DNA from: an uncultured Acidobacteriia bacterium
Lineage (GTDB): Bacteria > Acidobacteriota > Terriglobia > Bryobacterales > Bryobacteraceae
DNA length: 64,000 bases
Assembly (NCBI GenBank): GCA_903929755.1
Contig: CAIYVZ010000185.1
Span: 1 to 64,000, forward strand
Direction of reading: 5' to 3'
In this document: positions 1-64,000 of the stretch, in pieces
Layout: each line of letters opens with the position of its first letter
Numbering within the stretch: position 1 is the stretch's first letter
The notes under the pieces: generated by a model
Told to the model about the DNA's origin: nothing
Seen by the model: the letters and a program-made list of their open reading frames with translations, nothing else
Database searches by the model: none
Translations under genes and position numbers: made by a program

Positions 1-164
1 GGCGCGTTGTCGATCGAATCGAAGGAACGGAACGTCACCTTCGGATTGTGACGCGACAACACTTTCGTGATCGCCGCAGTCAGGGTCGTCTTGCCGTGAT
101 CGATGTGACCGATCGTCCCGATGTTTACGTGCGGTTTGCTGCGGTCAAATTTTTCTTTCGCCAT
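1..164 (-). CDS. tuf: Elongation factor Tu, N-terminal part (cut by window edge)
   Basis: The reverse strand from 164 encodes [10 protein letters not shown] followed by the P-loop [10 protein letters not shown] (residues 19-28), the G1 motif of EF-Tu, which brings aminoacyl-tRNA to the ribosome. The G1 motif is usually GHVDHGKT; the Ile here is a conservative change. About 54 codons are present and the rest lies beyond position 1. An AGGAGA Shine-Dalgarno sequence sits a few bases before the ATG. The gene follows fusA by 29 bases, completing the classical str order rpsL-rpsG-fusA-tuf, so it is probably co-transcribed with it. Confidence 0.95.
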
Positions 165-193
165 GTCAACAATCTCCTGGTAAAAAACCTGGT

Positions 194-2284
194 TTACTTA
201 GTTACTTTGCCCTGCACCCGGGTAATGATTTCTTCCGAGATGCTCTTAGGAACTTCTTCGTAACGCGAGAACGTCATCGTGAAGCTGCCGCGACCCTGTG
301 TACGCGAGCGCATTTCGGTTGCGTAACCGAACATTTCGCTCAACGGCACACTGGCCTTGATGATCTGCGTGGTGCCCTGAATTTCAGTGCCTTCCAGCTG
401 ACCACGGCGGGAAATCAGATCACCGTTGATCGGGCCCATGTATTCTTCCGGAACGCAAACCTCAACAGCCATAACAGGTTCCAGAAGAACAGACTTGGCT
501 TTACGGCAAGCTTCCTTGACACAGATGGAGCTACAGATCTTGAACGCCATTTCCGAGGAATCGACGTCGTGGTAGTTACCGTCGAAAACGGACACCTTAA
601 CATCAACCATCGGGAAGCCGGCGAGAATGCCACCTTCAAGGGCTTCGACTACACCCTTTTCGATAGCGGGAATGAATTCGCGGGGGATACTGCCACCGGA
701 AGTGTCATTGACGAATTCGAAGCCCTTGCCAGGATTCGCTTCAACGCGCAGCTTGGTGCGGGCATATTGACCGCTGCCACCAGTCTGCTTCTTGTGCGTG
801 TAGTCGGATTCCGCAGTCTGCCGAATCGTTTCACGATAAGCAACCTGAGGCTTGCCAACGTTGGCGGCCACACCAAATTCGCGCATCATGCGATCCACGA
901 TAATTTCGAGGTGAAGTTCGCCCATGCCGGACAGGATGGTCTGACCTGTTTCGGGGTCGGTCGCCACATGGAAGGTAGGATCTTCCTGTGCCAGCTTGGC
1001 AATTGCCATACCAAGCTTTTCCTGATCGGCCTTTGTCTTCGGCTCAACAGCGAGCTGAATAACCGGTGTCGGGAATTCAATCTTCTCGAGAATGACGGGA
1101 TCTTTCTCGTCGCAGATAGTATCGCCGGTCGAAACCGTTTTGAGACCCACAGCCGCGCAGATATCGCCGGCCATGATTTCGGAAATATCTTCCCGCTTGT
1201 TGGCGTGCATACGAAGCAGGCGTCCAACACGTTCTTTGCGACCCTTGGCCACGTTGAACACCGATTCACCGGCGGACATCTTACCGGAATAAACCCGGAA
1301 GAACGCCAACTGGCCAGCGTACGGATCAGTCATGATCTTGAAGACCAGGGCCGAGAAGGGTTCGTCATCAGAAGCATGACGGAGAACCTTAACATCAGGA
1401 TCGTCAACTGAGATTGCGGTGACGGGGGGGATGTCGAGGGGAGAAGGGAGGTAATCGACCACAGCATCGAGCATGGTCTGAACGCCCTTGTTCTTGAATG
1501 CAGAACCGCAGATGACCGGGAAGATCTTCAGCCCGATGGTTGCCTTGCGGATACCGGCCTTAATCTCTTCGTTGGTAATCGTTTCGCCGTTCACGAACTT
1601 CTCAAAGAGAATGTCGTCGAATTCCGAAACGGCCTCGATCATCTGTTCCCGGTAGAGCTGAGCCTTTTCGACCAGGTCTTCCGGAATTTCGGTGATGTCG
1701 AACTTCGCGCCCAGGGTTTCGTCGCGCCACAACACAGCCTTCATGGTGACGAGATCAACAATACCTTTAAATTGATCTTCCGCACCGACCGGAATCTGGA
1801 TCGCTACTGGACGCGCTTTCAGGCGATCCACAATGGTTTCGACAGCGCGGTAGAAATCAGCGCCGATGCGATCCATCTTATTGATAAAGCAAATGCGCGG
1901 GACGCGGTACTTGTCGCCCTGACGCCAGACTGTTTCCGACTGCGGCTGTACGCCGGCCACTGCGTCGAACACGGCAACCGCACCATCAAGGACACGGAGC
2001 GAACGCTCCACTTCGGCCGTGAAATCCACGTGACCCGGAGTATCGATGATATTGATCTGCATGTCCTGCCATGAGCAAGTCGTTGCAGCCGAGGTAATGG
2101 TGATGCCGCGTTCCTGCTCCTGCGCCATCCAGTCCATGGTGGCAGTGCCTTCATGGACTTCACCGATTTTGTGCGACCGGCCCGTGTAGTAAAGGATCCG
2201 TTCGGTGGTGGTGGTCTTACCGGCATCGATGTGGGCAGCGATGCCGATGTTTCTCATCCTCTCGAGTGGTACAGTGCGTGGCAT
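194..2284 (-). CDS. fusA: Elongation factor G
   Basis: This is a 696-residue translational GTPase, full length for EF-G, which drives ribosomal translocation. The G1 motif [10 protein letters not shown] is at residues 17-26, G3 DTPGH near residue 80 and G4 NKMD near residue 134. The C-terminal part carries the expected EF-G domains (for example GMGELHLEI and the stretch [12 protein letters not shown] near the end). It lies 41 bases after rpsG and just before tuf in the str operon. The family and the start ([15 protein letters not shown]) are clear. Confidence 0.98.
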
Positions 2285-2325
2285 TTAGTTTTTTGTTGTC
2301 TTTTGGGTTCGTCGTTACTGGCTAG

Positions 2326-2799
2326 TTACCAGCGGTAATGAGCGAAGGCTTTGTTAGCTTCCGCCATGCGGTGTACGTCGTCGCGTTTCTTGATGGCGCC
2401 GCCGCGAAGGTTTGCGGCATCGCCGAGTTCGGCGGCCAACTTATCGGCCATGCCCTTTTCGGCCCGACCACGCGCGTTGCTGAGGATCCAGCGAATCGCC
2501 AGGCTGGTGCGCCGAGTCTGGGGAACTTCAATCGGAACCTGGTAGTTGGCTCCGCCAACGCGGCGCGTCTTAACTTCCAGCAACGGCTTGGCGTTCTCAA
2601 CCGCCTTCTTGAACAACTTGATCGCTTCTTCCCCGCCGCCCTTCGCTTCGAGCGTCTTCATGGAAGTGTAGAAGATTTTCTGAGCGGTGGCCTTCTTGCC
2701 GTCCCACATCATGGAACAAACAAACTTCTCAACCAGGGTGGACCCAAACACCGGATCCGGAGCGACTTCGCGATTTTCAGCGCCTCTGCGTCTTGGCAT
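2326..2799 (-). CDS. rpsG: 30S ribosomal protein S7
   Basis: The product is 157 residues, the normal S7 length, beginning [20 protein letters not shown] and ending [13 protein letters not shown]. It contains typical S7 segments such as [13 protein letters not shown] and [16 protein letters not shown]7 binds the 3' major domain of 16S rRNA and nucleates assembly of the 30S head. It lies 20 bases after rpsL. In Escherichia coli S7 represses its own operon through the rpsL-rpsG spacer; this 20-base spacer is too short for the same structure, so that control is unlikely here (inference). Confidence 0.98.
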
Positions 2800-2819
2800 G
2801 CTTTATCTCTCTTGTCCTG

Positions 2820-3224
2820 TTACTTTTTCTTGGTGGCGGTTGCTGCTGCGCCGACCTTCGGACGCTTGGCACCATACTTCGAGCGGCTCTGGCGGCGATT
2901 CGCAACGCCAGCCGTATCGAGCGCACCACGCACAACGTGATAACGAACGCCAGGAAGATCCTTCACACGGCCGCCGCGGATGAGCACGATCGAGTGCTCC
3001 TGCAGGTTGTGGCCGACGCCGGGAATGTACGTCGTCACTTCGATGCCATTGGTGAGGCGGACGCGGGCAACTTTACGGAGCGCCGAGTTCGGCTTTTTCG
3101 GTGTGGAGGTGTAAACGCGGGTGCAAACGCCACGCTTCTGCGGGCAGCTCTGCAAAGCCGGACTGGCCGTCTTCCATGCGGGCGCTTTCCGCCCCTTGCG
3201 CACTAACTGATTAAATGTTGGCAC
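2820..3224 (-). CDS. rpsL: 30S ribosomal protein S12
   Basis: This is S12 of the decoding centre, starting [13 protein letters not shown], with the conserved loops [15 protein letters not shown] and [11 protein letters not shown] where streptomycin-resistance substitutions occur in other bacteria. Both loop lysines are present, so nothing in the sequence suggests resistance. The start codon is GTG (rc of 3222-3224), with AAGGA nine bases upstream. At 134 residues it is about ten longer than usual; the extra residues are an Ala/Thr/Lys tail (AAATATKKK). It is the first gene of the str operon. Confidence 0.98.
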
Positions 3225-3918
3225 TAAAAGAATCCTTCAAACCAAATAAATCACGTAAAAATCTGGCAAACCAAACTTCGCTTCTTCACACCCTGCCTCT
3301 AATTTCAGAAGCAAGCTGGTTCCACGTTCTCGGCTCAGGCAATTGGGAACTGAGCAAACGTATGATGCTGCACGCCGCTCAGGCTATAGACAGGTCCATG
3401 TTCGTCGGCAAAGCACGATTTCAATCTGCGAAACCGGTCTGTCGGGAACCTCGGGACCTCACCCCGGCCGGATCTTCCCCACAGTTCCTACTTTTTGAGT
3501 AGTTACCGCGGAAGATGGTAGCCGAAAGCTGAATCACGCAACAGCTTAAAACTTACAACTTAACCACAATCGATAAGCTTAGCGAACTTGCAACCATTCT
3601 GTCAACCGTTAGTTACCGACCTTTTTCTGAATCGGATCACGGTCAACCCGGATTGCTTATCCGTGCCGCCAATAAGAATGGTACCAGATGACATTGCGTG
3701 GAGCCGTTCCCGCCTCACGCGTGCTGAAAAGCTACCATTGGGGTTGGCCTGAAACTGGGATGGAAGATGATTTGGCGTGGTATTGAATAGATTCGACAGG
3801 GGAAAACAGCGTTGACATCACTTAGCGGTCCCCCCCGGGGGATATTCGCAGCCGGGGGCCCCGATTCGGGTATGCGAAGGCCGAAGGGCACGTTTACCGG
3901 TGAGTTATTCGCTGAAGA
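3225..3918. other. Intergenic region upstream of the str operon and of the MFS gene
   Basis: This divergent gap of 694 bases holds no convincing gene. The 95-codon frame at 3215-3502 has no homology I recognise. On the minus strand there is a perfect TTGACA hexamer that may serve the str operon (see the separate entry). Around 3830-3863 is a run of C and G with short self-complementary parts just before the MFS gene. Nothing else could be supported. Confidence 0.5.
3576..3605 (-). promoter_or_regulatory. Candidate sigma70 promoter for the str operon
   Basis: On the reverse strand a perfect -35 hexamer TTGACA (3605-3600) is followed after 18 bases by TAAGCT (3581-3576), a weak -10. It would give an untranslated leader of about 350 bases before rpsL. 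The -35 match is seen directly; the promoter role is inferred from position and rests mainly on that hexamer. Confidence 0.3.
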
Positions 3919-5115
3919 GTGTTCAGGTTGAGCCCGGCAATCCGCACCTCACCCAGCGCCGCACCCGTAGTTCTGGCAGGCTTTTGTGCCTTCGTCAATC
4001 TTTTCCTGACGCAACCGATTCTGCCGTTACTCGCTTCTGTTTATGGGGCTTCCAAGGCGACCGTTAGCCTTACTGTGACCGCCGCAACACTCGGCGTTGC
4101 GCTTGCGGCCCCTTTTGCGGGGCAGATTGCGGATCGCCTCGGACGCAAGCCTGTGATCGTCTGGTCGGCGGGCCTGCTTGGTTTAACCACGCTGCTCGGA
4201 GCCACCGCGCCCAGCCTGCACTGGTTGATTTTTTGGCGGTTCCTGCAAGGCCTGGTGACGCCTGGCGTGTTCGCCATCACCGTAGCCTATATTAATGACG
4301 AATGGCCCGCGCAAAGGGTCGGCGCCGCGGCCGGCGCCTATGTGAGCGGGACGGTAGTAGGCGGGTTCAGCGGGCGCGCACTTTCCGGACTGGCGGCGGA
4401 ATACGTCGGGTGGCGGTGGGCCTTCGTAATTGCGGGCATGGCGTCCATGCTGATCGCGCTGGCGCTTTCTCGCACCCTTCCCCCCGAACGCCGCTTCGTC
4501 AAGGGGACGCACACTTCCCTGCTCCGCCCCGCCCTGGCGCACCTGCGGAACCCTCAGCTCCTGGCAACCTGTTCGGCGGGCTTTTGCGTGCTGTTCACGA
4601 TCATCGCGCTGTTCACCTATGCCACTTTCCACCTGGCGGCCCCGCCGTACTCCCTGAGTCCGGCTCAACTGGGTGCAATTTTCACGGTGTACCTTGTCGG
4701 GGCGGCGATCACGCCCCTTGCCGGCCGGGCAACGGATCGTTACGGGCACCGGAATACGGTTCTGATTGCAGCTGGAATCGGCATGACAGGGGCGCTAATC
4801 TCTCTGATTCCAAGCGTTTGGGCCGTGTTGATTGGTCTGACGCTGGGCTCTTCCGGTGTTTTCGTGTCGCAATCGGCAGCCGTCAGTTACATAGGCTCGG
4901 TTGCTTCCGACGCGCGTGCGCTCGCCGTGGGAATTTATGTGACTTTTTACTACGTGGGTGGCAGTTTCGGCTCCACCGCCCCTGCCTGGATCTGGGATGC
5001 GTGGAAGTGGCCCGGCTGCGTCGCCCTGGTCGTCTGTGTGCAAGCTATCCTCGCCGCCATCGTATGGTTTGCGTGGACCCCGCAGAAGTTAACGACTAGC
5101 GTTCCGCTTCAATAG
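3919..5115 (+). CDS. Major facilitator superfamily transporter
   Basis: This 398-residue polytopic membrane protein has about twelve hydrophobic segments. The MFS motif A, GQIADRLGRKP (residues 68-78), sits in the loop between helices 2 and 3. The N-terminal stretch FLTQPILPLL resembles YnfM/Bcr-type drug:H+ antiporters, so it is probably an exporter of small molecules; the substrate cannot be told. The start is GTG at 3919; TTG at 3928 is an alternative and no strong Shine-Dalgarno sequence favours either. Its 3' end overlaps the convergent DUF2103-like gene by 20 bases. Confidence 0.85.
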   Translation: MFRLSPAIRTSPSAAPVVLAGFCAFVNLFLTQPILPLLASVYGASKATVSLTVTAATLGVALAAPFAGQIADRLGRKPVIVWSAGLLGLTTLLGATAPSLHWLIFWRFLQGLVTPGVFAITVAYINDEWPAQRVGAAAGAYVSGTVVGGFSGRALSGLAAEYVGWRWAFVIAGMASMLIALALSRTLPPERRFVKGTHTSLLRPALAHLRNPQLLATCSAGFCVLFTIIALFTYATFHLAAPPYSLSPAQLGAIFTVYLVGAAITPLAGRATDRYGHRNTVLIAAGIGMTGALISLIPSVWAVLIGLTLGSSGVFVSQSAAVSYIGSVASDARALAVGIYVTFYYVGGSFGSTAPAWIWDAWKWPGCVALVVCVQAILAAIVWFAWTPQKLTTSVPLQ

Positions 5116-5401
5116 CCGCTGCCAATAATTTTTCAGTTTCCAGCTGGGTAAGTGCTGTGCTCACAAAGAGTTCCTGCCGTGCACCGTTCGCCAGGGCAAT
5201 TGCCTTCCAGCCATTCTGGACAGGCACCGTAATCCGTATTTTCACGGTCCCTTTTGCGTCACGCACTGGCCGGATCACGCCAGGAATTACCGAACGAATC
5301 TCGTCGCTGGCAACCAACCGCTCCAGCACAGGGCGCAGATCATCGAGAATACTATGCTCAATTTTCAGCTTGCCCTGCGCCGTTCGCAGCCGGAATGCCA
5401 T
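5096..5401 (-). CDS. DUF2103-like small protein
   Basis: The 101-residue protein starts MAFRLRTAQGKLKIEHSIL and has the layout of DUF2103 proteins known from cyanobacteria: a short beta strand with a conserved His, a helix (DLRPVLERLV), then IRSVIPGVIRPV and a second strand pair KIRITVPVQNGWKAIA. DUF2103 has been labelled a predicted metal-binding family, but no clear cysteine/histidine cluster is visible here. The family assignment is from remembered similarity and is moderate. It converges on the MFS gene, so it may affect that transcript only by antisense overlap. Confidence 0.6.
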   Translation of the reverse strand: MAFRLRTAQGKLKIEHSILDDLRPVLERLVASDEIRSVIPGVIRPVRDAKGTVKIRITVPVQNGWKAIALANGARQELFVSTALTQLETEKLLAAAIEAER

Positions 5402-5432
5402 GCTTCGATACTATCGGACCCTCGCAAGCGAA

Positions 5433-5579
5433 CTATTTCACGAATTGAACGGCGGCGAAAATCCCCCCTACCAGCACCACGGAAACGGCGCAAATCATCA
5501 GGTACTTCAGAACGCGTTCCTTTGTGGACGCCTCGGCCTGATCGTCGTGCTTAATATGTTCCTCAAGGCTTTCAAACAT
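5433..5579 (-). CDS. Small single-span membrane protein (48 aa)
   Basis: The short reading frame starts MFESLEEHIKHDD, with a charged N-terminal half that should lie in the cytoplasm, followed by one hydrophobic helix (LMICAVSVVLVGGIFAAVQF) that reaches the C terminus. A GAGGG Shine-Dalgarno-like sequence lies before the ATG at 5579; the longer frame to 5660 adds residues that look non-coding. It resembles small membrane proteins of unknown role that are common in acidobacterial genomes. No function can be given. Confidence 0.6.
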   Translation of the reverse strand: MFESLEEHIKHDDQAEASTKERVLKYLMICAVSVVLVGGIFAAVQFVK

Positions 5580-5675
5580 GTTTTCCCTCTCTGGACGGCT
5601 AAGCATCGAGCCAGATCCGTCCTGGCGAGCAAGTCTACTCCCGCGAAAGCCCAAATGCAACGGGGGGATAAAACT

Positions 5676-6920
5676 CTACACTTTCACCTGTGCCCGGCGG
5701 CGCACTTCCTTATAGGGATATTTCTTTTTGAACTCTGCGAAGTTCACCTCAATACCGATACCAGGTTTCTGCGGTAAACGTACGCGGCCATTCTGTTGCA
5801 CCGGATAGCCGCCATTCGTCATTTCCTGGTACACGCCATCATCGGCGGCTTCCCACTCATGAATCACGCAGTTTCGGCAGACCGACATGGTCGCGAGCGA
5901 CGCAAGATGCGCCACCGGACCGCTACAGGAATGGGGAGCCACTTCAACGCCATAAGCCTCAGCCATATTGGCAATCTTGCGAAGTTCGGTGACGCCGCCT
6001 GCGTGAAGCACGTCGGGCTGCACAATCGCCGCCCCTTTCCCGTCCAGCAGCTGCTTGAACTCGCCCCGGGAAAAGAGGCCCTCCCCGGTAGCAATGGGTA
6101 CCGGGCTTTTCGCCGCAACCTCGCCCAGGCCAGCCGGGTTTTCCCTCCAGGTCGGTTCTTCCAGAAAGAGCGGCCGATACGGCGCGACAGCGTTCGAAAA
6201 CTGAATCGCGGAGCGCACGCTAAAGGTCTCTGCGCATTCCAGTGCAATGTCTGCTTTGGAACCGAACACTCCGCGCAGAGCAGCCAGTTCCGCCACGTTC
6301 TTGTCGATTCGCTCCAGTTCAGTCCCAAACTGTGGAACCGTGTACTTCACGGCCGTCCAACCCTTCGCCAGGGTCTCTTTGGCCAGGGCGGTCAGGCTGG
6401 CGATATCACGCTGCTCCGGCGGAATTCCAGCATCCCAGTGCGTAAAATAAACGCGCTGGTCGGGCTGTAACGGGCCGCCGAGCAGGCGATGAAGGGAAAC
6501 CCCCAGACGCTTCGCCTCAAGGTCCCACAGCGCCATATCGATTGCGGCGAGCCCTGTCATCAAAGCCGGGCCATTCCGCCAGCGTGTGGCCACATAGTAG
6601 ACACGATTCCAGTGGCTTTCGGGCCCGGAAGGGTCGCGCCCCACATATTCCGGCTCCAGCCATCGCAGCACCGATTCCGCAATCTCTGTCCGGCTCTCCA
6701 GTGTCGCCTCGCCAAGCCCGGTGATCCCGGCGTCGGTCTTCACCTCCACAAACAGCAGGTCCCGCCAGCGCAGCGAGACTTTGTGGATTTCAAATCCGGT
6801 GATACGAACTTTTCCGGGTGCCTGCGCGGGCATGGCCCCAGGGAACAAAGCTCCCGTGAATAAGGGAGGCACCAGACTCTTTATCAGCGACCTGCGGTTG
6901 AACACTCCGGTTTTTAGCAC
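5676..6920 (-). CDS. Mandelate racemase/muconate lactonizing enzyme family protein, exported
   Basis: This is a 414-residue enolase-superfamily enzyme. The catalytic barrel shows the motif with Lys192 (VKYT), metal-ligand candidates around Glu228, Glu254-Glu255 in FLEEP and Glu280 in ATGEG, and a His at 330 (APHS). This is closest to the galactonate dehydratase-like group, so acid-sugar dehydration is likely; the substrate is not known. The N terminus (NRRSLIK, then a hydrophobic stretch ending at MPAQA) looks like a twin-arginine signal, so the folded enzyme is probably periplasmic. The neighbouring hydrolase lies 12 bases upstream, which suggests one operon. Confidence 0.85.
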   Translation of the reverse strand: MLKTGVFNRRSLIKSLVPPLFTGALFPGAMPAQAPGKVRITGFEIHKVSLRWRDLLFVEVKTDAGITGLGEATLESRTEIAESVLRWLEPEYVGRDPSGPESHWNRVYYVATRWRNGPALMTGLAAIDMALWDLEAKRLGVSLHRLLGGPLQPDQRVYFTHWDAGIPPEQRDIASLTALAKETLAKGWTAVKYTVPQFGTELERIDKNVAELAALRGVFGSKADIALECAETFSVRSAIQFSNAVAPYRPLFLEEPTWRENPAGLGEVAAKSPVPIATGEGLFSRGEFKQLLDGKGAAIVQPDVLHAGGVTELRKIANMAEAYGVEVAPHSCSGPVAHLASLATMSVCRNCVIHEWEAADDGVYQEMTNGGYPVQQNGRVRLPQKPGIGIEVNFAEFKKKYPYKEVRRRAQVKV

Positions 6921-6932
6921 TCCGCAAGGATA

Positions 6933-7577
6933 TCAGCGCGGCAGATTTGCGATCACGTCTTCCAGTTGCGGCAGCGCCCCGGCGAAGAAGTGGTCTTCCG
7001 CTTCAATGAACGTCAGGCTCTTCGGTTCGTGCAGTTGCGCCACCATCGCTTCAATCTGGTCTTTGGGCCCGAACTGATCAATTGTGCTGTGGACAAACCA
7101 GCGCGGAATCGTGCAGTCCGCCAGCTCAATATCCAGCCCCCGAACTGTAGGAAAACCAACCGGAATCAGGCGAACGGGCTTCTCGGCCCCCGGGGTCTCG
7201 GCAAGATCCTTTGCAATATGCAGGATCACCCGCGAACCGAACGAAAACCCAGCCATGGAGAACGGAACGTCCGGGTAGCGCCCGCGCATAAACGCCAGCA
7301 CAGCGCGGGCATCTTCAATCTCGCCTTTGCCATACCCAAACGTGCCTTCACTCAGGTTCACACCGCGAAAATTAAAGCGCACCACCACGCTGCCGGTACG
7401 GCGCAGGCCCCGCGCCACACGGTAGACAACCTTGTTGTGCATGGTCCCGCCGTGCAGGGGGTGCGGATGGCACACCAGCGCCGCTTCGGTGATGACACCG
7501 TCCTCCGGCTCCTCAATCAGCGTCTCCAGGCGGCCCGCAGGGCCCTGAACAAAGAGAGATTCAATGCGCCGGGGCAA
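6933..7577 (-). CDS. Alpha/beta hydrolase (COG2945-like)
   Basis: This is a 214-residue soluble hydrolase. The oxyanion region is CHPHPLHGGTMHN, the nucleophile elbow is GFSFGS, and a late His (EDHFF) completes the expected triad. COG2945-type enzymes are cytoplasmic and mostly uncharacterised esterase or peptidase relatives. The start is TTG (rc of 7575-7577), one base after the yajQ stop codon, so translation is probably coupled to yajQ. The substrate cannot be inferred. Confidence 0.85.
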   Translation of the reverse strand: MPRRIESLFVQGPAGRLETLIEEPEDGVITEAALVCHPHPLHGGTMHNKVVYRVARGLRRTGSVVVRFNFRGVNLSEGTFGYGKGEIEDARAVLAFMRGRYPDVPFSMAGFSFGSRVILHIAKDLAETPGAEKPVRLIPVGFPTVRGLDIELADCTIPRWFVHSTIDQFGPKDQIEAMVAQLHEPKSLTFIEAEDHFFAGALPQLEDVIANLPR

Positions 7578-7578
7578 G

Positions 7579-8079
7579 TTAGTTCGTCCGGAAGTTGATG
7601 AACTGCAGATCCAGGCCGTAGTCGCCCTTGCGCAGCACCGTCATTGCCTGCTGCAGGACGTCGCGATCTTTGCCGCTGATGCGAATCAGGTCACCATTGA
7701 TGGACGCTTGTACCTTCAGCTTACTGTCCTTAATGGCCTTGTTGATATCGCGCGCCTTTTCAATCGGGATCCCCGAAATCAGCGTCACTTCCTGACGAAC
7801 CGTGGAACCGCCCCCCTGGATAATCTTCCCGTAAGTCAGGTTCTTGATCGGTACGCCGCGCTTCACCAGCTTCTGATTCAGGATCTCAGTCACAGCCTGG
7901 AGCTTGAAGTCGTCTGCGCTGCTGAGCGTCAGCTTCTTGTCCTTTTCATTCAGCTCGATGTTGGACTTCGAATCCTTCAGGTCGTAGCGGGTAATGATTT
8001 CCTTCATTGCCTGGGAGATGGCATTCACCACCTCGGGCATATCAATCTGGGAAACCACGTCAAAACTGTTATCAGGCAT
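7579..8079 (-). CDS. yajQ: YajQ family cyclic-di-GMP/nucleotide-binding protein
   Basis: The 166-residue protein, starting MPDNSFDVVSQIDMPEVVNA, matches the YajQ family in length (about 160-165) and in segments such as ITRYDLKDSKSNIEL and RISGKDRDVLQQAM. Members bind nucleotides or tRNA; one in Xanthomonas binds c-di-GMP and acts as a regulator. It leads into the hydrolase gene with a one-base gap. Ligand specificity cannot be read from sequence. Confidence 0.95.
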   Translation of the reverse strand: MPDNSFDVVSQIDMPEVVNAISQAMKEIITRYDLKDSKSNIELNEKDKKLTLSSADDFKLQAVTEILNQKLVKRGVPIKNLTYGKIIQGGGSTVRQEVTLISGIPIEKARDINKAIKDSKLKVQASINGDLIRISGKDRDVLQQAMTVLRKGDYGLDLQFINFRTN

Positions 8080-8118
8080 TCATCTTGAGTTTACCGAACA
8101 ACTTCAAGCGACGCTGAC

Positions 8119-8910
8119 CTAAAGAATCGCCCGGACCACGCCGCCGTCAACCGGAATCGTCGCGCCCGTGATGTAACCCGCATGCGCAGAGGCCAAAAAC
8201 GCCACCACAGCGGCCAGTTCTTCCGGATTTCCCACACGCCGTACCGGAATCCCCTGCGCGATGTCCGCAATGGCGGCCTGCTCATCCATGCCTTTTTCCA
8301 GCCGCGGCCGGACCGCAATGTCGCGCACCCTGTCCGTCAGAATGCTCCCCGGAGCCACATTGTTCACGGTGATGCCGAACGGCCCCACTTCATCCGCCAG
8401 CAGCCTCGAAAGGCCCGCCACAGCCAGCCGTCCGGCGGTGGAGAGCACGGAACCGGGAAGTACGCTCTTGGTGGCCCAACTCGTGATGTTAATGATGCGG
8501 CCCCAGCCCGCTGCTTTCATATCTGGTAACACCAGCCGTATGAACCGGGCAACGCTCAGGGGATTCAGTTCCATGGCCGCACGCCACTGCTCTTCGCTGA
8601 AGCTTTCAAATGGCCCAAACGAAGGCCCCCCGGCGTTGTTGATCAGAATATCAACTCGCCCGAAAGCCGCCCTGGCAGCGGCAACAATCGCCTCGCACTG
8701 GGCCGGGTCAGTGACGTCTACACGGCCCACTTCCACGCGCACGCCCGTCTCCGCGCGCATAGCTTCCGCCGTCGCTTCAAGCTGTTCCATGCCACGGGCG
8801 CCCAGCATCACATTCACGCCCTCCCGCGCCAGCGCGAAAGCACAAGCTTTGCCAATTCCCTTACTGGCACCCAGCACCAGCGCGGTGCGTCCGCGGAGAC
8901 CCAGGTCCAC
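8119..8910 (-). CDS. Short-chain dehydrogenase-like protein with atypical active site
   Basis: This 263-residue Rossmann-fold protein has a cofactor motif GASKGIG (residues 14-20) and NNAGG near residue 91. The catalytic pattern is altered: Ser144 is kept, but the positions where Tyr and Lys (YxxxK) should stand are Ser157 and Arg161. The same change is known in the BKR_like subgroup of SDRs (LSxAxR in place of YxxxK), whose activity is uncertain, so it should not be called a 3-oxoacyl-ACP reductase without proof. The start is GTG at 8910. It lies two bases after the response regulator, in the same direction. Confidence 0.85.
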   Translation of the reverse strand: MDLGLRGRTALVLGASKGIGKACAFALAREGVNVMLGARGMEQLEATAEAMRAETGVRVEVGRVDVTDPAQCEAIVAAARAAFGRVDILINNAGGPSFGPFESFSEEQWRAAMELNPLSVARFIRLVLPDMKAAGWGRIINITSWATKSVLPGSVLSTAGRLAVAGLSRLLADEVGPFGITVNNVAPGSILTDRVRDIAVRPRLEKGMDEQAAIADIAQGIPVRRVGNPEELAAVVAFLASAHAGYITGATIPVDGGVVRAIL

Positions 8911-8912
8911 AG

Positions 8913-9479
8913 CTATTTCATCCCTTCAGGTTTCTTGCCCGAAAGCGCGGCGACCACGCGTTCGGAGATCTGGTCAATCAGCGCCGGCATGGCGGCGTCA
9001 AGCGCCACCGTGACAGCCGCGCGAATCTGCTCGGGGTCCAGCACGGTTACCGAACGGGGTTGCAGGGGAGCCTTCGGCGGCGCCGGAGTGCCCTCGCTGT
9101 CACGCTTCCGGGAAGACCGACGTGCCCCGCTAACGAAGCGCCCGATGGAGGCCAGCAGCAGGCTTGCTTCGAACGGCTTTTTCAGGATCCCGTCCGCACG
9201 AACACGGTCCACTTCCTGCTCGTCGATCGGTTCTACCGCGCCAGCCGTCAAAATCACCGGCATCCCGCCATGGCGTTTCACGTACTCACAAAGCTCATAG
9301 CCCGTAACCTCCGGCATAGAAATATCAGCGATAATCAGGTCCGGTGAAGCGTCCTCAAGACGCAACATCGCTACTCTGCCGTCGCTTACCGTGATGACTT
9401 CGTGGCCTTCATCGCGCAGGATGCGCTCCCCCATGCGCTGCGCATGGGGGCTGTCATCAGCCAAAAGAATGCGGCTCAT
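8913..9479 (-). CDS. Response regulator receiver protein without DNA-binding domain
   Basis: The REC domain spans residues 1-118, with acidic residues Asp8-Asp9, phosphoacceptor Asp52 (IIADISMP), Thr78 and Lys100. After it comes a Lys/Arg/Pro-rich linker and a short helical tail (about 145-185), not a known output domain. It may act by protein contacts, as in chemotaxis-like or twitching systems; no partner kinase lies nearby. Its ATG overlaps the bamD stop (ATGA at 9476-9479), so translation is coupled to bamD. Confidence 0.85.
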   Translation of the reverse strand: MSRILLADDSPHAQRMGERILRDEGHEVITVSDGRVAMLRLEDASPDLIIADISMPEVTGYELCEYVKRHGGMPVILTAGAVEPIDEQEVDRVRADGILKKPFEASLLLASIGRFVSGARRSSRKRDSEGTPAPPKAPLQPRSVTVLDPEQIRAAVTVALDAAMPALIDQISERVVAALSGKKPEGMK

Positions 9480-10858
9480 TGCTGGGGTTTTGCCGGTTCG
9501 GGCGTGGCAGCAGGAGTCGTGGCAGCGGCCGGAGTGGCAGCAGCGGCGGGAACACCTTTTTTCGAAGCACTCCTGGCAACCTTGGCGGCCTTCGACGCGG
9601 CCTTCTTCTGCAGCGCTTCGTATTCCTTGATCTGCTTTGCCGTAGCCGGGTGATTCGTTGGCGGGACAATCTGCTCCGCGCCACCCTTCGCCGCCGACTC
9701 GCCGTTCGCACCCAGGCTGGCCTTGTTCTCACCAGTGCCCTGCGCGGCCGGCCCCACAACGCCGTTCTGTGAGCTCAACCGGGCGTCCTTCGCCTGATCC
9801 AGTTCTTTGGTATCGCCGACGACACCGCCAACCACATCGCTGACACCACTAGCCCCGCCAGCCGCCGTCTGCGGCACGCTGACAGGCACCACAGGCCGGA
9901 TGCCCTGCATGGCAGGCGCGCCCATCTTCGCGGCAAATGATGTATCGGGCTTGCCAGATACCATTCCAAATGCCCTGCTCACAAAACCGGGCTTCTTCAG
10001 ATTTTCCAACTCAAACTTCATCCGGGAGTAAGCGGCAGGGTCGGACTGGGGAATCGGCCGCTTCATCGCAGTCAGGCGCTCTTTGGCGCTGTCCACACGA
10101 TCGCTGAGAGGATAATCCTTCACGATCTTCGAAAGCGCGGCGGCTTCCTGATTCTCGAACCGATCACCCATCTTGCGGTACGCATCCGCCAGGAGCCACA
10201 AAGCTTCATCGGAACCGCTGTACAACGGATATTGCGCCGTCACGTACTCCAGACGGCTGGCAGCGGCGGGAAAGCTTCCCTTGTGGTGATAGAAATCACC
10301 GGCCCGGTATTCTTTGTCGGCCAGAACTTCCTGGGTATTCCGCAGCAACTGCTCGGCCGGCTTCGCAAACTTGGAATTCGGGAACTGCACCAGAACCTGA
10401 CGGCATTCATCTTCGGCCCGAATGCCCTGGCTCGAATCGCGATCCGGCTTATCCATCTGCTTGTAGTGGATGTTGCAGACCTTGTATTGCGACTCCGCCG
10501 ACTCCTCCATGTTCGGGTAGAACAGGATGAAATCCTTATATTCTGCTTCGGCCTGCGCCAGACCATGCGCGCCGCCCTCGCGATACCAGCTGTCCGCAAT
10601 GGCGAGTTTCGCCTTCGCCAGAAATTCACTGGTGTCGTAGGTGTTGATCATCGTGTTGAGCGTCAGGCGGGCAACTTCATAGTTGCCCTTCTCCACGTTG
10701 CGGATCGCGCGGTCATAAAGGACCTTGTCGGGCTGCAGCGTGTCCTTCGTGATCGGATTTTCGTACTTCTTCCGCCGGAACGGGAAGCCGAAGCCGCAGA
10801 AGAGCAGGACGGCGAGCGAACTCGCAAGAACTACGAAAAATGGATGGCGTCTTTGCAT
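9476..10858 (-). CDS. bamD: Outer membrane assembly factor BamD-like protein
   Basis: The protein is 460 residues from the preferred start MQRRHPFFVVLASS; a TTG at 10888 would add ten. A hydrophobic leader ends at LLFCGFG, a poor lipobox (Phe at -1) but with a Cys that could be acylated. TPR-like repeats follow (VLYDRAIRNVEKGNY, AEAEYKDFILFYP, QYKVCNIHYKQMD, RAGDFYHHKGSF), as in BamD, which helps insert beta-barrel proteins. The C-terminal 150 residues, rich in Ala, Pro and Lys, are an extension not found in E. coli BamD (about 245 residues). Confidence 0.85.
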   Translation of the reverse strand: MQRRHPFFVVLASSLAVLLFCGFGFPFRRKKYENPITKDTLQPDKVLYDRAIRNVEKGNYEVARLTLNTMINTYDTSEFLAKAKLAIADSWYREGGAHGLAQAEAEYKDFILFYPNMEESAESQYKVCNIHYKQMDKPDRDSSQGIRAEDECRQVLVQFPNSKFAKPAEQLLRNTQEVLADKEYRAGDFYHHKGSFPAAASRLEYVTAQYPLYSGSDEALWLLADAYRKMGDRFENQEAAALSKIVKDYPLSDRVDSAKERLTAMKRPIPQSDPAAYSRMKFELENLKKPGFVSRAFGMVSGKPDTSFAAKMGAPAMQGIRPVVPVSVPQTAAGGASGVSDVVGGVVGDTKELDQAKDARLSSQNGVVGPAAQGTGENKASLGANGESAAKGGAEQIVPPTNHPATAKQIKEYEALQKKAASKAAKVARSASKKGVPAAAATPAAATTPAATPEPAKPQQ

Positions 10859-10892
10859 CTTTGAACCGTTTCGTCCCCTCAAACCCAAACTT

Positions 10893-11570
10893 TCAAACCC
10901 GAATTGTCCCAGCAGCCCGCTCAGCGAGCTGTTGCATTTCTTTCACGGTTGCGGCCGGATCGGCACTATGGAAGACCGAAGATCCAGCCACCAGCCAGTC
11001 ACAACCCGCCTCGACTATACTTTCCAGATTATCGCGGCCCACTCCGCCATCGATCTCGATCGCAAAGTCCAGCCCCTTTTCCGCCCGGATCCGCGCCAGT
11101 TGCCGGATCTTATTGAGCGAGTGCGGAATGAACTTCTGGCCGCCAAACCCGGGGTTCACACTCATTACCAGCACGAAATCGGCCAAATGGAGAACGTCTT
11201 CCAGCACACTCACTGGTGTTCCCGGATTCAGCACAACGCCAGCCTTTGCGCCCAGACCCCGAATCAGCCGCAGGGTCCTGTCCAGATGCCGCGCCGCTTC
11301 ATAATGCACCGAAACCTGATCGGCACCGGCCTGAATAAAAACGGGCGCATAGGTGTCGGGGTCCGTGATCATCAGATGCACATCCAGCACCGATTTCGTG
11401 ATCTTCCGAAGCGATTCCACCACCGGTGGCCCCATCGTAATATTGGGCACAAAATGCCCGTCCATCACGTCCACATGAAGCATGGACGCTCCACCGCGCT
11501 CCACCGTCGCAATGTCGGTTCCAAGCCGGGAAAAGTCGGCAGCGAGCAGGGATGGAAGGATGTGGACCAA
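10893..11570 (-). CDS. rpe: Ribulose-phosphate 3-epimerase
   Basis: The 225-residue TIM barrel interconverts ribulose 5-phosphate and xylulose 5-phosphate in the pentose phosphate pathway. Recognisable motifs are HVDVMDGHFVPNI, LDVHLMI, VMSVNPGFGGQKF and EIDGGVG, which include the metal-binding His/Asp residues. The start is TTG (rc of 11568-11570). It precedes bamD by 34 bases. Together with tal (3 kb upstream on the same strand) it covers the non-oxidative branch. Confidence 0.95.
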   Translation of the reverse strand: MVHILPSLLAADFSRLGTDIATVERGGASMLHVDVMDGHFVPNITMGPPVVESLRKITKSVLDVHLMITDPDTYAPVFIQAGADQVSVHYEAARHLDRTLRLIRGLGAKAGVVLNPGTPVSVLEDVLHLADFVLVMSVNPGFGGQKFIPHSLNKIRQLARIRAEKGLDFAIEIDGGVGRDNLESIVEAGCDWLVAGSSVFHSADPAATVKEMQQLAERAAGTIRV

Positions 11571-11601
11571 AACTCGATTTTACCACGCTTCGGGAAAGCG
11601 G

Positions 11602-13155
11602 CTATTTCCTTCGCACCGTCGGCTCGAACTGGTTCTGCGGCAAAATGCATCCGGCCTGCTTGCAGTCATGCTGCCCCGCAACTTTTTCGCCGTTCGCGAT
11701 CAGTTCATCAATGTGTTTCAGAGAGAAATCGAGAATGCCCGGAACTCCCCCCAGAACCTGCTTATCGGGGTGGTAGCGGTGCACGGTAACTTCCCGGTAG
11801 AAGTCGTCTGAATGCTGTCTCCGGACAATTCCGGCAAGTCGGTTGCCCAGCTTCACCCTGGCCAGTTCCGAGGAAACCCCCGAGGCAACCGCCGTCGCCA
11901 GTGATCGCTCCAGGGTGTCAAGTGTGCTGTTCACCGGACTCAGCGTTAAGGTGTTGACGTCCGGGTTCAGGCAAATCAGGTGGACGACAGTCGCTCCGGC
12001 ATCAATAGCCGGATTGAGAGGCGAATTCATGACCAGGCCACCATCCACGTAGAGACGCTTCTCCCGACCGCCACCCGGCTTATCCGCTTCTACTTCCACA
12101 GGCGCGAACAAACCCGGAATAGCTGTCGACGCCATCACGCAATCCCTGAAGTTCGATTCGCGCATCAGTTCTTCATGCGGCAAGACGGAACTGCCATGCC
12201 CAAACAGCCGCACGGTTCCCGCTTCCCAGTCGGTAGCGGCAATCTGGAGCCGGCAGGGTGACTTCTGCAACGCCTGCCAGCTCAGCGTCTCCTCGAGCAA
12301 TTCACGCAGCGGTTCTGCAGAAATCAGCGAGCTTATGTCCACCGATTCCAGCAACCGCGAGAGTTCGGGGGGCACAGATTTACTTACGTAAGCAAGCCTC
12401 TTCAGAAGGTCGGCAGCCAGAAATGCCGAATCCCGAGGGGCCGCTCTGAGCGATGCCAGACTCAGGACATCGCCCCGGACACGAAAAACTCCGTTATTGT
12501 GGATTCCGCCGGCAATCTTCTTTCGCCACACATTGACCAGCCCCTCGGCGATTTCCGGCAGTGTCCTGTACGAATCGGAAATCGCACATGCCAGCCACGC
12601 CGCATTGAAAGCTCCAACCGAAGTCCCGGTCAGCACCGAGGGTCGCAAGCTGTTCAGGCCCGTGTCCGAGCCGTGCACCGAAGCCGCAAGCTTACGCAGT
12701 ACCCCCAACTCGAACGCACCGTAGGCACCGCCGCCCGACAACACAATGCCATGACTTTCCGGCAGTTTATTCACTTGGACGGCCATCACAATCAGGCCAT
12801 CCGGACCGCGATAAGCCGCAAAAGTGCCAAAATCTCCAACCGTGGGTTCCTGCACCACTTCTGTGCCATTCTTTTTCGCGGCGGCATGAAAGGTGGCCAA
12901 ATCCGCCACTTCGAAGCTGGGGTAGCCCCGGCCGGATTCCACGCCGGCAACAACATCTTTAGCGCTGTCGTTCACCAGCAGGAGGGTGGTGCCGTGAAGA
13001 GCCAGCGCGGTGGCGATTCCGGCAAGCTTCCCTGCGGGAACCGAGGCGGGAAATCGTCCTGTTTGCAAGTGCAGGTTCTGTGTAAAAAAATCCGCGGCTG
13101 TACTGTGGTCCTTCACAAAGACCACGAAATATGGGAGGCGATCACGCGTAATCAT
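11602..13155 (-). CDS. Glyoxalase/VOC-like domain fused to patatin-like phospholipase
   Basis: This 517-residue protein has two parts. Residues about 7-128 form a VOC/glyoxalase-like domain (YFVVFVKDHSTAADFFTQ to FAAYRGPDGLIVMAVQV). From residue 136 there is a patatin lipase: oxyanion loop GGGAYG (141-146), nucleophile GTSVG with Ser179, and the DGG with Asp371. All catalytic dyad residues are present, so acyl hydrolase activity is likely. It has no signal peptide and is probably cytoplasmic or membrane-associated. The VOC half lacks an obvious full metal-ligand set and may be a sensor or structural part (inference). It lies between rpe and rsmB on the same strand. Confidence 0.85.
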   Translation of the reverse strand: MITRDRLPYFVVFVKDHSTAADFFTQNLHLQTGRFPASVPAGKLAGIATALALHGTTLLLVNDSAKDVVAGVESGRGYPSFEVADLATFHAAAKKNGTEVVQEPTVGDFGTFAAYRGPDGLIVMAVQVNKLPESHGIVLSGGGAYGAFELGVLRKLAASVHGSDTGLNSLRPSVLTGTSVGAFNAAWLACAISDSYRTLPEIAEGLVNVWRKKIAGGIHNNGVFRVRGDVLSLASLRAAPRDSAFLAADLLKRLAYVSKSVPPELSRLLESVDISSLISAEPLRELLEETLSWQALQKSPCRLQIAATDWEAGTVRLFGHGSSVLPHEELMRESNFRDCVMASTAIPGLFAPVEVEADKPGGGREKRLYVDGGLVMNSPLNPAIDAGATVVHLICLNPDVNTLTLSPVNSTLDTLERSLATAVASGVSSELARVKLGNRLAGIVRRQHSDDFYREVTVHRYHPDKQVLGGVPGILDFSLKHIDELIANGEKVAGQHDCKQAGCILPQNQFEPTVRRK

Positions 13156-13207
13156 GACCCTGGGATTGTGGCATGATTACGCGAAACTTGTCAAAGCGAC
13201 TTTTGGT

Positions 13208-14341
13208 TTACCCGCAAATTACCGCGGCAAAAAAACCATCGCCCGGGTCCCTGCCCGGAAGTCGACGCAAAGTCTCCGCTACCGCGTAGCCGCAGTTGCC
13301 AACCACATCGTCGTTTTCTTCCCGTTCGAGCGAGCAGGTTGAGTACACCAGACGCCCGCCAGGCGCCAACAGGGCCAGCGCGTTGCCCAGAATGGCCTTC
13401 TGGCGATTTTGCAGGTCCGCAAGATCCTCGGGCTTCAGGCGCCACTTGATTTCCGGATTGCGTGAAAGCGTACCGGTCCCGGTACACGGGGCATCCACTA
13501 AAATCCGGTCAAATTTCACCGAAAATGGAAGGGGTGCCCTCGCATCCGCCACCACAACCGGAATACCCAGTTGCAACAGCCCGTGCGCACGTGAAGGATG
13601 GAGCTCACAGGCAACCGCCCGAACCGGAGTTTCAAGCGCCTGCGCCGTCTTGTTGCCAGGCGCGGCACAAACATCCAGAAAACGCTGCCCCGGTTCCAGC
13701 TTCAGCAGCGGAACAACAGCCTGCGAACCAATATCCTGAAAGCGAAATGCCTTCGGATCGCCCGAGGGTAACTCATGGCAACCAAACACGTCTGTTGCAA
13801 TAGCCCCGGGCGGAGGCGGCGCACCACCTGTTCGAATGTAGCGCCGTGGCGGAGCCAGACTCGCCGCCACAATGGCCGCCGTGGTCTCCACCCCAAACTC
13901 TTTCCGCCATCGCTCCAGCAGCCACGCCGGCGTAGCTGCTTCATCCGGCGCGGTAATCACCTGCCGCATCACTCCACGCAGAATCGCGTTCACGAAACCT
14001 GCAGCCGACGCCTTCCCTGCCCTGCGCGCCAATTCAACAGCGTCGTTCACCACCGCATGATCCGGCACGCGGTCCAGGAAGATACACTGATATACCGCCA
14101 TTTCCAGAACGATGCGCACTTCCACGTCCAGCCTCGCAATGGGTCGTGTGGAGCAGGCTCCCGCGATCGCATCCAGCTGTCCCCTGCGCCGCAGTGTGCC
14201 GAAAACGATATCGGACGCCAGCCCCGCATCTCTGGCATCCAGCTGCACGGACTTAGACGCCAGCGCTTCAGCCGACCACGCTCCGCGCTCTACCGCCAGC
14301 AGCGCCGCGTACGCTGCCTGTCTTGCCGCCGCCAGCTTCAG
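13208..14341 (-). CDS. rsmB: 16S rRNA (cytosine-C5)-methyltransferase RsmB
   Basis: The N-terminal NusB-like RNA-binding region (for example [14 protein letters not shown]) is followed by a Rossmann methyltransferase with motif [13 protein letters not shown], motif IV DAPC (Cys286) and motif VI STCS (Cys336), the two cysteines typical of RNA m5C enzymes. The first ATG/GTG/TTG in frame is GTG at 14248, but the upstream 31 codons read like a normal RsmB start ([16 protein letters not shown]). I therefore propose CTG at 14341, which overlaps the tal stop in a CTGA arrangement and gives 377 residues. E. coli RsmB is 429. Confidence 0.85.
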
Positions 14342-15330
14342 GCTTGCACCGCTTCCGCATCCAGAATCGTGATGCGCTTCGCCAGCAGGTCTTCCAGATG
14401 CACTAACGCCTTGCTGAAACCGGCAATACCTTCCGCAAGCTTGTCGTTCGCCATGCGGTTTTCCTCATGCATCGCCTCAAAAGCGGCGCGGTCCATCGGA
14501 ATGCGTTCTACCGTGGAGGTGGCGGCAAGGGCGGGATCGAGCTTGCGGGGCAGCACGCCTTCCGTCGCATCCAGTTCCGCCAGCAGCCCCGGTGAGATGG
14601 TGAGCAGATCGCACCCGGCAAGTTCCGTGATTTCGCCTGTGTTGCGGAAGCTGGCGCCCATCACCTCCGTCTTGTAGCCGAACTTCTTGTAGTATTCGTA
14701 AACCGCCCGAACCGACAAAACACCCGGATCCTCCGCAGCGGCATAATCTCTGCCCGTGTCTTTCTTGTACCAGTCCAGAATGCGGCCAACGAACGGCGAG
14801 ATCAGCGTGACGCCGGATTCAGCGCAGGCAATCGCCTGGTGCAGCCCGAACAGCAACGTCAGGTTGCAGTGAATGCCTTCTTTTTCCAGCACCCCGGCTG
14901 CCTGAATACCTTCCCAGGTGGAGGCGATCTTGATCAAAATGCGATCCCGGGAAATCCCGGCCGTCTCATACTGAGCAATAATCTGACGGCCTTTGGCAAT
15001 CGAAGCCGCCGTATCAAACGACAGACGCGCGTCCACTTCGGTGGAAACGCGACCCGGCACAATGGCCAGAATCCTCTTCCCGAATTCCACGGCCAGACGT
15101 TCGAACGCCAGATTGGCCACACTTGCCGGTGACGCCGAGGCCCCCAGTTCGGCCCGTGCTCCCCGAAGCGTATCGTCAACAATCTGCGAATACTTCGGCA
15201 TCTCCGCGGCAGCTGTAATCAGCGAGGGGTTAGTCGTTGCGTCGCGAGGCAGAAATTTTTCTATAGCTTCAATATCGCCGGTGTCTGCCACCACGACCGT
15301 CATTTTGCGAAGCTGTTCTAAGAGCGTCAT
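14338..15330 (-). CDS. tal: Transaldolase
   Basis: The 330-residue product matches the classical TalA/TalB type (E. coli TalB is 317). Lys134, in [12 protein letters not shown], corresponds to the Schiff-base lysine (Lys132 in TalB); DATTNPSLI and Asp residues near 16-19 are also conserved. It transfers the dihydroxyacetone group between sugar phosphates. Its ATG at 15330 lies back to back with the plus-strand start of the glycosidase-like gene, sharing two bases. The stop overlaps the proposed CTG start of rsmB. Confidence 0.95.
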
Positions 15331-16312
15331 GCTAATTCCTTTTGTATCTTCTTATTCTCGCGCACTGTGTCCCGGCGCAGCCTTGCCCGATTTCCGGGTA
15401 CCCGGTTCGCGCTGGCCTGTCACGCTGACCCTGGTCCTGCTGTTGAGCCCCGGGATGGCACGCCCCCAGGCGGTTACCGCACACCCCTACCCCGGCATCA
15501 CCGCGACTACCCTCCGCGACACTACGCCCCGAAACTTCACTGCCCACATTGTCGAAATCGAACTCTCCACACCCGGCCTCCGGTTGCACCTGACGCCACC
15601 AGGAGGCACCCGGGAGACCGTCCGCCAAACGACTCTCGAATTCCTCCGCCAGCAAAAAGCGCAGTTCGCCATCAACGCGCACTTCTTCCTGCCCTTTCCA
15701 TCGGCCGAACCCGACGCAAACCTTATAGGCCTGGCCGTCTCCGATGGAATACTCGTCTCCGATTTCGAAGCCCCGGCCCAGGCATACGCGCTGGCTGCCA
15801 ACTCTCCAGCCGTTAATATTGATCGCACAAACCACGCCACCGTGGTCCGTTCAGGCGAGCCCCGCGAGTTGCTTTGGACCACCCTCGCCGGATCCGCACA
15901 AATTGTCACCCACGGCCAGGTAACGATCCCGCTCTACCGCGACACGGAACACCCCGACGGCACCCTGGCTCCCGGGGGCCCGGGAAACTACACAAATCAC
16001 CATTCCTCGTACGAAGTGCCACAGGCGCGCACCGCTCTCGGCATTGCCGCCGAGGGCCGAAGGCTGGTGTTGTTCGTCGTCGACCGCGCAGCCGGCAGCC
16101 TCGGTCTGACCGTCTCCGAAGTAGCCCGCCTTCTCCAGTCGCGATTCCACGTGGAGGACGCCCTGAATCTGGACGGTGGCGGTTCCAGCACGCTCGCGAT
16201 GCAGGATCCGGTAACCCACGCCCTGGCAATCGTAAACACGTCGTCCGATAACCCCCAGGGCCGTTCTGTCGGCAGCAACCTGGCCGTCTTCCTGCCCGGA
16301 GGCAAGCAATGA
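15329..16312 (+). CDS. Secreted phosphodiester glycosidase family protein (NAGPA/DUF2233)
   Basis: The core (about residues 60-325) carries hallmarks of the NAGPA family: NAHFFLP near the start of the domain, and the late pair [12 protein letters not shown] and [11 protein letters not shown]. In animals this family removes GlcNAc from phosphodiesters; bacterial members act on envelope or spore polysaccharide. A hydrophobic stretch ([14 protein letters not shown]) suggests export. The start is uncertain: ATG at 15329 overlaps the tal start codon; TTG at 15383 would give a neater signal peptide. It overlaps the next gene by four bases. Confidence 0.8.
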
Positions 16313-16638
16313 TCCCGGACCCGCACGCCAATTTCCGCGCCGAGGTCGCCTGCTATACCGCCGCCGACCCCATGCCAACCCTGCGCAACCTCTCCACCTT
16401 AACCGCCGTTCCGTTGCGCGAACTCATCCGTTATGTCCTGGTGAAATATGCGGCGTCGGGGACGGACGCCCTGCTCTCCCTGGATCCCATCGTGTTCCGA
16501 CAAATGAAGGAGCACGTCGCCCGAGCCGAAACCGAGGACACCGACGCCGCCCGCCTGGCCAGTTACCAGGCCCTGCGCCAGATGATCGGCTGGCTTGGAC
16601 ATGCGGAGGCCCCGGTCATACTGGAAACTGGTGAGTAA
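16309..16638 (+). CDS. Hypothetical protein, coupled to the glycosidase-like gene
   Basis: The 109-residue soluble protein (starts [16 protein letters not shown]) is mostly helical and Ala/Leu-rich, with a possible helix-turn-helix-like stretch LRELIRYVLVKYAASGTDALLSL. I recognise no family and see no catalytic motif. Its ATG overlaps the previous stop codon (ATGA), so it is translated with the phosphodiester glycosidase-like gene, and the GT39-type gene follows within ten bases. Such coupling suggests a related envelope role, but that is only context. Confidence 0.6.
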   Translation: MIPDPHANFRAEVACYTAADPMPTLRNLSTLTAVPLRELIRYVLVKYAASGTDALLSLDPIVFRQMKEHVARAETEDTDAARLASYQALRQMIGWLGHAEAPVILETGE

Positions 16639-16647
16639 GCAAAGCTG

Positions 16648-18045
16648 GTGACAATAAGATTGGCCAAGACAGCGGAACGGGTCGCCGGGATGGCCGCCAT
16701 CGTCCTCGGCCTGGCGCTCTACCTCCTTAACCTCAGCACCATGGGCCTGGTCAGTGTGGATGAACCCCGCTATGCGGCCATCGGCCAGGCTATGGCGCGC
16801 TCGGGCGACTGGATCACGCCCCGGCTCTGGGGCCAGCCATGGTTCGAAAAACCAGTGCTGCTCTACTGGATCACCGGCTTCGGCTTCCGGCTCGGATTTG
16901 GTCCGGAACTGGCGCCTCGCCTTCCTGTCGCTGTATTGAGCCTCGCCTTTCTCGTCTTTTTCTGGTTTCGGGTTCGGACGCTGTGGAGCTTGCCGGTCGC
17001 CACATATGCTGTCGCAATTCTGGCCACCAGCGTCGGCTGGCTCGCTTACAGCCACATCGCAATCACCGATATTCCGCTTGCCGCCGCCTTCTCGGCGGCT
17101 CTCCTGCTGGCGCTCGGAGAAGGCCTGGGCGGTCGCCGAGCCATAGCGGTGGCGGCTTTGCTGGGAGTTGCCGTGCTGGCGAAAAGCCTGATCGCCTGTA
17201 TTTTTTTTGCTCCGGTTCTGCTGCTGGACCGACGCTGGAACGCACTGCTGCGGCCCGCACCAGTCGGCGCATTCCTGCTTGTCGTTCTGCCCTGGCACAT
17301 TTTATGTGCTCTCCAAAATGGCCCGGAGTTCTTCCGCGTCCTGTTCCTGGAACACCAGTTTGGGCGCGCCACTTCCACCGCTCTCCAGCACGTCCAGCCT
17401 TTCTGGTATTACGTCCCGGTGCTGGCCATGCTGTTGTTCCCCTGGTTCCCTCTGCTGGCCCTGGCCCCCCGCCCCCGAGGCAACGCGCAGATCAGGACAC
17501 TGTGGGCCGTGGTCGGCTTTGGCTTCGTTTTTCTCTCAGCCACAGTGAACAAGCTCCCGCACTACCCGCTGCCCTTGCTGCCCGCTCTCGCCATCCTGCT
17601 GGCGCTGGGTCTGGCCCGGGCGTCACGTCCGGATCGGGCCATTATCGCGCCCCTGGCACTGCTCGGGCTGCTGCCACTTGCAGCTCAGGTTGCACCGCAA
17701 GCCCTGGCCCATGGTCTGCGGCAAGCTCAGGCCTCGGCTGCCAGTGCCCTCTGGATTGTAGTGCTGGGCGGAGGCGCCTGGCTTGTCACAAAAACCGCCC
17801 CCTTTCGTCGGTTCGCGGTCCCGCTGGCCCTGTTCACCGCAGCCCTGGCGTTCTTCTGGTTTGAGGTCACCGTCTTCCCTGCCGTGGACCAGGCCGCCAC
17901 GGCCCGCCCGCTTTGGGTCCGCGAGCGCCCCTCCTGCGCCCCGGCCAATAAGCGATTTCTTGTCTATGGCCTTAGTTATTACGCCGGCAAATCCGTCCCG
18001 GAATGCCACGTCCTTGACCCGCAACACGATAGCGTTGTACGGTAG
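16648..18045 (+). CDS. Glycosyltransferase family 39-like (ArnT/PMT type) membrane protein
   Basis: The 465-residue protein has about a dozen membrane spans. The first periplasmic loop has VDEPRYA (Asp38-Glu39) and GDWITPRLWGQPWFEKPVL, the hallmark of ArnT-like enzymes, which move a sugar from undecaprenyl phosphate to lipid A or protein. The donor and acceptor are unknown. The start is GTG at 16648. It forms a plus-strand unit with the two preceding genes and with the DMT-type permease. Confidence 0.85.
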   Translation: MTIRLAKTAERVAGMAAIVLGLALYLLNLSTMGLVSVDEPRYAAIGQAMARSGDWITPRLWGQPWFEKPVLLYWITGFGFRLGFGPELAPRLPVAVLSLAFLVFFWFRVRTLWSLPVATYAVAILATSVGWLAYSHIAITDIPLAAAFSAALLLALGEGLGGRRAIAVAALLGVAVLAKSLIACIFFAPVLLLDRRWNALLRPAPVGAFLLVVLPWHILCALQNGPEFFRVLFLEHQFGRATSTALQHVQPFWYYVPVLAMLLFPWFPLLALAPRPRGNAQIRTLWAVVGFGFVFLSATVNKLPHYPLPLLPALAILLALGLARASRPDRAIIAPLALLGLLPLAAQVAPQALAHGLRQAQASAASALWIVVLGGGAWLVTKTAPFRRFAVPLALFTAALAFFWFEVTVFPAVDQAATARPLWVRERPSCAPANKRFLVYGLSYYAGKSVPECHVLDPQHDSVVR

Positions 18046-18063
18046 CTAAGAAACGACCCCCTA

Positions 18064-19116
18064 ATGATACTTCCGTCGACTTACCTTTTTTCTATGATTT
18101 TGCTCCTCATCGGCATGCTTTGCTCCGGTGCGTGGGCCAGCACTTTCAAGGCCGCCGGCTCCAAATGGAGGTTTGAACTTTATTACTTTGACTTCGCTAT
18201 TGGGGTGTTTTTTGCTGCCCTTTTGGCTGCTTTAACCCTCGGCAGCCTCGGTTGGGACGGCTTCTCTTTCCTCGATGACATCCGCAATGCAGGTAAACGC
18301 CAGGAACTGTTCAGCTTCCTGGCCGGCTGTCTCATGAATCTCGGGAACATGATGTTGCTCGCCTCTGTTTCCCTGACGGGAATTACCGTCGCCTTCCCTA
18401 TCGGCCTTGGCCTGGCTGTTGTGGTGGCTGCCATCTGGAACAATATCCTGAACCCGGGAACCGCAAATTCGCTCCTGCTCGGTGCCGGCGCATTTTGTCT
18501 GATCGTCACCGCCGTCGTCGCCTCCATTGCGTTCAAAGTCAACACCATGAACAGACTGGTCGCGCTGGTACAGCAGGGAAAAACCAAATCAACAAAGAAG
18601 ACTTTCAGCCCGAAAGGCCTGTTTTTGGCGGTCGTGGGGGGCATCCTGATGGGGTCTTATACCCCCCTGATGGACCTCGCCCGTGACCCCGAGATCGGTC
18701 TTGGACCCTACGGCCTCATTGTCACGTTCGCCGTCGGCATCGTCTTCTCCACTTTTGTCTACAGTCTGTTCTTCATGAATCTTCCGGTTCAGGGCAAGGT
18801 CCTCGACTTCGGCGAGTACTTCAAGGGCAATGCGAGGGCTCATTACATGGGGTTCCTCGGTGGCGTGCTGTGGGTTGTAGCCCTGCTTTCCTCCTTCGTG
18901 GTCGCCAAAGCGGACCCGATTGCGCAGGTCCCGCCCGTTCTGGCTTTCGCGTTTTCGCAGGGTGGCACGCTGCTTGGTACGCTATCCGGCTTGCTGTGGT
19001 GGAAAGAGTTTGGAGATGCAGACAGCAAGGTGAAAGGTCTTCTCACCTCCATGCTGGTCCTGCTGGCGGTCGGAATCGCGCTGCTGACCGTGGCACCTGT
19101 TTACAACTTGAAGTAA
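18064..19116 (+). CDS. DMT-superfamily permease (ureide permease/GRP sugar transporter-like)
   Basis: The 350-residue protein has about ten spans in two similar halves. The stretches FAIGVFFAALLAALTLGSLG and GITVAFPIGLGLAVVVAA resemble the bacterial proteins related to plant ureide permeases and to glucose/ribose porters. Candidate cargo is a sugar or a nitrogen compound; the sequence does not decide. ATG at 18064 follows the GT39-type gene by 18 bases, so it is probably in the same transcript, which ends at the hairpin at 19141. Confidence 0.75.
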   Translation: MILPSTYLFSMILLLIGMLCSGAWASTFKAAGSKWRFELYYFDFAIGVFFAALLAALTLGSLGWDGFSFLDDIRNAGKRQELFSFLAGCLMNLGNMMLLASVSLTGITVAFPIGLGLAVVVAAIWNNILNPGTANSLLLGAGAFCLIVTAVVASIAFKVNTMNRLVALVQQGKTKSTKKTFSPKGLFLAVVGGILMGSYTPLMDLARDPEIGLGPYGLIVTFAVGIVFSTFVYSLFFMNLPVQGKVLDFGEYFKGNARAHYMGFLGGVLWVVALLSSFVVAKADPIAQVPPVLAFAFSQGGTLLGTLSGLLWWKEFGDADSKVKGLLTSMLVLLAVGIALLTVAPVYNLK

Positions 19117-19140
19117 CTCCCCGCCAGCAAATCAGAAGTG

Positions 19141-19168
19141 AAAAGCCCACCTCAAGAGGTGGGCTTTT
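19141..19168. terminator. Rho-independent terminator with perfect 13-bp stem
   Basis: AAAAGCCCACCTC and its exact reverse complement flank an AA loop. The A/T ends give a T-run on either strand (GCTTTTGTTTT on plus), so it can stop transcription both ways. It lies 25 bases after the permease stop codon. Confidence 0.9.
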
Positions 19169-19436
19169 GTTTTGAACCGTTCTATAAAGAACAGTTGTTG
19201 ATGGGAGAATCATTTTCGACGGCTTCGCAGCCGCCAAAAACTTTATGATTGGATCTTAAGGTTTTCGGATGCCGTTCGTCAAGCGAAAAAGCTCAACTCG
19301 AAGAACTGGCAGGTAACCATATAGAAACAAGATAGTTATACGCTCCAACGAAAGCCGCACTGATCAATCCGGACTACTCCAGAAGGGACGTATTTCGGCC
19401 AGCCGGGATACGCCAATTCATACCAGACAAAGCACT
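19169..19436. other. Intergenic region between convergent genes
   Basis: No gene is supported here. I see two small inverted repeats: GTTCT-ATAA-AGAAC at 19179-19192 and CGGCT-TCGC-AGCCG at about 19220-19233. The second is followed by AAAAACTT, so it might be a minor hairpin, but it is too weak to call a terminator. Confidence 0.4.
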
Positions 19437-20432
19437 TCAGAGTTTTTGGTCAGGCCTGCCGGAAAGGTGAAGAGAAATCATTTCATTTTCGTCGCCATCG
19501 GGACCGGCGCGCCGGAAGAGTAACCGCAAACCGCCAAACGCGAGGCCGGACGTGAGACAAAGCGCGATCAGAACGCCACAGAGAATGGCTATATTCCACA
19601 ACAGGTTACCGGGATTATCTTTCAGTCCGGGCACCTTCTGCGGGAGCGTCACGTCCGCCGAATACTTCACCCGGGCCAGAAGTTTCTCCGCCTCGTCCGG
19701 AGTGGGAGCTCCCAGTGTGATCGCCACCAAAGGTCCCGAGCGTTTGACCACCCCGCCCGGAATCTGGCTGAACGGGCCCACCCGGTCACGAGCCATCTCC
19801 ATCGTTGGATAGCTAAAAATTACAAGAGTCGTTTCGCTATCGGAAGGACCATATTTCGCGATAACCCCCTCCGCACTGAAGCGGAAGGCGGCTGTGGAGG
19901 GCGAGATTGCCGGAGCAAATCGCGCCAGGCTCACCGGCCCCGTAATGTATCGCTCGGAGTTTACCGCGGCCCCTGCGGGTAAGTACTTCGGCAGCGTCGG
20001 GAGGGGGGACCGCGCATACAGCGGAGCCAACGCAAACAAATGGCTCAGCTCTTCAGGCAACAAACGATACCCGTCCGACACGAAGATATAGTTACCGGCC
20101 GACACCATCTGCCGGTCCACGTTCTGTACCGTCGTCCCCATCAACTGGACCGGCTTTGCATCGGCGGGCCGCAGCTGAATGAAGGCCGCCATGGCTCCGG
20201 TAGCATCAGAAAACCGATAGGCCGTCAGAGTGAACTTCTTGCCGGCATCCGAGTAGGGAGTCGACTCCGACTCTTGTAGTCCATACTCCTCCCAAACAGT
20301 TTGGTCGGGTACGGGGGCGGCGCCGGGTTCGCCTTTTTGCCAGTGGCCGATGGTTTCAGGCAGGATGGCAGCAGCGGAAGCGAAACCGCACAACAGAACT
20401 GGAGTTATAAGTAATACAAATAGACGCCGCAT
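19437..20432 (-). CDS. Exported membrane-anchored protein of unknown function (DUF6599-like)
   Basis: The product is 331 residues from MRRLFVLLITPVLLCGFASA, a clear signal peptide; the frame opens further upstream but that part looks non-coding. The exported part (ILPETIGHWQKGEPGA to the GGVVKRSGPLVAIT region) is followed by one membrane helix near residues 290-312 (LLWNIAILCGVLIALCLT) and a charged cytoplasmic tail. The layout resembles a family seen in acidobacteria that I recall as DUF6599; this name is a weak claim. It follows the PaiB-like gene by 20 bases. Confidence 0.65.
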   Translation of the reverse strand: MRRLFVLLITPVLLCGFASAAAILPETIGHWQKGEPGAAPVPDQTVWEEYGLQESESTPYSDAGKKFTLTAYRFSDATGAMAAFIQLRPADAKPVQLMGTTVQNVDRQMVSAGNYIFVSDGYRLLPEELSHLFALAPLYARSPLPTLPKYLPAGAAVNSERYITGPVSLARFAPAISPSTAAFRFSAEGVIAKYGPSDSETTLVIFSYPTMEMARDRVGPFSQIPGGVVKRSGPLVAITLGAPTPDEAEKLLARVKYSADVTLPQKVPGLKDNPGNLLWNIAILCGVLIALCLTSGLAFGGLRLLFRRAGPDGDENEMISLHLSGRPDQKL

Positions 20433-20452
20433 AAGCTTTGGGTTTGGACACC

Positions 20453-21091
20453 TTATGATACCGTCTGGTTCCCCCGAATCAGTTCCGCCATTGCCGTGCC
20501 CTGTTCGCCCAGCTCTGCTTTGAGGCCCGCAACCACGCCCTCCCGGTTCCGCTCGGGCTGGTTCTGACTCACCTTCCACTTGCCTTCCAGCCGATGAATC
20601 CGCATTTCAATTCCCACGATGGCGCGGAGCAGATTGTCGATGTAGCCCCCCGGGGCGTCGGCGAGCGACCAGGGATCCGGTCGAGGTTCCTCATGCCTGG
20701 CGGTCAGGCGGGTAAGTAAGCTCCGCAGCCGGGAGGCATCGTCAAATACCTCAACCGTTCCCCAAACATGAACCACGGCATAGTTCCAGGTCGGGACCGC
20801 CTGCCCTGTTTCCTGCGTTGTGGGGTACCAGGCGGGGCTAATGTACGCATGTGGCCCCTGAAAGATGGCAAGGGCGGCCGCCGATCCAAACGTCTGCCAT
20901 TGGTCGTTAGTCCGAGCCAAGTGTCCCGTAAGAGTACCGTACGGGCCTTCTGCCGGATCAAAAAGCAGGGGCAGGTGGTTCGCCACAAGGCCAGCATCTC
21001 CCGTGCTTACGAGGGCCGCCAACGGATGCGCCTCCATCAGTTGCCGCAAGACATCGGGCCGATCTTCACGGAAATGAGAGGGCAGATACAT
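20453..21091 (-). CDS. FMN-binding negative transcriptional regulator, PaiB type
   Basis: The 212-residue protein has the PaiB pattern: MYLPSHFREDRP at the start, LVANHLPLLFD, then FQGPHAYISPAWYPT and WNYAVVHVWGTV. PaiB folds as an FMN-binding split barrel and was named for repression of proteases and sporulation in Bacillus; in Gram-negative bacteria the role is unclear and many may be enzymes. The downstream exported protein is 20 bases away. No target can be inferred. Confidence 0.85.
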   Translation of the reverse strand: MYLPSHFREDRPDVLRQLMEAHPLAALVSTGDAGLVANHLPLLFDPAEGPYGTLTGHLARTNDQWQTFGSAAALAIFQGPHAYISPAWYPTTQETGQAVPTWNYAVVHVWGTVEVFDDASRLRSLLTRLTARHEEPRPDPWSLADAPGGYIDNLLRAIVGIEMRIHRLEGKWKVSQNQPERNREGVVAGLKAELGEQGTAMAELIRGNQTVS

Positions 21092-21105
21092 GGCTACAGG
21101 TGTTT

Positions 21106-22203
21106 CTAGCGGGGCATATTGTAAAGGAAAGTCATCTGGAGAACGATACGATCTCCTTTGAAGTCAGAGGGTAAGGGCGGGAGCGGGTTAGATGCGCTGA
21201 TGGCCGCAACGGCGGACTGATCCAGAGCCTTCGCCCCGGAGGCACCGGAAAACACAACCTTCACAACGCCGCCCTGCTTGGAAATCGCAAACTGTAGCAC
21301 TACCTGCCCCCGCTGACCGAGCCGTGCCGCCTCCGGATAGACAGCGAACCAGTTTCGGCGAACCGCAGCCAGAACCTGCAGCATGTATGGCCGGAAATCG
21401 ACGCCCATTGGGTCAGATTTGAGCTCCAGATTGGAACGGGGCCGGCCAGCAGAAGGTGGCAGGTTCAGGCCCTGTCCAATTCCTGAATCATCGCCAACGT
21501 CACCTATCGTCACCGCTCCCACACTTCCCGAGGAACGGGAAAGGCTTCTAACAGCTTCCTGGATCGACCCGGTGGGAACCTGAATTAGCCCGGTTCCCCG
21601 CCCGGCACCCGTTCCTGGAGCCTGATTTCCCGCCATCACGCTCTCCAGCGCTACTTTCGGTTTTTCCGCTACAGGATTGGGAAGATTGGACTTAGGCAGC
21701 TGCGCCGTCTGTAATCCCTGCACGGGAGCTTCAAGCTTCGGCGGCTCCACCACTACCTGCCGTGGAGCTTCTTTCGGAGTCGGAGGCGCCGGCATGGGGG
21801 GGGCCACTTTCGCTACCTGTGGCATGGCTGCCGCCGGAGCCGGCGCGGGCGACTTCAGGGTGGGGCGCGGCGCAATAGACTCAACCGATAACTCCTTTGT
21901 TATCGGCACTTTATTCACTGCTTTCTGAGTCAGTTCAGGAGGTGTATAAAGAGGCGTGACACGTTGTACCAGAATCCGTTCCGGCCGTCTGGGACGGTAG
22001 GGACTCTCCTGGACGTTGAGCGCGGCCGTGGTGAGCAGCAGATGTACAACTGCCGACCCGATTGCGGCCACCCGAAAGCGATGCGCCGCCCAAACCGTGT
22101 CTCGTTCGAGGAGCAGGTTGAGTTTAGGTTCCGGGACTATTGAATCGGTTTCCAGCAGGTTAAGGCTTCCAGTCCGCGAGGGTCCGCGAAACGACGCCCG
22201 CAT
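21106..22203 (-). CDS. TonB-like energy transducer protein
   Basis: The layout is that of TonB: a short cytoplasmic N terminus, one membrane helix (IGSAVVHLLLTTAAL), a Pro/Lys/Ala-rich linker (about residues 90-190) and a TonB C-terminal domain (from about 270; VRRNWFAVYPEAA, GQRGQVVLQFAI, NPLPPLPSDF). It should link the proton-motive force to outer-membrane receptors, or act as a TolA-like relative. The ATG at 22203 is inside the end of the preceding oxidoreductase gene (44-base overlap); a later non-ATG start is possible. Confidence 0.75.
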   Translation of the reverse strand: MRASFRGPSRTGSLNLLETDSIVPEPKLNLLLERDTVWAAHRFRVAAIGSAVVHLLLTTAALNVQESPYRPRRPERILVQRVTPLYTPPELTQKAVNKVPITKELSVESIAPRPTLKSPAPAPAAAMPQVAKVAPPMPAPPTPKEAPRQVVVEPPKLEAPVQGLQTAQLPKSNLPNPVAEKPKVALESVMAGNQAPGTGAGRGTGLIQVPTGSIQEAVRSLSRSSGSVGAVTIGDVGDDSGIGQGLNLPPSAGRPRSNLELKSDPMGVDFRPYMLQVLAAVRRNWFAVYPEAARLGQRGQVVLQFAISKQGGVVKVVFSGASGAKALDQSAVAAISASNPLPPLPSDFKGDRIVLQMTFLYNMPR

Positions 22204-23113
22204 GTTCCCCGATCTTATCAAGAACGGCGAGGGCGATTTCAAGTGTATGACGAGCCACAACACCATTCAGTTTCGGTGCCTGACGGGATTCTACGGCGTC
22301 CAGAAAAGCGTCCAACTGGAGCTTCAGCGGTTCGCCAGCTTCCACCGGGGCCTGCTCGAAGCCAATCCCGTCCGCGCCGCCTACGGAAAAGACCGCCAGG
22401 GTCTTCGCCGCGTAATCCAGTGAGGCGTACTGCCGGGGCTGGAAGAGCCGTAGCTTGCGGACCTTTTCCGTCGATACACGACTCGCCGTCAGGTTGGCGA
22501 TACAGCCATCTTCGAACTCCAGCCGGACGTTCGCAATGTCGACTTTCGGCGAAAGTACGGAGATTCCGGCAGCTCGAATTTCTTTTAGGTTAGACCTTGT
22601 AAGTGATAGAACTATATCGAGATCGTGGATCATCAAGTCAAGCACAACATCCACGTCGAGACTGCGCGGCGTGAAAACACTCATCCGGTGAACTTCAAAG
22701 AACAGCGGGATGGTCGCCAGGCGTTCGAGCGCGAGAACCGCCGGGTTGAAGCGCTCCAGATGCCCCACCTGCAGGATCCGACCACCCTTTTCGGCGGCGG
22801 CGATCAACCGATCGGCTTCAGCAAGCGTGGGAGCAATCGGCTTTTCGACCATGACGTCGATACCGGCTTCCAGCAACGCCACACCAACTTCGCAGTGGGC
22901 AACGGTAGGGACGGCCAGAATCGCGGCATCCACTTTGCCGAGAACCTCGGCGTAGCTGCCCGCTGACTCACATTGGTTTGCATCAGCGAACTCTTTTGCT
23001 CGCTTCAAGTTAGCGTCTACAACATAAACTAGTTTCGCGCGGCTGTTTTCCGAAACTACGCGGACGTGATTGCGACCGAAAGCGCCGGCTCCGATTACTG
23101 CGATGCGGGTCAT
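22160..23113 (-). CDS. Gfo/Idh/MocA family oxidoreductase in lipid A cluster
   Basis: This 317-residue NAD(P)-dependent dehydrogenase starts MTRIAVIGAGAFGRNH, with the Rossmann GxGxxG and the EKP motif (VEKPIAP) of the family. It lies one base after lpxI. In other bacteria a family member, GnnA, oxidises the 3-OH of UDP-GlcNAc so that GnnB can place an amino group there for an amide-linked lipid A. A GnnA role fits the position, but no GnnB-like aminotransferase is in the window, so this is only a hypothesis. Confidence 0.85.
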   Translation of the reverse strand: MTRIAVIGAGAFGRNHVRVVSENSRAKLVYVVDANLKRAKEFADANQCESAGSYAEVLGKVDAAILAVPTVAHCEVGVALLEAGIDVMVEKPIAPTLAEADRLIAAAEKGGRILQVGHLERFNPAVLALERLATIPLFFEVHRMSVFTPRSLDVDVVLDLMIHDLDIVLSLTRSNLKEIRAAGISVLSPKVDIANVRLEFEDGCIANLTASRVSTEKVRKLRLFQPRQYASLDYAAKTLAVFSVGGADGIGFEQAPVEAGEPLKLQLDAFLDAVESRQAPKLNGVVARHTLEIALAVLDKIGEHAGVVSRTLADWKP

Positions 23114-23114
23114 T

Positions 23115-23933
23115 TTAGCTGTTCGCCTCTGGTTCCATGCCAAACACCGCGATCCCTGCGGCATTGGCTTTACTCTGCATTTCTTCGCGATCCAACAAAA
23201 GGGTTCTGCCGGCATCCACTGCCACAACTGTCGTTCCCGTAGCGATCATGGTGTCGATTGTCCCGGGCCCGATCACCGGAACGTCAAACAACAGATGTCT
23301 TCGTCGGGACGAGGCCTTCACAAGGGTAAGCCGCTTGCCCTCCACAAGGCTCGCCGCGCGGCGGAGCATGGCATCTGTACCTTCCATGGCTTCCAGCGCC
23401 ACACAGGCCCGATCTGCGATGGCTACGCTCTGCCCCAGATCCAGACTGGCCAGGGCGTTGGCGATCCGGCGGCCATATTCAATATCCCGACGCTCATCGG
23501 CGTCTGGCTTGCGCGTGGTCATCGCCCCGGCGATAGCCAAAAGCGGCTTCAACAACAAAGTTGAGTCAACAAGCTCAATCCCTTCATTCAAAAGGAGTTG
23601 CTGAACGCCGCCAATCAGGGAATCCGTATTCTTCGTGGCCAGTGCCAGCAGGAGCTTCGCCAGACGCCAATCCGGCCGGATATTCGAGAAGATCTTCGCG
23701 TGCTTTACCTGCCCGGCCATCATGATCTTCGAAATGGCTTCGTTCTTGCAGCCGTCAATCAGCTTGCCGAGTTCGCCGAGCGAGATCCAATAGCATTTGG
23801 TGGCCAGCGATTCAACTTCCGGGGAAGCTTCCTCCCGAATGGCAAACACCACCACCTCATCCCCCTGCTTGCGCGCAGTCTCCAGCGCCAGAACGGGGAA
23901 CCGTCCATTTCCGGCGATGATGCCGTACCTCAT
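23115..23933 (-). CDS. lpxI: UDP-2,3-diacylglucosamine pyrophosphatase LpxI
   Basis: The 272-residue protein begins MRYGIIAGNGRFPVLALETA and has the two LpxI parts: an N-terminal fold with GQVKHAKIF and a C-terminal domain with DLGQSVAIADRACVALEAMEGTD and KASSRRRHLLFDVPVIG. It makes lipid X from UDP-2,3-diacyl-GlcN, the role LpxH has in E. coli. Its start overlaps the lpxA stop by four bases. Confidence 0.93.
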   Translation of the reverse strand: MRYGIIAGNGRFPVLALETARKQGDEVVVFAIREEASPEVESLATKCYWISLGELGKLIDGCKNEAISKIMMAGQVKHAKIFSNIRPDWRLAKLLLALATKNTDSLIGGVQQLLLNEGIELVDSTLLLKPLLAIAGAMTTRKPDADERRDIEYGRRIANALASLDLGQSVAIADRACVALEAMEGTDAMLRRAASLVEGKRLTLVKASSRRRHLLFDVPVIGPGTIDTMIATGTTVVAVDAGRTLLLDREEMQSKANAAGIAVFGMEPEANS

Positions 23934-24709
23934 CCCTTTACAACGCCACGTTCAGAAGTCGCGATGAACTCGAGCAGCGTATCCACTTCCGCACACGGAG
24001 GAACTTCTGTCCGGATCCGCTCCACCGCCTGAGAGGTATTCAGCCCGGCACGAGTCAACAGGCGAAGTGCGGTCTGCAGAGCCTCAATAGAGCTCTTCTC
24101 CACACCCCTTCGGCTGAGGCCTATCGAGTTCGCACCGTATACCTGAACTTCAGGCTGGTAACTCGTTAAAGAATAAGGCATTACATCTTGCTTGATAACG
24201 CTGTAAGGCCCCACAAACGAATGCCTGCCAATCCGGCAGAACTGGTGCACGCCGCTGAACGGACTAACGTCCGCCCAGTCCTCTACGGTGACGTGCCCTG
24301 CCAAACCGACGCTGTTCCCGAGGATAACGTGATTGCCGATCCGGCAGTCGTGTGCCACATGAGCGTAAGTCATCAGCAGACAGTCATCTCCGATGGAGGT
24401 AACCAGGCCGCCGCCCTCTGTTCCCCGGTGAATGGTCACAAATTCCCGGATGTGATTCCGGCTGCCGATGGTTGTGACGGCGCGCTCCCCCTTGTACTTC
24501 AAATCCTGGGAAGCCACGCCAACCGAAGAATAGGGAAAGAAGACGTTGTCTTCTCCGATAGTTGTAGGACCTTCCACGAAGATATGGGCCATCAGCCGCG
24601 TTCTGGCACCAATTTCAACCTCGGCACCAAGTACGCAGAAGGGCCCGATCTCGGCCGTGGGGTCAAGCTTTGCTCCGGGATCGACGATTGCCGTCGGGTG
24701 GACCGGCAT
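23930..24709 (-). CDS. lpxA: Acyl-ACP-UDP-N-acetylglucosamine O-acyltransferase LpxA
   Basis: The protein is 259 residues, the standard length, built of hexapeptide repeats that form a left-handed beta helix. His120 in AHVAHDC equals the catalytic His125 of E. coli LpxA. It catalyses the first acylation of lipid A. The ATG follows fabZ directly (24709/24710), and its stop overlaps lpxI, so the three are one operon. Whether it acylates O or an amino group cannot be told. Confidence 0.95.
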   Translation of the reverse strand: MPVHPTAIVDPGAKLDPTAEIGPFCVLGAEVEIGARTRLMAHIFVEGPTTIGEDNVFFPYSSVGVASQDLKYKGERAVTTIGSRNHIREFVTIHRGTEGGGLVTSIGDDCLLMTYAHVAHDCRIGNHVILGNSVGLAGHVTVEDWADVSPFSGVHQFCRIGRHSFVGPYSVIKQDVMPYSLTSYQPEVQVYGANSIGLSRRGVEKSSIEALQTALRLLTRAGLNTSQAVERIRTEVPPCAEVDTLLEFIATSERGVVKG

Positions 24710-25174
24710 TTATTCGGCCTGGGGAGCCTGGTCGGCAACAGGTTTATCTTCGAGCTTGCACATGACTTCGGCTTCCGCGACGACCTTGCCGTCCACATAG
24801 GCCTTGCCAGCCATCTTCGCAACGGAACCTTTGCGCTTGATGACGCGCATTTCGAAGCGCAGCTGGTCTCCTGGGACGACCGGGCGACGGAAGCGGGCAC
24901 CATCCACTGATACCAGAAAAACGAGCTTTTTATCACGGTCCGGGATACTGCGAAGGACCTGAATACCGGCCGTCTGGGCCATCGCTTCGATGATCAGAAC
25001 GCCGGGCATAACCGGAAAACCAGGGAAGTGACCCTGGAAAAACGGCTCATTTGCCGTCACATTCTTGATGCCGACAATGCTTTCGTCATCAACCTCAAGG
25101 ATGCGATCAACCAAAAGGAAGGGGTAGCGGTGGGGCAAGATCTTACAGATCTCGTTTACGTCGAGAGTTGGCAT
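24710..25174 (-). CDS. fabZ: 3-hydroxyacyl-ACP dehydratase FabZ
   Basis: The 154-residue hot-dog protein carries the signature GHFPGFPVMPGVLIIEAMAQ, with catalytic His49 and Glu63. It dehydrates 3-hydroxyacyl-ACP in fatty acid synthesis and competes with LpxA for the same substrate, which explains the common fabZ-lpxA pairing. It is the first gene of the lipid A group; no strong Shine-Dalgarno sequence is visible before the ATG. Confidence 0.95.
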   Translation of the reverse strand: MPTLDVNEICKILPHRYPFLLVDRILEVDDESIVGIKNVTANEPFFQGHFPGFPVMPGVLIIEAMAQTAGIQVLRSIPDRDKKLVFLVSVDGARFRRPVVPGDQLRFEMRVIKRKGSVAKMAGKAYVDGKVVAEAEVMCKLEDKPVADQAPQAE

Positions 25175-25200
25175 GGGAAATAGACAGTATATCGAGACAG

Positions 25201-27690
25201 TTACTGAAGGATGGGTAACGTCTGGTAATTATTCGCGATGTAGAGGCTGCCCTGCGTGGTTCCGCCGGGTGCGGCAGCCCTGAGTTCGGCGTGGAGCTGC
25301 GCCGGTGGCAGCGTGCCGGCAAGCGCTCGCTGCCAGGCTTCCGTGACTGCGGTCACTTCGGCTGCTGTTTCGTGGGCGAATTCCAGGCGGAAATGGCGGA
25401 TTCCGGCTTCGAGCCAGAGCTTCAAATGTCCGCTGGCTTCCTGGGCTTCCGCGCCGAAAACCGTATTGCGGCAACCCACATCGGCCATCACGGGATGAGC
25501 CCGACCGCTCTGGTCCCGAAGCTCGACCCGGTGTGTTTCACACGGACGCCCGCAGTCACGGTAACTGGTCCCGCTGGACAGGAACCGGCAGAAGACGCAG
25601 TGCTCCGTGTGGAACACGGGGAGATGCTGGTAGGCGATGGCTTCCATTGTCCCTGGCCCGCAAACCCGGGCAAGGTCAGCGATCTGGGCAGCGTTCAGAT
25701 CGTGGGTGGGGGTGAGCCTGGAGATCCCCAGATCAAAATACTCGGCAGCCGAAATGGCGTTGGCGGCGTTCAGGCTGAAATCCCCGATCAGCGGGTGCGT
25801 AGCCTGTTGCCGGAGCGTGTGGAGGATTCCGGTGGCGCGAACAAGAATTTCGCAGTCCAGGCTGACCAGGAAATTCACAATGCGTGCCTCTCCTGGTTTC
25901 AGAACCCGCGGACTGGCAACGCGAACGGTAATGCCTGCAGCCTTCACTCTTTCCACGGAGGGACGCAAGCCGTAAAGATCGAGGTAGTCGAGCGTGATGC
26001 TGGAAGGCTGGAGTAGCAGCGCGGCCTCCAGTTGCTCCGGCGTCCGCACCAAAAGGTGGAGATGCGTCGCGGCGGGGACCGGGCCCGGTTGGGCTTCCGG
26101 GGCGGCTACGCGAACCGAATTGATGGGGCCGGGGTGATGCGCCTGCTGGAGATCCGTAAGCGCGCTGACGGCGTCCCGCCGGACCTGGTTGAGGACCGAG
26201 ACGGGAGCGAACAGCGCGCCGGAGCTTTCCAGTTCCAGCGCCTCCAGAACGTAGGGGGTTCCGCCGAGGCGGCCAAACTGATCGCGAAGCTGTTCCTCGC
26301 TGAGACCCCGGTTTTTGGCTTCACTGAGCAGCGCTTCAGACGCCGCGTGAACCGTTACTTCCGGCCTGGCGGTAAGCCACCAGTCCGTCCGCAAAGGCTC
26401 ATTGAGGAGTGCCGTTACGCGGACAGTGACGCCCTGGCGGTGGAGGGGACCGGAGGCTTCGAGGAAGGGTCGGACGGCCTGCGCAAGGTTGGGATCATCG
26501 GTCCGCCAGAGCAGATCACCGGAACGGATGCGAGAAAAATTGACGGCGCGGTTGCCAAATTCGAGAACAAGCAAACCCTGATCAGCGGCCACGGTGAAGA
26601 TTCGGCCACCTTCCTCGCGCTCGCCGGGACTGCGCCACCCGGCGGCGTCGAACACCACACCATCCCCAGGCTTGAGAGGGGCAATGCGGTGGGCGCTTTC
26701 CGGACGGACTGTTACCGATTCCTGAAACACTTCCTGCACCGTCCCCATCAGGATGCCCCGGTGCCTGGGTGCCCTGCCCTGCACCACCGCCTGGTGGTTG
26801 GTCCCGGTGACGAAGTGGGCCCCGAGACCGCGCGAGTACACCTGTTCCAGCTGCAGCTTTTCTTCGGGAGCGACCCGGACGGCGTGGCCGGCCCACGCCG
26901 CATCAACCGCTCTGCGGTAGGCGTTGGTGGTGAGCGCCACGTAATCGGAGTCCTTATAGCGGCCTTCGATCTTCAGAGCCCCCACGCCAGCAGCCACAAT
27001 CTCCGGGGTTTGTTCCAGCGCATAAAGATCGCCGGGAGAGAGCAGGTACCGCGCATCGCCCAGCGGCGTGAGTTCTCCGTCTACCAGAAGTTCATACGGC
27101 AGGCGGCAGGCCTGCGCGCACTGCCCGCGGTTGGCGGAGCGGCCACCCCAGGCTTCAGAGGAAAAGCACTGGCCGGAGTACGCGACACACAGCGCACCAT
27201 GGACGAACATTTCCAGCTCGCATCCAGTCTCGTCATAGATAGTCCGGATTTCAGGAATAGAAAGTTCGCGAGCGAGCGTTACCCGGGTAACCCCCAGCGA
27301 TTGCGCGAAACGGACCCCGGCTGAATCCGTGACACTCATCTGGGTGCTGGCGTGAAGCTCCAGCTTCGGGGCAATCTGGCGGGCGAGTTTCAGGATCGCC
27401 ACATCCTGCACGATCAAGGCATCCACTCCCGCTTCGGCAACGCGGGCGATTACGTCGGCAGCAGACTGGAGCTCGTGCTCAAACACCAGAGTGTTAAAGG
27501 TAAGATAACCGCGAACACCGCGGGCGTGGAGCGTCCGCATGACTTCAGGCAATTCTGAAATTTCGAACCCAACTTTGGCCCGGGCACTGAAATGCTTCAG
27601 GCCGAAATAGACCGCGTCCGCACCTGCTTCAATGGCGGCGTGGAGTTGGGGCCAATAACCGGCCGGGCTCATGACTTCAGGCTTCTTCAC
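25201..27690 (-). CDS. Peptidase U32 family protein (RlhA-like, DUF3656 type)
   Basis: The 829-residue protein starts KKPEVMSPAGYW and holds the U32 signature EMFVHGALCVAYSGQC at residues 160-175. Family members with the DUF3656 extension include E. coli RlhA, which makes 5-hydroxycytidine in 23S rRNA, so an RNA-modifying role is more likely than proteolysis. A C-terminal Cys cluster (HCVFCRFLSSG ... DCGRPC) may bind a metal or Fe-S centre. It is longer than RlhA (about 650). The start is GTG at 27690. It follows the HMG-CoA-lyase-like gene by 18 bases. Confidence 0.88.
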   Translation of the reverse strand: MKKPEVMSPAGYWPQLHAAIEAGADAVYFGLKHFSARAKVGFEISELPEVMRTLHARGVRGYLTFNTLVFEHELQSAADVIARVAEAGVDALIVQDVAILKLARQIAPKLELHASTQMSVTDSAGVRFAQSLGVTRVTLARELSIPEIRTIYDETGCELEMFVHGALCVAYSGQCFSSEAWGGRSANRGQCAQACRLPYELLVDGELTPLGDARYLLSPGDLYALEQTPEIVAAGVGALKIEGRYKDSDYVALTTNAYRRAVDAAWAGHAVRVAPEEKLQLEQVYSRGLGAHFVTGTNHQAVVQGRAPRHRGILMGTVQEVFQESVTVRPESAHRIAPLKPGDGVVFDAAGWRSPGEREEGGRIFTVAADQGLLVLEFGNRAVNFSRIRSGDLLWRTDDPNLAQAVRPFLEASGPLHRQGVTVRVTALLNEPLRTDWWLTARPEVTVHAASEALLSEAKNRGLSEEQLRDQFGRLGGTPYVLEALELESSGALFAPVSVLNQVRRDAVSALTDLQQAHHPGPINSVRVAAPEAQPGPVPAATHLHLLVRTPEQLEAALLLQPSSITLDYLDLYGLRPSVERVKAAGITVRVASPRVLKPGEARIVNFLVSLDCEILVRATGILHTLRQQATHPLIGDFSLNAANAISAAEYFDLGISRLTPTHDLNAAQIADLARVCGPGTMEAIAYQHLPVFHTEHCVFCRFLSSGTSYRDCGRPCETHRVELRDQSGRAHPVMADVGCRNTVFGAEAQEASGHLKLWLEAGIRHFRLEFAHETAAEVTAVTEAWQRALAGTLPPAQLHAELRAAAPGGTTQGSLYIANNYQTLPILQ

Positions 27691-27708
27691 TAACTCCAGC
27701 GTAACGGG

Positions 27709-28527
27709 TCAGGCGTATTGGGCAGCGAGGGAGGCAGCACGGGAGCGAATGGCGGAAAGATGGTCCGTTCCCGCCCCCAGGGCCTGGAGGACGGCCACGG
27801 TATCGAAATTGCCGATGCGGACGTCCTGGGCGAAGGGGCAGCCACCGAAACCACCAATCACGGAGTCCAGGCGACGACAACCAGCGCCCACGGCCGCCCG
27901 AACTTTGTCGCCGGTATCGCCGGGAAGGCCGTGGAGGTGCGCGCCGATTTCCAGCTCGGGAAAGCGCGCGGTTACCGCACGGCAAACATCCGCCACCAAA
28001 CCCGCATCCGCCATTCCGACCGTATCAGCCAGAGAGATGGAGATAATCCCCAAGGCTGCAACTTCAGCGGCGGCAGCAATAACGGTCTCCACAGACCACG
28101 GATCACCGTAAGGATTTCCAAACGCCATGGAAAGGTAGACGGTGACGTTCAGGCCCACGGCCTGAATGCGACGGAGTTCCGCCATGGATTCCGCAGGAGT
28201 CTGCCGCTGGTTCCGCATCCCGAAAGTGGGCGAGACCGAGTAGGGGAAGCCCACGGTAGAAACGGCCCCCGTCTCACGGGCCCGGATGGCACCTTTCTCA
28301 TTCATAACGATGCCGATGATCTCAACACCAGGCGTGGGGCCAAGGAGTCGTAGCACCTCTTCAGCATCCGCCATTTGGGGGACAGCACGAGGCGAGACGA
28401 ATGAGACAGCATCCAGATGCAGAAATCCCGCCTCAATCAGAAGGCTCAGGTACTGAGCCTTCTCAAGCGGCGGGATCTGTTTCGCGAAACCTTGCCAGGC
28501 ATCACGAGGGCATTCGACGATTTTCAA
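27709..28527 (-). CDS. HMG-CoA lyase-like enzyme (HMGL-like family)
   Basis: This 272-residue TIM-barrel aldolase keeps the catalytic residues of HMG-CoA lyase: Arg8-Asp9 in CPRDAWQ, the HLH pair His197 and His199 that bind the metal, Cys230 in GGFGGCPFA and Asn240. The usual GPRDGLQ is replaced by CPRDAWQG and the loop by FAQDVRIGN, so the substrate may differ. HMG-CoA lyase ends leucine breakdown and gives acetoacetate. The ATG overlaps the stop of the efflux outer-membrane gene (28524-28527), an unusual coupling for a metabolic enzyme. Confidence 0.85.
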   Translation of the reverse strand: MKIVECPRDAWQGFAKQIPPLEKAQYLSLLIEAGFLHLDAVSFVSPRAVPQMADAEEVLRLLGPTPGVEIIGIVMNEKGAIRARETGAVSTVGFPYSVSPTFGMRNQRQTPAESMAELRRIQAVGLNVTVYLSMAFGNPYGDPWSVETVIAAAAEVAALGIISISLADTVGMADAGLVADVCRAVTARFPELEIGAHLHGLPGDTGDKVRAAVGAGCRRLDSVIGGFGGCPFAQDVRIGNFDTVAVLQALGAGTDHLSAIRSRAASLAAQYA

Positions 28528-30014
28528 TGCGTTTGGGTTTGGGCGACCTTATAAGTATTAGCAGGATCAGCCAGAGCCGGATCCTTGATCTGCTGCAGGG
28601 TCGGCAAGCTGGACGCATCCCAGCCCCCGCCGAGAGCGAGGATCAGGTTGATGGCGGCGGTCATACGGCGGCCCAGCAGGGTCACTGCCGCGCGTTCTCC
28701 GGCGAGAGTGATGGTCTGAGTCGTAATGACGTTCAGGTACGAATCGGTTCCGGCCTTGTAGCGTTCGGTTTCCAGAGCCAGAGACTGCTCCGCCGAGGCG
28801 ACAGCTTTGTCCTGAATCTCGGATTCATGGGCCAGGACCCGCAGGGTGGAGAGATTATCTTCCACCTGCTGGAACGAAGTGAGGACGAGTTGCCGGTAGG
28901 TGGCGACAGTGGAATCGTATGCCGCCTGAACCTGCAGCAACTGAGCGTCGCGGCGCCCGAAGTCGAACAGCGTCTGGGAGGCATTGGGACCGGCGGACCA
29001 CGTGCGACTGGCCCAAGACAAAAGACTCAGCAGACTGCCACTGGAGAGACCCGTGGATGCGTTCAGTGTAATGCTGGGGTAGAACGCGATCTTCGCCAGA
29101 CCGATGTTGGCATTGGCAGCCGCAACCAGACGTTCCTGAGCGGCAATATCGGGCCGACGTTCCAGCAACTGCGACGGCAGGGCAACCGGAATCGGTGGGG
29201 GTGGCGCGGCGATCTTGCCACGCGGGATGGAGAAACCAGCAGGGTTCTGACCCAGCAAGACAGCGATTGCATGTTCCAGCTGGTTGCGCTGGACAGCCAG
29301 ATCGGTGGCCTGTGCCTGCGTGTTGTAGACCTGCGTCTGGGCCAGCGTCACGTCCACCTTCGATGCGACACCGCCGTTGAAGCGGTTCATCGTCAGCGTA
29401 AGGAACTTCTGGTAGGCGTCAATTGTGGAATTCAGCAGTTCCAACTGCATGTCGTTCGCCAGCAGGCTGAAGTAGCTGATGGCCACCGAGGCGTGGACGC
29501 TGAGACGGATGTTTTCGATGTCCGCGGCAAAGACCTGAGCATTCGCCGTGTTGCCTTCAATAATGGTGTGGAGACGGCCCCAGAGATCCGGTTCCCAGCT
29601 GGCCGAGAACGGCGTATTGAAGCTGGAGCCAAAGCCACGGCCTCCGGCGTTGGTCCCGCGATCGGTCTGGCTGATGGAGGGCGTAGTGCCAATGGTCGGA
29701 TAGAGGGCGGCAGAATTGACCAGAAGCAAAGCACGAGCCTGTCGGAACTGGGCTTCAATCTGCCTGACGTTGTAGTTACCAACGTCAACCTGTTCTTCCA
29801 GCTTATTCAGGAGCGGGTCGCCAAAAACCTCCCACCACTTGCCTTTGAGAACGGCATCTGCCGGAGCAGCAGTCTTCCACTCGTCACTGCCGGTCAACTC
29901 CTGGAACTTCGGAGCGGGCGGAACGATCAGGGCGGGCTTCTGGTACTTGGGCGCCACCTGCACGCAACCGGTACAGAAGACAGAGATAAGGAACAGATAT
30001 TTGGTTTGGCGCAT
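28524..30014 (-). CDS. RND efflux outer-membrane lipoprotein, NodT family
   Basis: The 496-residue outer-membrane factor is of the TolC/OprM kind. The signal peptide ends in FCTGC, with the lipid Cys at residue 17. Two copies of the outer-membrane efflux domain follow, with RPDIAAQERLVAAANANIG as a typical stretch. It is the channel for the two RND permeases upstream in the operon; the gap to the nearer one is two bases. Confidence 0.92.
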   Translation of the reverse strand: MRQTKYLFLISVFCTGCVQVAPKYQKPALIVPPAPKFQELTGSDEWKTAAPADAVLKGKWWEVFGDPLLNKLEEQVDVGNYNVRQIEAQFRQARALLLVNSAALYPTIGTTPSISQTDRGTNAGGRGFGSSFNTPFSASWEPDLWGRLHTIIEGNTANAQVFAADIENIRLSVHASVAISYFSLLANDMQLELLNSTIDAYQKFLTLTMNRFNGGVASKVDVTLAQTQVYNTQAQATDLAVQRNQLEHAIAVLLGQNPAGFSIPRGKIAAPPPPIPVALPSQLLERRPDIAAQERLVAAANANIGLAKIAFYPSITLNASTGLSSGSLLSLLSWASRTWSAGPNASQTLFDFGRRDAQLLQVQAAYDSTVATYRQLVLTSFQQVEDNLSTLRVLAHESEIQDKAVASAEQSLALETERYKAGTDSYLNVITTQTITLAGERAAVTLLGRRMTAAINLILALGGGWDASSLPTLQQIKDPALADPANTYKVAQTQTH

Positions 30015-30016
30015 CG

Positions 30017-33000
30017 TTAATCGGCACTCTCCGCAATTCCGCCAGGGATCAGAATTCCCGGACGGTGGCTGGGTTTGTGCGTGGTAGGTTGTTTTCTGGA
30101 AAAGCGTTGGCGCAGACGGTCAAAAGTAATATAGATGACCGGCGTCGTAAAGAGGGTTAACATCTGGCTGACGATCAGGCCACCGACGATGGCGATGCCG
30201 AGAGGCTTGCGGAGTTCCGACCCGGTTCCAACGCCAAGAGCCATCGGCAGAGCGCCGAGCAGCGCAGCCGCTGTGGTCATTAGAATCGGGCGGAAACGAA
30301 GCAGACACGCCCGATAAATAGCATCCCGCGGAGACATCCCCTCATCTCTCTCTGCAGCGAGCGCAAAGTCGATCATGAGAATGGCGTTCTTTTTCACGAT
30401 GCCGATCAGAAGAATAATGGCGATCATGGCGATGATAGAAAGTTCCGTGCGGAACAGAACCAGGGCGATGAGAGCGCCCACACCCGCGGAAGGCAGCGTG
30501 GAGAGAATTGTCAGAGGGTGAATCAGGCTCTCATAGAGAATGCCCAGTACGATATAGACGGCGAGCAGGGCAGTGAGAATCAGCATGGGCTGACTCTTCA
30601 GCGAATCCTGATAGGCCTGCGCCGTACCGGCCATTTTGCTGGTGATTGAAGTCGGCGTCCCCATATCGATCTCGGCCTTATGAATGGCATCCACCGCATC
30701 GCTGAGCGCTACGCCTTCAGCCAGATTGAACGAGATGGTAGTGGCAGGGAATTGGCCCTGGTGCGGGAGCGACAGCGGAGTTTGGCCTTCCGAGAACTTG
30801 GCAAAGGTGGAAAGCGGGATACTGACGCCGCGGGGCGTCTGCACATATATGCGGTCCAATACCTCGGGGGTTGCCCACCAGGATTGCTCCAGCGCAAGCA
30901 CCACGTGGTACTGGTTGATCGCCTTGTACATAGTAGAAACCTGGCGTTGGCCGAAATTACTGTAGAGTGCGCTGTCCACGGCCTGCGCGGTGAGCCCCAA
31001 CCGCGACGCGGTATCCCGATCAATCGTCACGTTCGAAGAAAGCCCGGAACTCTGCTGATCGGAACTCACGTCGGCAAGTTCCGGGAGCTGCATCAGGCGG
31101 CGCATCACGCGCGGTGCCCACTCCTGGAGGAGGGGCAGTTCCTGAGTTTGCAGCGTGTATTGGTACTGGGCGTTCGACTGCCGACCGCCAATCCGGATGT
31201 CCTGTGCCGCCTGCAGGAAGAGCTGGGCTCCCGGCATGCCGCCGGTCTTGCGGCGAATGCGCGCGATCACTTCATCCACCGTCGCCTTGCGTTCCTTCAT
31301 CGGTTTCAACTGGAGGAACATCATGGCGCTGTTGCCGCCACCACCACCACCGCGGCCCCCGCCGCCTCCGATGGAAACGTCGATCGTATCGACGGCCGGG
31401 TCGCTGCGAACCTGTTGCTCGAAATATCGAGCCTTTTCAGCCAGCGCGGCAAACGAGATATGCTGCTGACCCTGAACGGAGCCCTGCAGGCGACCGGTAT
31501 CCTGCTGCGGAAAGAAGCCTTTGGGGATCTGAATATAAAGATAGATGTTGACGCCGATGGTGAGCACCATCACCACCATGGTCAGCGCGGGGTGCTTCAG
31601 CACGACCTGGAGCGCGGAAGCATAGGTAGAGATAATCCACTGGTAGAAGCGCTCCGTAAGCTGATAAAGGCGACCAGGGTTGTGATTCGTCTTTAGCCAC
31701 CGGGAGCACAGCATGGGCGTGGCTGTAAGAGAAACGACCATGGAGATCAGGATGGCGGTGGAGAGAACGACCGCGAACTCGCGGAAGAGTCGCCCGACGA
31801 TGCCCCCCATCATTAGAATCGGGATGAAAACAGCGATCAGCGAAATACTGATGGAAAGAACGGTAAAGCCGATTTCCTGAGCACCCTTGAGCGAGGCCGC
31901 CATGGGCGTATAACCCATTTCGATGTAGCGGGTAATGTTCTCGATAACAACGATCGCGTCATCCACAACGAAGCCAGTGGCGATCGTCAGCGCCATCACC
32001 GAAAGATTGTCAAGAGTGTAGCCACAAAGGTACATGACGCCAAATGTGCCGACAAGCGAGATGGGGACGGAAATGGCGGGGATCAGCGTGGCTCGCCAGT
32101 TGCGAAGGAAGACGAACACGACGATGATCACCAGACCAATCGAGATCATCATGTTCCGCTGCGCGTCTGCCACCGATGCCCGAATCGTGTTGGTGCGGTC
32201 ATTATCAACGTGGAGCGTAATAGTGGGCGGCAGCGAAGCCTGGAACTGGGGCAGAATTGCCCGGACGCGATCGACCGTGTCGATGATGTTCGCGTTGGGC
32301 TGACGGTTGATCATGATCAGCACGGCGGGCTTGCCGTTGGCCAGGCCCATGTTGCGGACATCTTCCACCGAATCGATCACGTTGCCCAGTTCGGACAGGC
32401 GGATGGGTGCGCCGTTTCTGTACAGGACCACCAGGTTCCGGTAGTCCTTCGCCTCCATAAGCTGATCACTGGTGGACAGAGGCCACCGAAACTGGTCGCT
32501 GGAGATTTCTCCCTTGGGAGCATTCGCGTTGGCGGAGCGCAGGAAGCTGGCGACCTGATCCATGCCAACGTTGTAGCGGGACACGGGCTGCGGGTTCATC
32601 TCCACGCGAACGGCCGGGAGAGAACTGCCGCCAACCTGCACCTGCCCAACACCCTCAATCTGCGCCAGTTTCTGGGCGAACACGGAGGAAGCGATGTCGT
32701 ACATCTGCGGCGTAGGCACCACGTCCGATTGCATGGAAAGGATGATGACCGGCTGGTCTGACGGGTTGACTTTGCGATACCGGGGATTGGTGGGGAGGTT
32801 GGCCGGGAGGTAAGCCTTGGCGGCCTCGACAGAGGCGGCAACGTCGCGGGCCGCAGCGTTGATATCGCGACTCAGGTCGAACTGAAGAATCACGCTGGCC
32901 GAACCGAGCGAACTGTTCGACGTCATTTCGGTGACGCCGGAAATATGGGAGAGCTGCTTTTCGAGAGGCGTGGCCACCGAGGCCGCCATCACTTCCGGGC

Positions 33001-33163
33001 TCCCCCCGGGAAGACTGGCGCTGACGAAGATGGTAGGGTAATCCACCTGCGGCAGGGGCGAAATCGGCAACAGCGTGTACGACAGACAACCAGCGATAGT
33101 CACACCAATCATCAACAGCGTGGTGGCTACCGGCCGACGAATAAACGGTGTGGATACGCTCAA
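30017..33163 (-). CDS. RND multidrug efflux permease, MdtC-like
   Basis: This is a 1048-residue inner-membrane pump with twelve predicted helices. The proton-relay Asp pair is seen in [13 protein letters not shown]. The start is TTG at 33163, after GGGGAG nine bases upstream; the frame opens 31 codons earlier with implausible sequence. In the first porter loop region there is a Gly-rich insert (DNA 31331-31372, [12 protein letters not shown]). With its MdtB-like partner it may form a mixed trimer, as MdtB2C does in E. coli. The drug range is unknown. Confidence 0.93.
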   Translation of the reverse strand: MSVSTPFIRRPVATTLLMIGVTIAGCLSYTLLPISPLPQVDYPTIFVSASLPGGSPEVMAASVATPLEKQLSHISGVTEMTSNSSLGSASVILQFDLSRDINAAARDVAASVEAAKAYLPANLPTNPRYRKVNPSDQPVIILSMQSDVVPTPQMYDIASSVFAQKLAQIEGVGQVQVGGSSLPAVRVEMNPQPVSRYNVGMDQVASFLRSANANAPKGEISSDQFRWPLSTSDQLMEAKDYRNLVVLYRNGAPIRLSELGNVIDSVEDVRNMGLANGKPAVLIMINRQPNANIIDTVDRVRAILPQFQASLPPTITLHVDNDRTNTIRASVADAQRNMMISIGLVIIVVFVFLRNWRATLIPAISVPISLVGTFGVMYLCGYTLDNLSVMALTIATGFVVDDAIVVIENITRYIEMGYTPMAASLKGAQEIGFTVLSISISLIAVFIPILMMGGIVGRLFREFAVVLSTAILISMVVSLTATPMLCSRWLKTNHNPGRLYQLTERFYQWIISTYASALQVVLKHPALTMVVMVLTIGVNIYLYIQIPKGFFPQQDTGRLQGSVQGQQHISFAALAEKARYFEQQVRSDPAVDTIDVSIGGGGGRGGGGGGNSAMMFLQLKPMKERKATVDEVIARIRRKTGGMPGAQLFLQAAQDIRIGGRQSNAQYQYTLQTQELPLLQEWAPRVMRRLMQLPELADVSSDQQSSGLSSNVTIDRDTASRLGLTAQAVDSALYSNFGQRQVSTMYKAINQYHVVLALEQSWWATPEVLDRIYVQTPRGVSIPLSTFAKFSEGQTPLSLPHQGQFPATTISFNLAEGVALSDAVDAIHKAEIDMGTPTSITSKMAGTAQAYQDSLKSQPMLILTALLAVYIVLGILYESLIHPLTILSTLPSAGVGALIALVLFRTELSIIAMIAIILLIGIVKKNAILMIDFALAAERDEGMSPRDAIYRACLLRFRPILMTTAAALLGALPMALGVGTGSELRKPLGIAIVGGLIVSQMLTLFTTPVIYITFDRLRQRFSRKQPTTHKPSHRPGILIPGGIAESAD

Positions 33164-33194
33164 GCGGAAACACTCCCCATCAGGATGGATGTAA

Positions 33195-36100
33195 TCACAA
33201 GGCCTCCGGAATGACGGCCAGACTCGGGTCGGTATCGCGGCTCTTGTTGCGATCAACGAACGCCGACAGGCGTCCGAACCAGAGATAAACCACCGGAGTG
33301 GTGAACAGGGTGAGGACCTGGCTCACCAGCAGCCCGCCAATGATGGTGACACCAAGCGGCTGCCTGAGCTCTGAGCCCACACCCCGGCCGAACGCAAGGG
33401 GAACCGCGCCCAGCAGCGCTGCCATGGTGGTCATCATGATGGGACGAAACCGGAGCAGGCAAGCCTGATAGATCGCCTCAAGCGGTTCTTTACCGTCTTT
33501 ACGCTCCGCTTCGAGCGCAAAATCGATCATCATGATGGCGTTTTTCTGCACAATACCGATGAGCAGGATGATGCCTATAAGCGTAATGATATCGAGGTCC
33601 TGCTTAAACAGGACGCGGGCAAGAAGGGCGCCCATGCCGGCAGACGGCAGCGACGACAGAATCGTGATGGGGTGAATGTAGCTTTCGTAAAGCACGCCAA
33701 GCACGATGTAGACGGTGATGATGGCGGCCAAAATCAGGAACGGCTGATTGGCCAGCGAATTCTGGAAGGCGCGGGCCGTGCCCTGGAAGGAGGTTTCCAG
33801 ACTCCCGGGAATACCAATTTCAGCCGTCGCCTTCTTGATCTCTTCCACTGCCTGACCGAGCGAAGCGCCCTGTGCAAGATTGAAGGAGATAGTTGCCGAC
33901 GGGAATTGGCTCTGGTGATTGATGGTGAGAGCCGCGGGGACTTCGCGAACGGTGGTGAACGTTTCGAGAGGTACCTGAGAAAGGCGTGCCGCACCGGTCA
34001 GCGCCGTGTTTGTCCCGGCGAGCGCAACGGTGGACGCCAGGTTCTGGGATGCCGACCCGACCTGCACATAAAGATGCTTGAGCGCGGCAGCGCTACCCTG
34101 CCATTCCGGGGCTGCTTCCAGCACAACGTGATACTGGTTTGATTGAGTGAAAATGGTGGAAACCTGACGCTGCCCGAAGGCGGAATAAAGGGTATCGTCA
34201 ATGTTCTGGGGGGTGATACCGAAGCGCCCGGCAGTGTCGCGGTCGATTTCGAGGTGAAGGCCAATGCCTCCGTTCTGCAGATCGCTCGCAACATCGCGTA
34301 ATGACGGAATCTGGCTGAGCCGGTCGACAAGCTTCGGCACCCATTCATCGAGAGTCTTCTTTTCCGGAGCGTCCAGCGCGTACTGATACTGGGTACGGCT
34401 GATACGGTCTTCTACCGTAAGGTCCTGAACCGGCTGCAGGAAGAGCTTAATGCCATTTACCTGCGCAAGTTTCGGTTGCAGTCGGCGAATAACGGCGGAG
34501 GCATCGATCTTGCGCTCTTCGAGGGACTTCAGCGTGATCTGAATCCGACCACTGTTGATGGTGGTGTTAAAGCCATCAACGCCGATGAAAGAGGTGAGAT
34601 TGAGAACGGCCGGATCTTCCAGGACAACTTTGGCAAGTTCCTGCTGTTTGATGCTCATGGCAGGGAACGAGATGGTTTCAGGAGCTTCAGAGATACCGAG
34701 AATTACGCCTGTATCCTGAACAGGAAAGAAGCCTTTGTTAACGATGGTGTACAGATAAACGGTGGCCCCGAGCGTCCCCAAAGCAACCAGGAGAGTGGCT
34801 GTCTGGTGGCGCAGCACGAAGCGCAGAATCGCCCCGTAGATTTCGATGCTCTTTACGAAGCACCACTCTGAGCTCTTATAGAACCAACCCTGTTCGCTCG
34901 TCGGGTGGTGGCGCAGAATACGGGCAGACATCATGGGCGTCAGCGTGAGTGAAACGAACGCCGAAATCATGATGGTTACTGCCAGGGTAATGGCGAATTC
35001 GCGGAACAGGCGACCCACAATATCGGCCATGAAGAGCAAGGGGATCAAGACCGCGATCAACGAAACGGTGAGCGAAACAATGGTGAAGCCGATTTCAGCC
35101 GACCCCTTCAGGGCCGCTGCCATAGGCGTCTCCCCCATTTCTATGTAGCGCGAAATGTTCTCGATCATCACGATGGCGTCATCCACCACGAAGCCCGTCG
35201 AGATCGTCAGCGCCATCAAGGAAAGGTTATCCAGCGAGTAATCCAGGAGGTACATGACCGCGAACGTGCCGATGAGAGACAGCGGCACGGCGACGGAAGG
35301 AATAATGGTGGCTGAGAAGCTTCGCAGGAAGAGGAAGATGACCATCACCACAAGGGCAATGGTGAGCAGGAGCGTGAATTCCACGTCTTCCACCGAAGCG
35401 CGAATGGTGGTGGTACGGTCGGTGATGACGTTCACCTTCACCGTTTCCGGCAAAGACGACTGAATCTGGGGAATCAGCTTCTGGATGTTATCGACGACGC
35501 CAATAATGTTGGTACCGGGTTGACGCTGGATATTGACCACAATGGCCGGCGTCGAGTTCACCCAGGCTGCCTGGAACTTGTTCTCTGCCCCGTCAATGAT
35601 GGTGGCTACATCGCGAAGCCGGACCGGGGCTCCATTGCGGTAAGCAATGACGATGGGGCCATACTGCGCGCCGCTCTGTAACTGGTCATTGTTATTGATA
35701 GTCCAGGCTTGGGTGGGACCGTCAAAGTTGCCCTTGGCCGCATTGACGTTCGCGCTGCCGAGCGCCGAACGCAGCGTCTCCATACTGAGGCCGTAAGAGG
35801 CAAGCGCCACCGGATTGGCCTGAACCCGGACTGCCGGACGCTGACCACCACTGATGGTGACCAGTCCAACGCCCTTCAACTGCGAGATCCGTTGCGCCAT
35901 GCGTGTTTCGGCCAACTCCTGCACTTTGGTTAAAGGCATGGTGTCGGAAGTAACGGCCAGCGTCAGAATCGGCGAGTCGGCAGGGTTTGTCTTGGCGTAG
36001 ATGGGCGGCGTTGGCAGATCGCGAGGCAGGAAGGTCCCTGCGCCGTTAATGGCAGCCTGAACTTCCTGCTCTGCGATGTCAATATTCAGATCGAGCGCGA

Positions 36101-36383
36101 ACTGGAGCGTGATGATGGAACTGCCGAAAGAGCTGACCGAGGTCATCTGGGTCAAGCCAGGGACCTGGCCAAACTGCTTTTCAAGCGGCGCAGTCACCGA
36201 AGAAGTCATAACCTCCGGACTTGCGCCCGGATAGAAGGTCTGGATCTGAATCGTGGGATAGTCGACCTGTGGCAATGCCGAAACCGGCAACTGCAGGAAG
36301 GCCACGATTCCGACCAGCACCAACCCCACCATCATGAGTGAGGTTGCTACCGGTCGTTCGATGAATACGCGGGACGGGTTCAC
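33195..36383 (-). CDS. RND multidrug efflux permease, MdtB-like
   Basis: The 1062-residue permease starts [20 protein letters not shown]. It has the family features [19 protein letters not shown] with the paired Asp residues, and the docking and porter domains of hydrophobe/amphiphile efflux pumps. It starts four bases inside the adaptor gene end (36380-36383). The two adjacent, differing permeases match mdtBC of E. coli in arrangement, so a heteromeric pump is the natural reading. Confidence 0.93.
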
Positions 36384-37801
36384 TGAGTGGGTCCCCCACC
36401 ACGGCGACCGCGACCACGACCACCGGGCGCAGCACCTTCACCGGCTGGCGCTTCGGCACCAGCTGCGGGAGCAGCACCGCCGTTGGCCCCTGCCCGTCCA
36501 CGACCACCGCGGCCACGACCACCAGGTGCGCCGCCACCAAACTGATCTTCACCAGGTTTGCGAACGCGAACCGTACTGCCGTTCTGCAGGCGATCAATGC
36601 CATCAACGACGACCTGCTCGCCCATTTCGATGCCTTTTTTGATGACGGTGGTTTCTCCGTCAACGGCCCCTTGTTCGATCTGCCGGATCTGGACCTTGGA
36701 TTCCTCGTTCACAATGTAAACGAAGGCGCCCTGCTGGCCTCGCTGGACAGCCGGGGTGGGGACGACGATCTGATCATTTTCGGTATCCACCAACAGGCGG
36801 ATGTTGACGAACTGATTGGGAAACAGAGCGCTGTCTTTGTTTTCGAAGACAGCCTTGAGCTTGGAAGTACCGGTGCTGGCGTCAATCTGGTTGTCCATCG
36901 TCAGCAGATAGCCGGAAGCGAGCTTCTTCGAATTGTCGCGGTTAAAGGCGTCCACGGTAAGGCGAATACCCTTCCGGATACGGGCCATCACCTGGGGAAG
37001 CGCGTCTTCCGGAATAGTAAAGAGGGTGGAAATGGGCTGGAGCTGGGTGATCACGAGCAGGCCGCCCTGATCGGACGCACGCACGATATTGCCCGGATCC
37101 ACGAGGCGCAGCCCGATGGTGCCCGAAATCGGAGCGGTGACTTTGGCATAGGTCAACTGAAGCCGCGCGTTATTGACGTTCGCTTCGTCAGTTTTAATGT
37201 TGCCTTCAAGCTGGGAAACGGTGGCGCGCTGCGTATCCAGCTGCTGCTTCGGAATCGCGTCTTGCGCGAGGAGTTGGGTGTAGCGCTCCAGGTCGAGCTT
37301 CGCGTTGGTAAGGGTAGCAGTGTCGCGAGCGAGAGTGCCCTGGGCCTGTTGCAGTTGTACTTCGAAGGGTCGCGGATCGATTTCCGCCAGAAGCTGGCCC
37401 TGTTTTACCGTTTCGCCTTCTTTGAACGCGATGCTCATCAGTTGACCATCGACGCGGCTGCGGACGGTAACGGTGTAGAACGCCGTGACATTGCCGAGGC
37501 CATTCAGGTAAACCGGAACATTTGCCTTGTGGGGTTTTGCCACCGTGACCGGCGTGGGACCAAAAGCCCCTCTGCCGCGGCCTCCGCCACCACCCCCTCG
37601 TCCACCACCACCAGCGCCTGGCGTTGCGATGAGGCCGGGTTGTGAGGCGCGCCAAACGGCATAGCCGGCAACACCGGCGATCACCACCAGAACGAAGACC
37701 CAGATCAGGCCTCGCTTCTTTGGTTTTTCGTGATGTGGATTCGGCCCGAGCGCTGGGTTTACCGGCTCAGAGGAAAGGTTAGTGGAAGTGTTCGTCGTCA
37801 T
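36380..37801 (-). CDS. RND periplasmic adaptor subunit, MdtA-like, with Gly/Arg tracts
   Basis: The 473-residue adaptor has one N-terminal helix (31-50), then a Gly/Arg tract (62-78). The lipoyl/hairpin core ([40 protein letters not shown]) and beta-barrel follow, with a second Gly/Arg/Ala tract at 415-473. Adaptors of E. coli (MdtA, 415 residues) lack these tracts, which are low-complexity in the DNA too. They may be flexible linkers or surface contacts; this is inference. It is the first gene of the operon. Confidence 0.9.
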
Positions 37802-38235
37802 TCAGCCCGCATTGAAAGTGATTACTGTATCTACTTATGACTACAGTCCCTGGTCGAAGGTAACGGTGCGAGTCAGGGCCAAGATCAAATGATATATGGC
37901 CCTGGCCTGTTGGGATGGCCAGACGGGGGGCGAACGCTTCGGCAGGGAGCGCTTCGTCCATTCTCACACCTACACTACCTTTTCTTAATTGTACTGAAAG
38001 ATCAACGGCTTGCGGACATTGTCCGGGTAAAGTTCGGTAACAATTCCTGAGGTGGCGAGGCGCGAAAACCAGCAGAAGCGGAGAAATCGCCTCGATTGTA
38101 AAATCTGGTAAGCTACCGGAGCGTCGGCTTCCCGTTGCCGATTCCGGGCGAGGGGTGACGCGAGAGGGGCTTTTTTTACAGGATTTTGACAATTTGATAT
38201 CAAACTCCCTGTACCGTTCCGCTGAGCATAGAGAG
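37802..38235. other. Intergenic region between the efflux operon and the TIGR03437 gene
   Basis: About 430 bases divide two divergent genes. I see no protein gene. On plus, TTGACA at 38186-38191 is a good -35 but lacks a fair -10. The perfect palindrome TTTGATATCAAA (38193-38204) just beside it could be an operator. On minus, TACAAT near 37986-37991 is a possible -10 for the efflux operon without a clear -35. Confidence 0.4.
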
Positions 38236-39552
38236 GTGACTCGAATCTCCCTTCTCTCCATTTCTTTCCTGGCTCTGCTGCCGCTCTCCGCTATGGCAAA
38301 CAGCACAGGTCCCCCCATCCAAAGAACTGGCGCCCCGGCTGACGGAGGTACAACCTGCACGGCGTGCCACCGGACGTTCGCGCCCGTGAACTCGGATCCG
38401 CGAGGCAGCGTGGCCGTCGCCGCCAAGCCATACGTTCCCGGGGTGATGCAGACAATTCAGGTAACCATCAAGCACCCGGAAGCGCTGCGCTGGGGCTTCC
38501 AGGTCACCGCACGTCCGACGACCAACCCTGCAAAAATGGCTGGATCTTTCACGCCCAACACCACGATTCGCGTGCGCTGCCAGGGTGGCGTTGATGGTCC
38601 CTGCCAGGGTGGCGTTCAGGAGTTCGCCGAACACCGCAGTGCGGTAGTTACCGGCCCCAGCGCCGTTGGGTCCTACACGTATTCCATCGACTGGACTCCG
38701 CCATCCAGCAACGTCGGCGACATCATCTTCTACGTGGCCGGCAACGCCGCCAACAACAATGCGGCCAACACGGGCGACTACATCTACAATTCGTCGGCCA
38801 CCATCACGCCGGCAACCTGTGATTTCCCGGTAATCCCGCAGATCAGCGCCGTGGTGAGTTCGGCATCGTATCAGAACACAATAGCCCCGAACTCGCTGAT
38901 TTCGCTGTTTGGGACGGGCTTCCAGCCTCTGGACGTGACGCGCGGCCTGTACGCCGCCGACCTGGCCGCAGGTAAGATCCCGACAATGCTCTCCTGCTTC
39001 GCGGTGGAGATCAACCGGAAACGGGCGCCCCTCACCTTCACGAATTTCGGACAGGTGAATGCAATCGTACCGAGTGGGACAGCCGCCGGAAACGCCGAAG
39101 TTCGCGTGATTGTGAACCCGACTTCTTCGAGTCCGATCTACAGCGCCCCGGTTACAGTAATGGCTGCGGACTTCGCCCCGGCATTGTTTACGCTCGATGG
39201 CAAGAAGGCTGTGGCCCAGGTTGCGGGAACTTCCACGCTGGTGACTGCGGCGAAGGCGGGCGACATGGTCACGCTTTACGCCACCGGGCTGGGAGATTTG
39301 ACCACCAAAGCCGATGCCGCAGACGTGGCGACTGGCCAGAACAATGCCGTCAATACGGTTACCGTGAGCCTCAACGGCACCGCACTGGCGGCTTCCGATG
39401 TTCTTTATGTGGGTTCGGCGCCCGGTATGACAACCGGACTTTACCAGATCAACATCCGTATTCCGGCTGGCGTGAAGTCCGGCGATGCGGCTGTCACGCT
39501 GGCTGTGGGCACGGCTTCCAGCCTGGGCGGGATCACGATTCCGATCCTGTAG
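38236..39552 (+). CDS. Secreted protein: choice-of-anchor V-like domain plus TIGR03437 domain
   Basis: From GTG at 38236 the protein is 438 residues, with signal peptide MTRISLLSISFLALLPLSAMA. The mature N terminus has STGPPIQRTGAPADGGTTC and a CxxCH motif (CTACH), as in choice-of-anchor V proteins; the motif could bind haem. The second half (VVSSASYQNTIAPNSLISLFG to ITIPIL) is a TIGR03437 domain, an Ig/IPT-like repeat found mostly in Solibacter relatives. An earlier TTG at 38194, after AGGA, is another possible start. The function is not known; it is probably on the cell surface. Confidence 0.75.
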   Translation: MTRISLLSISFLALLPLSAMANSTGPPIQRTGAPADGGTTCTACHRTFAPVNSDPRGSVAVAAKPYVPGVMQTIQVTIKHPEALRWGFQVTARPTTNPAKMAGSFTPNTTIRVRCQGGVDGPCQGGVQEFAEHRSAVVTGPSAVGSYTYSIDWTPPSSNVGDIIFYVAGNAANNNAANTGDYIYNSSATITPATCDFPVIPQISAVVSSASYQNTIAPNSLISLFGTGFQPLDVTRGLYAADLAAGKIPTMLSCFAVEINRKRAPLTFTNFGQVNAIVPSGTAAGNAEVRVIVNPTSSSPIYSAPVTVMAADFAPALFTLDGKKAVAQVAGTSTLVTAAKAGDMVTLYATGLGDLTTKADAADVATGQNNAVNTVTVSLNGTALAASDVLYVGSAPGMTTGLYQINIRIPAGVKSGDAAVTLAVGTASSLGGITIPIL

Positions 39553-39618
39553 TTGGTTGCAGGTGGATGGTTTAGTGCAGATGGATGGTTGATTACAACT
39601 GGATGGTTGATTGCGAGT
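39547..39618. repeat. Degenerate 18-bp tandem repeat (3-4 units)
   Basis: Three 18-base units, each beginning GGATGGTT (39565, 39583, 39601), stand in a row, and a fourth more altered unit precedes them at 39547, overlapping the end of the TIGR03437 gene. They run straight up to the terminator at 39621. The repeats may be replication slippage; no role is visible. Confidence 0.7.
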
Positions 39619-39620
39619 GG

Positions 39621-39661
39621 AATAAGGGGCGGCCAGTACAACCTGGCCGCCCCTTATTTTT
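39621..39661 (+). terminator. Strong rho-independent terminator
   Basis: A 16-base stem AATAAGGGGCGGCCAG (39621-39636) pairs exactly with 39643-39658 over a TACAAC loop, followed by more T residues. It closes the TIGR03437 gene. The stop codon of the convergent hydrolase gene (39654-39656) lies within the downstream stem arm. Confidence 0.92.
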
Positions 39662-40565
39662 TGTTCAGCGCATGGCTGGCCAGCCACGCCAGAGTTCGTT
39701 CTTCAAATTCGCGCTTCGCCGTGGCCCAAAGATTCACATGGGCCGCCCCGGGAACGAGCCAGAGTTGGGTCAACGCGGGGTTCGCGGCGGCCAAGACCCT
39801 GGAATTATCCGGAGACGTGAGATCGTCCGCCATCCCATGTGCCAGCAGGATGGGCGTGCTGCTGCGCCGGACCCCGTCGGCAGCCGAAGACGCCCGGAGG
39901 TCAATGCCGTACCGCAGGCGGGTCCAGAGAATTCCGGAACCCACAAGCGGCACGGTCAACCATTTCAAAGCCCGCGGAGCGTTGCGGCGGATTCGTTCCT
40001 CCGCGATGGAAGGAAAGTCTGAGTAGGCACTTTCGGCGATCACAGCGCTGAAGCGGGTTTCCGTCCGGAGCGACTCCAACAGGATGCTGCCACCCAGCGA
40101 GGCCCCGAAGCCGTAGAGGTTCCCGACGCCGGGCTGGGCCCGCATCCAGGTGGCCCAGGCCCGGATATCAGCCTCATCCTGAATCCCGTAAGAGATTAGG
40201 CCTCCCGACTCGCCATGTCCACGGAGGTCGGGGACGAGCACAGAGTACCCGGCCTTCTCATATACAGTGCCCAGCCCGACCACCGCTACCCGGTTATCCC
40301 CCACTCCGTGCAGCATAAGGAGCGCACTCCCGCTCGGCTGCTCTGGTTCGTAGTACCAGCCTTTCAGAACCGTTCCATCGGCGGACGTGGTTTGCGCATC
40401 CCGGCAGCGAACATGTGCAACGCAGGGGCAGACCGGCGGAACCGGCTTGCGGACTGGCTGGATGGCGCGCTCCGCTGCCACGGCCCCCAGGAAGAACACC
40501 GCCAGCGGGACCACCACGGCCAACTGTAGCCCCGAGATCCATACCCATTGACTTCTTCGTGACAT
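39654..40565 (-). CDS. Alpha/beta hydrolase with N-terminal membrane anchor
   Basis: The protein is 303 residues, with one hydrophobic segment at 13-31 (LQLAVVVPLAVFFLG), so it is anchored or exported. The fold is that of serine aminopeptidase-like hydrolases: LHGVGDNR (oxyanion), GFGASLGGS (nucleophile Ser156), HGMADDLTSP (Asp247 or 248) and GAAHVNLW (His276). The complete triad implies an active esterase or peptidase, substrate unknown. It is divergent from the cupredoxin-like gene and ends inside the terminator hairpin. Confidence 0.85.
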   Translation of the reverse strand: MSRRSQWVWISGLQLAVVVPLAVFFLGAVAAERAIQPVRKPVPPVCPCVAHVRCRDAQTTSADGTVLKGWYYEPEQPSGSALLMLHGVGDNRVAVVGLGTVYEKAGYSVLVPDLRGHGESGGLISYGIQDEADIRAWATWMRAQPGVGNLYGFGASLGGSILLESLRTETRFSAVIAESAYSDFPSIAEERIRRNAPRALKWLTVPLVGSGILWTRLRYGIDLRASSAADGVRRSSTPILLAHGMADDLTSPDNSRVLAAANPALTQLWLVPGAAHVNLWATAKREFEERTLAWLASHALNKK

Positions 40566-40603
40566 GCCTTCAGATTACGTTAGCGCGGTTGCACGTGTTC
40601 GAT

Positions 40604-41371
40604 ATGCCAGAATGGAACTTGAAACGCTTTTTTGGGGCAATGCCACTGCTTCTGCTGGCAGCATGCGGCAGTTCCCCACAACCGTCCACTCAGTCCACTG
40701 CCAGCCTTCCCGAAGCTCACGTTGACCCTGCCACCGCCGGAACCATCAGCGGCCGGGTGCTGTTTGAAGGCCAGGCTCCCGTTATGCCCGTGATCGACAT
40801 GGCGTCGAACCCGCAGTGCGAGCGGCAACACAAGGTCCCGTTCCGCGCGGAGACGGTGATCGTGAACTCGAATAAGACCCTGCGCAACGTCTACATCCAT
40901 ATTAAGGACGGTCTGGCTCCGGCCCACTGGGCAGCGCCGGCCCAACCCGCCAGGCTGGATCAGAATGGCTGCGTCTACGCACCGCACGTACAGGGCATTG
41001 TAGAGGGTCAGGCTCTGGAAATTCTGAACAGTGACCCGGTGAACCATAACGTCCACGCCGAGAGCCAGAAGAATCCGGCATGGAATGAATCGCAGCCCCC
41101 CCGGGCGGAACACAAGTTCAAGAAGTTCGGCAGTGCGGAGATTATGTTCCCCTTCACCTGCAGCGTGCATCCCTGGATGAAGGCCTGGCTCGGCGTTTCC
41201 GAGCATCCTTTCTTTGCGGTGACTGGCGAAGATGGAAGTTTCCGCATCGAAGGCGTGCCGCCCGGCACCTATACAGTTGAGGCAATCCACGAAAAGTTTG
41301 GCCGTAAAGAGGGCAAGCTGACGTTGTCACCGACTGGCACCGCAACCATCGAGTTCACCTATGGCAGCTAA
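40604..41371 (+). CDS. Cupredoxin-like lipoprotein with carboxypeptidase-regulatory domain
   Basis: The 255-residue lipoprotein has LLLAAC with lipid Cys21. The middle part holds the ligands of a cupredoxin-type copper site: His148/His151 in NHNVHA and Cys186, His189, Met192 in TCSVHPWM. The end (DGSFRIEGVPPGTYTVEAIHE) is a CarboxypepD_reg-like Ig domain. It overlaps ctaA by 11 bases, so it is part of the oxidase-maturation operon and may carry copper or electrons (inference). ATG at 40604 is chosen because it opens the signal peptide. Confidence 0.8.
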   Translation: MPEWNLKRFFGAMPLLLLAACGSSPQPSTQSTASLPEAHVDPATAGTISGRVLFEGQAPVMPVIDMASNPQCERQHKVPFRAETVIVNSNKTLRNVYIHIKDGLAPAHWAAPAQPARLDQNGCVYAPHVQGIVEGQALEILNSDPVNHNVHAESQKNPAWNESQPPRAEHKFKKFGSAEIMFPFTCSVHPWMKAWLGVSEHPFFAVTGEDGSFRIEGVPPGTYTVEAIHEKFGRKEGKLTLSPTGTATIEFTYGS

Positions 41372-42254
41372 AATTATTTACCGGCGAGGCCTGCACCTGT
41401 GGTCCATGCTGCTGGCGCTCTGCACCCTGATGCTGGTAGTGGTGGGGGGGCTGGTCACCAGTCGCGATGCTGGCCTGAGCGTCCCGGACTGGCCTCTTTC
41501 TTACGGCAAACTGATGCCACCCATGGAAGGCGGAATCCTCTACGAGCACGGCCACCGGATGATCGCCACCATGGTGGGTATGTTCACCATCGTGTCCATG
41601 GTGTGGCTGTGGCGCGTGGAAAGCCGGAAATGGCTTCGTATTCTGGGCGTGATTGCGCTGCTGGCGGTGATTACGCAAGGCTTGCTGGGGGGCCTTACGG
41701 TCCTGATGCTGTTGCCGTGGTGGGTCTCCACCATGCATGCAACCCTGGCCCAGCTTTTTTTCTCCACCACCGTTGCCATCGCCATCTTTACTTCAAGCTG
41801 GTGGCTGGCCGAACCCACCACCACCGCAGAACAAACCGCGACACCGATTCGGCGCTTGTCCCTGATCGCGCCCATTCTGGTTGTCTGCCAACTGGCCCTG
41901 GGTGCGGCTGCCCGCCATAAAGCAATTGGTTCGATTTATCACATTTGCGGCTCCCCCATCGTTGCGGGCGTCATCCTCTGGCTGTCCCTGCGGATCTCCG
42001 TGCACTACTCCGAAAATCGGGAACTCCGGCGAGCCGCCCTGACGCTCACAACCATTACATTCACCCAGATCTTCCTTGGTATCGCCGCCTACATGACCCG
42101 AATCGCCTACGCGGATGCCGTACAACCGATGCCGCTGATGGTGACTTTCACCGTATTCCACGTAGCGGTTGGCGCTTTGACGCTCGCTTCCAGCATCGCG
42201 CTCGCTATCATTGTCCGACGTAACCTGACGCTCGTGGGAGCAGCGTCCGCCTAA
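41361..42254 (+). CDS. ctaA: Heme A synthase CtaA (COX15)
   Basis: The 297-residue protein has eight spans. The first loop has DAGLSVPDWPLSYGKLMPP and EHGHR (His63 and His65), as in CtaA, which oxidises the methyl group of haem O to make haem A. Its presence means the cell makes an aa3-type oxidase. It overlaps the lipoprotein gene by 11 bases and ctaB follows 20 bases later. Confidence 0.93.
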   Translation: MAAKIIYRRGLHLWSMLLALCTLMLVVVGGLVTSRDAGLSVPDWPLSYGKLMPPMEGGILYEHGHRMIATMVGMFTIVSMVWLWRVESRKWLRILGVIALLAVITQGLLGGLTVLMLLPWWVSTMHATLAQLFFSTTVAIAIFTSSWWLAEPTTTAEQTATPIRRLSLIAPILVVCQLALGAAARHKAIGSIYHICGSPIVAGVILWLSLRISVHYSENRELRRAALTLTTITFTQIFLGIAAYMTRIAYADAVQPMPLMVTFTVFHVAVGALTLASSIALAIIVRRNLTLVGAASA

Positions 42255-42274
42255 GCCACCCGCCACTATAATCC

Positions 42275-43138
42275 ATGCGCCATTACTACGAGCTGACGAA
42301 ACCGCGAATTACATGGCTCATCCTGATGAGCACGGGCGTGGGCTATTTTTTTGGCCTCAAGCATGCCTGGAATGGACAAGCCGACTCGACCCTGCTGTTC
42401 CATACAATGCTTGGAACGGCCGTAATTGCGTCCGGAACCGCGGCGCTGAATCAGTGGTGGGAACGCGAGGCCGACGCGCTGATGCGCCGGACCGCGGGAC
42501 GCCCACTCCCGACCGGCCGAGTGTCGCCCCCCCGCGCCATGTGGTTCGGGATAGTGCTGGTGATTCTGGGCTTCCTGGAACTCTGGCTGGGCGTGAACCT
42601 GCTGACAGGCGTTCTCGGCTTGTTGACGATGGGCGCTTACCTGCTCATTTATACGCCGCTCAAGCAGCGCTCGCACCTTTCCACGGTAATCGGCGCGGTG
42701 CCTGGCGCGATCCCGCCCCTGATGGGTTATGCGGCATCGAATGGGGCGCTAACGGCAGAAGCCTGGGCACTTTTCGCGATCCTGTTTATCTGGCAGTTCC
42801 CCCACTTTTTGGCCATCGCCTGGATGTACCGCGAGGATTATGCGCGCGCGGGAATCCGCATGTTGCCCGTGGTGGAACCGGATGGCCAGTCAACCGCCCG
42901 GCAAATTGTGCTGTACGCCTCCACGCTGATTCCCGTTAGTATTTTCCCGGTATTGCTGGGCATGACGGGCAAGATCTATCTTGTAGGTTCGCTGCTCCTG
43001 GGCGCGTGGTTCCTGTACAGCGGGGTTCGGGTTGCGTTCGACTTAACGAACATCCGCGCCCGGAAGGTCCTGCTGGTTTCGGTTATTTACCTGCCGCTGA
43101 TTTATGGTTTGATGGTTTTCGATCCTCCTCGCTTATGA
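42275..43138 (+). CDS. ctaB: Protoheme IX farnesyltransferase CtaB/CyoE
   Basis: This is a 287-residue UbiA-family prenyltransferase. The polyprenyl-binding motif is NQWWEREADALMRRT followed by GRPLP, the signature of CtaB (N-x-x-x-D-x-x-x-D type with Glu in place of the first Asp). It attaches farnesyl to haem B, making haem O for CtaA. Its stop overlaps the SCO start (ATGA at 43135). Confidence 0.95.
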   Translation: MRHYYELTKPRITWLILMSTGVGYFFGLKHAWNGQADSTLLFHTMLGTAVIASGTAALNQWWEREADALMRRTAGRPLPTGRVSPPRAMWFGIVLVILGFLELWLGVNLLTGVLGLLTMGAYLLIYTPLKQRSHLSTVIGAVPGAIPPLMGYAASNGALTAEAWALFAILFIWQFPHFLAIAWMYREDYARAGIRMLPVVEPDGQSTARQIVLYASTLIPVSIFPVLLGMTGKIYLVGSLLLGAWFLYSGVRVAFDLTNIRARKVLLVSVIYLPLIYGLMVFDPPRL

Positions 43139-43683
43139 GAAAACTCGTCCTCCTTCTCTCCTTCGTTTCGCTCGTCGGCTGCGGTTCTGAAAAACCGTTA
43201 CAGATGCTGGGTGATGTGCCGGATTTCCAGTTGCTGGACCAGGATGGCAAAGACTTCAAAGGTTCTTCCCTGGAAGGTCATGTGTGGGTGGCGGATTTTG
43301 TGTTCACCACCTGCCAGGGTCCCTGTCCCCGTATGACCGCCCACATGCGCCAGATTCAGGACGCGACGGATTCCAGCGTAGGGTTGGTCTCGTTCTCGGT
43401 GGATCCGGATAACGATACTCCCGCAGCCCTCGCCGCCTATGCAAAGGGTTTCAGCGCGGACACGTCGCGCTGGCATTTTCTGACCGGCGATAAGAAAGTT
43501 CTGGGCTCCCTCGGTAAAGATACGTTCAAAATCAGTGGCGTCGGCGAGGGCGTTGACCACAGCACCAGGTTCGTGCTGATTGATGCGAAGGGCCGGATCC
43601 GTGCCTATTACGGTCTGGCGGATGGCGGTGTGGTGTCGAAGATTGCGAAAGACGCCGCCGCCCTGAAAAAGGAAAAAAATTGA
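43135..43683 (+). CDS. SCO1/SenC copper chaperone lipoprotein
   Basis: The 182-residue protein has lipid Cys16 (SLVGC) and a thioredoxin fold with the copper ligands Cys60-Gln-Gly-Pro-Cys64 and His142 (GVDHSTRF). It delivers copper to the CuA centre of cytochrome oxidase or keeps its cysteines reduced. ATG at 43135 is inside the ctaB stop; the TTG start of the next gene overlaps its own stop, so the four genes are translationally coupled. Confidence 0.93.
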   Translation: MRKLVLLLSFVSLVGCGSEKPLQMLGDVPDFQLLDQDGKDFKGSSLEGHVWVADFVFTTCQGPCPRMTAHMRQIQDATDSSVGLVSFSVDPDNDTPAALAAYAKGFSADTSRWHFLTGDKKVLGSLGKDTFKISGVGEGVDHSTRFVLIDAKGRIRAYYGLADGGVVSKIAKDAAALKKEKN

Positions 43684-44093
43684 ACTACTCGATACTCCCT
43701 ACGGTGAATGCGTTCCTGAACGGGACCTCGGCAGTACTGCTGGTGATCGCTTATGTGATGATCCGGCAGCAAAAGCGGGAAGCCCACAAGAAGGCAATGC
43801 TGGGGGCGTTCGCTACCTCGGCCATCTTCCTGATTAGCTACCTCACGTATCACTTCAAAGCCGGAATTACGACCTTCCCACATGAGGGTGACCTGAAGAC
43901 CCTCTACCTGACAATCCTTTTCACCCACACGGTTCTGGCCGTGACTGTGCCGTTTCTGGCGGTGATTTCTATGCGTCGCGGTCTGGCCGGCAAGTTTCCG
44001 GCGCACAAGGCCATCGCCCGCTGGACCCTGCCAATCTGGCTGTACGTGTCAGTGACAGGCGTGGTTGTCTATTTGATGCTGTATCACCTCTGA
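43680..44093 (+). CDS. DUF420 membrane protein
   Basis: This 137-residue protein has four hydrophobic spans (for example LNGTSAVLLVIAYVMI and ARWTLPIWLYVSVTGVVVYL) and conserved His residues near membrane faces (YHFKAG, FTHTVLA), as in DUF420, often next to ctaA/ctaB/sco. The role is thought to be in oxidase assembly but is not proven. The start is TTG at 43680, overlapping the SCO stop as TTGA. The gene end overlaps convergent murJ by ten bases. Confidence 0.88.
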   Translation: MNYSILPTVNAFLNGTSAVLLVIAYVMIRQQKREAHKKAMLGAFATSAIFLISYLTYHFKAGITTFPHEGDLKTLYLTILFTHTVLAVTVPFLAVISMRRGLAGKFPAHKAIARWTLPIWLYVSVTGVVVYLMLYHL

Positions 44094-45622
44094 GGCCAGT
44101 TTTCACGGCCCGAGAGCGCCAGATAAACACCACCGAACGGCACCAGCGTAACGCAGGCGGTCAGGATGGGGTGCAACCCCGGCAGGACACTACGGATCGC
44201 GTAGCCGCTGGCGGCGCCTGCAAGCGCCGCAGCCCATAGGCGCGCCGTATAGCCAACCAGGGAAGGGGTTGCCCCAATCCTGCGCACCAGCGCTCGCCGC
44301 AGCAGAACGAACTCCAGCCACCCGCTGATTCCCGCCGACGCAGTCAAACCCGCCACACCCCATTTGGGATCCACAGATAACAGGGGTGGTAGTGAAATCG
44401 CGCACAGATAGCCCAAAACCGTAGTGGCCCCCACGCGAAGTACCGCGAACCGCAGCGGCGTCTTCGTGTCTTTCAGCGCGTAAAAGGCAGAAGAGTACAA
44501 GCGACCGCCCGTCGAAGCCAGCAAGCCCACAGACGACCCCGCAAGAATCGCCCACACGTAGACCGCGTCAGCCCGCGTGAACTTGCCGCTCTGGTAAATC
44601 GCGCCCGCGATGGTGTCGCCCAACACCAGAAAAGCGACGGCTGACGGAATCACGAAGAAGGAGATTCTGCGAAGGCCGCTATAAAGACGCTTGCGCAGAT
44701 GGGCCGCGATTTCGTCATTGGAACCCATAGCCGAAGACATTTCAGGCAGTTCCGACGCCGAGACAGCCATCCCGAAAAGGCTTACCGGAAGCAGATAAAT
44801 GGTCTGGGCATAGGCAAGACCGGAGACAGCGCCATCCGGCAGCAGGCTCGCCAACAGGGAATCGATGTAGGCACTCAGCTGCACCACGCCGCGGCTCACG
44901 AAAACGGGCGCGAAGTTCTTCAGCACCGTCCGGACGCTTTCGAGGCCCAAATCAAACGCAATACGGAGGGAGGGTGCAAGGGTGATCACCACCGGCAACT
45001 GCACCAGAAACTGCGCGGCGCTGCCAACTACCGAAGCCCATGCCGCAATGGCCGCCAGACGTGATTGGGTCGCTGTGGAACCACCTGCGATGAGGCCGAT
45101 GACAATTGCTGCGTTCCAAAGAATGGGAACACTGTAGGAGAGGAAGAAGCGGCGGTGACTGTTCAGGATGCCCAGGCACCAGGCGGACATCACCAGCAGG
45201 CCAGCCCCGGGGAACAGGATACGGACCAGCGTGACCGTCAGTTCCCGTTTGTCGCCGTGAAAACCAGGCGCGATCACATCAATCAGGAGGGGGGCCGCCA
45301 ACACGCCCAGCAGCACCAGTATCGATGAGATGACCGCGAGAATGGCAAAAACCGCCCCCGCAACCCGGCCAGCCTCTTCCTTTTCATGCCGGGCCAGGAG
45401 CCCGGCGTACACAGGAATAAACGAAGCCGAGAGCACGCCCTCCCCGAAAAGGTTCTGCAGGAAGTTCGGGATCCGCATGGCGGCCCGGAAGGCGTCGGCG
45501 GCAGCTGAGTTGCCGAAATAATGGGCGAAGATGCGGTCGCGGACCAACCCCGAAATACGGCTGAGGAAAATACCAGCAGCCACGAGAACAGCGCCGCGCG
45601 ACTTCCCTTGTTGAACTGGCAC
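44084..45622 (-). CDS. murJ: Lipid II flippase MurJ (MviN)
   Basis: The protein is about 512 residues with fourteen spans and typical stretches RISGLVRDRIFAHYFG and FGEGVLSASFIPVY. It moves lipid II across the membrane for peptidoglycan synthesis. The frame extends to 45703 but that part overlaps the glnA terminator, so GTG at 45622 is a better start; the Shine-Dalgarno sequence is unclear, and this is uncertain by a few codons. Confidence 0.9.
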   Translation of the reverse strand: MPVQQGKSRGAVLVAAGIFLSRISGLVRDRIFAHYFGNSAAADAFRAAMRIPNFLQNLFGEGVLSASFIPVYAGLLARHEKEEAGRVAGAVFAILAVISSILVLLGVLAAPLLIDVIAPGFHGDKRELTVTLVRILFPGAGLLVMSAWCLGILNSHRRFFLSYSVPILWNAAIVIGLIAGGSTATQSRLAAIAAWASVVGSAAQFLVQLPVVITLAPSLRIAFDLGLESVRTVLKNFAPVFVSRGVVQLSAYIDSLLASLLPDGAVSGLAYAQTIYLLPVSLFGMAVSASELPEMSSAMGSNDEIAAHLRKRLYSGLRRISFFVIPSAVAFLVLGDTIAGAIYQSGKFTRADAVYVWAILAGSSVGLLASTGGRLYSSAFYALKDTKTPLRFAVLRVGATTVLGYLCAISLPPLLSVDPKWGVAGLTASAGISGWLEFVLLRRALVRRIGATPSLVGYTARLWAAALAGAASGYAIRSVLPGLHPILTACVTLVPFGGVYLALSGRENWPQR

Positions 45623-45652
45623 TCCCTTCAGAATCTCACCCGACCCCGTGCC

Positions 45653-45691
45653 AAAAGAAAAGGCCCTGAGAGGTGAACTCCCAGGGCCTTT
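45653..45691 (-). terminator. Terminator of the glutamine synthetase gene
   Basis: AAAGGCCCTG (45659-45668) pairs exactly with 45682-45691 around a 13-base loop; on the minus strand a T-rich run TCTTTT follows. It lies 25 bases after the glnA stop codon and before murJ, so the two are separate units. Confidence 0.9.
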
Positions 45692-45715
45692 CGAATACAG
45701 CATCGTCTCTGTTAA

Positions 45716-46729
45716 TTACGGCTTCGGAACGCTGTTGATCGTCTGCAGAATCCGCGAAACGATCTGGTACGGATCGCCTTCGGAATTCGGACGGCGATCT
45801 TCCAGATAGCCCTTATAACCGTTCTTGATGAAATTCACAGGCATGCGGACCGACGCGCCACGGTCAGACAGACCGTAGCTGAACTTGTCGATGGACTGTG
45901 TTTCGTGGTGGCCGGTCAGGCGGAGGTGGTTGTCCGGACCGTACACCGCGATGTGTTCGGAGACGTTCGCGGAGAACGCCGCCATCAACGACTCGAAGTA
46001 TTCCTTGCCACCCGTTTCGCGGATGTACTTGGTGGAGAAGTTGCAGTGCATACCCGAACCGTTCCAGTCACCCTTGATCGGCTTGCAGTGGAACACCACA
46101 TCCACTTCATACTGCTCGCACAGGCGCATCAGGAGGTAGCGGGCCACCCAAACGTCATCGGCCGCCTTGGCGGAACCCTTGGCGAAAATCTGAAATTCCC
46201 ACTGACCCTTGGCGACTTCCGCATTGATGCCTTCGTGATTGATACCAGCGGCAAGGCAGAGATCCAAATGCTCTTCCACGATGGTACGGGCGATGCTGCC
46301 CATGTACTTGTAGCCCACGCCGCAGTAGTAGGGCCCCTGCGGAGACGGGTAGCCTTCTTTCGGGAAGCCGAGCGGACGCCCGTCCTGATACAGGAAGTAC
46401 TCCTGTTCCAGCCCGATCCACAGCTCGGCATCATTTTCGATCGTCGCACGGAAGTTGCTCGGATGCGCCGTGCCGTCCGCGTTCAGAACGTCACTCAGCA
46501 CGATGTAGCCGTTTTCACGACTGGCATCGGGATAGAGAGCCACCGGCCGGAGAACGCAATCGGAACTCCTGCCTTCGGCCTGCATGGTCGAGCTGCCGTC
46601 AAAACCCCATTGCGGAAGATCGGCCAGTGTCGGCGGATTCTCAAAGGACTTGATCGTCGTCTTGGCGCGGAGCTCGGGGACCGGCGTTTTGCCGTCGAGC
46701 CAGATGTATTCGAGTTTGTATTTTGTCAT
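45716..46729 (-). CDS. glnII: Glutamine synthetase type II (eukaryote-like)
   Basis: The product is 337 residues from MTKYKLEYIWLDGK. GSII features are clear: PQWGFDGSST, EQEYFLYQ (metal-binding Glu), NAEVAKGQWEFQI, GSGMHCNFST and the catalytic-loop segment near ENGY. It makes glutamine from glutamate and ammonia in a decamer and is not regulated by adenylylation of the GSI kind. Size and motifs exclude GSI (about 470 residues). An upstream TTG at 46753 would add eight residues. It is monocistronic, with its own terminator. Confidence 0.95.
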   Translation of the reverse strand: MTKYKLEYIWLDGKTPVPELRAKTTIKSFENPPTLADLPQWGFDGSSTMQAEGRSSDCVLRPVALYPDASRENGYIVLSDVLNADGTAHPSNFRATIENDAELWIGLEQEYFLYQDGRPLGFPKEGYPSPQGPYYCGVGYKYMGSIARTIVEEHLDLCLAAGINHEGINAEVAKGQWEFQIFAKGSAKAADDVWVARYLLMRLCEQYEVDVVFHCKPIKGDWNGSGMHCNFSTKYIRETGGKEYFESLMAAFSANVSEHIAVYGPDNHLRLTGHHETQSIDKFSYGLSDRGASVRMPVNFIKNGYKGYLEDRRPNSEGDPYQIVSRILQTINSVPKP

Positions 46730-47050
46730 GGTTTGTTCTTTGTTACCCGTCAAGGGTCAATCGATTGAAACCGGTTCGTGCCATTGGCCTGATCCAGCGG
46801 ACTGATGTGCGACGGACAGGCTCTACTCCAGGAAAATTGAAGTCTACCTGTAATCCGGTTGTCGGGTCCAATCAAATCTTTCAATCCGGCAACTAACAAT
46901 CGTGGATCGGCTTGAGACCGGATGGATTGGTACCCCACTCCCCACATTAGAATCAGTATCCAACGGGGCAACCCGTGGCGCTGAATTAATAATTTTTATC
47001 GGCCTCATTCGTTTGGTCTATCCACCCTCTGGCGGCGCACCGCAGCGCCG
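46730..47050. other. Intergenic region upstream of glnII
   Basis: This holds no gene. On the minus strand, TTGCCC and TAATGT spaced by 16 bases (about 46940-46975) are a weak sigma70-like pair that could drive glnII. A search for a sigma54 site (TGGCAC-N5-TTGC) found TGGCAC at about 46780 but no proper second element. Confidence 0.4.
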
Positions 47051-47809
47051 TTAACGTTGCAGCGTTTGGGTCGGGACGTACTTTTTGTAGGCCTGAATCC
47101 AGTTGCCAGCCAAGTCGTGCTGAGCGGTGGCGAGGTCCAGATTTCCCGCGCAGACAAGCTGATGGAGTCGCTGCTCCAGCCTGTCTTTCTCCCGGGCGCT
47201 CCAGCGGGCCGCGTACGGCTGGGGCCAGAGATTACGGATGGAATCGGAGCCGCCCAGATCGGGTGTGATCAGGTAGTCAACTTCGTAGTCGCCGGGCTTG
47301 GCCGGGTTAATCCCGTACGCCATAAAAACCTTGCGGCGCGTGTCGTCCGGGATGTTGGCAACCACCACCTCGGCCTGGGAATTGCGGCAAACCTGGTCGA
47401 GCGAGATGGGCCGGACTTCGCCTGGCGTCAGCGTTGCATCTGGTTGTGGGCCGTCCGCACGCACCCGGAATTCGAAAAGCAGCAGGAACGCCCCCGCCAG
47501 CGAGAAGCAGACGGCTGCCGCCCGCACCATGCCCCAGATGCGAGGGGGGGCTGTCTTCGCCAGATCCTGTTCCAGCCGGGCGCGCAACAGAGCCCGGGGT
47601 CCGGCGATAGAGGGCAGTGCGGGGTCCAGCGCCTGATTTCGGGCTCGGACGAAGTCGAGGATGGTGCTTTCCAGAGCCTGGACTCGCGCACGGCAGGTCC
47701 AGCAACTCTCCAGGTGGGCAGACAGTTCGGCCTTTTCCGCAGAGCGAAGTTCGCCGTCCAGCCAAAGCAGGAGTTGGTCGTCGGGCGGGTGAAGGGGCTT
47801 TTGCGGCAT
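47051..47809 (-). CDS. Zinc-finger anti-sigma factor
   Basis: The protein is 252 residues. The N terminus has the zf-HC2/ZAS signature HLESCWTCRARV (His-x3-Cys-x2-Cys), a cytoplasmic anti-sigma domain. One membrane helix (VRAAAVCFSLAGAFLLLFEF) and a periplasmic part of about 130 residues follow, which could sense a signal. It lies two bases after the ECF sigma gene and should bind its product. The outer part resembles no domain I know. Confidence 0.85.
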   Translation of the reverse strand: MPQKPLHPPDDQLLLWLDGELRSAEKAELSAHLESCWTCRARVQALESTILDFVRARNQALDPALPSIAGPRALLRARLEQDLAKTAPPRIWGMVRAAAVCFSLAGAFLLLFEFRVRADGPQPDATLTPGEVRPISLDQVCRNSQAEVVVANIPDDTRRKVFMAYGINPAKPGDYEVDYLITPDLGGSDSIRNLWPQPYAARWSAREKDRLEQRLHQLVCAGNLDLATAQHDLAGNWIQAYKKYVPTQTLQR

Positions 47810-47811
47810 TG

Positions 47812-48378
47812 TTAAACCTTCCCCTCCCCCGCTCGGTGAGCCAGTCTGGCAAGAGAACGGGAGAGCGAATTAGCCACGGAACCCAGTGAGATGCCAAGTA
47901 TCCGCGAGATATCGCGATAACGAAGACCCTCGGCGCGCAGAGCCAGACAGCGCTGGTCCTGTGCCGGGAGCGCGTCAACTACCACTAAGAGATTCTGCTG
48001 CAACTCCAGCATTTCCAAACGCTCGGCAGGATTCGGCGCGAAGTCCGGACGGTCAGAAAGGCCGGGCGATTCCACATTCTCGCGGCCCGCACGCGAGTAA
48101 TACTTGAGCGCCAGATTGTGCGACACGCCGAACAGCCAGGCCTGCAGGTTGTCACGGGGTTTACCCGCCCGCAGGTGGCGAAACAGCAGGAGAAATGTCT
48201 CCTGCACGATCTCCTCACCATCGGCTGGGGGGATTCGAAGTGAACGCAGATAGCGAAGCAGAGGGTTGCGCAGCTGCTCGAACAGCGCCACTACATCCTG
48301 TTCCAGCCGGGAGGGTGCCGGCGAACTGGCAACACGCTCTGTGGCAAAGCGTGCGAGCAGGCTGGAGGTTTGGGCCAT
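47812..48378 (-). CDS. ECF-family RNA polymerase sigma factor
   Basis: The 188-residue protein has region 2 ([30 protein letters not shown]) and region 4 with helix-turn-helix ([28 protein letters not shown]). Between them is the short linker of ECF factors. It is paired with the anti-sigma gene and divergent from a TonB-dependent receptor, 91 bases apart. On the minus strand GATAAT (rc of 48396-48401) is a fair -10, with CTGAAC 17 bases before it. Confidence 0.92.
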
Positions 48379-48469
48379 ATCGGTTCTTACACTTGATTAT
48401 CCCCCGAACTCCGGTTCTGTTCAGGCAAATTTCACTGAACGAAACCCTGCGTTCCGGGATATACAATCT

Positions 48470-51193
48470 ATGGGACCTTTGGGGAAACTGGCGGCGCTGG
48501 CATTGTTGCTGGCTGGGACAGCAGTTGGACAAACAGCAGAATTGCGGGTAGAGGTGAAGGACGTCTCGGGTGCAGCCATGGATGCGGGCGGGACGCTGCA
48601 GCATCTGGGAAACGGGATCTCGCGGAGTTTCCGGACCGCGTCCGACGGCGTGTGGACGTTCACTTCCCTGCCCCCGGGTCGCTATCGTCTTGAAGTATCC
48701 AGAAGCGGCTTCACAACGCACTCGGAGGTTCTGGACTTGACGGCAGGCCCCCCCGTTGCGCGAACCGTGACCCTCCCGCTGGGAGCCTCCGCGTTCAAGC
48801 TTGACGTTGTGGATACAACGCCGCTGGCTGGCACTGGCCTGGCTCTGGATGAAATCCCCACGCCCGTGCAGACGGCCACCAGCAAAGATCTGCAGCAAAG
48901 CGGCGCGCTTGACCTCTCTGAATTGCTGAACCGCCGACTCGATGGCGTCCATATCAACGACAACGCCGGCAATCCGTTCCAGCCCGACGTGAACTATCGC
49001 GGCTATTCGGCGTCGCCTATTCTGGGGACGCCACAGGGGCTCTCGGTCTACCTGGACGGCGTCCGCATGAATCAGCCATTTGGAGACGTGGTCAGCTGGG
49101 ATCTGATCCCCAGGGTCGCCATTTCCGAAGCGACCATGATGCCGGGTTCGAATCCTCTTTTCGGCCTCAACACGCTTGGTGGTGCCCTCTCCGTTCAAAC
49201 CAAAGACGGCGCCGGTTCTCCCGGAACCTCGATCCAGGCCAGCGGTGGGGCGTACGGGCGCAGGGCGGTGGAGTTCGAGCACGGCGGGTCGAACAAGTTG
49301 GGCCTGAACTGGTATGCGGCCGGCAACCTGTTCCACGACGATGGCTGGCGCGACGCCTCGCCTTCGGACGTGAGACAGGGCTTCGCAAAGCTGGGATGGC
49401 AGGGTGCCAGCACGTCCATCAGCCTGAGCGGTTCCTATGCCGACAATGAACTTTGGGGGAATGCCCTGCAGGAACAGCGCTACCTCTCGCAAAACTATTC
49501 CAGCGTTTACACCAAGCCCGATATCACGAATAACCGCGCACCATCGTTCAATCTGAGCGCACGGCACAACGTTGGCAGCAAGATTCTGCTGTCGGGGAAC
49601 GCGTACTTCCGCTATATACGCTCCGACACGTTCAGTTCCGACCTGAATGAAGGTTCTTACGACCAGAGTGTTTATCAGCCCAGCGCGGCGGACCGGGCGG
49701 CACTGACGGCGGCAGGCTACAAGGGTTTCCCAACCAGCGGCGCCGACATTACAAACACGCCCTTTCCTTCCTGGCGATGCATCGCGCAGGTATTGCAACT
49801 GGATGAGCCCGGCGAAAAGTGCAATGGCCTGCTCAACCGAACTTTTACGCGGCAGCACAACTGGGGTCTCTCGGGTCAGGCGACCATGTACTCGGGCGCT
49901 GGTAACCGCCGAAACCAGTTGACCTTCGGCGCCGCCCATGACCGCAGCAGCCTGGGTTTCCAGCAAACCAGCCAGCTTGGCTACCTGAACCCCGACCACT
50001 CCGTAACCGGCCTGAATGCCTTCGCCGACGGAGTAACGGGTGGCAACGTCAATGGCGAGCCTTACGACAACCACGTCAGCCTGCAGGGCATGGTGCATAC
50101 GTCGAGCCTCTTTGCCACAGATACACTCACGCACAACGCGTGGACGTTGACGTTTTCCGGTCGCTACAACCGGACCATCGTGGATAACACGGACCGTTTT
50201 CACCCCACCGCCGGCTCCGGTTCGCTGACCAGCCACAGTGTATTCCAGCGCTTCAATCCGGCGGTGGGGTTCACCTTCCGGGCGTCAGCCTCCCTGAACA
50301 TATACGGAAATTACAGCGAGGGCAGCCGCGCCCCCACCTCCATCGAACTGGGCTGCGCAGACCCCGGCCAACCCTGCAAGCTCCCCAACGCGCTGGCAGG
50401 CGACCCGCCCCTGAATCAAGTGGTGACGCGTACCGTGGAAGGCGGCATACGTGGCCGCTCCGAGCAGGCGCTCAGCTGGAATGTGGGGGCGTTCCGCGCG
50501 AATAACTCGGACGATATCCTGTTCGTCGCCTCCACCCAGACCGGCTTCGGCTACTTCCGGAATTTCGGCAGCACACGGCGGCAAGGCCTGGAAGGCAACC
50601 TCCGCAACCGCTTCGGGAGACTCACGCTGGGCGGGGGCTATACCTTCCTGCGCGCTACTTACGAGAGCAATGAAACGGTGCTGGGGTCAAGCAATAGCTC
50701 TAACGCGGGGAGCAAGCTCGTGAAGGGCCTCGAAGGCACCCTCGATATCGTCCCGGGTAACAGGATTCCTCTCGTCCCGCAGCACATGCTGAAGACCTTC
50801 GCGGATCTGCAGATAAGCCGCAAACTCGGCGTGGATGCCGACCTTCTGGCTGTTTCCAGTTCCTTCGCCCGCGGCAATGAAAATAACAAGGCCGTGCAGG
50901 ACAACAAGTACTATATTGGCCCGGGTACGTCGCCTGGCTATGCCGTGATGAACCTGGGTGCGCACTACGACTTGCATCGCAGGCTTCGGTTATTCGTTCA
51001 GATGAACAATCTGCTGGACCGTCACTTCTACACCGGAGCCCTGCTGGGCCCGACCCCCTTCACCGCCACGGGCACCTTTCAAGCCCGCCCATTTCCCGCA
51101 ACGGCAAGCGGAGATTATCCGCTGCTGCACACAACGTTCTTTGCGCCCGGCGCGCCAAGAATCATCTCAGGCGGCATGAAATTCACTTTTTAG
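48470..51193 (+). CDS. TonB-dependent receptor with N-terminal carboxypeptidase-regulatory domain
   Basis: The 907-residue outer-membrane protein has signal peptide [20 protein letters not shown]. The first 95 residues form a CarboxypepD_reg-like domain ([15 protein letters not shown] to [15 protein letters not shown]). The plug domain begins near [13 protein letters not shown] and has [22 protein letters not shown] and [19 protein letters not shown]; the barrel ends in ISGGMKFTF with the terminal Phe. It takes up an iron complex or other nutrient, unknown here. ATG at 48470 is chosen because the longer frame reads through the divergent sigma gene. Confidence 0.93.
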
Positions 51194-51195
51194 GG

Positions 51196-51927
51196 CTATT
51201 CGGCGAGTAGGACCAGCGAGGCTCCGGCGGGCGCGGTGACGTGAATCCGCGTGCCTCGTGGCAGCCGGACGGGCCTTCGCAGGCGATAATCGCGCGGCCA
51301 GGCCACACGGGAATCCTTCAGCCAGATAAGGCGCTCAATCTCACCATTGGGTTTGGTAGCCCACGCTTCCAGGCTCTGGCGATCCGCCAAACCATGGGGC
51401 CGGAGGCCAAGTATCGAGATAGCGCCAGTGAGTGTAATCTCTCCGGAAACCTCCAGCTTCTGCCTCGCAACCAGAGCAGGGCTGGCGGGCAAGGGATTGG
51501 GCAGCCGCGAAGGAAGTAACGCCGGGTCGCCCTCGGGCGCGCCGCCTTCCACCCAGGCAACGAACAGATCGATCTCCGGCAGCGACAGGCTCGGGTCGCC
51601 ATGGAACTCGCCCACGCCTTTCACCGGCCCCCAGGGCGGCATACGCCGACCCAGCACTTCGTCGCGGATCGCCTTCGCCCAGGGCCTCGCGTCGTCGTAG
51701 GTAGTGAGACTAAAAGCCGCCCCGCTTTCCCGATGGCACCCGGCACAGTGCCGGTAGACAAGACGAGAAATCTCCTGCGTCCACGTGAGTTTCGTCGTGA
51801 TGGCATCGTGCGCGAACAGCGGCGCAGCCACCAGGACAACGAGGCTATTCCAGAGCCGCAGGTTTGGGCTCCGGCGAACGCTGCGGCAGAATGCTCCGCA
51901 CGTCTTTATTGGCGTCAATGGCGACAT
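51196..51927 (-). CDS. Cytochrome c-like protein (single CxxCH)
   Basis: The 243-residue protein has a hydrophobic segment SLVVLVAAPLFA, so it is exported. It has one haem site HCAGCH and the stretch RRMPPWGP, the same pattern as the upstream neighbour. After residue 130 it has a beta-rich tail (GRISV-like, LPRGTRIHVTAPAG) without recognised domain. The ATG at 51927 overlaps the neighbour by 83 bases; a later non-ATG start would shorten the overlap. It probably works with the copper protein. Confidence 0.7.
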   Translation of the reverse strand: MSPLTPIKTCGAFCRSVRRSPNLRLWNSLVVLVAAPLFAHDAITTKLTWTQEISRLVYRHCAGCHRESGAAFSLTTYDDARPWAKAIRDEVLGRRMPPWGPVKGVGEFHGDPSLSLPEIDLFVAWVEGGAPEGDPALLPSRLPNPLPASPALVARQKLEVSGEITLTGAISILGLRPHGLADRQSLEAWATKPNGEIERLIWLKDSRVAWPRDYRLRRPVRLPRGTRIHVTAPAGASLVLLAE

Positions 51928-53119
51928 CGAAGAAGCCGAACATCATCTCTTCCCAGCTCTGGTCGCCGTAGCGAACCTCCGCTTTCGGATTCGGGTTGTG
52001 GGGGTTGTTGGCCGAATTATCGTAGTGCGCCACGCATTCAATCTTCGAACCCTTCGGCATGATCAGTTCCTGCTCAGGCTTATAGATCAACTGCCAGGCA
52101 AAGTCGTACCGGGGCACGTTGAGCAGAACCTGACGCTCACCGGTCGGATAGACGGCGGTGAAGAGGAAGTCCTTGCCCCGAAGGTGCATATGGGGCATCA
52201 GCATGGTTACTTTGGTGTCTGCCCCGAATTCAAAACTGGAGCGCACTTCGTAGTTCCCGTCATCGGGCGGGATCACGAACTTGTTGGTGGTCGCCGCCAG
52301 AGTGAACACCCGCTCTTTCACGGGAGACTTCGAGAAGACCATGCCAACCGCCGTTTGGTCCACCCCAGGCTTGCCATTCGCCGTGTAGTGCAACTGCAAA
52401 ATTATGTCGGAACCTGCCTTGATCAGCTTGCCGCGACCCTCGGGGAGCGGGTCCACCGGGGTTCCGGGAGCATAGCCCACCAGATTCTCGCTCGGCCCGT
52501 TCTCCCCCTTGCCGGGGCGATACGGAACACCAGGCTGAGCACCTTTCATCCAGTTCGATCCCGGCGGGCGGATGTAAGCAATCACGTGATGCACCAGTTC
52601 CAGATTGCCGGGACGGACTTCCGCAGCCTGAATCCACTTGTCTTCCGTGAAATTCAGGGGAATCAGCAAGTATTGATAATCAACGGTGCCGGCAGCCGGA
52701 ATATCGTATTTTTGCGACATGCTGACCACCAGATCAGGCTTGCCAATATTCCAGCCATTCACGAACTTCACAGGCGCGGGCAGATCCTTCGGATTGCCTT
52801 CCGGCGCCCCGCCGTTCACCCACGCAAGGATCGTGTCAATCTCGGCCTGCGGCATGCTGCGGTCGTTCGAGAACTTCCCAAAGTGCGGATCCGCAAACCA
52901 TGGAGGCATCCGGCGAGTCTGCACGGCTTCTTTGATGGACGCAGCCCAGGGCCGGGCGGACTTGTAATCCAGCAAGGAGAACGGAGCCGCTTCGCCTGGC
53001 CGGTGGCAGCTTTGGCAGCGCTGCTGCACGATGGGGGCGACTTCTTTGCTGAAGGTCGGCGTGGCGGCGAAGACTGCGGCGCTGGCGCCAAGAATGAGGG
53101 CAGTGGTTTTCAGGATCAT
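51845..53119 (-). CDS. Cytochrome c fused to PHM-like copper monooxygenase domain
   Basis: The 424-residue protein has a signal peptide (MILKTTALILGASAAVFA). A c-type haem site is at Cys35-Cys38-His39 (CQSCH). The rest matches Cu2-monooxygenase (PHM/DBH) sites: CuH pair His177-His178 (LVHHV) and His244 (LQLHYT), CuM pair His310/His312 (PHMHLRG) and Met392 or Met393 (EEMMFG). So a hydroxylase fed with electrons by its own haem is plausible. Substrate is unknown. The start at 53119 is preferred over the longer frame because it opens the signal peptide. Confidence 0.85.
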   Translation of the reverse strand: MILKTTALILGASAAVFAATPTFSKEVAPIVQQRCQSCHRPGEAAPFSLLDYKSARPWAASIKEAVQTRRMPPWFADPHFGKFSNDRSMPQAEIDTILAWVNGGAPEGNPKDLPAPVKFVNGWNIGKPDLVVSMSQKYDIPAAGTVDYQYLLIPLNFTEDKWIQAAEVRPGNLELVHHVIAYIRPPGSNWMKGAQPGVPYRPGKGENGPSENLVGYAPGTPVDPLPEGRGKLIKAGSDIILQLHYTANGKPGVDQTAVGMVFSKSPVKERVFTLAATTNKFVIPPDDGNYEVRSSFEFGADTKVTMLMPHMHLRGKDFLFTAVYPTGERQVLLNVPRYDFAWQLIYKPEQELIMPKGSKIECVAHYDNSANNPHNPNPKAEVRYGDQSWEEMMFGFFDVAIDANKDVRSILPQRSPEPKPAALE

Positions 53120-53180
53120 GCGGCTCTCGGTCAACTCCAATAATCCAGTATACGGAGTTTCCGCGAAAACGGTTCAGGCC

Positions 53181-55619
53181 CTAAAACCGGCGGTGGTGGA
53201 ACATCGCTTTCATAGCCGCAATCGATTCGGGAGAGCCCAGCACCATGTCGTCAGGGAACTTCGCCGCATTCATCATCTGGTCATAGATCGGCCCTGCCAG
53301 GTTCGAATTGACTCCGAGGCCGGCAAGGAACTGAAGCCGCAGATTCCGGTCGCGGTTGATCTGAGCCGTGCGGACCCATTGGCGAAGGTCGCTGGCGCGC
53401 GCGGCGTAGGTGGAAAGCAGTTCCACTCCGGAACCATACCCGGCTTCGCGGAGTGAGGTCTTGATCCGCTCGTGGTCGGGACGGTCGAGACGCTGCTGCA
53501 GCGCCTGGGGATTGATCTTGAGTGGTTCAACCTGGCCCATCAGAACAAGGTCATACCCCTGGCCATCTGTATTCACATTGCCCCAGATAGTGCCGTTCGG
53601 GAACGCTTCAAAGAAGGTCGCGATTTCGCTCTGGGCGGCTTCAACACTAGTCTCGTAGAGCGGAACCCACTGGGTGACAAAGCCTCCGGGATTCAGGCGT
53701 CGTTTGCACATCTCGAAGTATTCAGTGGTGTAGAGAGACGCCATACCCTTCACCCAGGGGTGAATCGGGTCCGAGGTGACGATATCGAACTTCTCGTTGC
53801 CGGTGAGGACAAAGTGGCGGGCATCGTCGAAGTGGATGTTGGTCCGCTTATCGGTGTAGACGTGGTAATTTTCGTTGCCGAAATACTTGTCCGAGTTGGG
53901 CGGAATGTTGGGTTCGATTTCGCAGATGGTGATCTTTTCAATGCTGGGGTGAATTACGAACGAACCGGCGGTGACGCCTGCGCCGAAGCCGACGATCAGC
54001 ACGGACTTTGGATTCGGATGCAGCAGTGCGGGCAGGTGCCCCAGCATGCGCTGCAGACTCATGTCCTGAGGTTCGGTGGAGGCTTCCACCTTGCCGCTCA
54101 CGTGGAAGTAAACGGTGCCCCCTTCCCAGCGCGACCAGGCGGCGGAAGAGTTCGTCCCTTCAGCTACTTTCAGAACTTCCCAGCTACCCGTGGTGGTGGG
54201 CAGGCGGCGACCGAAACCGATCAGCATCCAGGGCAGCGGCGGCAGGACGAACGCGAGCACCGCCGCGGCCACTATCGAGGCGGTCAAGCGGAGCGTAGAG
54301 ATCTGCGGAATGCCCTGCAGCACCGCCAGGCCCGCCACAATGGAGATGCCGATCAACAGTTGTTCGGAAACCCGGGTTCCAAACGAAGGCAGGAAAACCA
54401 GGCTGAACAGGATGGAACCGAGAATCGCTCCGATTGTGTTCGCTCCATAGATCCCACCGACCAGCTTGGCAGGATCGGAATCTTTGCGCGCTGCGGCGGA
54501 GAGGGCGAGCGGGAAGCTGGCACCCCAAAGCAGCGCCGGAAGGAACACGGCCAGCGTGGTTCGCCAGATGTCGCCAACAAAATCCTTCCAGGGCCCGGCG
54601 ATGGAGTTCACATTGCCCTCAAAGTAGGGCAGTTTCTGCGCCAGCATGTAGCCGGAGAACGCGATCAGGACGCACAGTGCCAGTTGCGAGTAACCCAGCC
54701 AGACACGCGCGTTGCCTTTCTTTTCAGCCAGCCGAGCGCCCGCAGCACTACCCAAACCGAGCCCCGTGAGGAAGACCCCCAGAATGATGGAGAACGTGTA
54801 AACCGTCGGCCCCAGCATCAGGGCCAGAATGCGCGTCCAGACGACTTCGGCACCCAGCGCGGCAAGACCAGAAAGACCGATCGCGATGTAGATGCCGGTG
54901 GCGGATTGCGCCGGGACTTCAGAAGTCTCGGGCGACAGATCGGCGGCAGGCTGCTCCGGAAGCGCCAACTCCAGCTTTTCGAGGCCCAGCGCCCCCAGCG
55001 CGACCACTACGTTCAAAATGGCAGCGACGCCGGTTGCAACCGACATATCGTAGACGCGGAGAAGGTAGAACCCGGCCAGCGTACAGCCGACCACACCACC
55101 GGCAATGTTCGTCCCGTAGAAGTAGCCCCACCAGACGGCGGCGTTCGGCGTGGATGCTACCCAGCGCGAAATAGCGGGTAGCGTGGCGCCCATCAGCAGG
55201 GTGGGGGGCAGCAGACAGATGGCGCAAGCCAGACCGCGCAACAGCATGTTCGGCATCCCGCCCGTCACCGCCGCTACATAAACATGTTGCAGCACGGGAA
55301 GACCGTAAAGCACCAGAACGCCGAACAACGCAGTGGCAACCTCAAGGACCGCATACACCCGCAGCGCGCTGTATTTGTTCGAAACCACGCGGGAGAACAG
55401 CAGACTGCCCAGGCACATGCCTCCCATAAACGTGCCGAGGAGTACAGCAAGGGAAACGGCGGAGGAGCCAACCACCAACTGCAGCAACTGCAGCCAAACG
55501 ATCTCATAAATGAGGCCGGCGGCCCCGCTGGCGGCGAACAGCACCAGAAGGAGGGGGAATAAGCGGTTGACGCGTGCTGAAACGGGCGTCTGGGGAGAAA
55601 GGGTATCCGAAGGAGTCAC
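53181..55619 (-). CDS. Membrane protein fused to spermidine synthase-like domain
   Basis: The 812-residue protein has an N-terminal membrane region of about twelve to fourteen spans (LFAASGAAGLIYEIVWLQLLQL onward) and, from about residue 500, a SAM-binding domain of the spermidine synthase type (VLIVGFGAGVTAGSFVIHPS; FDIVTSDPIHPWVKG). Such fused proteins are common in acidobacteria and planctomycetes. The substrate pocket differs from that of true spermidine synthases, so aminopropyl transfer is not assured. It lies 61 bases upstream of the copper protein gene. Confidence 0.85.
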   Translation of the reverse strand: MTPSDTLSPQTPVSARVNRLFPLLLVLFAASGAAGLIYEIVWLQLLQLVVGSSAVSLAVLLGTFMGGMCLGSLLFSRVVSNKYSALRVYAVLEVATALFGVLVLYGLPVLQHVYVAAVTGGMPNMLLRGLACAICLLPPTLLMGATLPAISRWVASTPNAAVWWGYFYGTNIAGGVVGCTLAGFYLLRVYDMSVATGVAAILNVVVALGALGLEKLELALPEQPAADLSPETSEVPAQSATGIYIAIGLSGLAALGAEVVWTRILALMLGPTVYTFSIILGVFLTGLGLGSAAGARLAEKKGNARVWLGYSQLALCVLIAFSGYMLAQKLPYFEGNVNSIAGPWKDFVGDIWRTTLAVFLPALLWGASFPLALSAAARKDSDPAKLVGGIYGANTIGAILGSILFSLVFLPSFGTRVSEQLLIGISIVAGLAVLQGIPQISTLRLTASIVAAAVLAFVLPPLPWMLIGFGRRLPTTTGSWEVLKVAEGTNSSAAWSRWEGGTVYFHVSGKVEASTEPQDMSLQRMLGHLPALLHPNPKSVLIVGFGAGVTAGSFVIHPSIEKITICEIEPNIPPNSDKYFGNENYHVYTDKRTNIHFDDARHFVLTGNEKFDIVTSDPIHPWVKGMASLYTTEYFEMCKRRLNPGGFVTQWVPLYETSVEAAQSEIATFFEAFPNGTIWGNVNTDGQGYDLVLMGQVEPLKINPQALQQRLDRPDHERIKTSLREAGYGSGVELLSTYAARASDLRQWVRTAQINRDRNLRLQFLAGLGVNSNLAGPIYDQMMNAAKFPDDMVLGSPESIAAMKAMFHHRRF

Positions 55620-55732
55620 AGGAAACGGCCATCATACCAGCGTTGGCTTCAAATACGGCGTTTTTGGCTTGCAGAATGCGTAAAGATCTATGATTTCGAG
55701 GAACCGTACCCCCACCTCGTACCATAGTGACG

Positions 55733-56683
55733 ATGAAGATTTGCGTAGCCGGTGAAGGCGCGTTCGGCGTTAAGCACCTGGAAGCCCTGGCAAAAATTGA
55801 TGGTGTCGAGGTCGTTTCCCTGGCTGGCGGGGTGGCCGCCGACACCGAAGCTGTGGCGCAGAAGTTCAGCGTTGGCCATTGGGCGGTGGGCCTGGAAGAG
55901 AGCCTGGCACGAACGGACGTGGAGGCCGTAATTCTAACCACGCCGACCCCCATGCATGCCAGCCAGGCAGTACAGGTAATGCGCGCCGGCAAGCACGTAA
56001 TGGTGGAGATCCCCATCGCCGATTCTCTGGCCGACGCGGAACTCGTGGTCGCGACGCAACAGGAAACCGGCCTCGTCGCCATGGGTGGCCACACACGCCG
56101 CTTCAACCCCAGCCATCAGTTACTCCATCGCCGAATACTTGCGGGCGAACTGAAGCTGCAGCAACTGGACGTCCAGACCTTTTTCTTCCGTCGCACCAAC
56201 ATGAATGCCCTCGGCAAGCCCCGCAGCTGGACGGACCACCTGCTGTGGCACCACGCCTGCCATACCGTGGACCTCTTTCAGTACCAGACCGGCCAGACTG
56301 CTTCCGAAGCTTTTGCCCTGCAGGGCCCCCCGCACCCCACGCTCGGCATCGCCATGGACATGAGCATCGGTATGAAGGTCCCCTCCGGTGCCATCTGTAC
56401 GCTCTCGCTGTCATTCAACAACAAGGGCCCGCTGGGGACCTTTTTTCGCTATATCTGCGATAACGGTACGTACATCGCCCGCTATGACGACCTGGTGGAC
56501 GGCGAGCAAAACCCGATCGACCTTTCGGGAGTCGATGTCTCCATGAACGGCATCGAACTACAGGATCGTGAATTTATTGCCGCTATCCGCGAAGGCCGCG
56601 AACCGAATGCCAGCGTGGCGCAGTGCCTGCCCGCCATGCAAACCCTGGACCGCTTAGAACGCAACCTGAACAGCCATTCTTAA
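55733..56683 (+). CDS. LigC-like Gfo/Idh/MocA dehydrogenase
   Basis: The 316-residue dehydrogenase begins MKICVAGEGAFGVKH (Rossmann GxGxxG). Its stretches VEIPIADSLADAE, GHTRRFNPSHQ, FFRRTNMNALG, LLWHHACHTVDLF and AICTLSLSFNN closely resemble what I recall of LigC, the 4-carboxy-2-hydroxymuconate-6-semialdehyde dehydrogenase of the protocatechuate 4,5-cleavage route. This is my recollection and not a search. ATG at 55733 is preferred to GTG at 55727. The next gene starts five bases after the stop. Confidence 0.8.
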   Translation: MKICVAGEGAFGVKHLEALAKIDGVEVVSLAGGVAADTEAVAQKFSVGHWAVGLEESLARTDVEAVILTTPTPMHASQAVQVMRAGKHVMVEIPIADSLADAELVVATQQETGLVAMGGHTRRFNPSHQLLHRRILAGELKLQQLDVQTFFFRRTNMNALGKPRSWTDHLLWHHACHTVDLFQYQTGQTASEAFALQGPPHPTLGIAMDMSIGMKVPSGAICTLSLSFNNKGPLGTFFRYICDNGTYIARYDDLVDGEQNPIDLSGVDVSMNGIELQDREFIAAIREGREPNASVAQCLPAMQTLDRLERNLNSHS

Positions 56684-56688
56684 AGATC

Positions 56689-57012
56689 ATGCCCTCCATT
56701 ACTTACATTTCAAATTCGGGTGAATCCCGCACTGTGACCGTCGATTCCGGCGTCACCATTATGCAGGCGGCCGTCCGTAACGGCGTGCCCGGTATCGTTG
56801 CCGATTGCGGCGGCGAATGCCAGTGCGCCACCTGCCATGTCTATGTTGACGGAAAGTTCCTGGGGCTCCTGAAGCCTGCGGCGGAAGACGAAGATGCGAT
56901 GCTGTCGCTGACGGCGTCGGAACGCAAGGATAACAGCCGTCTGTCGTGCCAGATCGTATTGACGGACAAGCTGGACGGGATCGTCGTCACCACTCCGGCG
57001 ATCCAGCAGTAG
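56689..57012 (+). CDS. [2Fe-2S] ferredoxin, adrenodoxin/putidaredoxin type
   Basis: The 107-residue ferredoxin has the cluster ligands Cys40-x5-Cys46-x2-Cys49 and Cys87 (x37), the spacing of adrenodoxin-type proteins, which feed P450 or Rieske oxygenases. An extra Cys44 lies in the loop. It lies between the LigC-like gene (5 bases) and the reductase (8 bases), so the three form one operon. Confidence 0.92.
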   Translation: MPSITYISNSGESRTVTVDSGVTIMQAAVRNGVPGIVADCGGECQCATCHVYVDGKFLGLLKPAAEDEDAMLSLTASERKDNSRLSCQIVLTDKLDGIVVTTPAIQQ

Positions 57013-57020
57013 CTGCTTTT

Positions 57021-58154
57021 ATGGACTGCGGCGTCGTGATTGTGGGAGCGGGACAGGCGGGATTTCAGACTGCCCTGTCGCTGCGCAACGAGGGCTACGC
57101 CGGTAAAATTGCGCTTATAGATGATGAGGGCCGGGTGCCGTATGCCCGGCCTCCTTTGTCTAAGGCGTATTTGAAGGGAACTGCGACAGCGGAATCTCTG
57201 GAGTATCGCCCGGCGGAGTTTTTTGTTCAACAGGCGATTGACCTGGTGCTGGACAATCCTGCCGTCGCGCTTGACCGCGAAAAGCGGACCGTTGCGCTGC
57301 GCTCCGGACGCGAACTCGAATGGTCGTCGCTGGTGCTGGCAACTGGTGCGCACGTGCGCCGGTTGCCTTCAACTGGCCCCGAACCGTTCTACCTTCGAAC
57401 GTTTGCCGATTCCGACGGACTTCGCAATCATCTTGCCGGGGCGGATAGCCTGCTGGCGATTGGCTGCGGGTTTATCGGTCTGGAAGCAGCGGCCGCAGCC
57501 CGGGCACAGGGAAAACGCGTCCGCGTCATTGGAGCCGAGGGCCGGCTGATGGGGCGAGCGGTTTCGCCCTTTATCTCCGCGTGGTTTCAGGCGATGCATG
57601 AAAAACACGGCGTCGAAATACGCCTGAATACTGCGGTGCGGCGCGTGAGCGAATCCAGCGCCGAGCTTCCGGACGGCACCACGCTGGCAGCAGATGCCGT
57701 AGTAGTGGGCATCGGAGTGATTCCGAACACGGCCCTGGCTGCGGCTGCGGGGCTCGCAATCAGCGCCGGCATCCTGACCGATTCCTGGCTAAAAACCAGC
57801 GATCCGGCGATCTTCGCAGTGGGCGACTGCGCGGCACATCCCAATGTCTACGCCGGCGGTCTGGCCAGAATCGAATCCGTTCAGAACGCAGCCGACCACG
57901 CCCGTGCCGTTGCCGCAACCATCGCCGGGAAGCCGAAGGAATACCACCAGGTGCCTTGGTTCTGGACCGAACAATTCGAAGCAAAACTGCAAATTGCAGG
58001 GCTGGCTGTGGAGACCGACGAGACCGAAGTTCGGGGAGACCCCGACTCCGGCAAGTTCTCGGTTTACAACTACAAGGACGGAAAGCTGAAGTTCGTGGAG
58101 TCAGTGAACCAGCCCGCCGCCCACATCGCTGCGCGCAAGTTGCTGGAGATCTGA
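57021..58154 (+). CDS. FAD-dependent ferredoxin reductase
   Basis: The 377-residue protein has the FAD motif VIVGAGQAGFQTA at 6-18, the NAD(P) motif IGCGFIGLEAA near 150, and FAVGDCAAHP near 260. The C-terminal domain is that of putidaredoxin-reductase-like enzymes. It passes electrons from NADH to the ferredoxin just upstream; the final oxygenase is not in the window. ATG at 57021 is only eight bases after the ferredoxin stop. Confidence 0.92.
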   Translation: MDCGVVIVGAGQAGFQTALSLRNEGYAGKIALIDDEGRVPYARPPLSKAYLKGTATAESLEYRPAEFFVQQAIDLVLDNPAVALDREKRTVALRSGRELEWSSLVLATGAHVRRLPSTGPEPFYLRTFADSDGLRNHLAGADSLLAIGCGFIGLEAAAAARAQGKRVRVIGAEGRLMGRAVSPFISAWFQAMHEKHGVEIRLNTAVRRVSESSAELPDGTTLAADAVVVGIGVIPNTALAAAAGLAISAGILTDSWLKTSDPAIFAVGDCAAHPNVYAGGLARIESVQNAADHARAVAATIAGKPKEYHQVPWFWTEQFEAKLQIAGLAVETDETEVRGDPDSGKFSVYNYKDGKLKFVESVNQPAAHIAARKLLEI

Positions 58155-58281
58155 GCCTGACCTGCAGGTGCGGTGTCCCTGTTCCACCGTTGCGGTAATG
58201 AAGATAGCAAGGTTGGCTGCCCTGCAAGAAAAAGACACATGCCGCTCTAAAGTATTAAGTGACTGGCACCGATAAGAGGGT

Positions 58282-58512
58282 ATGCAATGCCCACGATGCA
58301 GGTCGGACTTTTTGATGATCCGTCACAAGACGGGCTTTGAGCGGCTGCTCATTTTCCTGACAGGTTTACGAGAATATCGGTGCCGGGACTGCGACCAAAA
58401 GTTTCGCGCTATGGACCGGCGAACGAAACCACGCACGGTAGAGAGACCGGCGGGAGTGGGGGCCCATGCGATGCAGAAGCCTCTGGCTGGACTACCTTCA
58501 CGAGTGGCGTAG
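58282..58512 (+). CDS. Small zinc-ribbon protein
   Basis: The 76-residue product has paired cysteines CPRC (residues 3-6) and CRDC, divided by a hydrophobic stretch FERLLIFLTGLREYR, as in small acidobacterial zinc-ribbon membrane proteins that I have seen elsewhere. AGAGGG lies just before the ATG, with short spacing. The tail after residue 48 looks unstructured. Size and lack of a known family make this tentative. Confidence 0.5.
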   Translation: MQCPRCRSDFLMIRHKTGFERLLIFLTGLREYRCRDCDQKFRAMDRRTKPRTVERPAGVGAHAMQKPLAGLPSRVA

Positions 58513-58558
58513 CGCGCGCACTCCCGGCGAAGGCGACCACGAGGTTGCGTGTTCCAGT

Positions 58559-58592
58559 GGAAGAAGCTGCCTGTTTGAGGGCAGCTCCTTCC
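58559..58592. terminator. Hairpin downstream of leuD (possible terminator)
   Basis: A 12-pair stem with one mismatch (GGAAG-A-AGCTGCC with 58580-58592) closes over an 8-base loop. It lies 19 bases after the leuD stop on the minus strand. There is no T-run, so factor-independent termination is not assured. Confidence 0.4.
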
Positions 58593-58610
58593 GTTTGAGA
58601 TTCGCCTTCT

Positions 58611-59192
58611 TTACGCCAAGGTGTTGATGGCAGCTGGGTGCGAGGCTTCGAAGGCGGCGATGGCGGGTTCCTTGTTCAGGATCCAGCCTAGTTCGTCTAC
58701 GCCTTCGAGGAGACAGGACTTCGAGAAGGCAGGGACGGGGAATTCGACGGATTCGCCATCGGGGAGCGTGATGCTCTGGGTGGCGAGGTCAACCTTAATC
58801 ACGGCGTCTTCGGGCAGCGTGAAGAGTTTCGCGTGGACTTCGGGCGAAACGACGATCGGGATCAGGGAGTTCTTCAGGGAGTTTTCCTTGAAGATGTCCG
58901 CGAAGCTGGTGCTGATGACGGCGCGGAAACCGAACTGCGTCAGAGCCCAGGGCGCGTGCTCGCGGGAACTGCCGCAACCGAAGTTGTCGCCGGCGAGCAG
59001 GATCTGCTTACCTTTACCGCGGGGCGTGTTGAGGATGAAGTCGGGATCGAGACGCCATTCGCAGAACAGGTTATCGGCGAGACCGAGCTTCGAGGTGGTC
59101 TTGAGGAAGCGGGCCGGGATGATCTGGTCGGTATCGATGTTGTTGCGGGGAATGGGCACGACGGCCGATTCGAAGGCGATAAAGGGCTGCAT
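58611..59192 (-). CDS. leuD: 3-isopropylmalate dehydratase small subunit
   Basis: The 193-residue LeuD has NNIDTDQIIPARFLK at residues 17-31, and DNFGCGSSREHAPWAL, the swivel-domain loop. It pairs with LeuC to isomerise 2- and 3-isopropylmalate. Its ATG shares one base with the leuC stop (TAATG), so translation is coupled. It is the last gene of the leu operon. Confidence 0.95.
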   Translation of the reverse strand: MQPFIAFESAVVPIPRNNIDTDQIIPARFLKTTSKLGLADNLFCEWRLDPDFILNTPRGKGKQILLAGDNFGCGSSREHAPWALTQFGFRAVISTSFADIFKENSLKNSLIPIVVSPEVHAKLFTLPEDAVIKVDLATQSITLPDGESVEFPVPAFSKSCLLEGVDELGWILNKEPAIAAFEASHPAAINTLA

Positions 59193-60598
59193 TAGAGGAT
59201 GCTCCTGACGTCAGAAACTACGCCCGAGAGCGCGGTGGCGGCGGCGGTTTGGGGAGAAGCGAGGAAGGTACGTCCACCCTTGCCCTGGCGGCCTTCGAAG
59301 TTGCGGTTGGAAGTGGAAACGCTGTATTCGCCGGGCTGCAGCTGATCGCCGTTCATGGCGATGCACATGGAGCAGCCCGGTTCGCGGTAATCGCAACCGG
59401 CGGCGCGGAAGATTTCCGGGAGACCTTCGGCGATGGCCTGACGCTTGACGTCCTGCGAGCCGGGGACGACCATGACGCGGACGTTCGGATTCACCTTGCG
59501 GCCCTTGAGGATGGCGGCGGCGGCGCGAAGGTCGGTGATGCGGGAGTTGGTGCAGCTGCCGATGAAGACAACGTTGACGGGACGGCCGAGGATCGGCTTA
59601 CCGGCTTCGAGGCCCATATATTCCAGAGCTTTGGTGATGGCATCGCGCTGGAGAGCGTCGGCGATGGAACGGGGGTCGGGCACGGCACCCGAGATGGAGA
59701 CACCCATGCCGGGGTTGGTGCCCCAGGTAATCATCGGTTCGAGCGTGTTGGCGTCGATGGAGAGTTCGTGGTCGAAGATGGCGCCATCGTCAGTGGGAAG
59801 TTGCTTCCAGCGTGCGACAGCGGCATCCCAGGCAGCGCCTTTGGGGGCGTGGCGGCGACCGTGGAGATACTGGAAAGTGGTATCGTCGGGGGCGACCATA
59901 CCGGCGCGGGCTCCGGCTTCGATAGACATATTCGAGACCGTCATGCGGCCTTCCATATCGAGAGCGCGGATGGCGGAACCTGTGTATTCGAAAACGCAAC
60001 CGGTGCCGCCGCCGATGCCGACTTTGGCGCAGAGGGCGAGGATGATGTCCTTGGCCGAGACGCCAGCCTTCAGCGTGCCATCGACCTGAACCTTGAAGGT
60101 CCTGGACGGGCGCTGCAGGAGGGTCTGGGTGGCGAGAACGTTCTGGACTTCAGAGGTTCCGATGCCGAACGCGAGAGCTCCGAAGGCACCGTGGGTGGCG
60201 GTGTGGCTATCGCCGCAGACGACGGTCATGCCGGGCTGGGTGAGACCAAGCTCCGGTCCGATGACGTGGACGATACCCTGATCTTCGGAATGGACTCCGA
60301 AGCAGGGGACGCCGAACTCGTCGCAATTGATGGCGAGCTGGTCGACCTGTTTCGCCGCGATCGGATCGAGGATCGGGAGCGAGCGGTCGGACGTCGGGAT
60401 GCTGTGGTCGGTGGTGGCGACGGTGAGATCGGGACGGCGGACCTTGAGGCCGCGTTCGCGGAGGCCGGAGAAGGCCTGGGGCGAGGTGACTTCATGGACC
60501 AGGTGGAGGTCGATGTAAATCAGCGACGGCTCATCCGCGTGCTCACGGACGATGTGGCTGTTCCAGACTTTTTGGGAGAGAGTTAAAGGGCTTGGCAT
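59192..60598 (-). CDS. leuC: 3-isopropylmalate dehydratase large subunit
   Basis: The 468-residue aconitase-type subunit has the three [4Fe-4S] cysteines: one in [10 protein letters not shown] and two in [25 protein letters not shown] is the other typical stretch. Its start overlaps leuB by 16 bases. Together with LeuD it gives the third step of leucine synthesis. Confidence 0.96.
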
Positions 60599-61665
60599 AC
60601 GGCGTCTCCTACCTGTTCGGTGGTGGCCGGAGTGCCGGCGGGCTTCAGATCGGCGGTGACTCTGCCGCTGGAGAGTACGACTTCGGTGGCTCGGTTGACG
60701 GCTGCGGCTTCTTCGTAGAGGCCGAAGCTGTATTCGAGCAGGGCCGCTACGGAGCCGATGGCTCCGAAGGGGTTGGCCTTGTTCTGGCCGGCAATGTCGG
60801 GGGCAGAACCGTGGACGGGCTCGTAGAGTCCGGTCCAGGCTCCGTTGGCCTTCTTCGCGCCGATGGAGGCGCTGGGAAGCATGCCGATGGAACCGGCGAG
60901 GATGGCGCCTTCATCCGAGAGAATGTCGCCGAACATGTTTTCGGTGACCATGACGTCGAAGCTCTTGGGGTTGAGGACGAGCTGCATGGCGGCGTTGTCG
61001 ACGAGGAGGTGGTTCAGGGCGACGTCGGGGTAATCCTTGGCCACTTCGACGACCACACGACGCCAGAGCTGCGAGGTTTCGAGGACGTTGGATTTATCGA
61101 CGGAAGTGAGCTTTTTGCGGCGTTTGCGGGCGAGTTCGAAGGCCATGCGGGTGACGCGCTCGATTTCGCTCCATGTGTAAGACATGGTGTTGACGGCGCG
61201 GGGCTCGGGACCATCCTCATAGATGCCGCGGGGCGTGCCGTAGTAGATGCCGGAGTTGAGTTCGCGGACGATGATCATATCGACGCCATCCACAAGATGG
61301 TTCTTGAGGGGCGAAGATTCGAGCAGCGCGGCGTAACTGCGGACGGGACGGAGGTTCGCGTAGACACCCATGGTCTTTCGGATGCCGAGGAGGCCGCGTT
61401 CCGGGCGCTTTTCGGGCGGCCAGTTGTCGAACTCGGGGAGGCCGACAGCGCCCATGAGGACGGCGTCGGCTTCCACGGCGAGCTTCGCGGTTTCTTCAGG
61501 GAACGGCGTGCCGGTCTTGTGGATCGCGATGCCTCCGAGGAGGGCTTCGCGAATATTGAGGCCGTGGCCCCACTTTTCAGCGACAGTGCGCAGGACGCGG
61601 ACGGCTTCCCGGGTGACTTCGGTACCGATACCGTCACCGGGGAGGACGAGGATGTTGAGGTTCAA
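60583..61665 (-). CDS. leuB: 3-isopropylmalate dehydrogenase
   Basis: The 360-residue enzyme has [11 protein letters not shown] at the start, [11 protein letters not shown], and the later motif [25 protein letters not shown], with the Asp residues that bind metal. It oxidises 3-isopropylmalate with NAD. The start is TTG at 61665, with AGGAG eight bases before. It follows leuA by 32 bases. Confidence 0.95.
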
Positions 61666-61697
61666 GCAAATACTCCTAAAATTTATGCCGGGAAAGT

Positions 61698-62861
61698 TTA
61701 AGCGGGGACTTGTTGGCTTTTGCGGGCGAGATCGGCGATTTCTTCGTCCATCAGACCCTTTTTGTTGTCAGCGAGGGTGGTGATTTCCGTGTAAACGAAA
61801 TCGAGTTCATCCTTAGAAAGGCTAAAGCCGAGGTCTTCGAGCCGGTTCTTGAGCGCGTGGCGTCCCGAGTGCTTACCGAGAACCAGTTTACCTTCAGGTA
61901 CCCCTACGGACTTGGGATCGATGATTTCGTAGGTGGTACGTTCCTTCAAGTAGCCGTCCTGATGGATGCCGGCTTCGTGGGCGAAGGCGTTGCGTCCGAC
62001 GATGGCCTTGTTGGGCTGGGGGCCAAAAGTGATGATGGACGAGAGCATCTGGCTGGCCGCGTAGAGGTGTTCAGCGTGGATGCCGGTGGTGTAGGGGAAA
62101 CGGTCGCTGCGGGTCTTGAGGATCATGACGATCTCTTCGAGAGAGCAGTTGCCGGCGCGTTCGCCGATACCATTAATAGTGCATTCGACCTGGCGGGCAC
62201 CAGCCTCAATGGCGGCGAGGGAGTTGGCGACGGCGAGGCCGAGATCGTCGTGACAATGGACGCTGACGATGGCGGTGTCGCCGAGGGCTTTGACGACGCG
62301 GCCGATGATGGCGGCGTATTCGGCGGGCGTGGAGTAGCCGACGGTGTCGGGGATGTTGACGACGCGGGCGCCTTCGGCGACGACGGCGCGGGCGACCTGT
62401 TCGAGATAGTCGGGGTCGGTGCGAGCGCCATCTTCGGCGGAGAATTCGACGTCATCCACAAAGGTACGCGCGAGGCGGACGGCGGCGCAGGCGTCATCGA
62501 GAACCTGCTGGCGCGACTTCTTGAGCTTGTACTTGAGGTGGATGTCGCTGGTGGCGAGGAAAGTATGGATGCGCGGGCGGCGGGCCGGCTTTAGGGCTTC
62601 GGCGGCGCGTTCGACGTCTTTCGAGGTGCAGCGCGCAAGGGCTGCAACCTGGGCCCACGGGTATTCCGCGGAGATGGCCTGGACGGCTTCGAAATCGCCC
62701 TGAGAGGCGATGGGAAAACCGGCTTCAAGGATGTCGACACCGAGATCGACAAGCTTGGCGGCCATTTTAAGCTTCTCGGGGACGGTCATGGAGCAGCCCG
62801 GGGACTGCTCACCGTCACGGAGAGTGGTGTCGAAGATCCATACGCGGTTGTGTCCGTTCAT
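61698..62861 (-). CDS. leuA: 2-isopropylmalate synthase, short form without regulatory domain
   Basis: The product is 387 residues from [19 protein letters not shown]; the longer frame to 63293 reads through non-coding DNA. The catalytic barrel is complete ([37 protein letters not shown]) and the linker ends near [17 protein letters not shown]. The C-terminal leucine-binding domain of standard LeuA (about 510-560 residues) is absent. It could be feedback-insensitive, or use another route of control. GGAG lies nine bases before the ATG. A homocitrate or citramalate synthase is possible, but the leuBCD context favours LeuA. Confidence 0.9.
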
Positions 62862-62901
62862 GAGATTCGCTCCAAGTGTAAGAGGGGTGGGAAGGTACTC
62901 C

Positions 62902-62939
62902 CATAATCGATTATGAAGAGAGGTGCGCTGATTAAGCAA
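62902..62939 (-). promoter_or_regulatory. Candidate leu operon promoter with palindromic -10 region
   Basis: On the minus strand TTGCTT (62939-62934) and CATAAT (62915-62910) are 18 bases apart. The -10 is the first half of a perfect 14-base palindrome CATAATCGATTATG (62902-62915), a likely operator site. A further inverted repeat ATTAG-CTTAA-CTAAT lies at 62962-62976, upstream of the -35. The leader to the leuA start would be about 40 bases. Confidence 0.45.
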
Positions 62940-63028
62940 ATTTATTTTGTTAGAGGAAATGATTAGCTTAACTAATACATGAGCGATTTGGGCACAGTTC
63001 GGGCCTGGCGGCTGGTGATCCGGAGTGT

Positions 63029-63615
63029 TTAGGCCGCTTTTTTGAGCTGATGGGCGGCTGGACGGGGGAAACGGTAGTGGTCGGGGAGCTGGGCGGCGCG
63101 ATTCCAGGCGACGGATTTCTAGAAACGGGCGGCGGCGAGGTCGGCTTTGCGCTGGATGCGGGCGATGAGGGTGGCTCGGGTTTCGTAGAGAACAATGTTG
63201 GTGCGGCCGGGGTGTTGGCCAGTGGCGCAGAGTTCTTCGTGGCCGAGACCGAGGGTGTTGAATTCGATGGCGCGGGAGCGATTGATGCGCCAATGGTCCT
63301 GCGAGATGGAGACGGCGAGCTGGCGTTCGTAGGCTTCGTAAGCGATGCGGTCGGCTTCATTCATGACGTAGAACTGGCCGGTGAGGCCGTGTTGACCAGA
63401 AACGTCGGCACGCGCCCTGCTTCAGTGGGGATAACCAGAAACGGTGTCAAGGACCGGACTTGAGGGCGTTCATGGAGGAACGGGCTTTGCCGGATTCGGT
63501 CTTTGGACCGGTGGCTTTTTGGGCGTTGAGGAGGTTGGCGAAGAGCTGGGCCTCGGAGAGGGGCGGCTTGTTGGTGGTGTTTTCGTTTTGGGTTTTCGGC
63601 GTTTTGGTCGGACAT
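63029..63615 (-). pseudogene. Broken gene of the 'NALKHGLTG' family (hypothetical)
   Basis: Pieces of one protein are spread over three frames. The start MSDQNAENPK is in one frame; a second frame gives LFANLLNAQKATGPKTESGK and ARSSMNALK; after 67 foreign bases (63392-63458) the text resumes with [21 protein letters not shown], and an in-frame TAG comes after KADLAAARF, followed by about 30 more residue codons. The usual protein begins with NAxxSTGPKTxxGKAxSSxNALKHGL, frequent in acidobacteria, function unknown. It has at least three lesions, so it is not functional. Sequence error cannot explain the insert. Confidence 0.7.
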
Positions 63616-63795
63616 GGTCTGCTCTCTTTCGGGCTCTGGAGATGGGGAGCCTGATTGAGATTTATCAGTTGCGGATTGCAGGATTGGCGGGGGTGGTGGG
63701 GGATGTTTTTGAAAAGGCTGGCAATATAGTTTCCTGCTCGCAGTGTATTGCAATTTGCAATATCTCGTTATTGGTCGATGATGCGGCGGTGGAAC

Positions 63796-64000
63796 CTATG
63801 GGCGGGCCTCGACGGGGGGATGAAAGGGCGCAACGCGAATTTCGTTTTCCCGACTGCGGGTCTTCGCAATGTCGAAAGCCGATTGCATCCGCATGAGGGT
63901 TTCCATCTTAACGCCGAAAGCCTTCTCAATACGCAGCGCCATCTCCCCGGACAGGCCAGCTTTGCTGTTCAGGAGGCTGGACAGGGCAGGACGCGACACT
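63796..64000 (-). CDS. higA: HigA family antitoxin, C-terminal part (cut by window edge)
   Basis: The visible 67 residues, VSRPALSSLLNSKAGLSGEM and then ALRIEKAFGVKMETLMRMQS, are the second half of the XRE helix-turn-helix of HigA antitoxins, with a short C-terminal tail (HPPVEARP). HigA normally binds the HigB toxin and its own promoter; the toxin gene would lie upstream, outside the window. The start lies beyond position 64000. Confidence 0.85.
   Translation of the reverse strand, partial: VSRPALSSLLNSKAGLSGEMALRIEKAFGVKMETLMRMQSAFDIAKTRSRENEIRVAPFHPPVEARP

Follow-up and report, generated by a model that had tools for sequence, protein, structure and literature searches.

The VOC-Patatin Gene and Its Surroundings

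The stretch of DNA analysed here (the window; 64,000 nucleotides of a contig from an uncultured member of the Bryobacteraceae) carries on its minus strand a gene in which a VOC (glyoxalase-fold) domain precedes a patatin domain. The gene occupies 11602..13155, stop codon included, as a single open frame, 517 codons long from its ATG start, exactly the frame given by the first-pass annotation. In the 517-aa product, assigned from the open reading frame list and Pfam, residues 1–129 (12769..13155) form the VOC domain and residues 130–134 (12754..12768) a short linker, placed between the model strands 122–128 and 135–139. The patatin domain, delimited by Pfam, fold matches and conserved columns, covers residues 133–505 (11641..12759) and ends in a family-specific C-terminal tail (11641..11781). 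The upstream neighbour, 52 nt away on the same strand, is rsmB (16S rRNA methyltransferase; 13208..14248), while rpe (ribulose-phosphate 3-epimerase; 10893..11570) follows 31 nt downstream, also on the minus strand, and is itself followed by a bamD-like (YfiO) gene recognised by Pfam (9476..10888, minus strand). These neighbours are housekeeping genes and point to no ligand.

Identity and Predicted Structure of the VOC Domain

In the window protein the Pfam family Glyoxalase (PF00903) matches residues 6–121 with an E-value of 1.5e-4 and 22.6 bits, just over the cut-off of 20.6. This weak score is strengthened by its relatives, since in a set of five fused proteins that contains the window's own, four match the same family (threshold E 0.1; lowest E 1.1e-11), and since a profile built on the VOC domains of six fused proteins hits VOC proteins of solved structure, with 5uhj as the best (E 8.5e-7). 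Together with the profile score over its cut-off, the strands and helices of two paired modules at residues 9–62 and 80–128 place the domain in the VOC superfamily. The first-pass annotation had proposed a VOC-like fold of about 120 residues joined directly to a patatin; Pfam, the profile and the predicted structure agree with this, apart from a linker of about five residues, and they rule out that the N-terminal part is an ordinary patatin extension.

The structure was predicted from 23 aligned sequences, only five of which cover the VOC part, and replaced an earlier, poor model from five sequences (pLDDT 61.4). The mean pLDDT is 80.1 and the pTM 0.77, with the VOC part less sure than the rest and values below 50 at residues 1–7, 36–43 and 72–76. 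In the model a β-α-β-β-β module occurs twice within residues 9–128, and because the strand 135–139 opens the patatin fold, only about five residues remain as a link, all of them outside the low-confidence stretches. Fold searches with Foldseek and VIA-align matched residues ~130–500 to CapE (9ioq, Z 25.6), PlpD (5fya, Z 25.5), patatin (1oxw, Z 25.0) and CapV (9kej, Z 25.0), and residues ~1–130 to TioX (3itw, Z 14.0), TnmS1 (5umq, Z 13.2), GloA2 (4mts, Z 13.0), TnmS3 (Z about 13–14) and GloA (Z 12.3). Since the VOC scores differ so little, binding and metal VOCs cannot be told apart by fold.

A separation can be sought at the residues that would hold the metal, which the first-pass annotation had proposed to examine. 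Escherichia coli GloA carries H5, E56, H74 and E122, which we take to be the glyoxalase I metal ligands, and these letters were confirmed at those positions in the K-12 genome. They align with Y9, L59, Y78 and M124 of the window protein, and the four positions read YLYM, YLYL, YLST, YLYM, FVSQ and WRVV across the six fused domains. Thus, none of the four positions holds a histidine or glutamate in any of the six, and the glyoxalase I metal site is absent from all of them. This makes it unlikely that the fused domain works as a metal enzyme of glyoxalase I type; probably the front part serves in binding or dimerisation rather than as a second metalloenzyme. The first position is aromatic (Y, F or W) in all six domains, which would suit a hydrophobic pocket. 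The closest free-standing VOC protein found in 41 genomes searched (genome G037, locus L134; 65.1 bits) reads C, A, Q and S at the ligand positions; a second was found in G243 (L182; 43.4 bits). A mixed alignment that included the free VOC rows misplaced them and was discarded.

The Patatin Domain and Its Family

The patatin family (PF01734) is matched at residues 137–384 with an E-value of 3.8e-26 (92.9 bits against a cut-off of 27.7), as it is throughout the same set of five fused proteins. The glycine-rich anion loop (SGGGAYG, residues 140–146, with the GGG at 141–143), the nucleophile elbow (GTSVG, 177–181, Ser179) and the aspartate motif (DGG, 371–373, Asp371) are present letter for letter as first annotated, so that the GGG loop, the GxSxG serine and the DG[A/G] aspartate are complete. 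The anion loop of patatins is written GGGx[K/R]G in PMC9095652; the window protein differs from this form in its fifth residue, a tyrosine, and does not keep the basic residue. Ser179 and Asp371 occur in every fused protein, with one in each piece of a gene that is split in genome G008. His459, His496, Cys498 and Cys503 of the C-terminal tail are invariant in all 23 aligned family rows, including two proteins (L031 and L033) that have lost both Ser179 and Asp371; metal binding or a disulphide is a possible role of this tail.

The family also comprises stand-alone patatins (e.g. L006, L022, L040, L043 and L046), which across 17 rows are 32–39% identical to the window protein and are mostly from Acidobacteriota (nine of the 11 loci L040–L050, going by their titles). 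Except for L031 and L033, they share the GGG, GxSxG and DGG motifs with the window protein, and the His/Cys tail is invariant. In contrast to the window protein, they yielded no VOC domain, and their neighbours differ where examined. One stand-alone member (L006:16-2673:+, G007) is preceded, 24 nt before its start, by an acyltransferase-domain gene (PF01553), a hint of lipid remodelling. Three others (L046:124-11174, L044:6206-11166 and L042:5410-10248) lie, according to Pfam and rough gene calls, beside GMC oxidoreductase, FAD halogenase-like, RPE65-like, kelch and FG-GAP genes, as well as genes weakly resembling the GDSL family, a setting that may represent a gene cluster for lipids or pigments.

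Four paralogues of the same family have lost both the catalytic serine and the DGG aspartate, namely L002:1486-2655:- in the window's own genome (G000:C93; GSGFG in place of the serine motif), L031:877-2016:- and L033:1218-2354:+ (both GTGAG), and L028:1480-2625:+ (GSGAG). By their motifs these are likely pseudo-lipases, and L002, L031 and L033 retain the His/Cys tail. At a further locus (L034:1438-3695:-, G244:C168) two patatins lie directly side by side, one with GGG and DGG and one in which a motif scan found neither, a possible enzyme/pseudoenzyme pair.

Distribution and History of the Fusion

Among 257 genomes of the order, 14 match the window protein at an E-value of 1e-20 and six carry the fusion. 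The carriers belong to two genera of one family, four in the first (the window's own genome, G003, G008 and G016) and two in the second (G242 and G243), and the same six were recovered among 237 genomes of the family. In 396 genomes drawn evenly across the phylum four matches were obtained at the same threshold, and only the window's own covers the VOC part. A scan of an 84,980-species collection with two peptide patterns, in which the N-terminal stretches were examined at 19 of 70 loci and which a fusion with another patatin subfamily could escape, returned 70 relatives, five of them with the VOC part (L035–L039), the same five relatives as before. No relative was found among 53 pattern-matching stretches from a single-protein scan of genome contigs or among 120 stretches from viral contigs, and each of the 82 plasmid records matched stays below 60% identity and short of 80% coverage of the query. 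Apart from the fused genes and one locus with a free VOC gene (L008), a profile scan of patatin loci (E up to 10) found just two VOC genes, and none at L040–L050, stand-alone members with at most 5 kb on each side. These two (L066:8337-8738, E 2.4e-6, and L102:6687-7064, E 0.011) lie 3.1 kb and 1.4 kb, respectively, from matches to distant Bacteroidaceae/Alistipes patatins and look by eye like metal-type VOCs.

In a tree of the 23 patatin parts the six fused rows form one clade (branch support 100/99; 100% of 200 bootstrap trees), and the VOC part is present in the gene of every row of that clade; a single fusion event therefore suffices. Besides the window, four genomes from the two genera have the gene as a continuous frame with the same junction. 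The remaining copy, in G008, falls into two frames, which part where the DNA has a run of C; this reflects either decay of the gene or a mistake in the assembly.

The gap between rsmB and rpe (11571–13207 in the window) holds the fusion gene in the window's own genome, G003 and G008, members of a genus of 19 genomes; in G016 the gene likewise lies between rsmB and rpe, with ~3.4 kb separating it from rpe. Thus, the fusion follows rsmB in four of the 19 genomes. It was not found in the other 15, of which six have rsmB directly beside rpe (34–108 nt between aligned ends), two have another gene in the gap and seven have no rsmB within the stretch examined. The two other genes appear by eye to encode a zinc-type or quinone-type dehydrogenase (L168) and a short-chain dehydrogenase (L177). 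The gap is an insertion spot in this genus, because its contents vary by species between the VOC-patatin gene, two kinds of putative dehydrogenase or nothing. In the second genus the surroundings of the fusion gene differ from those in the first. That 15 of the 19 genomes yielded no fusion makes the task of the protein look dispensable.

Pairwise pN/pS values, which are rough because dS is near or at saturation, are 0.37 for the VOC and 0.26 for the patatin domain between the window's genome and G003, 0.54 and 0.47 between the window's genome and G016, and 0.49 and 0.45 between G003 and G016. Both domains seem to be under constraint, the VOC domain less than the patatin. In the second genus the VOC domain is just 27–34% identical, and this, together with its faster change, makes a poor fit to one fixed ligand.

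A Possible Ligand-Responsive Lipase

The first-pass annotation holds as an overall interpretation insofar as the gene does encode a genuine fusion of VOC and patatin in which the patatin motifs are complete, and it is refined by the absent glyoxalase I metal site, which makes binding or dimerisation by the VOC domain likelier than catalysis. The reading that we favour, tentatively and at somewhat less than an even chance, is that of a patatin-type lipid acyl hydrolase whose metal-less VOC domain binds a small molecule, dimerises and sets the lipase activity. According to the tree, the fusion would have arisen once, in the Bryobacterales, when a patatin of a mostly acidobacterial family acquired a VOC domain lacking the glyoxalase I metal site. 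Given its motifs and fold, the Ser179–Asp371 dyad with the GGG oxyanion loop would hydrolyse phospholipid or another acyl lipid, and the VOC pocket, where relatives keep their metal, would hold a small molecule of mainly hydrophobic or aromatic character. Single-domain VOC proteins usually dimerise, with the pocket at the interface; a homodimer is therefore proposed, in which the VOC parts would pair and the state of the dimer would set the activity of both patatin domains. The sharper version of this proposal, in which the VOC domain is a built-in sensor and a ligand at the dimer interface switches phospholipid cleavage, is at present doubtful. There is precedent for regulated patatins: CapV, a bacterial patatin, is activated by bound cGAMP (PMC6401482; PMC9095652) and patatin-like phospholipase activity is reported as highly regulated (PMC9095652), while for the VOC side a possible drug-sequestering role of TnmS proteins is described in PMC6804068.

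Several other explanations were weighed against the ligand-responsive lipase. The VOC domain could be a structural or dimerising add-on, or a part that docks a partner, and sense nothing. The missing glyoxalase I metal site, the rapid divergence of the domain and the housekeeping neighbours, which offer no sensing context, would all fit, whereas the retention of the VOC domain in every row of the fused clade and the aromatic first ligand position in six of six domains speak against it; this is unlikely, although it deserves to be kept in view. Alternatively, the pocket might capture an acylated or aromatic substrate and present it to the patatin site, making the protein an esterase of narrow specificity. 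Compound-binding VOCs are among the fold matches and the linker is very short, but no pathway genes adjoin, and this explanation has a small chance of being correct.

A bifunctional enzyme, whose VOC domain would have metal-dependent lyase, isomerase or dioxygenase activity of its own, is suggested by the Pfam name and by GloA and GloA2 among the fold matches; with no histidine or glutamate at the glyoxalase I ligand positions in any fused domain it is very improbable, and a metal-dependent second enzyme was rejected on that ground. A CapV-like effector of CBASS anti-phage defence, activated by a cyclic nucleotide, would agree with matches to the PADLOC phospholipase effector models (best 50.6 bits) and with CapE and CapV among the top fold matches. 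However, the protein scores 40.6 bits with the NCBIfam model CBASS_lipase against a cut-off of 200, its gene neighbours are housekeeping genes, and no SMODS nucleotidyltransferase match was obtained in the window's genome (97.9% complete), whereas the same search matched three of 14 control genomes, including E. coli. Because of the score far under the cut-off and the lack of a SMODS match this reading fails, was rejected and is rated as extremely improbable. That the gene is chimeric or decayed rather than coding for one protein, as the two frames in G008 might suggest, is scarcely credible given continuous frames and the same junction in the window and four other genomes of two genera, and a chimera was rejected for the window.

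If the ligand-responsive lipase is real, it would constitute a one-gene switch from ligand to lipase that is easily tested and re-usable as a sensor, and it would mean that VOC domains can act as regulators; if the VOC domain merely dimerises, it is an ordinary accessory domain. No description of a VOC-patatin pairing was found in the open papers searched, in agreement with the first-pass annotation, which knew of no characterised example. Both domains are of well-known kinds, and the ligand-switched VOC-lipase architecture is not described for either family in the literature searched.

Comparison With Known Patatin and VOC Systems

Among solved structures the best sequence match is PlpD of Pseudomonas aeruginosa (E 1.9e-7), with which the patatin fold is shared (Z 25.5). 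PlpD is secreted and carries a barrel of its own, whereas the window protein has an N-terminal VOC domain. E. coli GloA has the VOC fold in common (Z 12.3), but its H5, E56, H74 and E122 are all unkept in the window protein. VOC proteins of the Ble, TioX and TnmS type, among them TioX, TnmS1 and TnmS3, are not known to use a metal and bind their ligand at the dimer interface. The compound-binding TioX, TnmS1 and TnmS3 share the VOC fold (Z about 13–14) without being singled out by score, and they stand alone, while the VOC domain of the window protein is fused to an enzyme domain. CapV and CapE, patatins under the control of cyclic nucleotides, which we take to be without a VOC domain, share the patatin fold (Z 25.0 and 25.6) and the idea of a switched lipase, although the window protein lies far under the CBASS model cut-off. 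The logic proposed here thus resembles the ligand switch of CapV, with the difference that the sensor of the window protein would be an added N-terminal domain.
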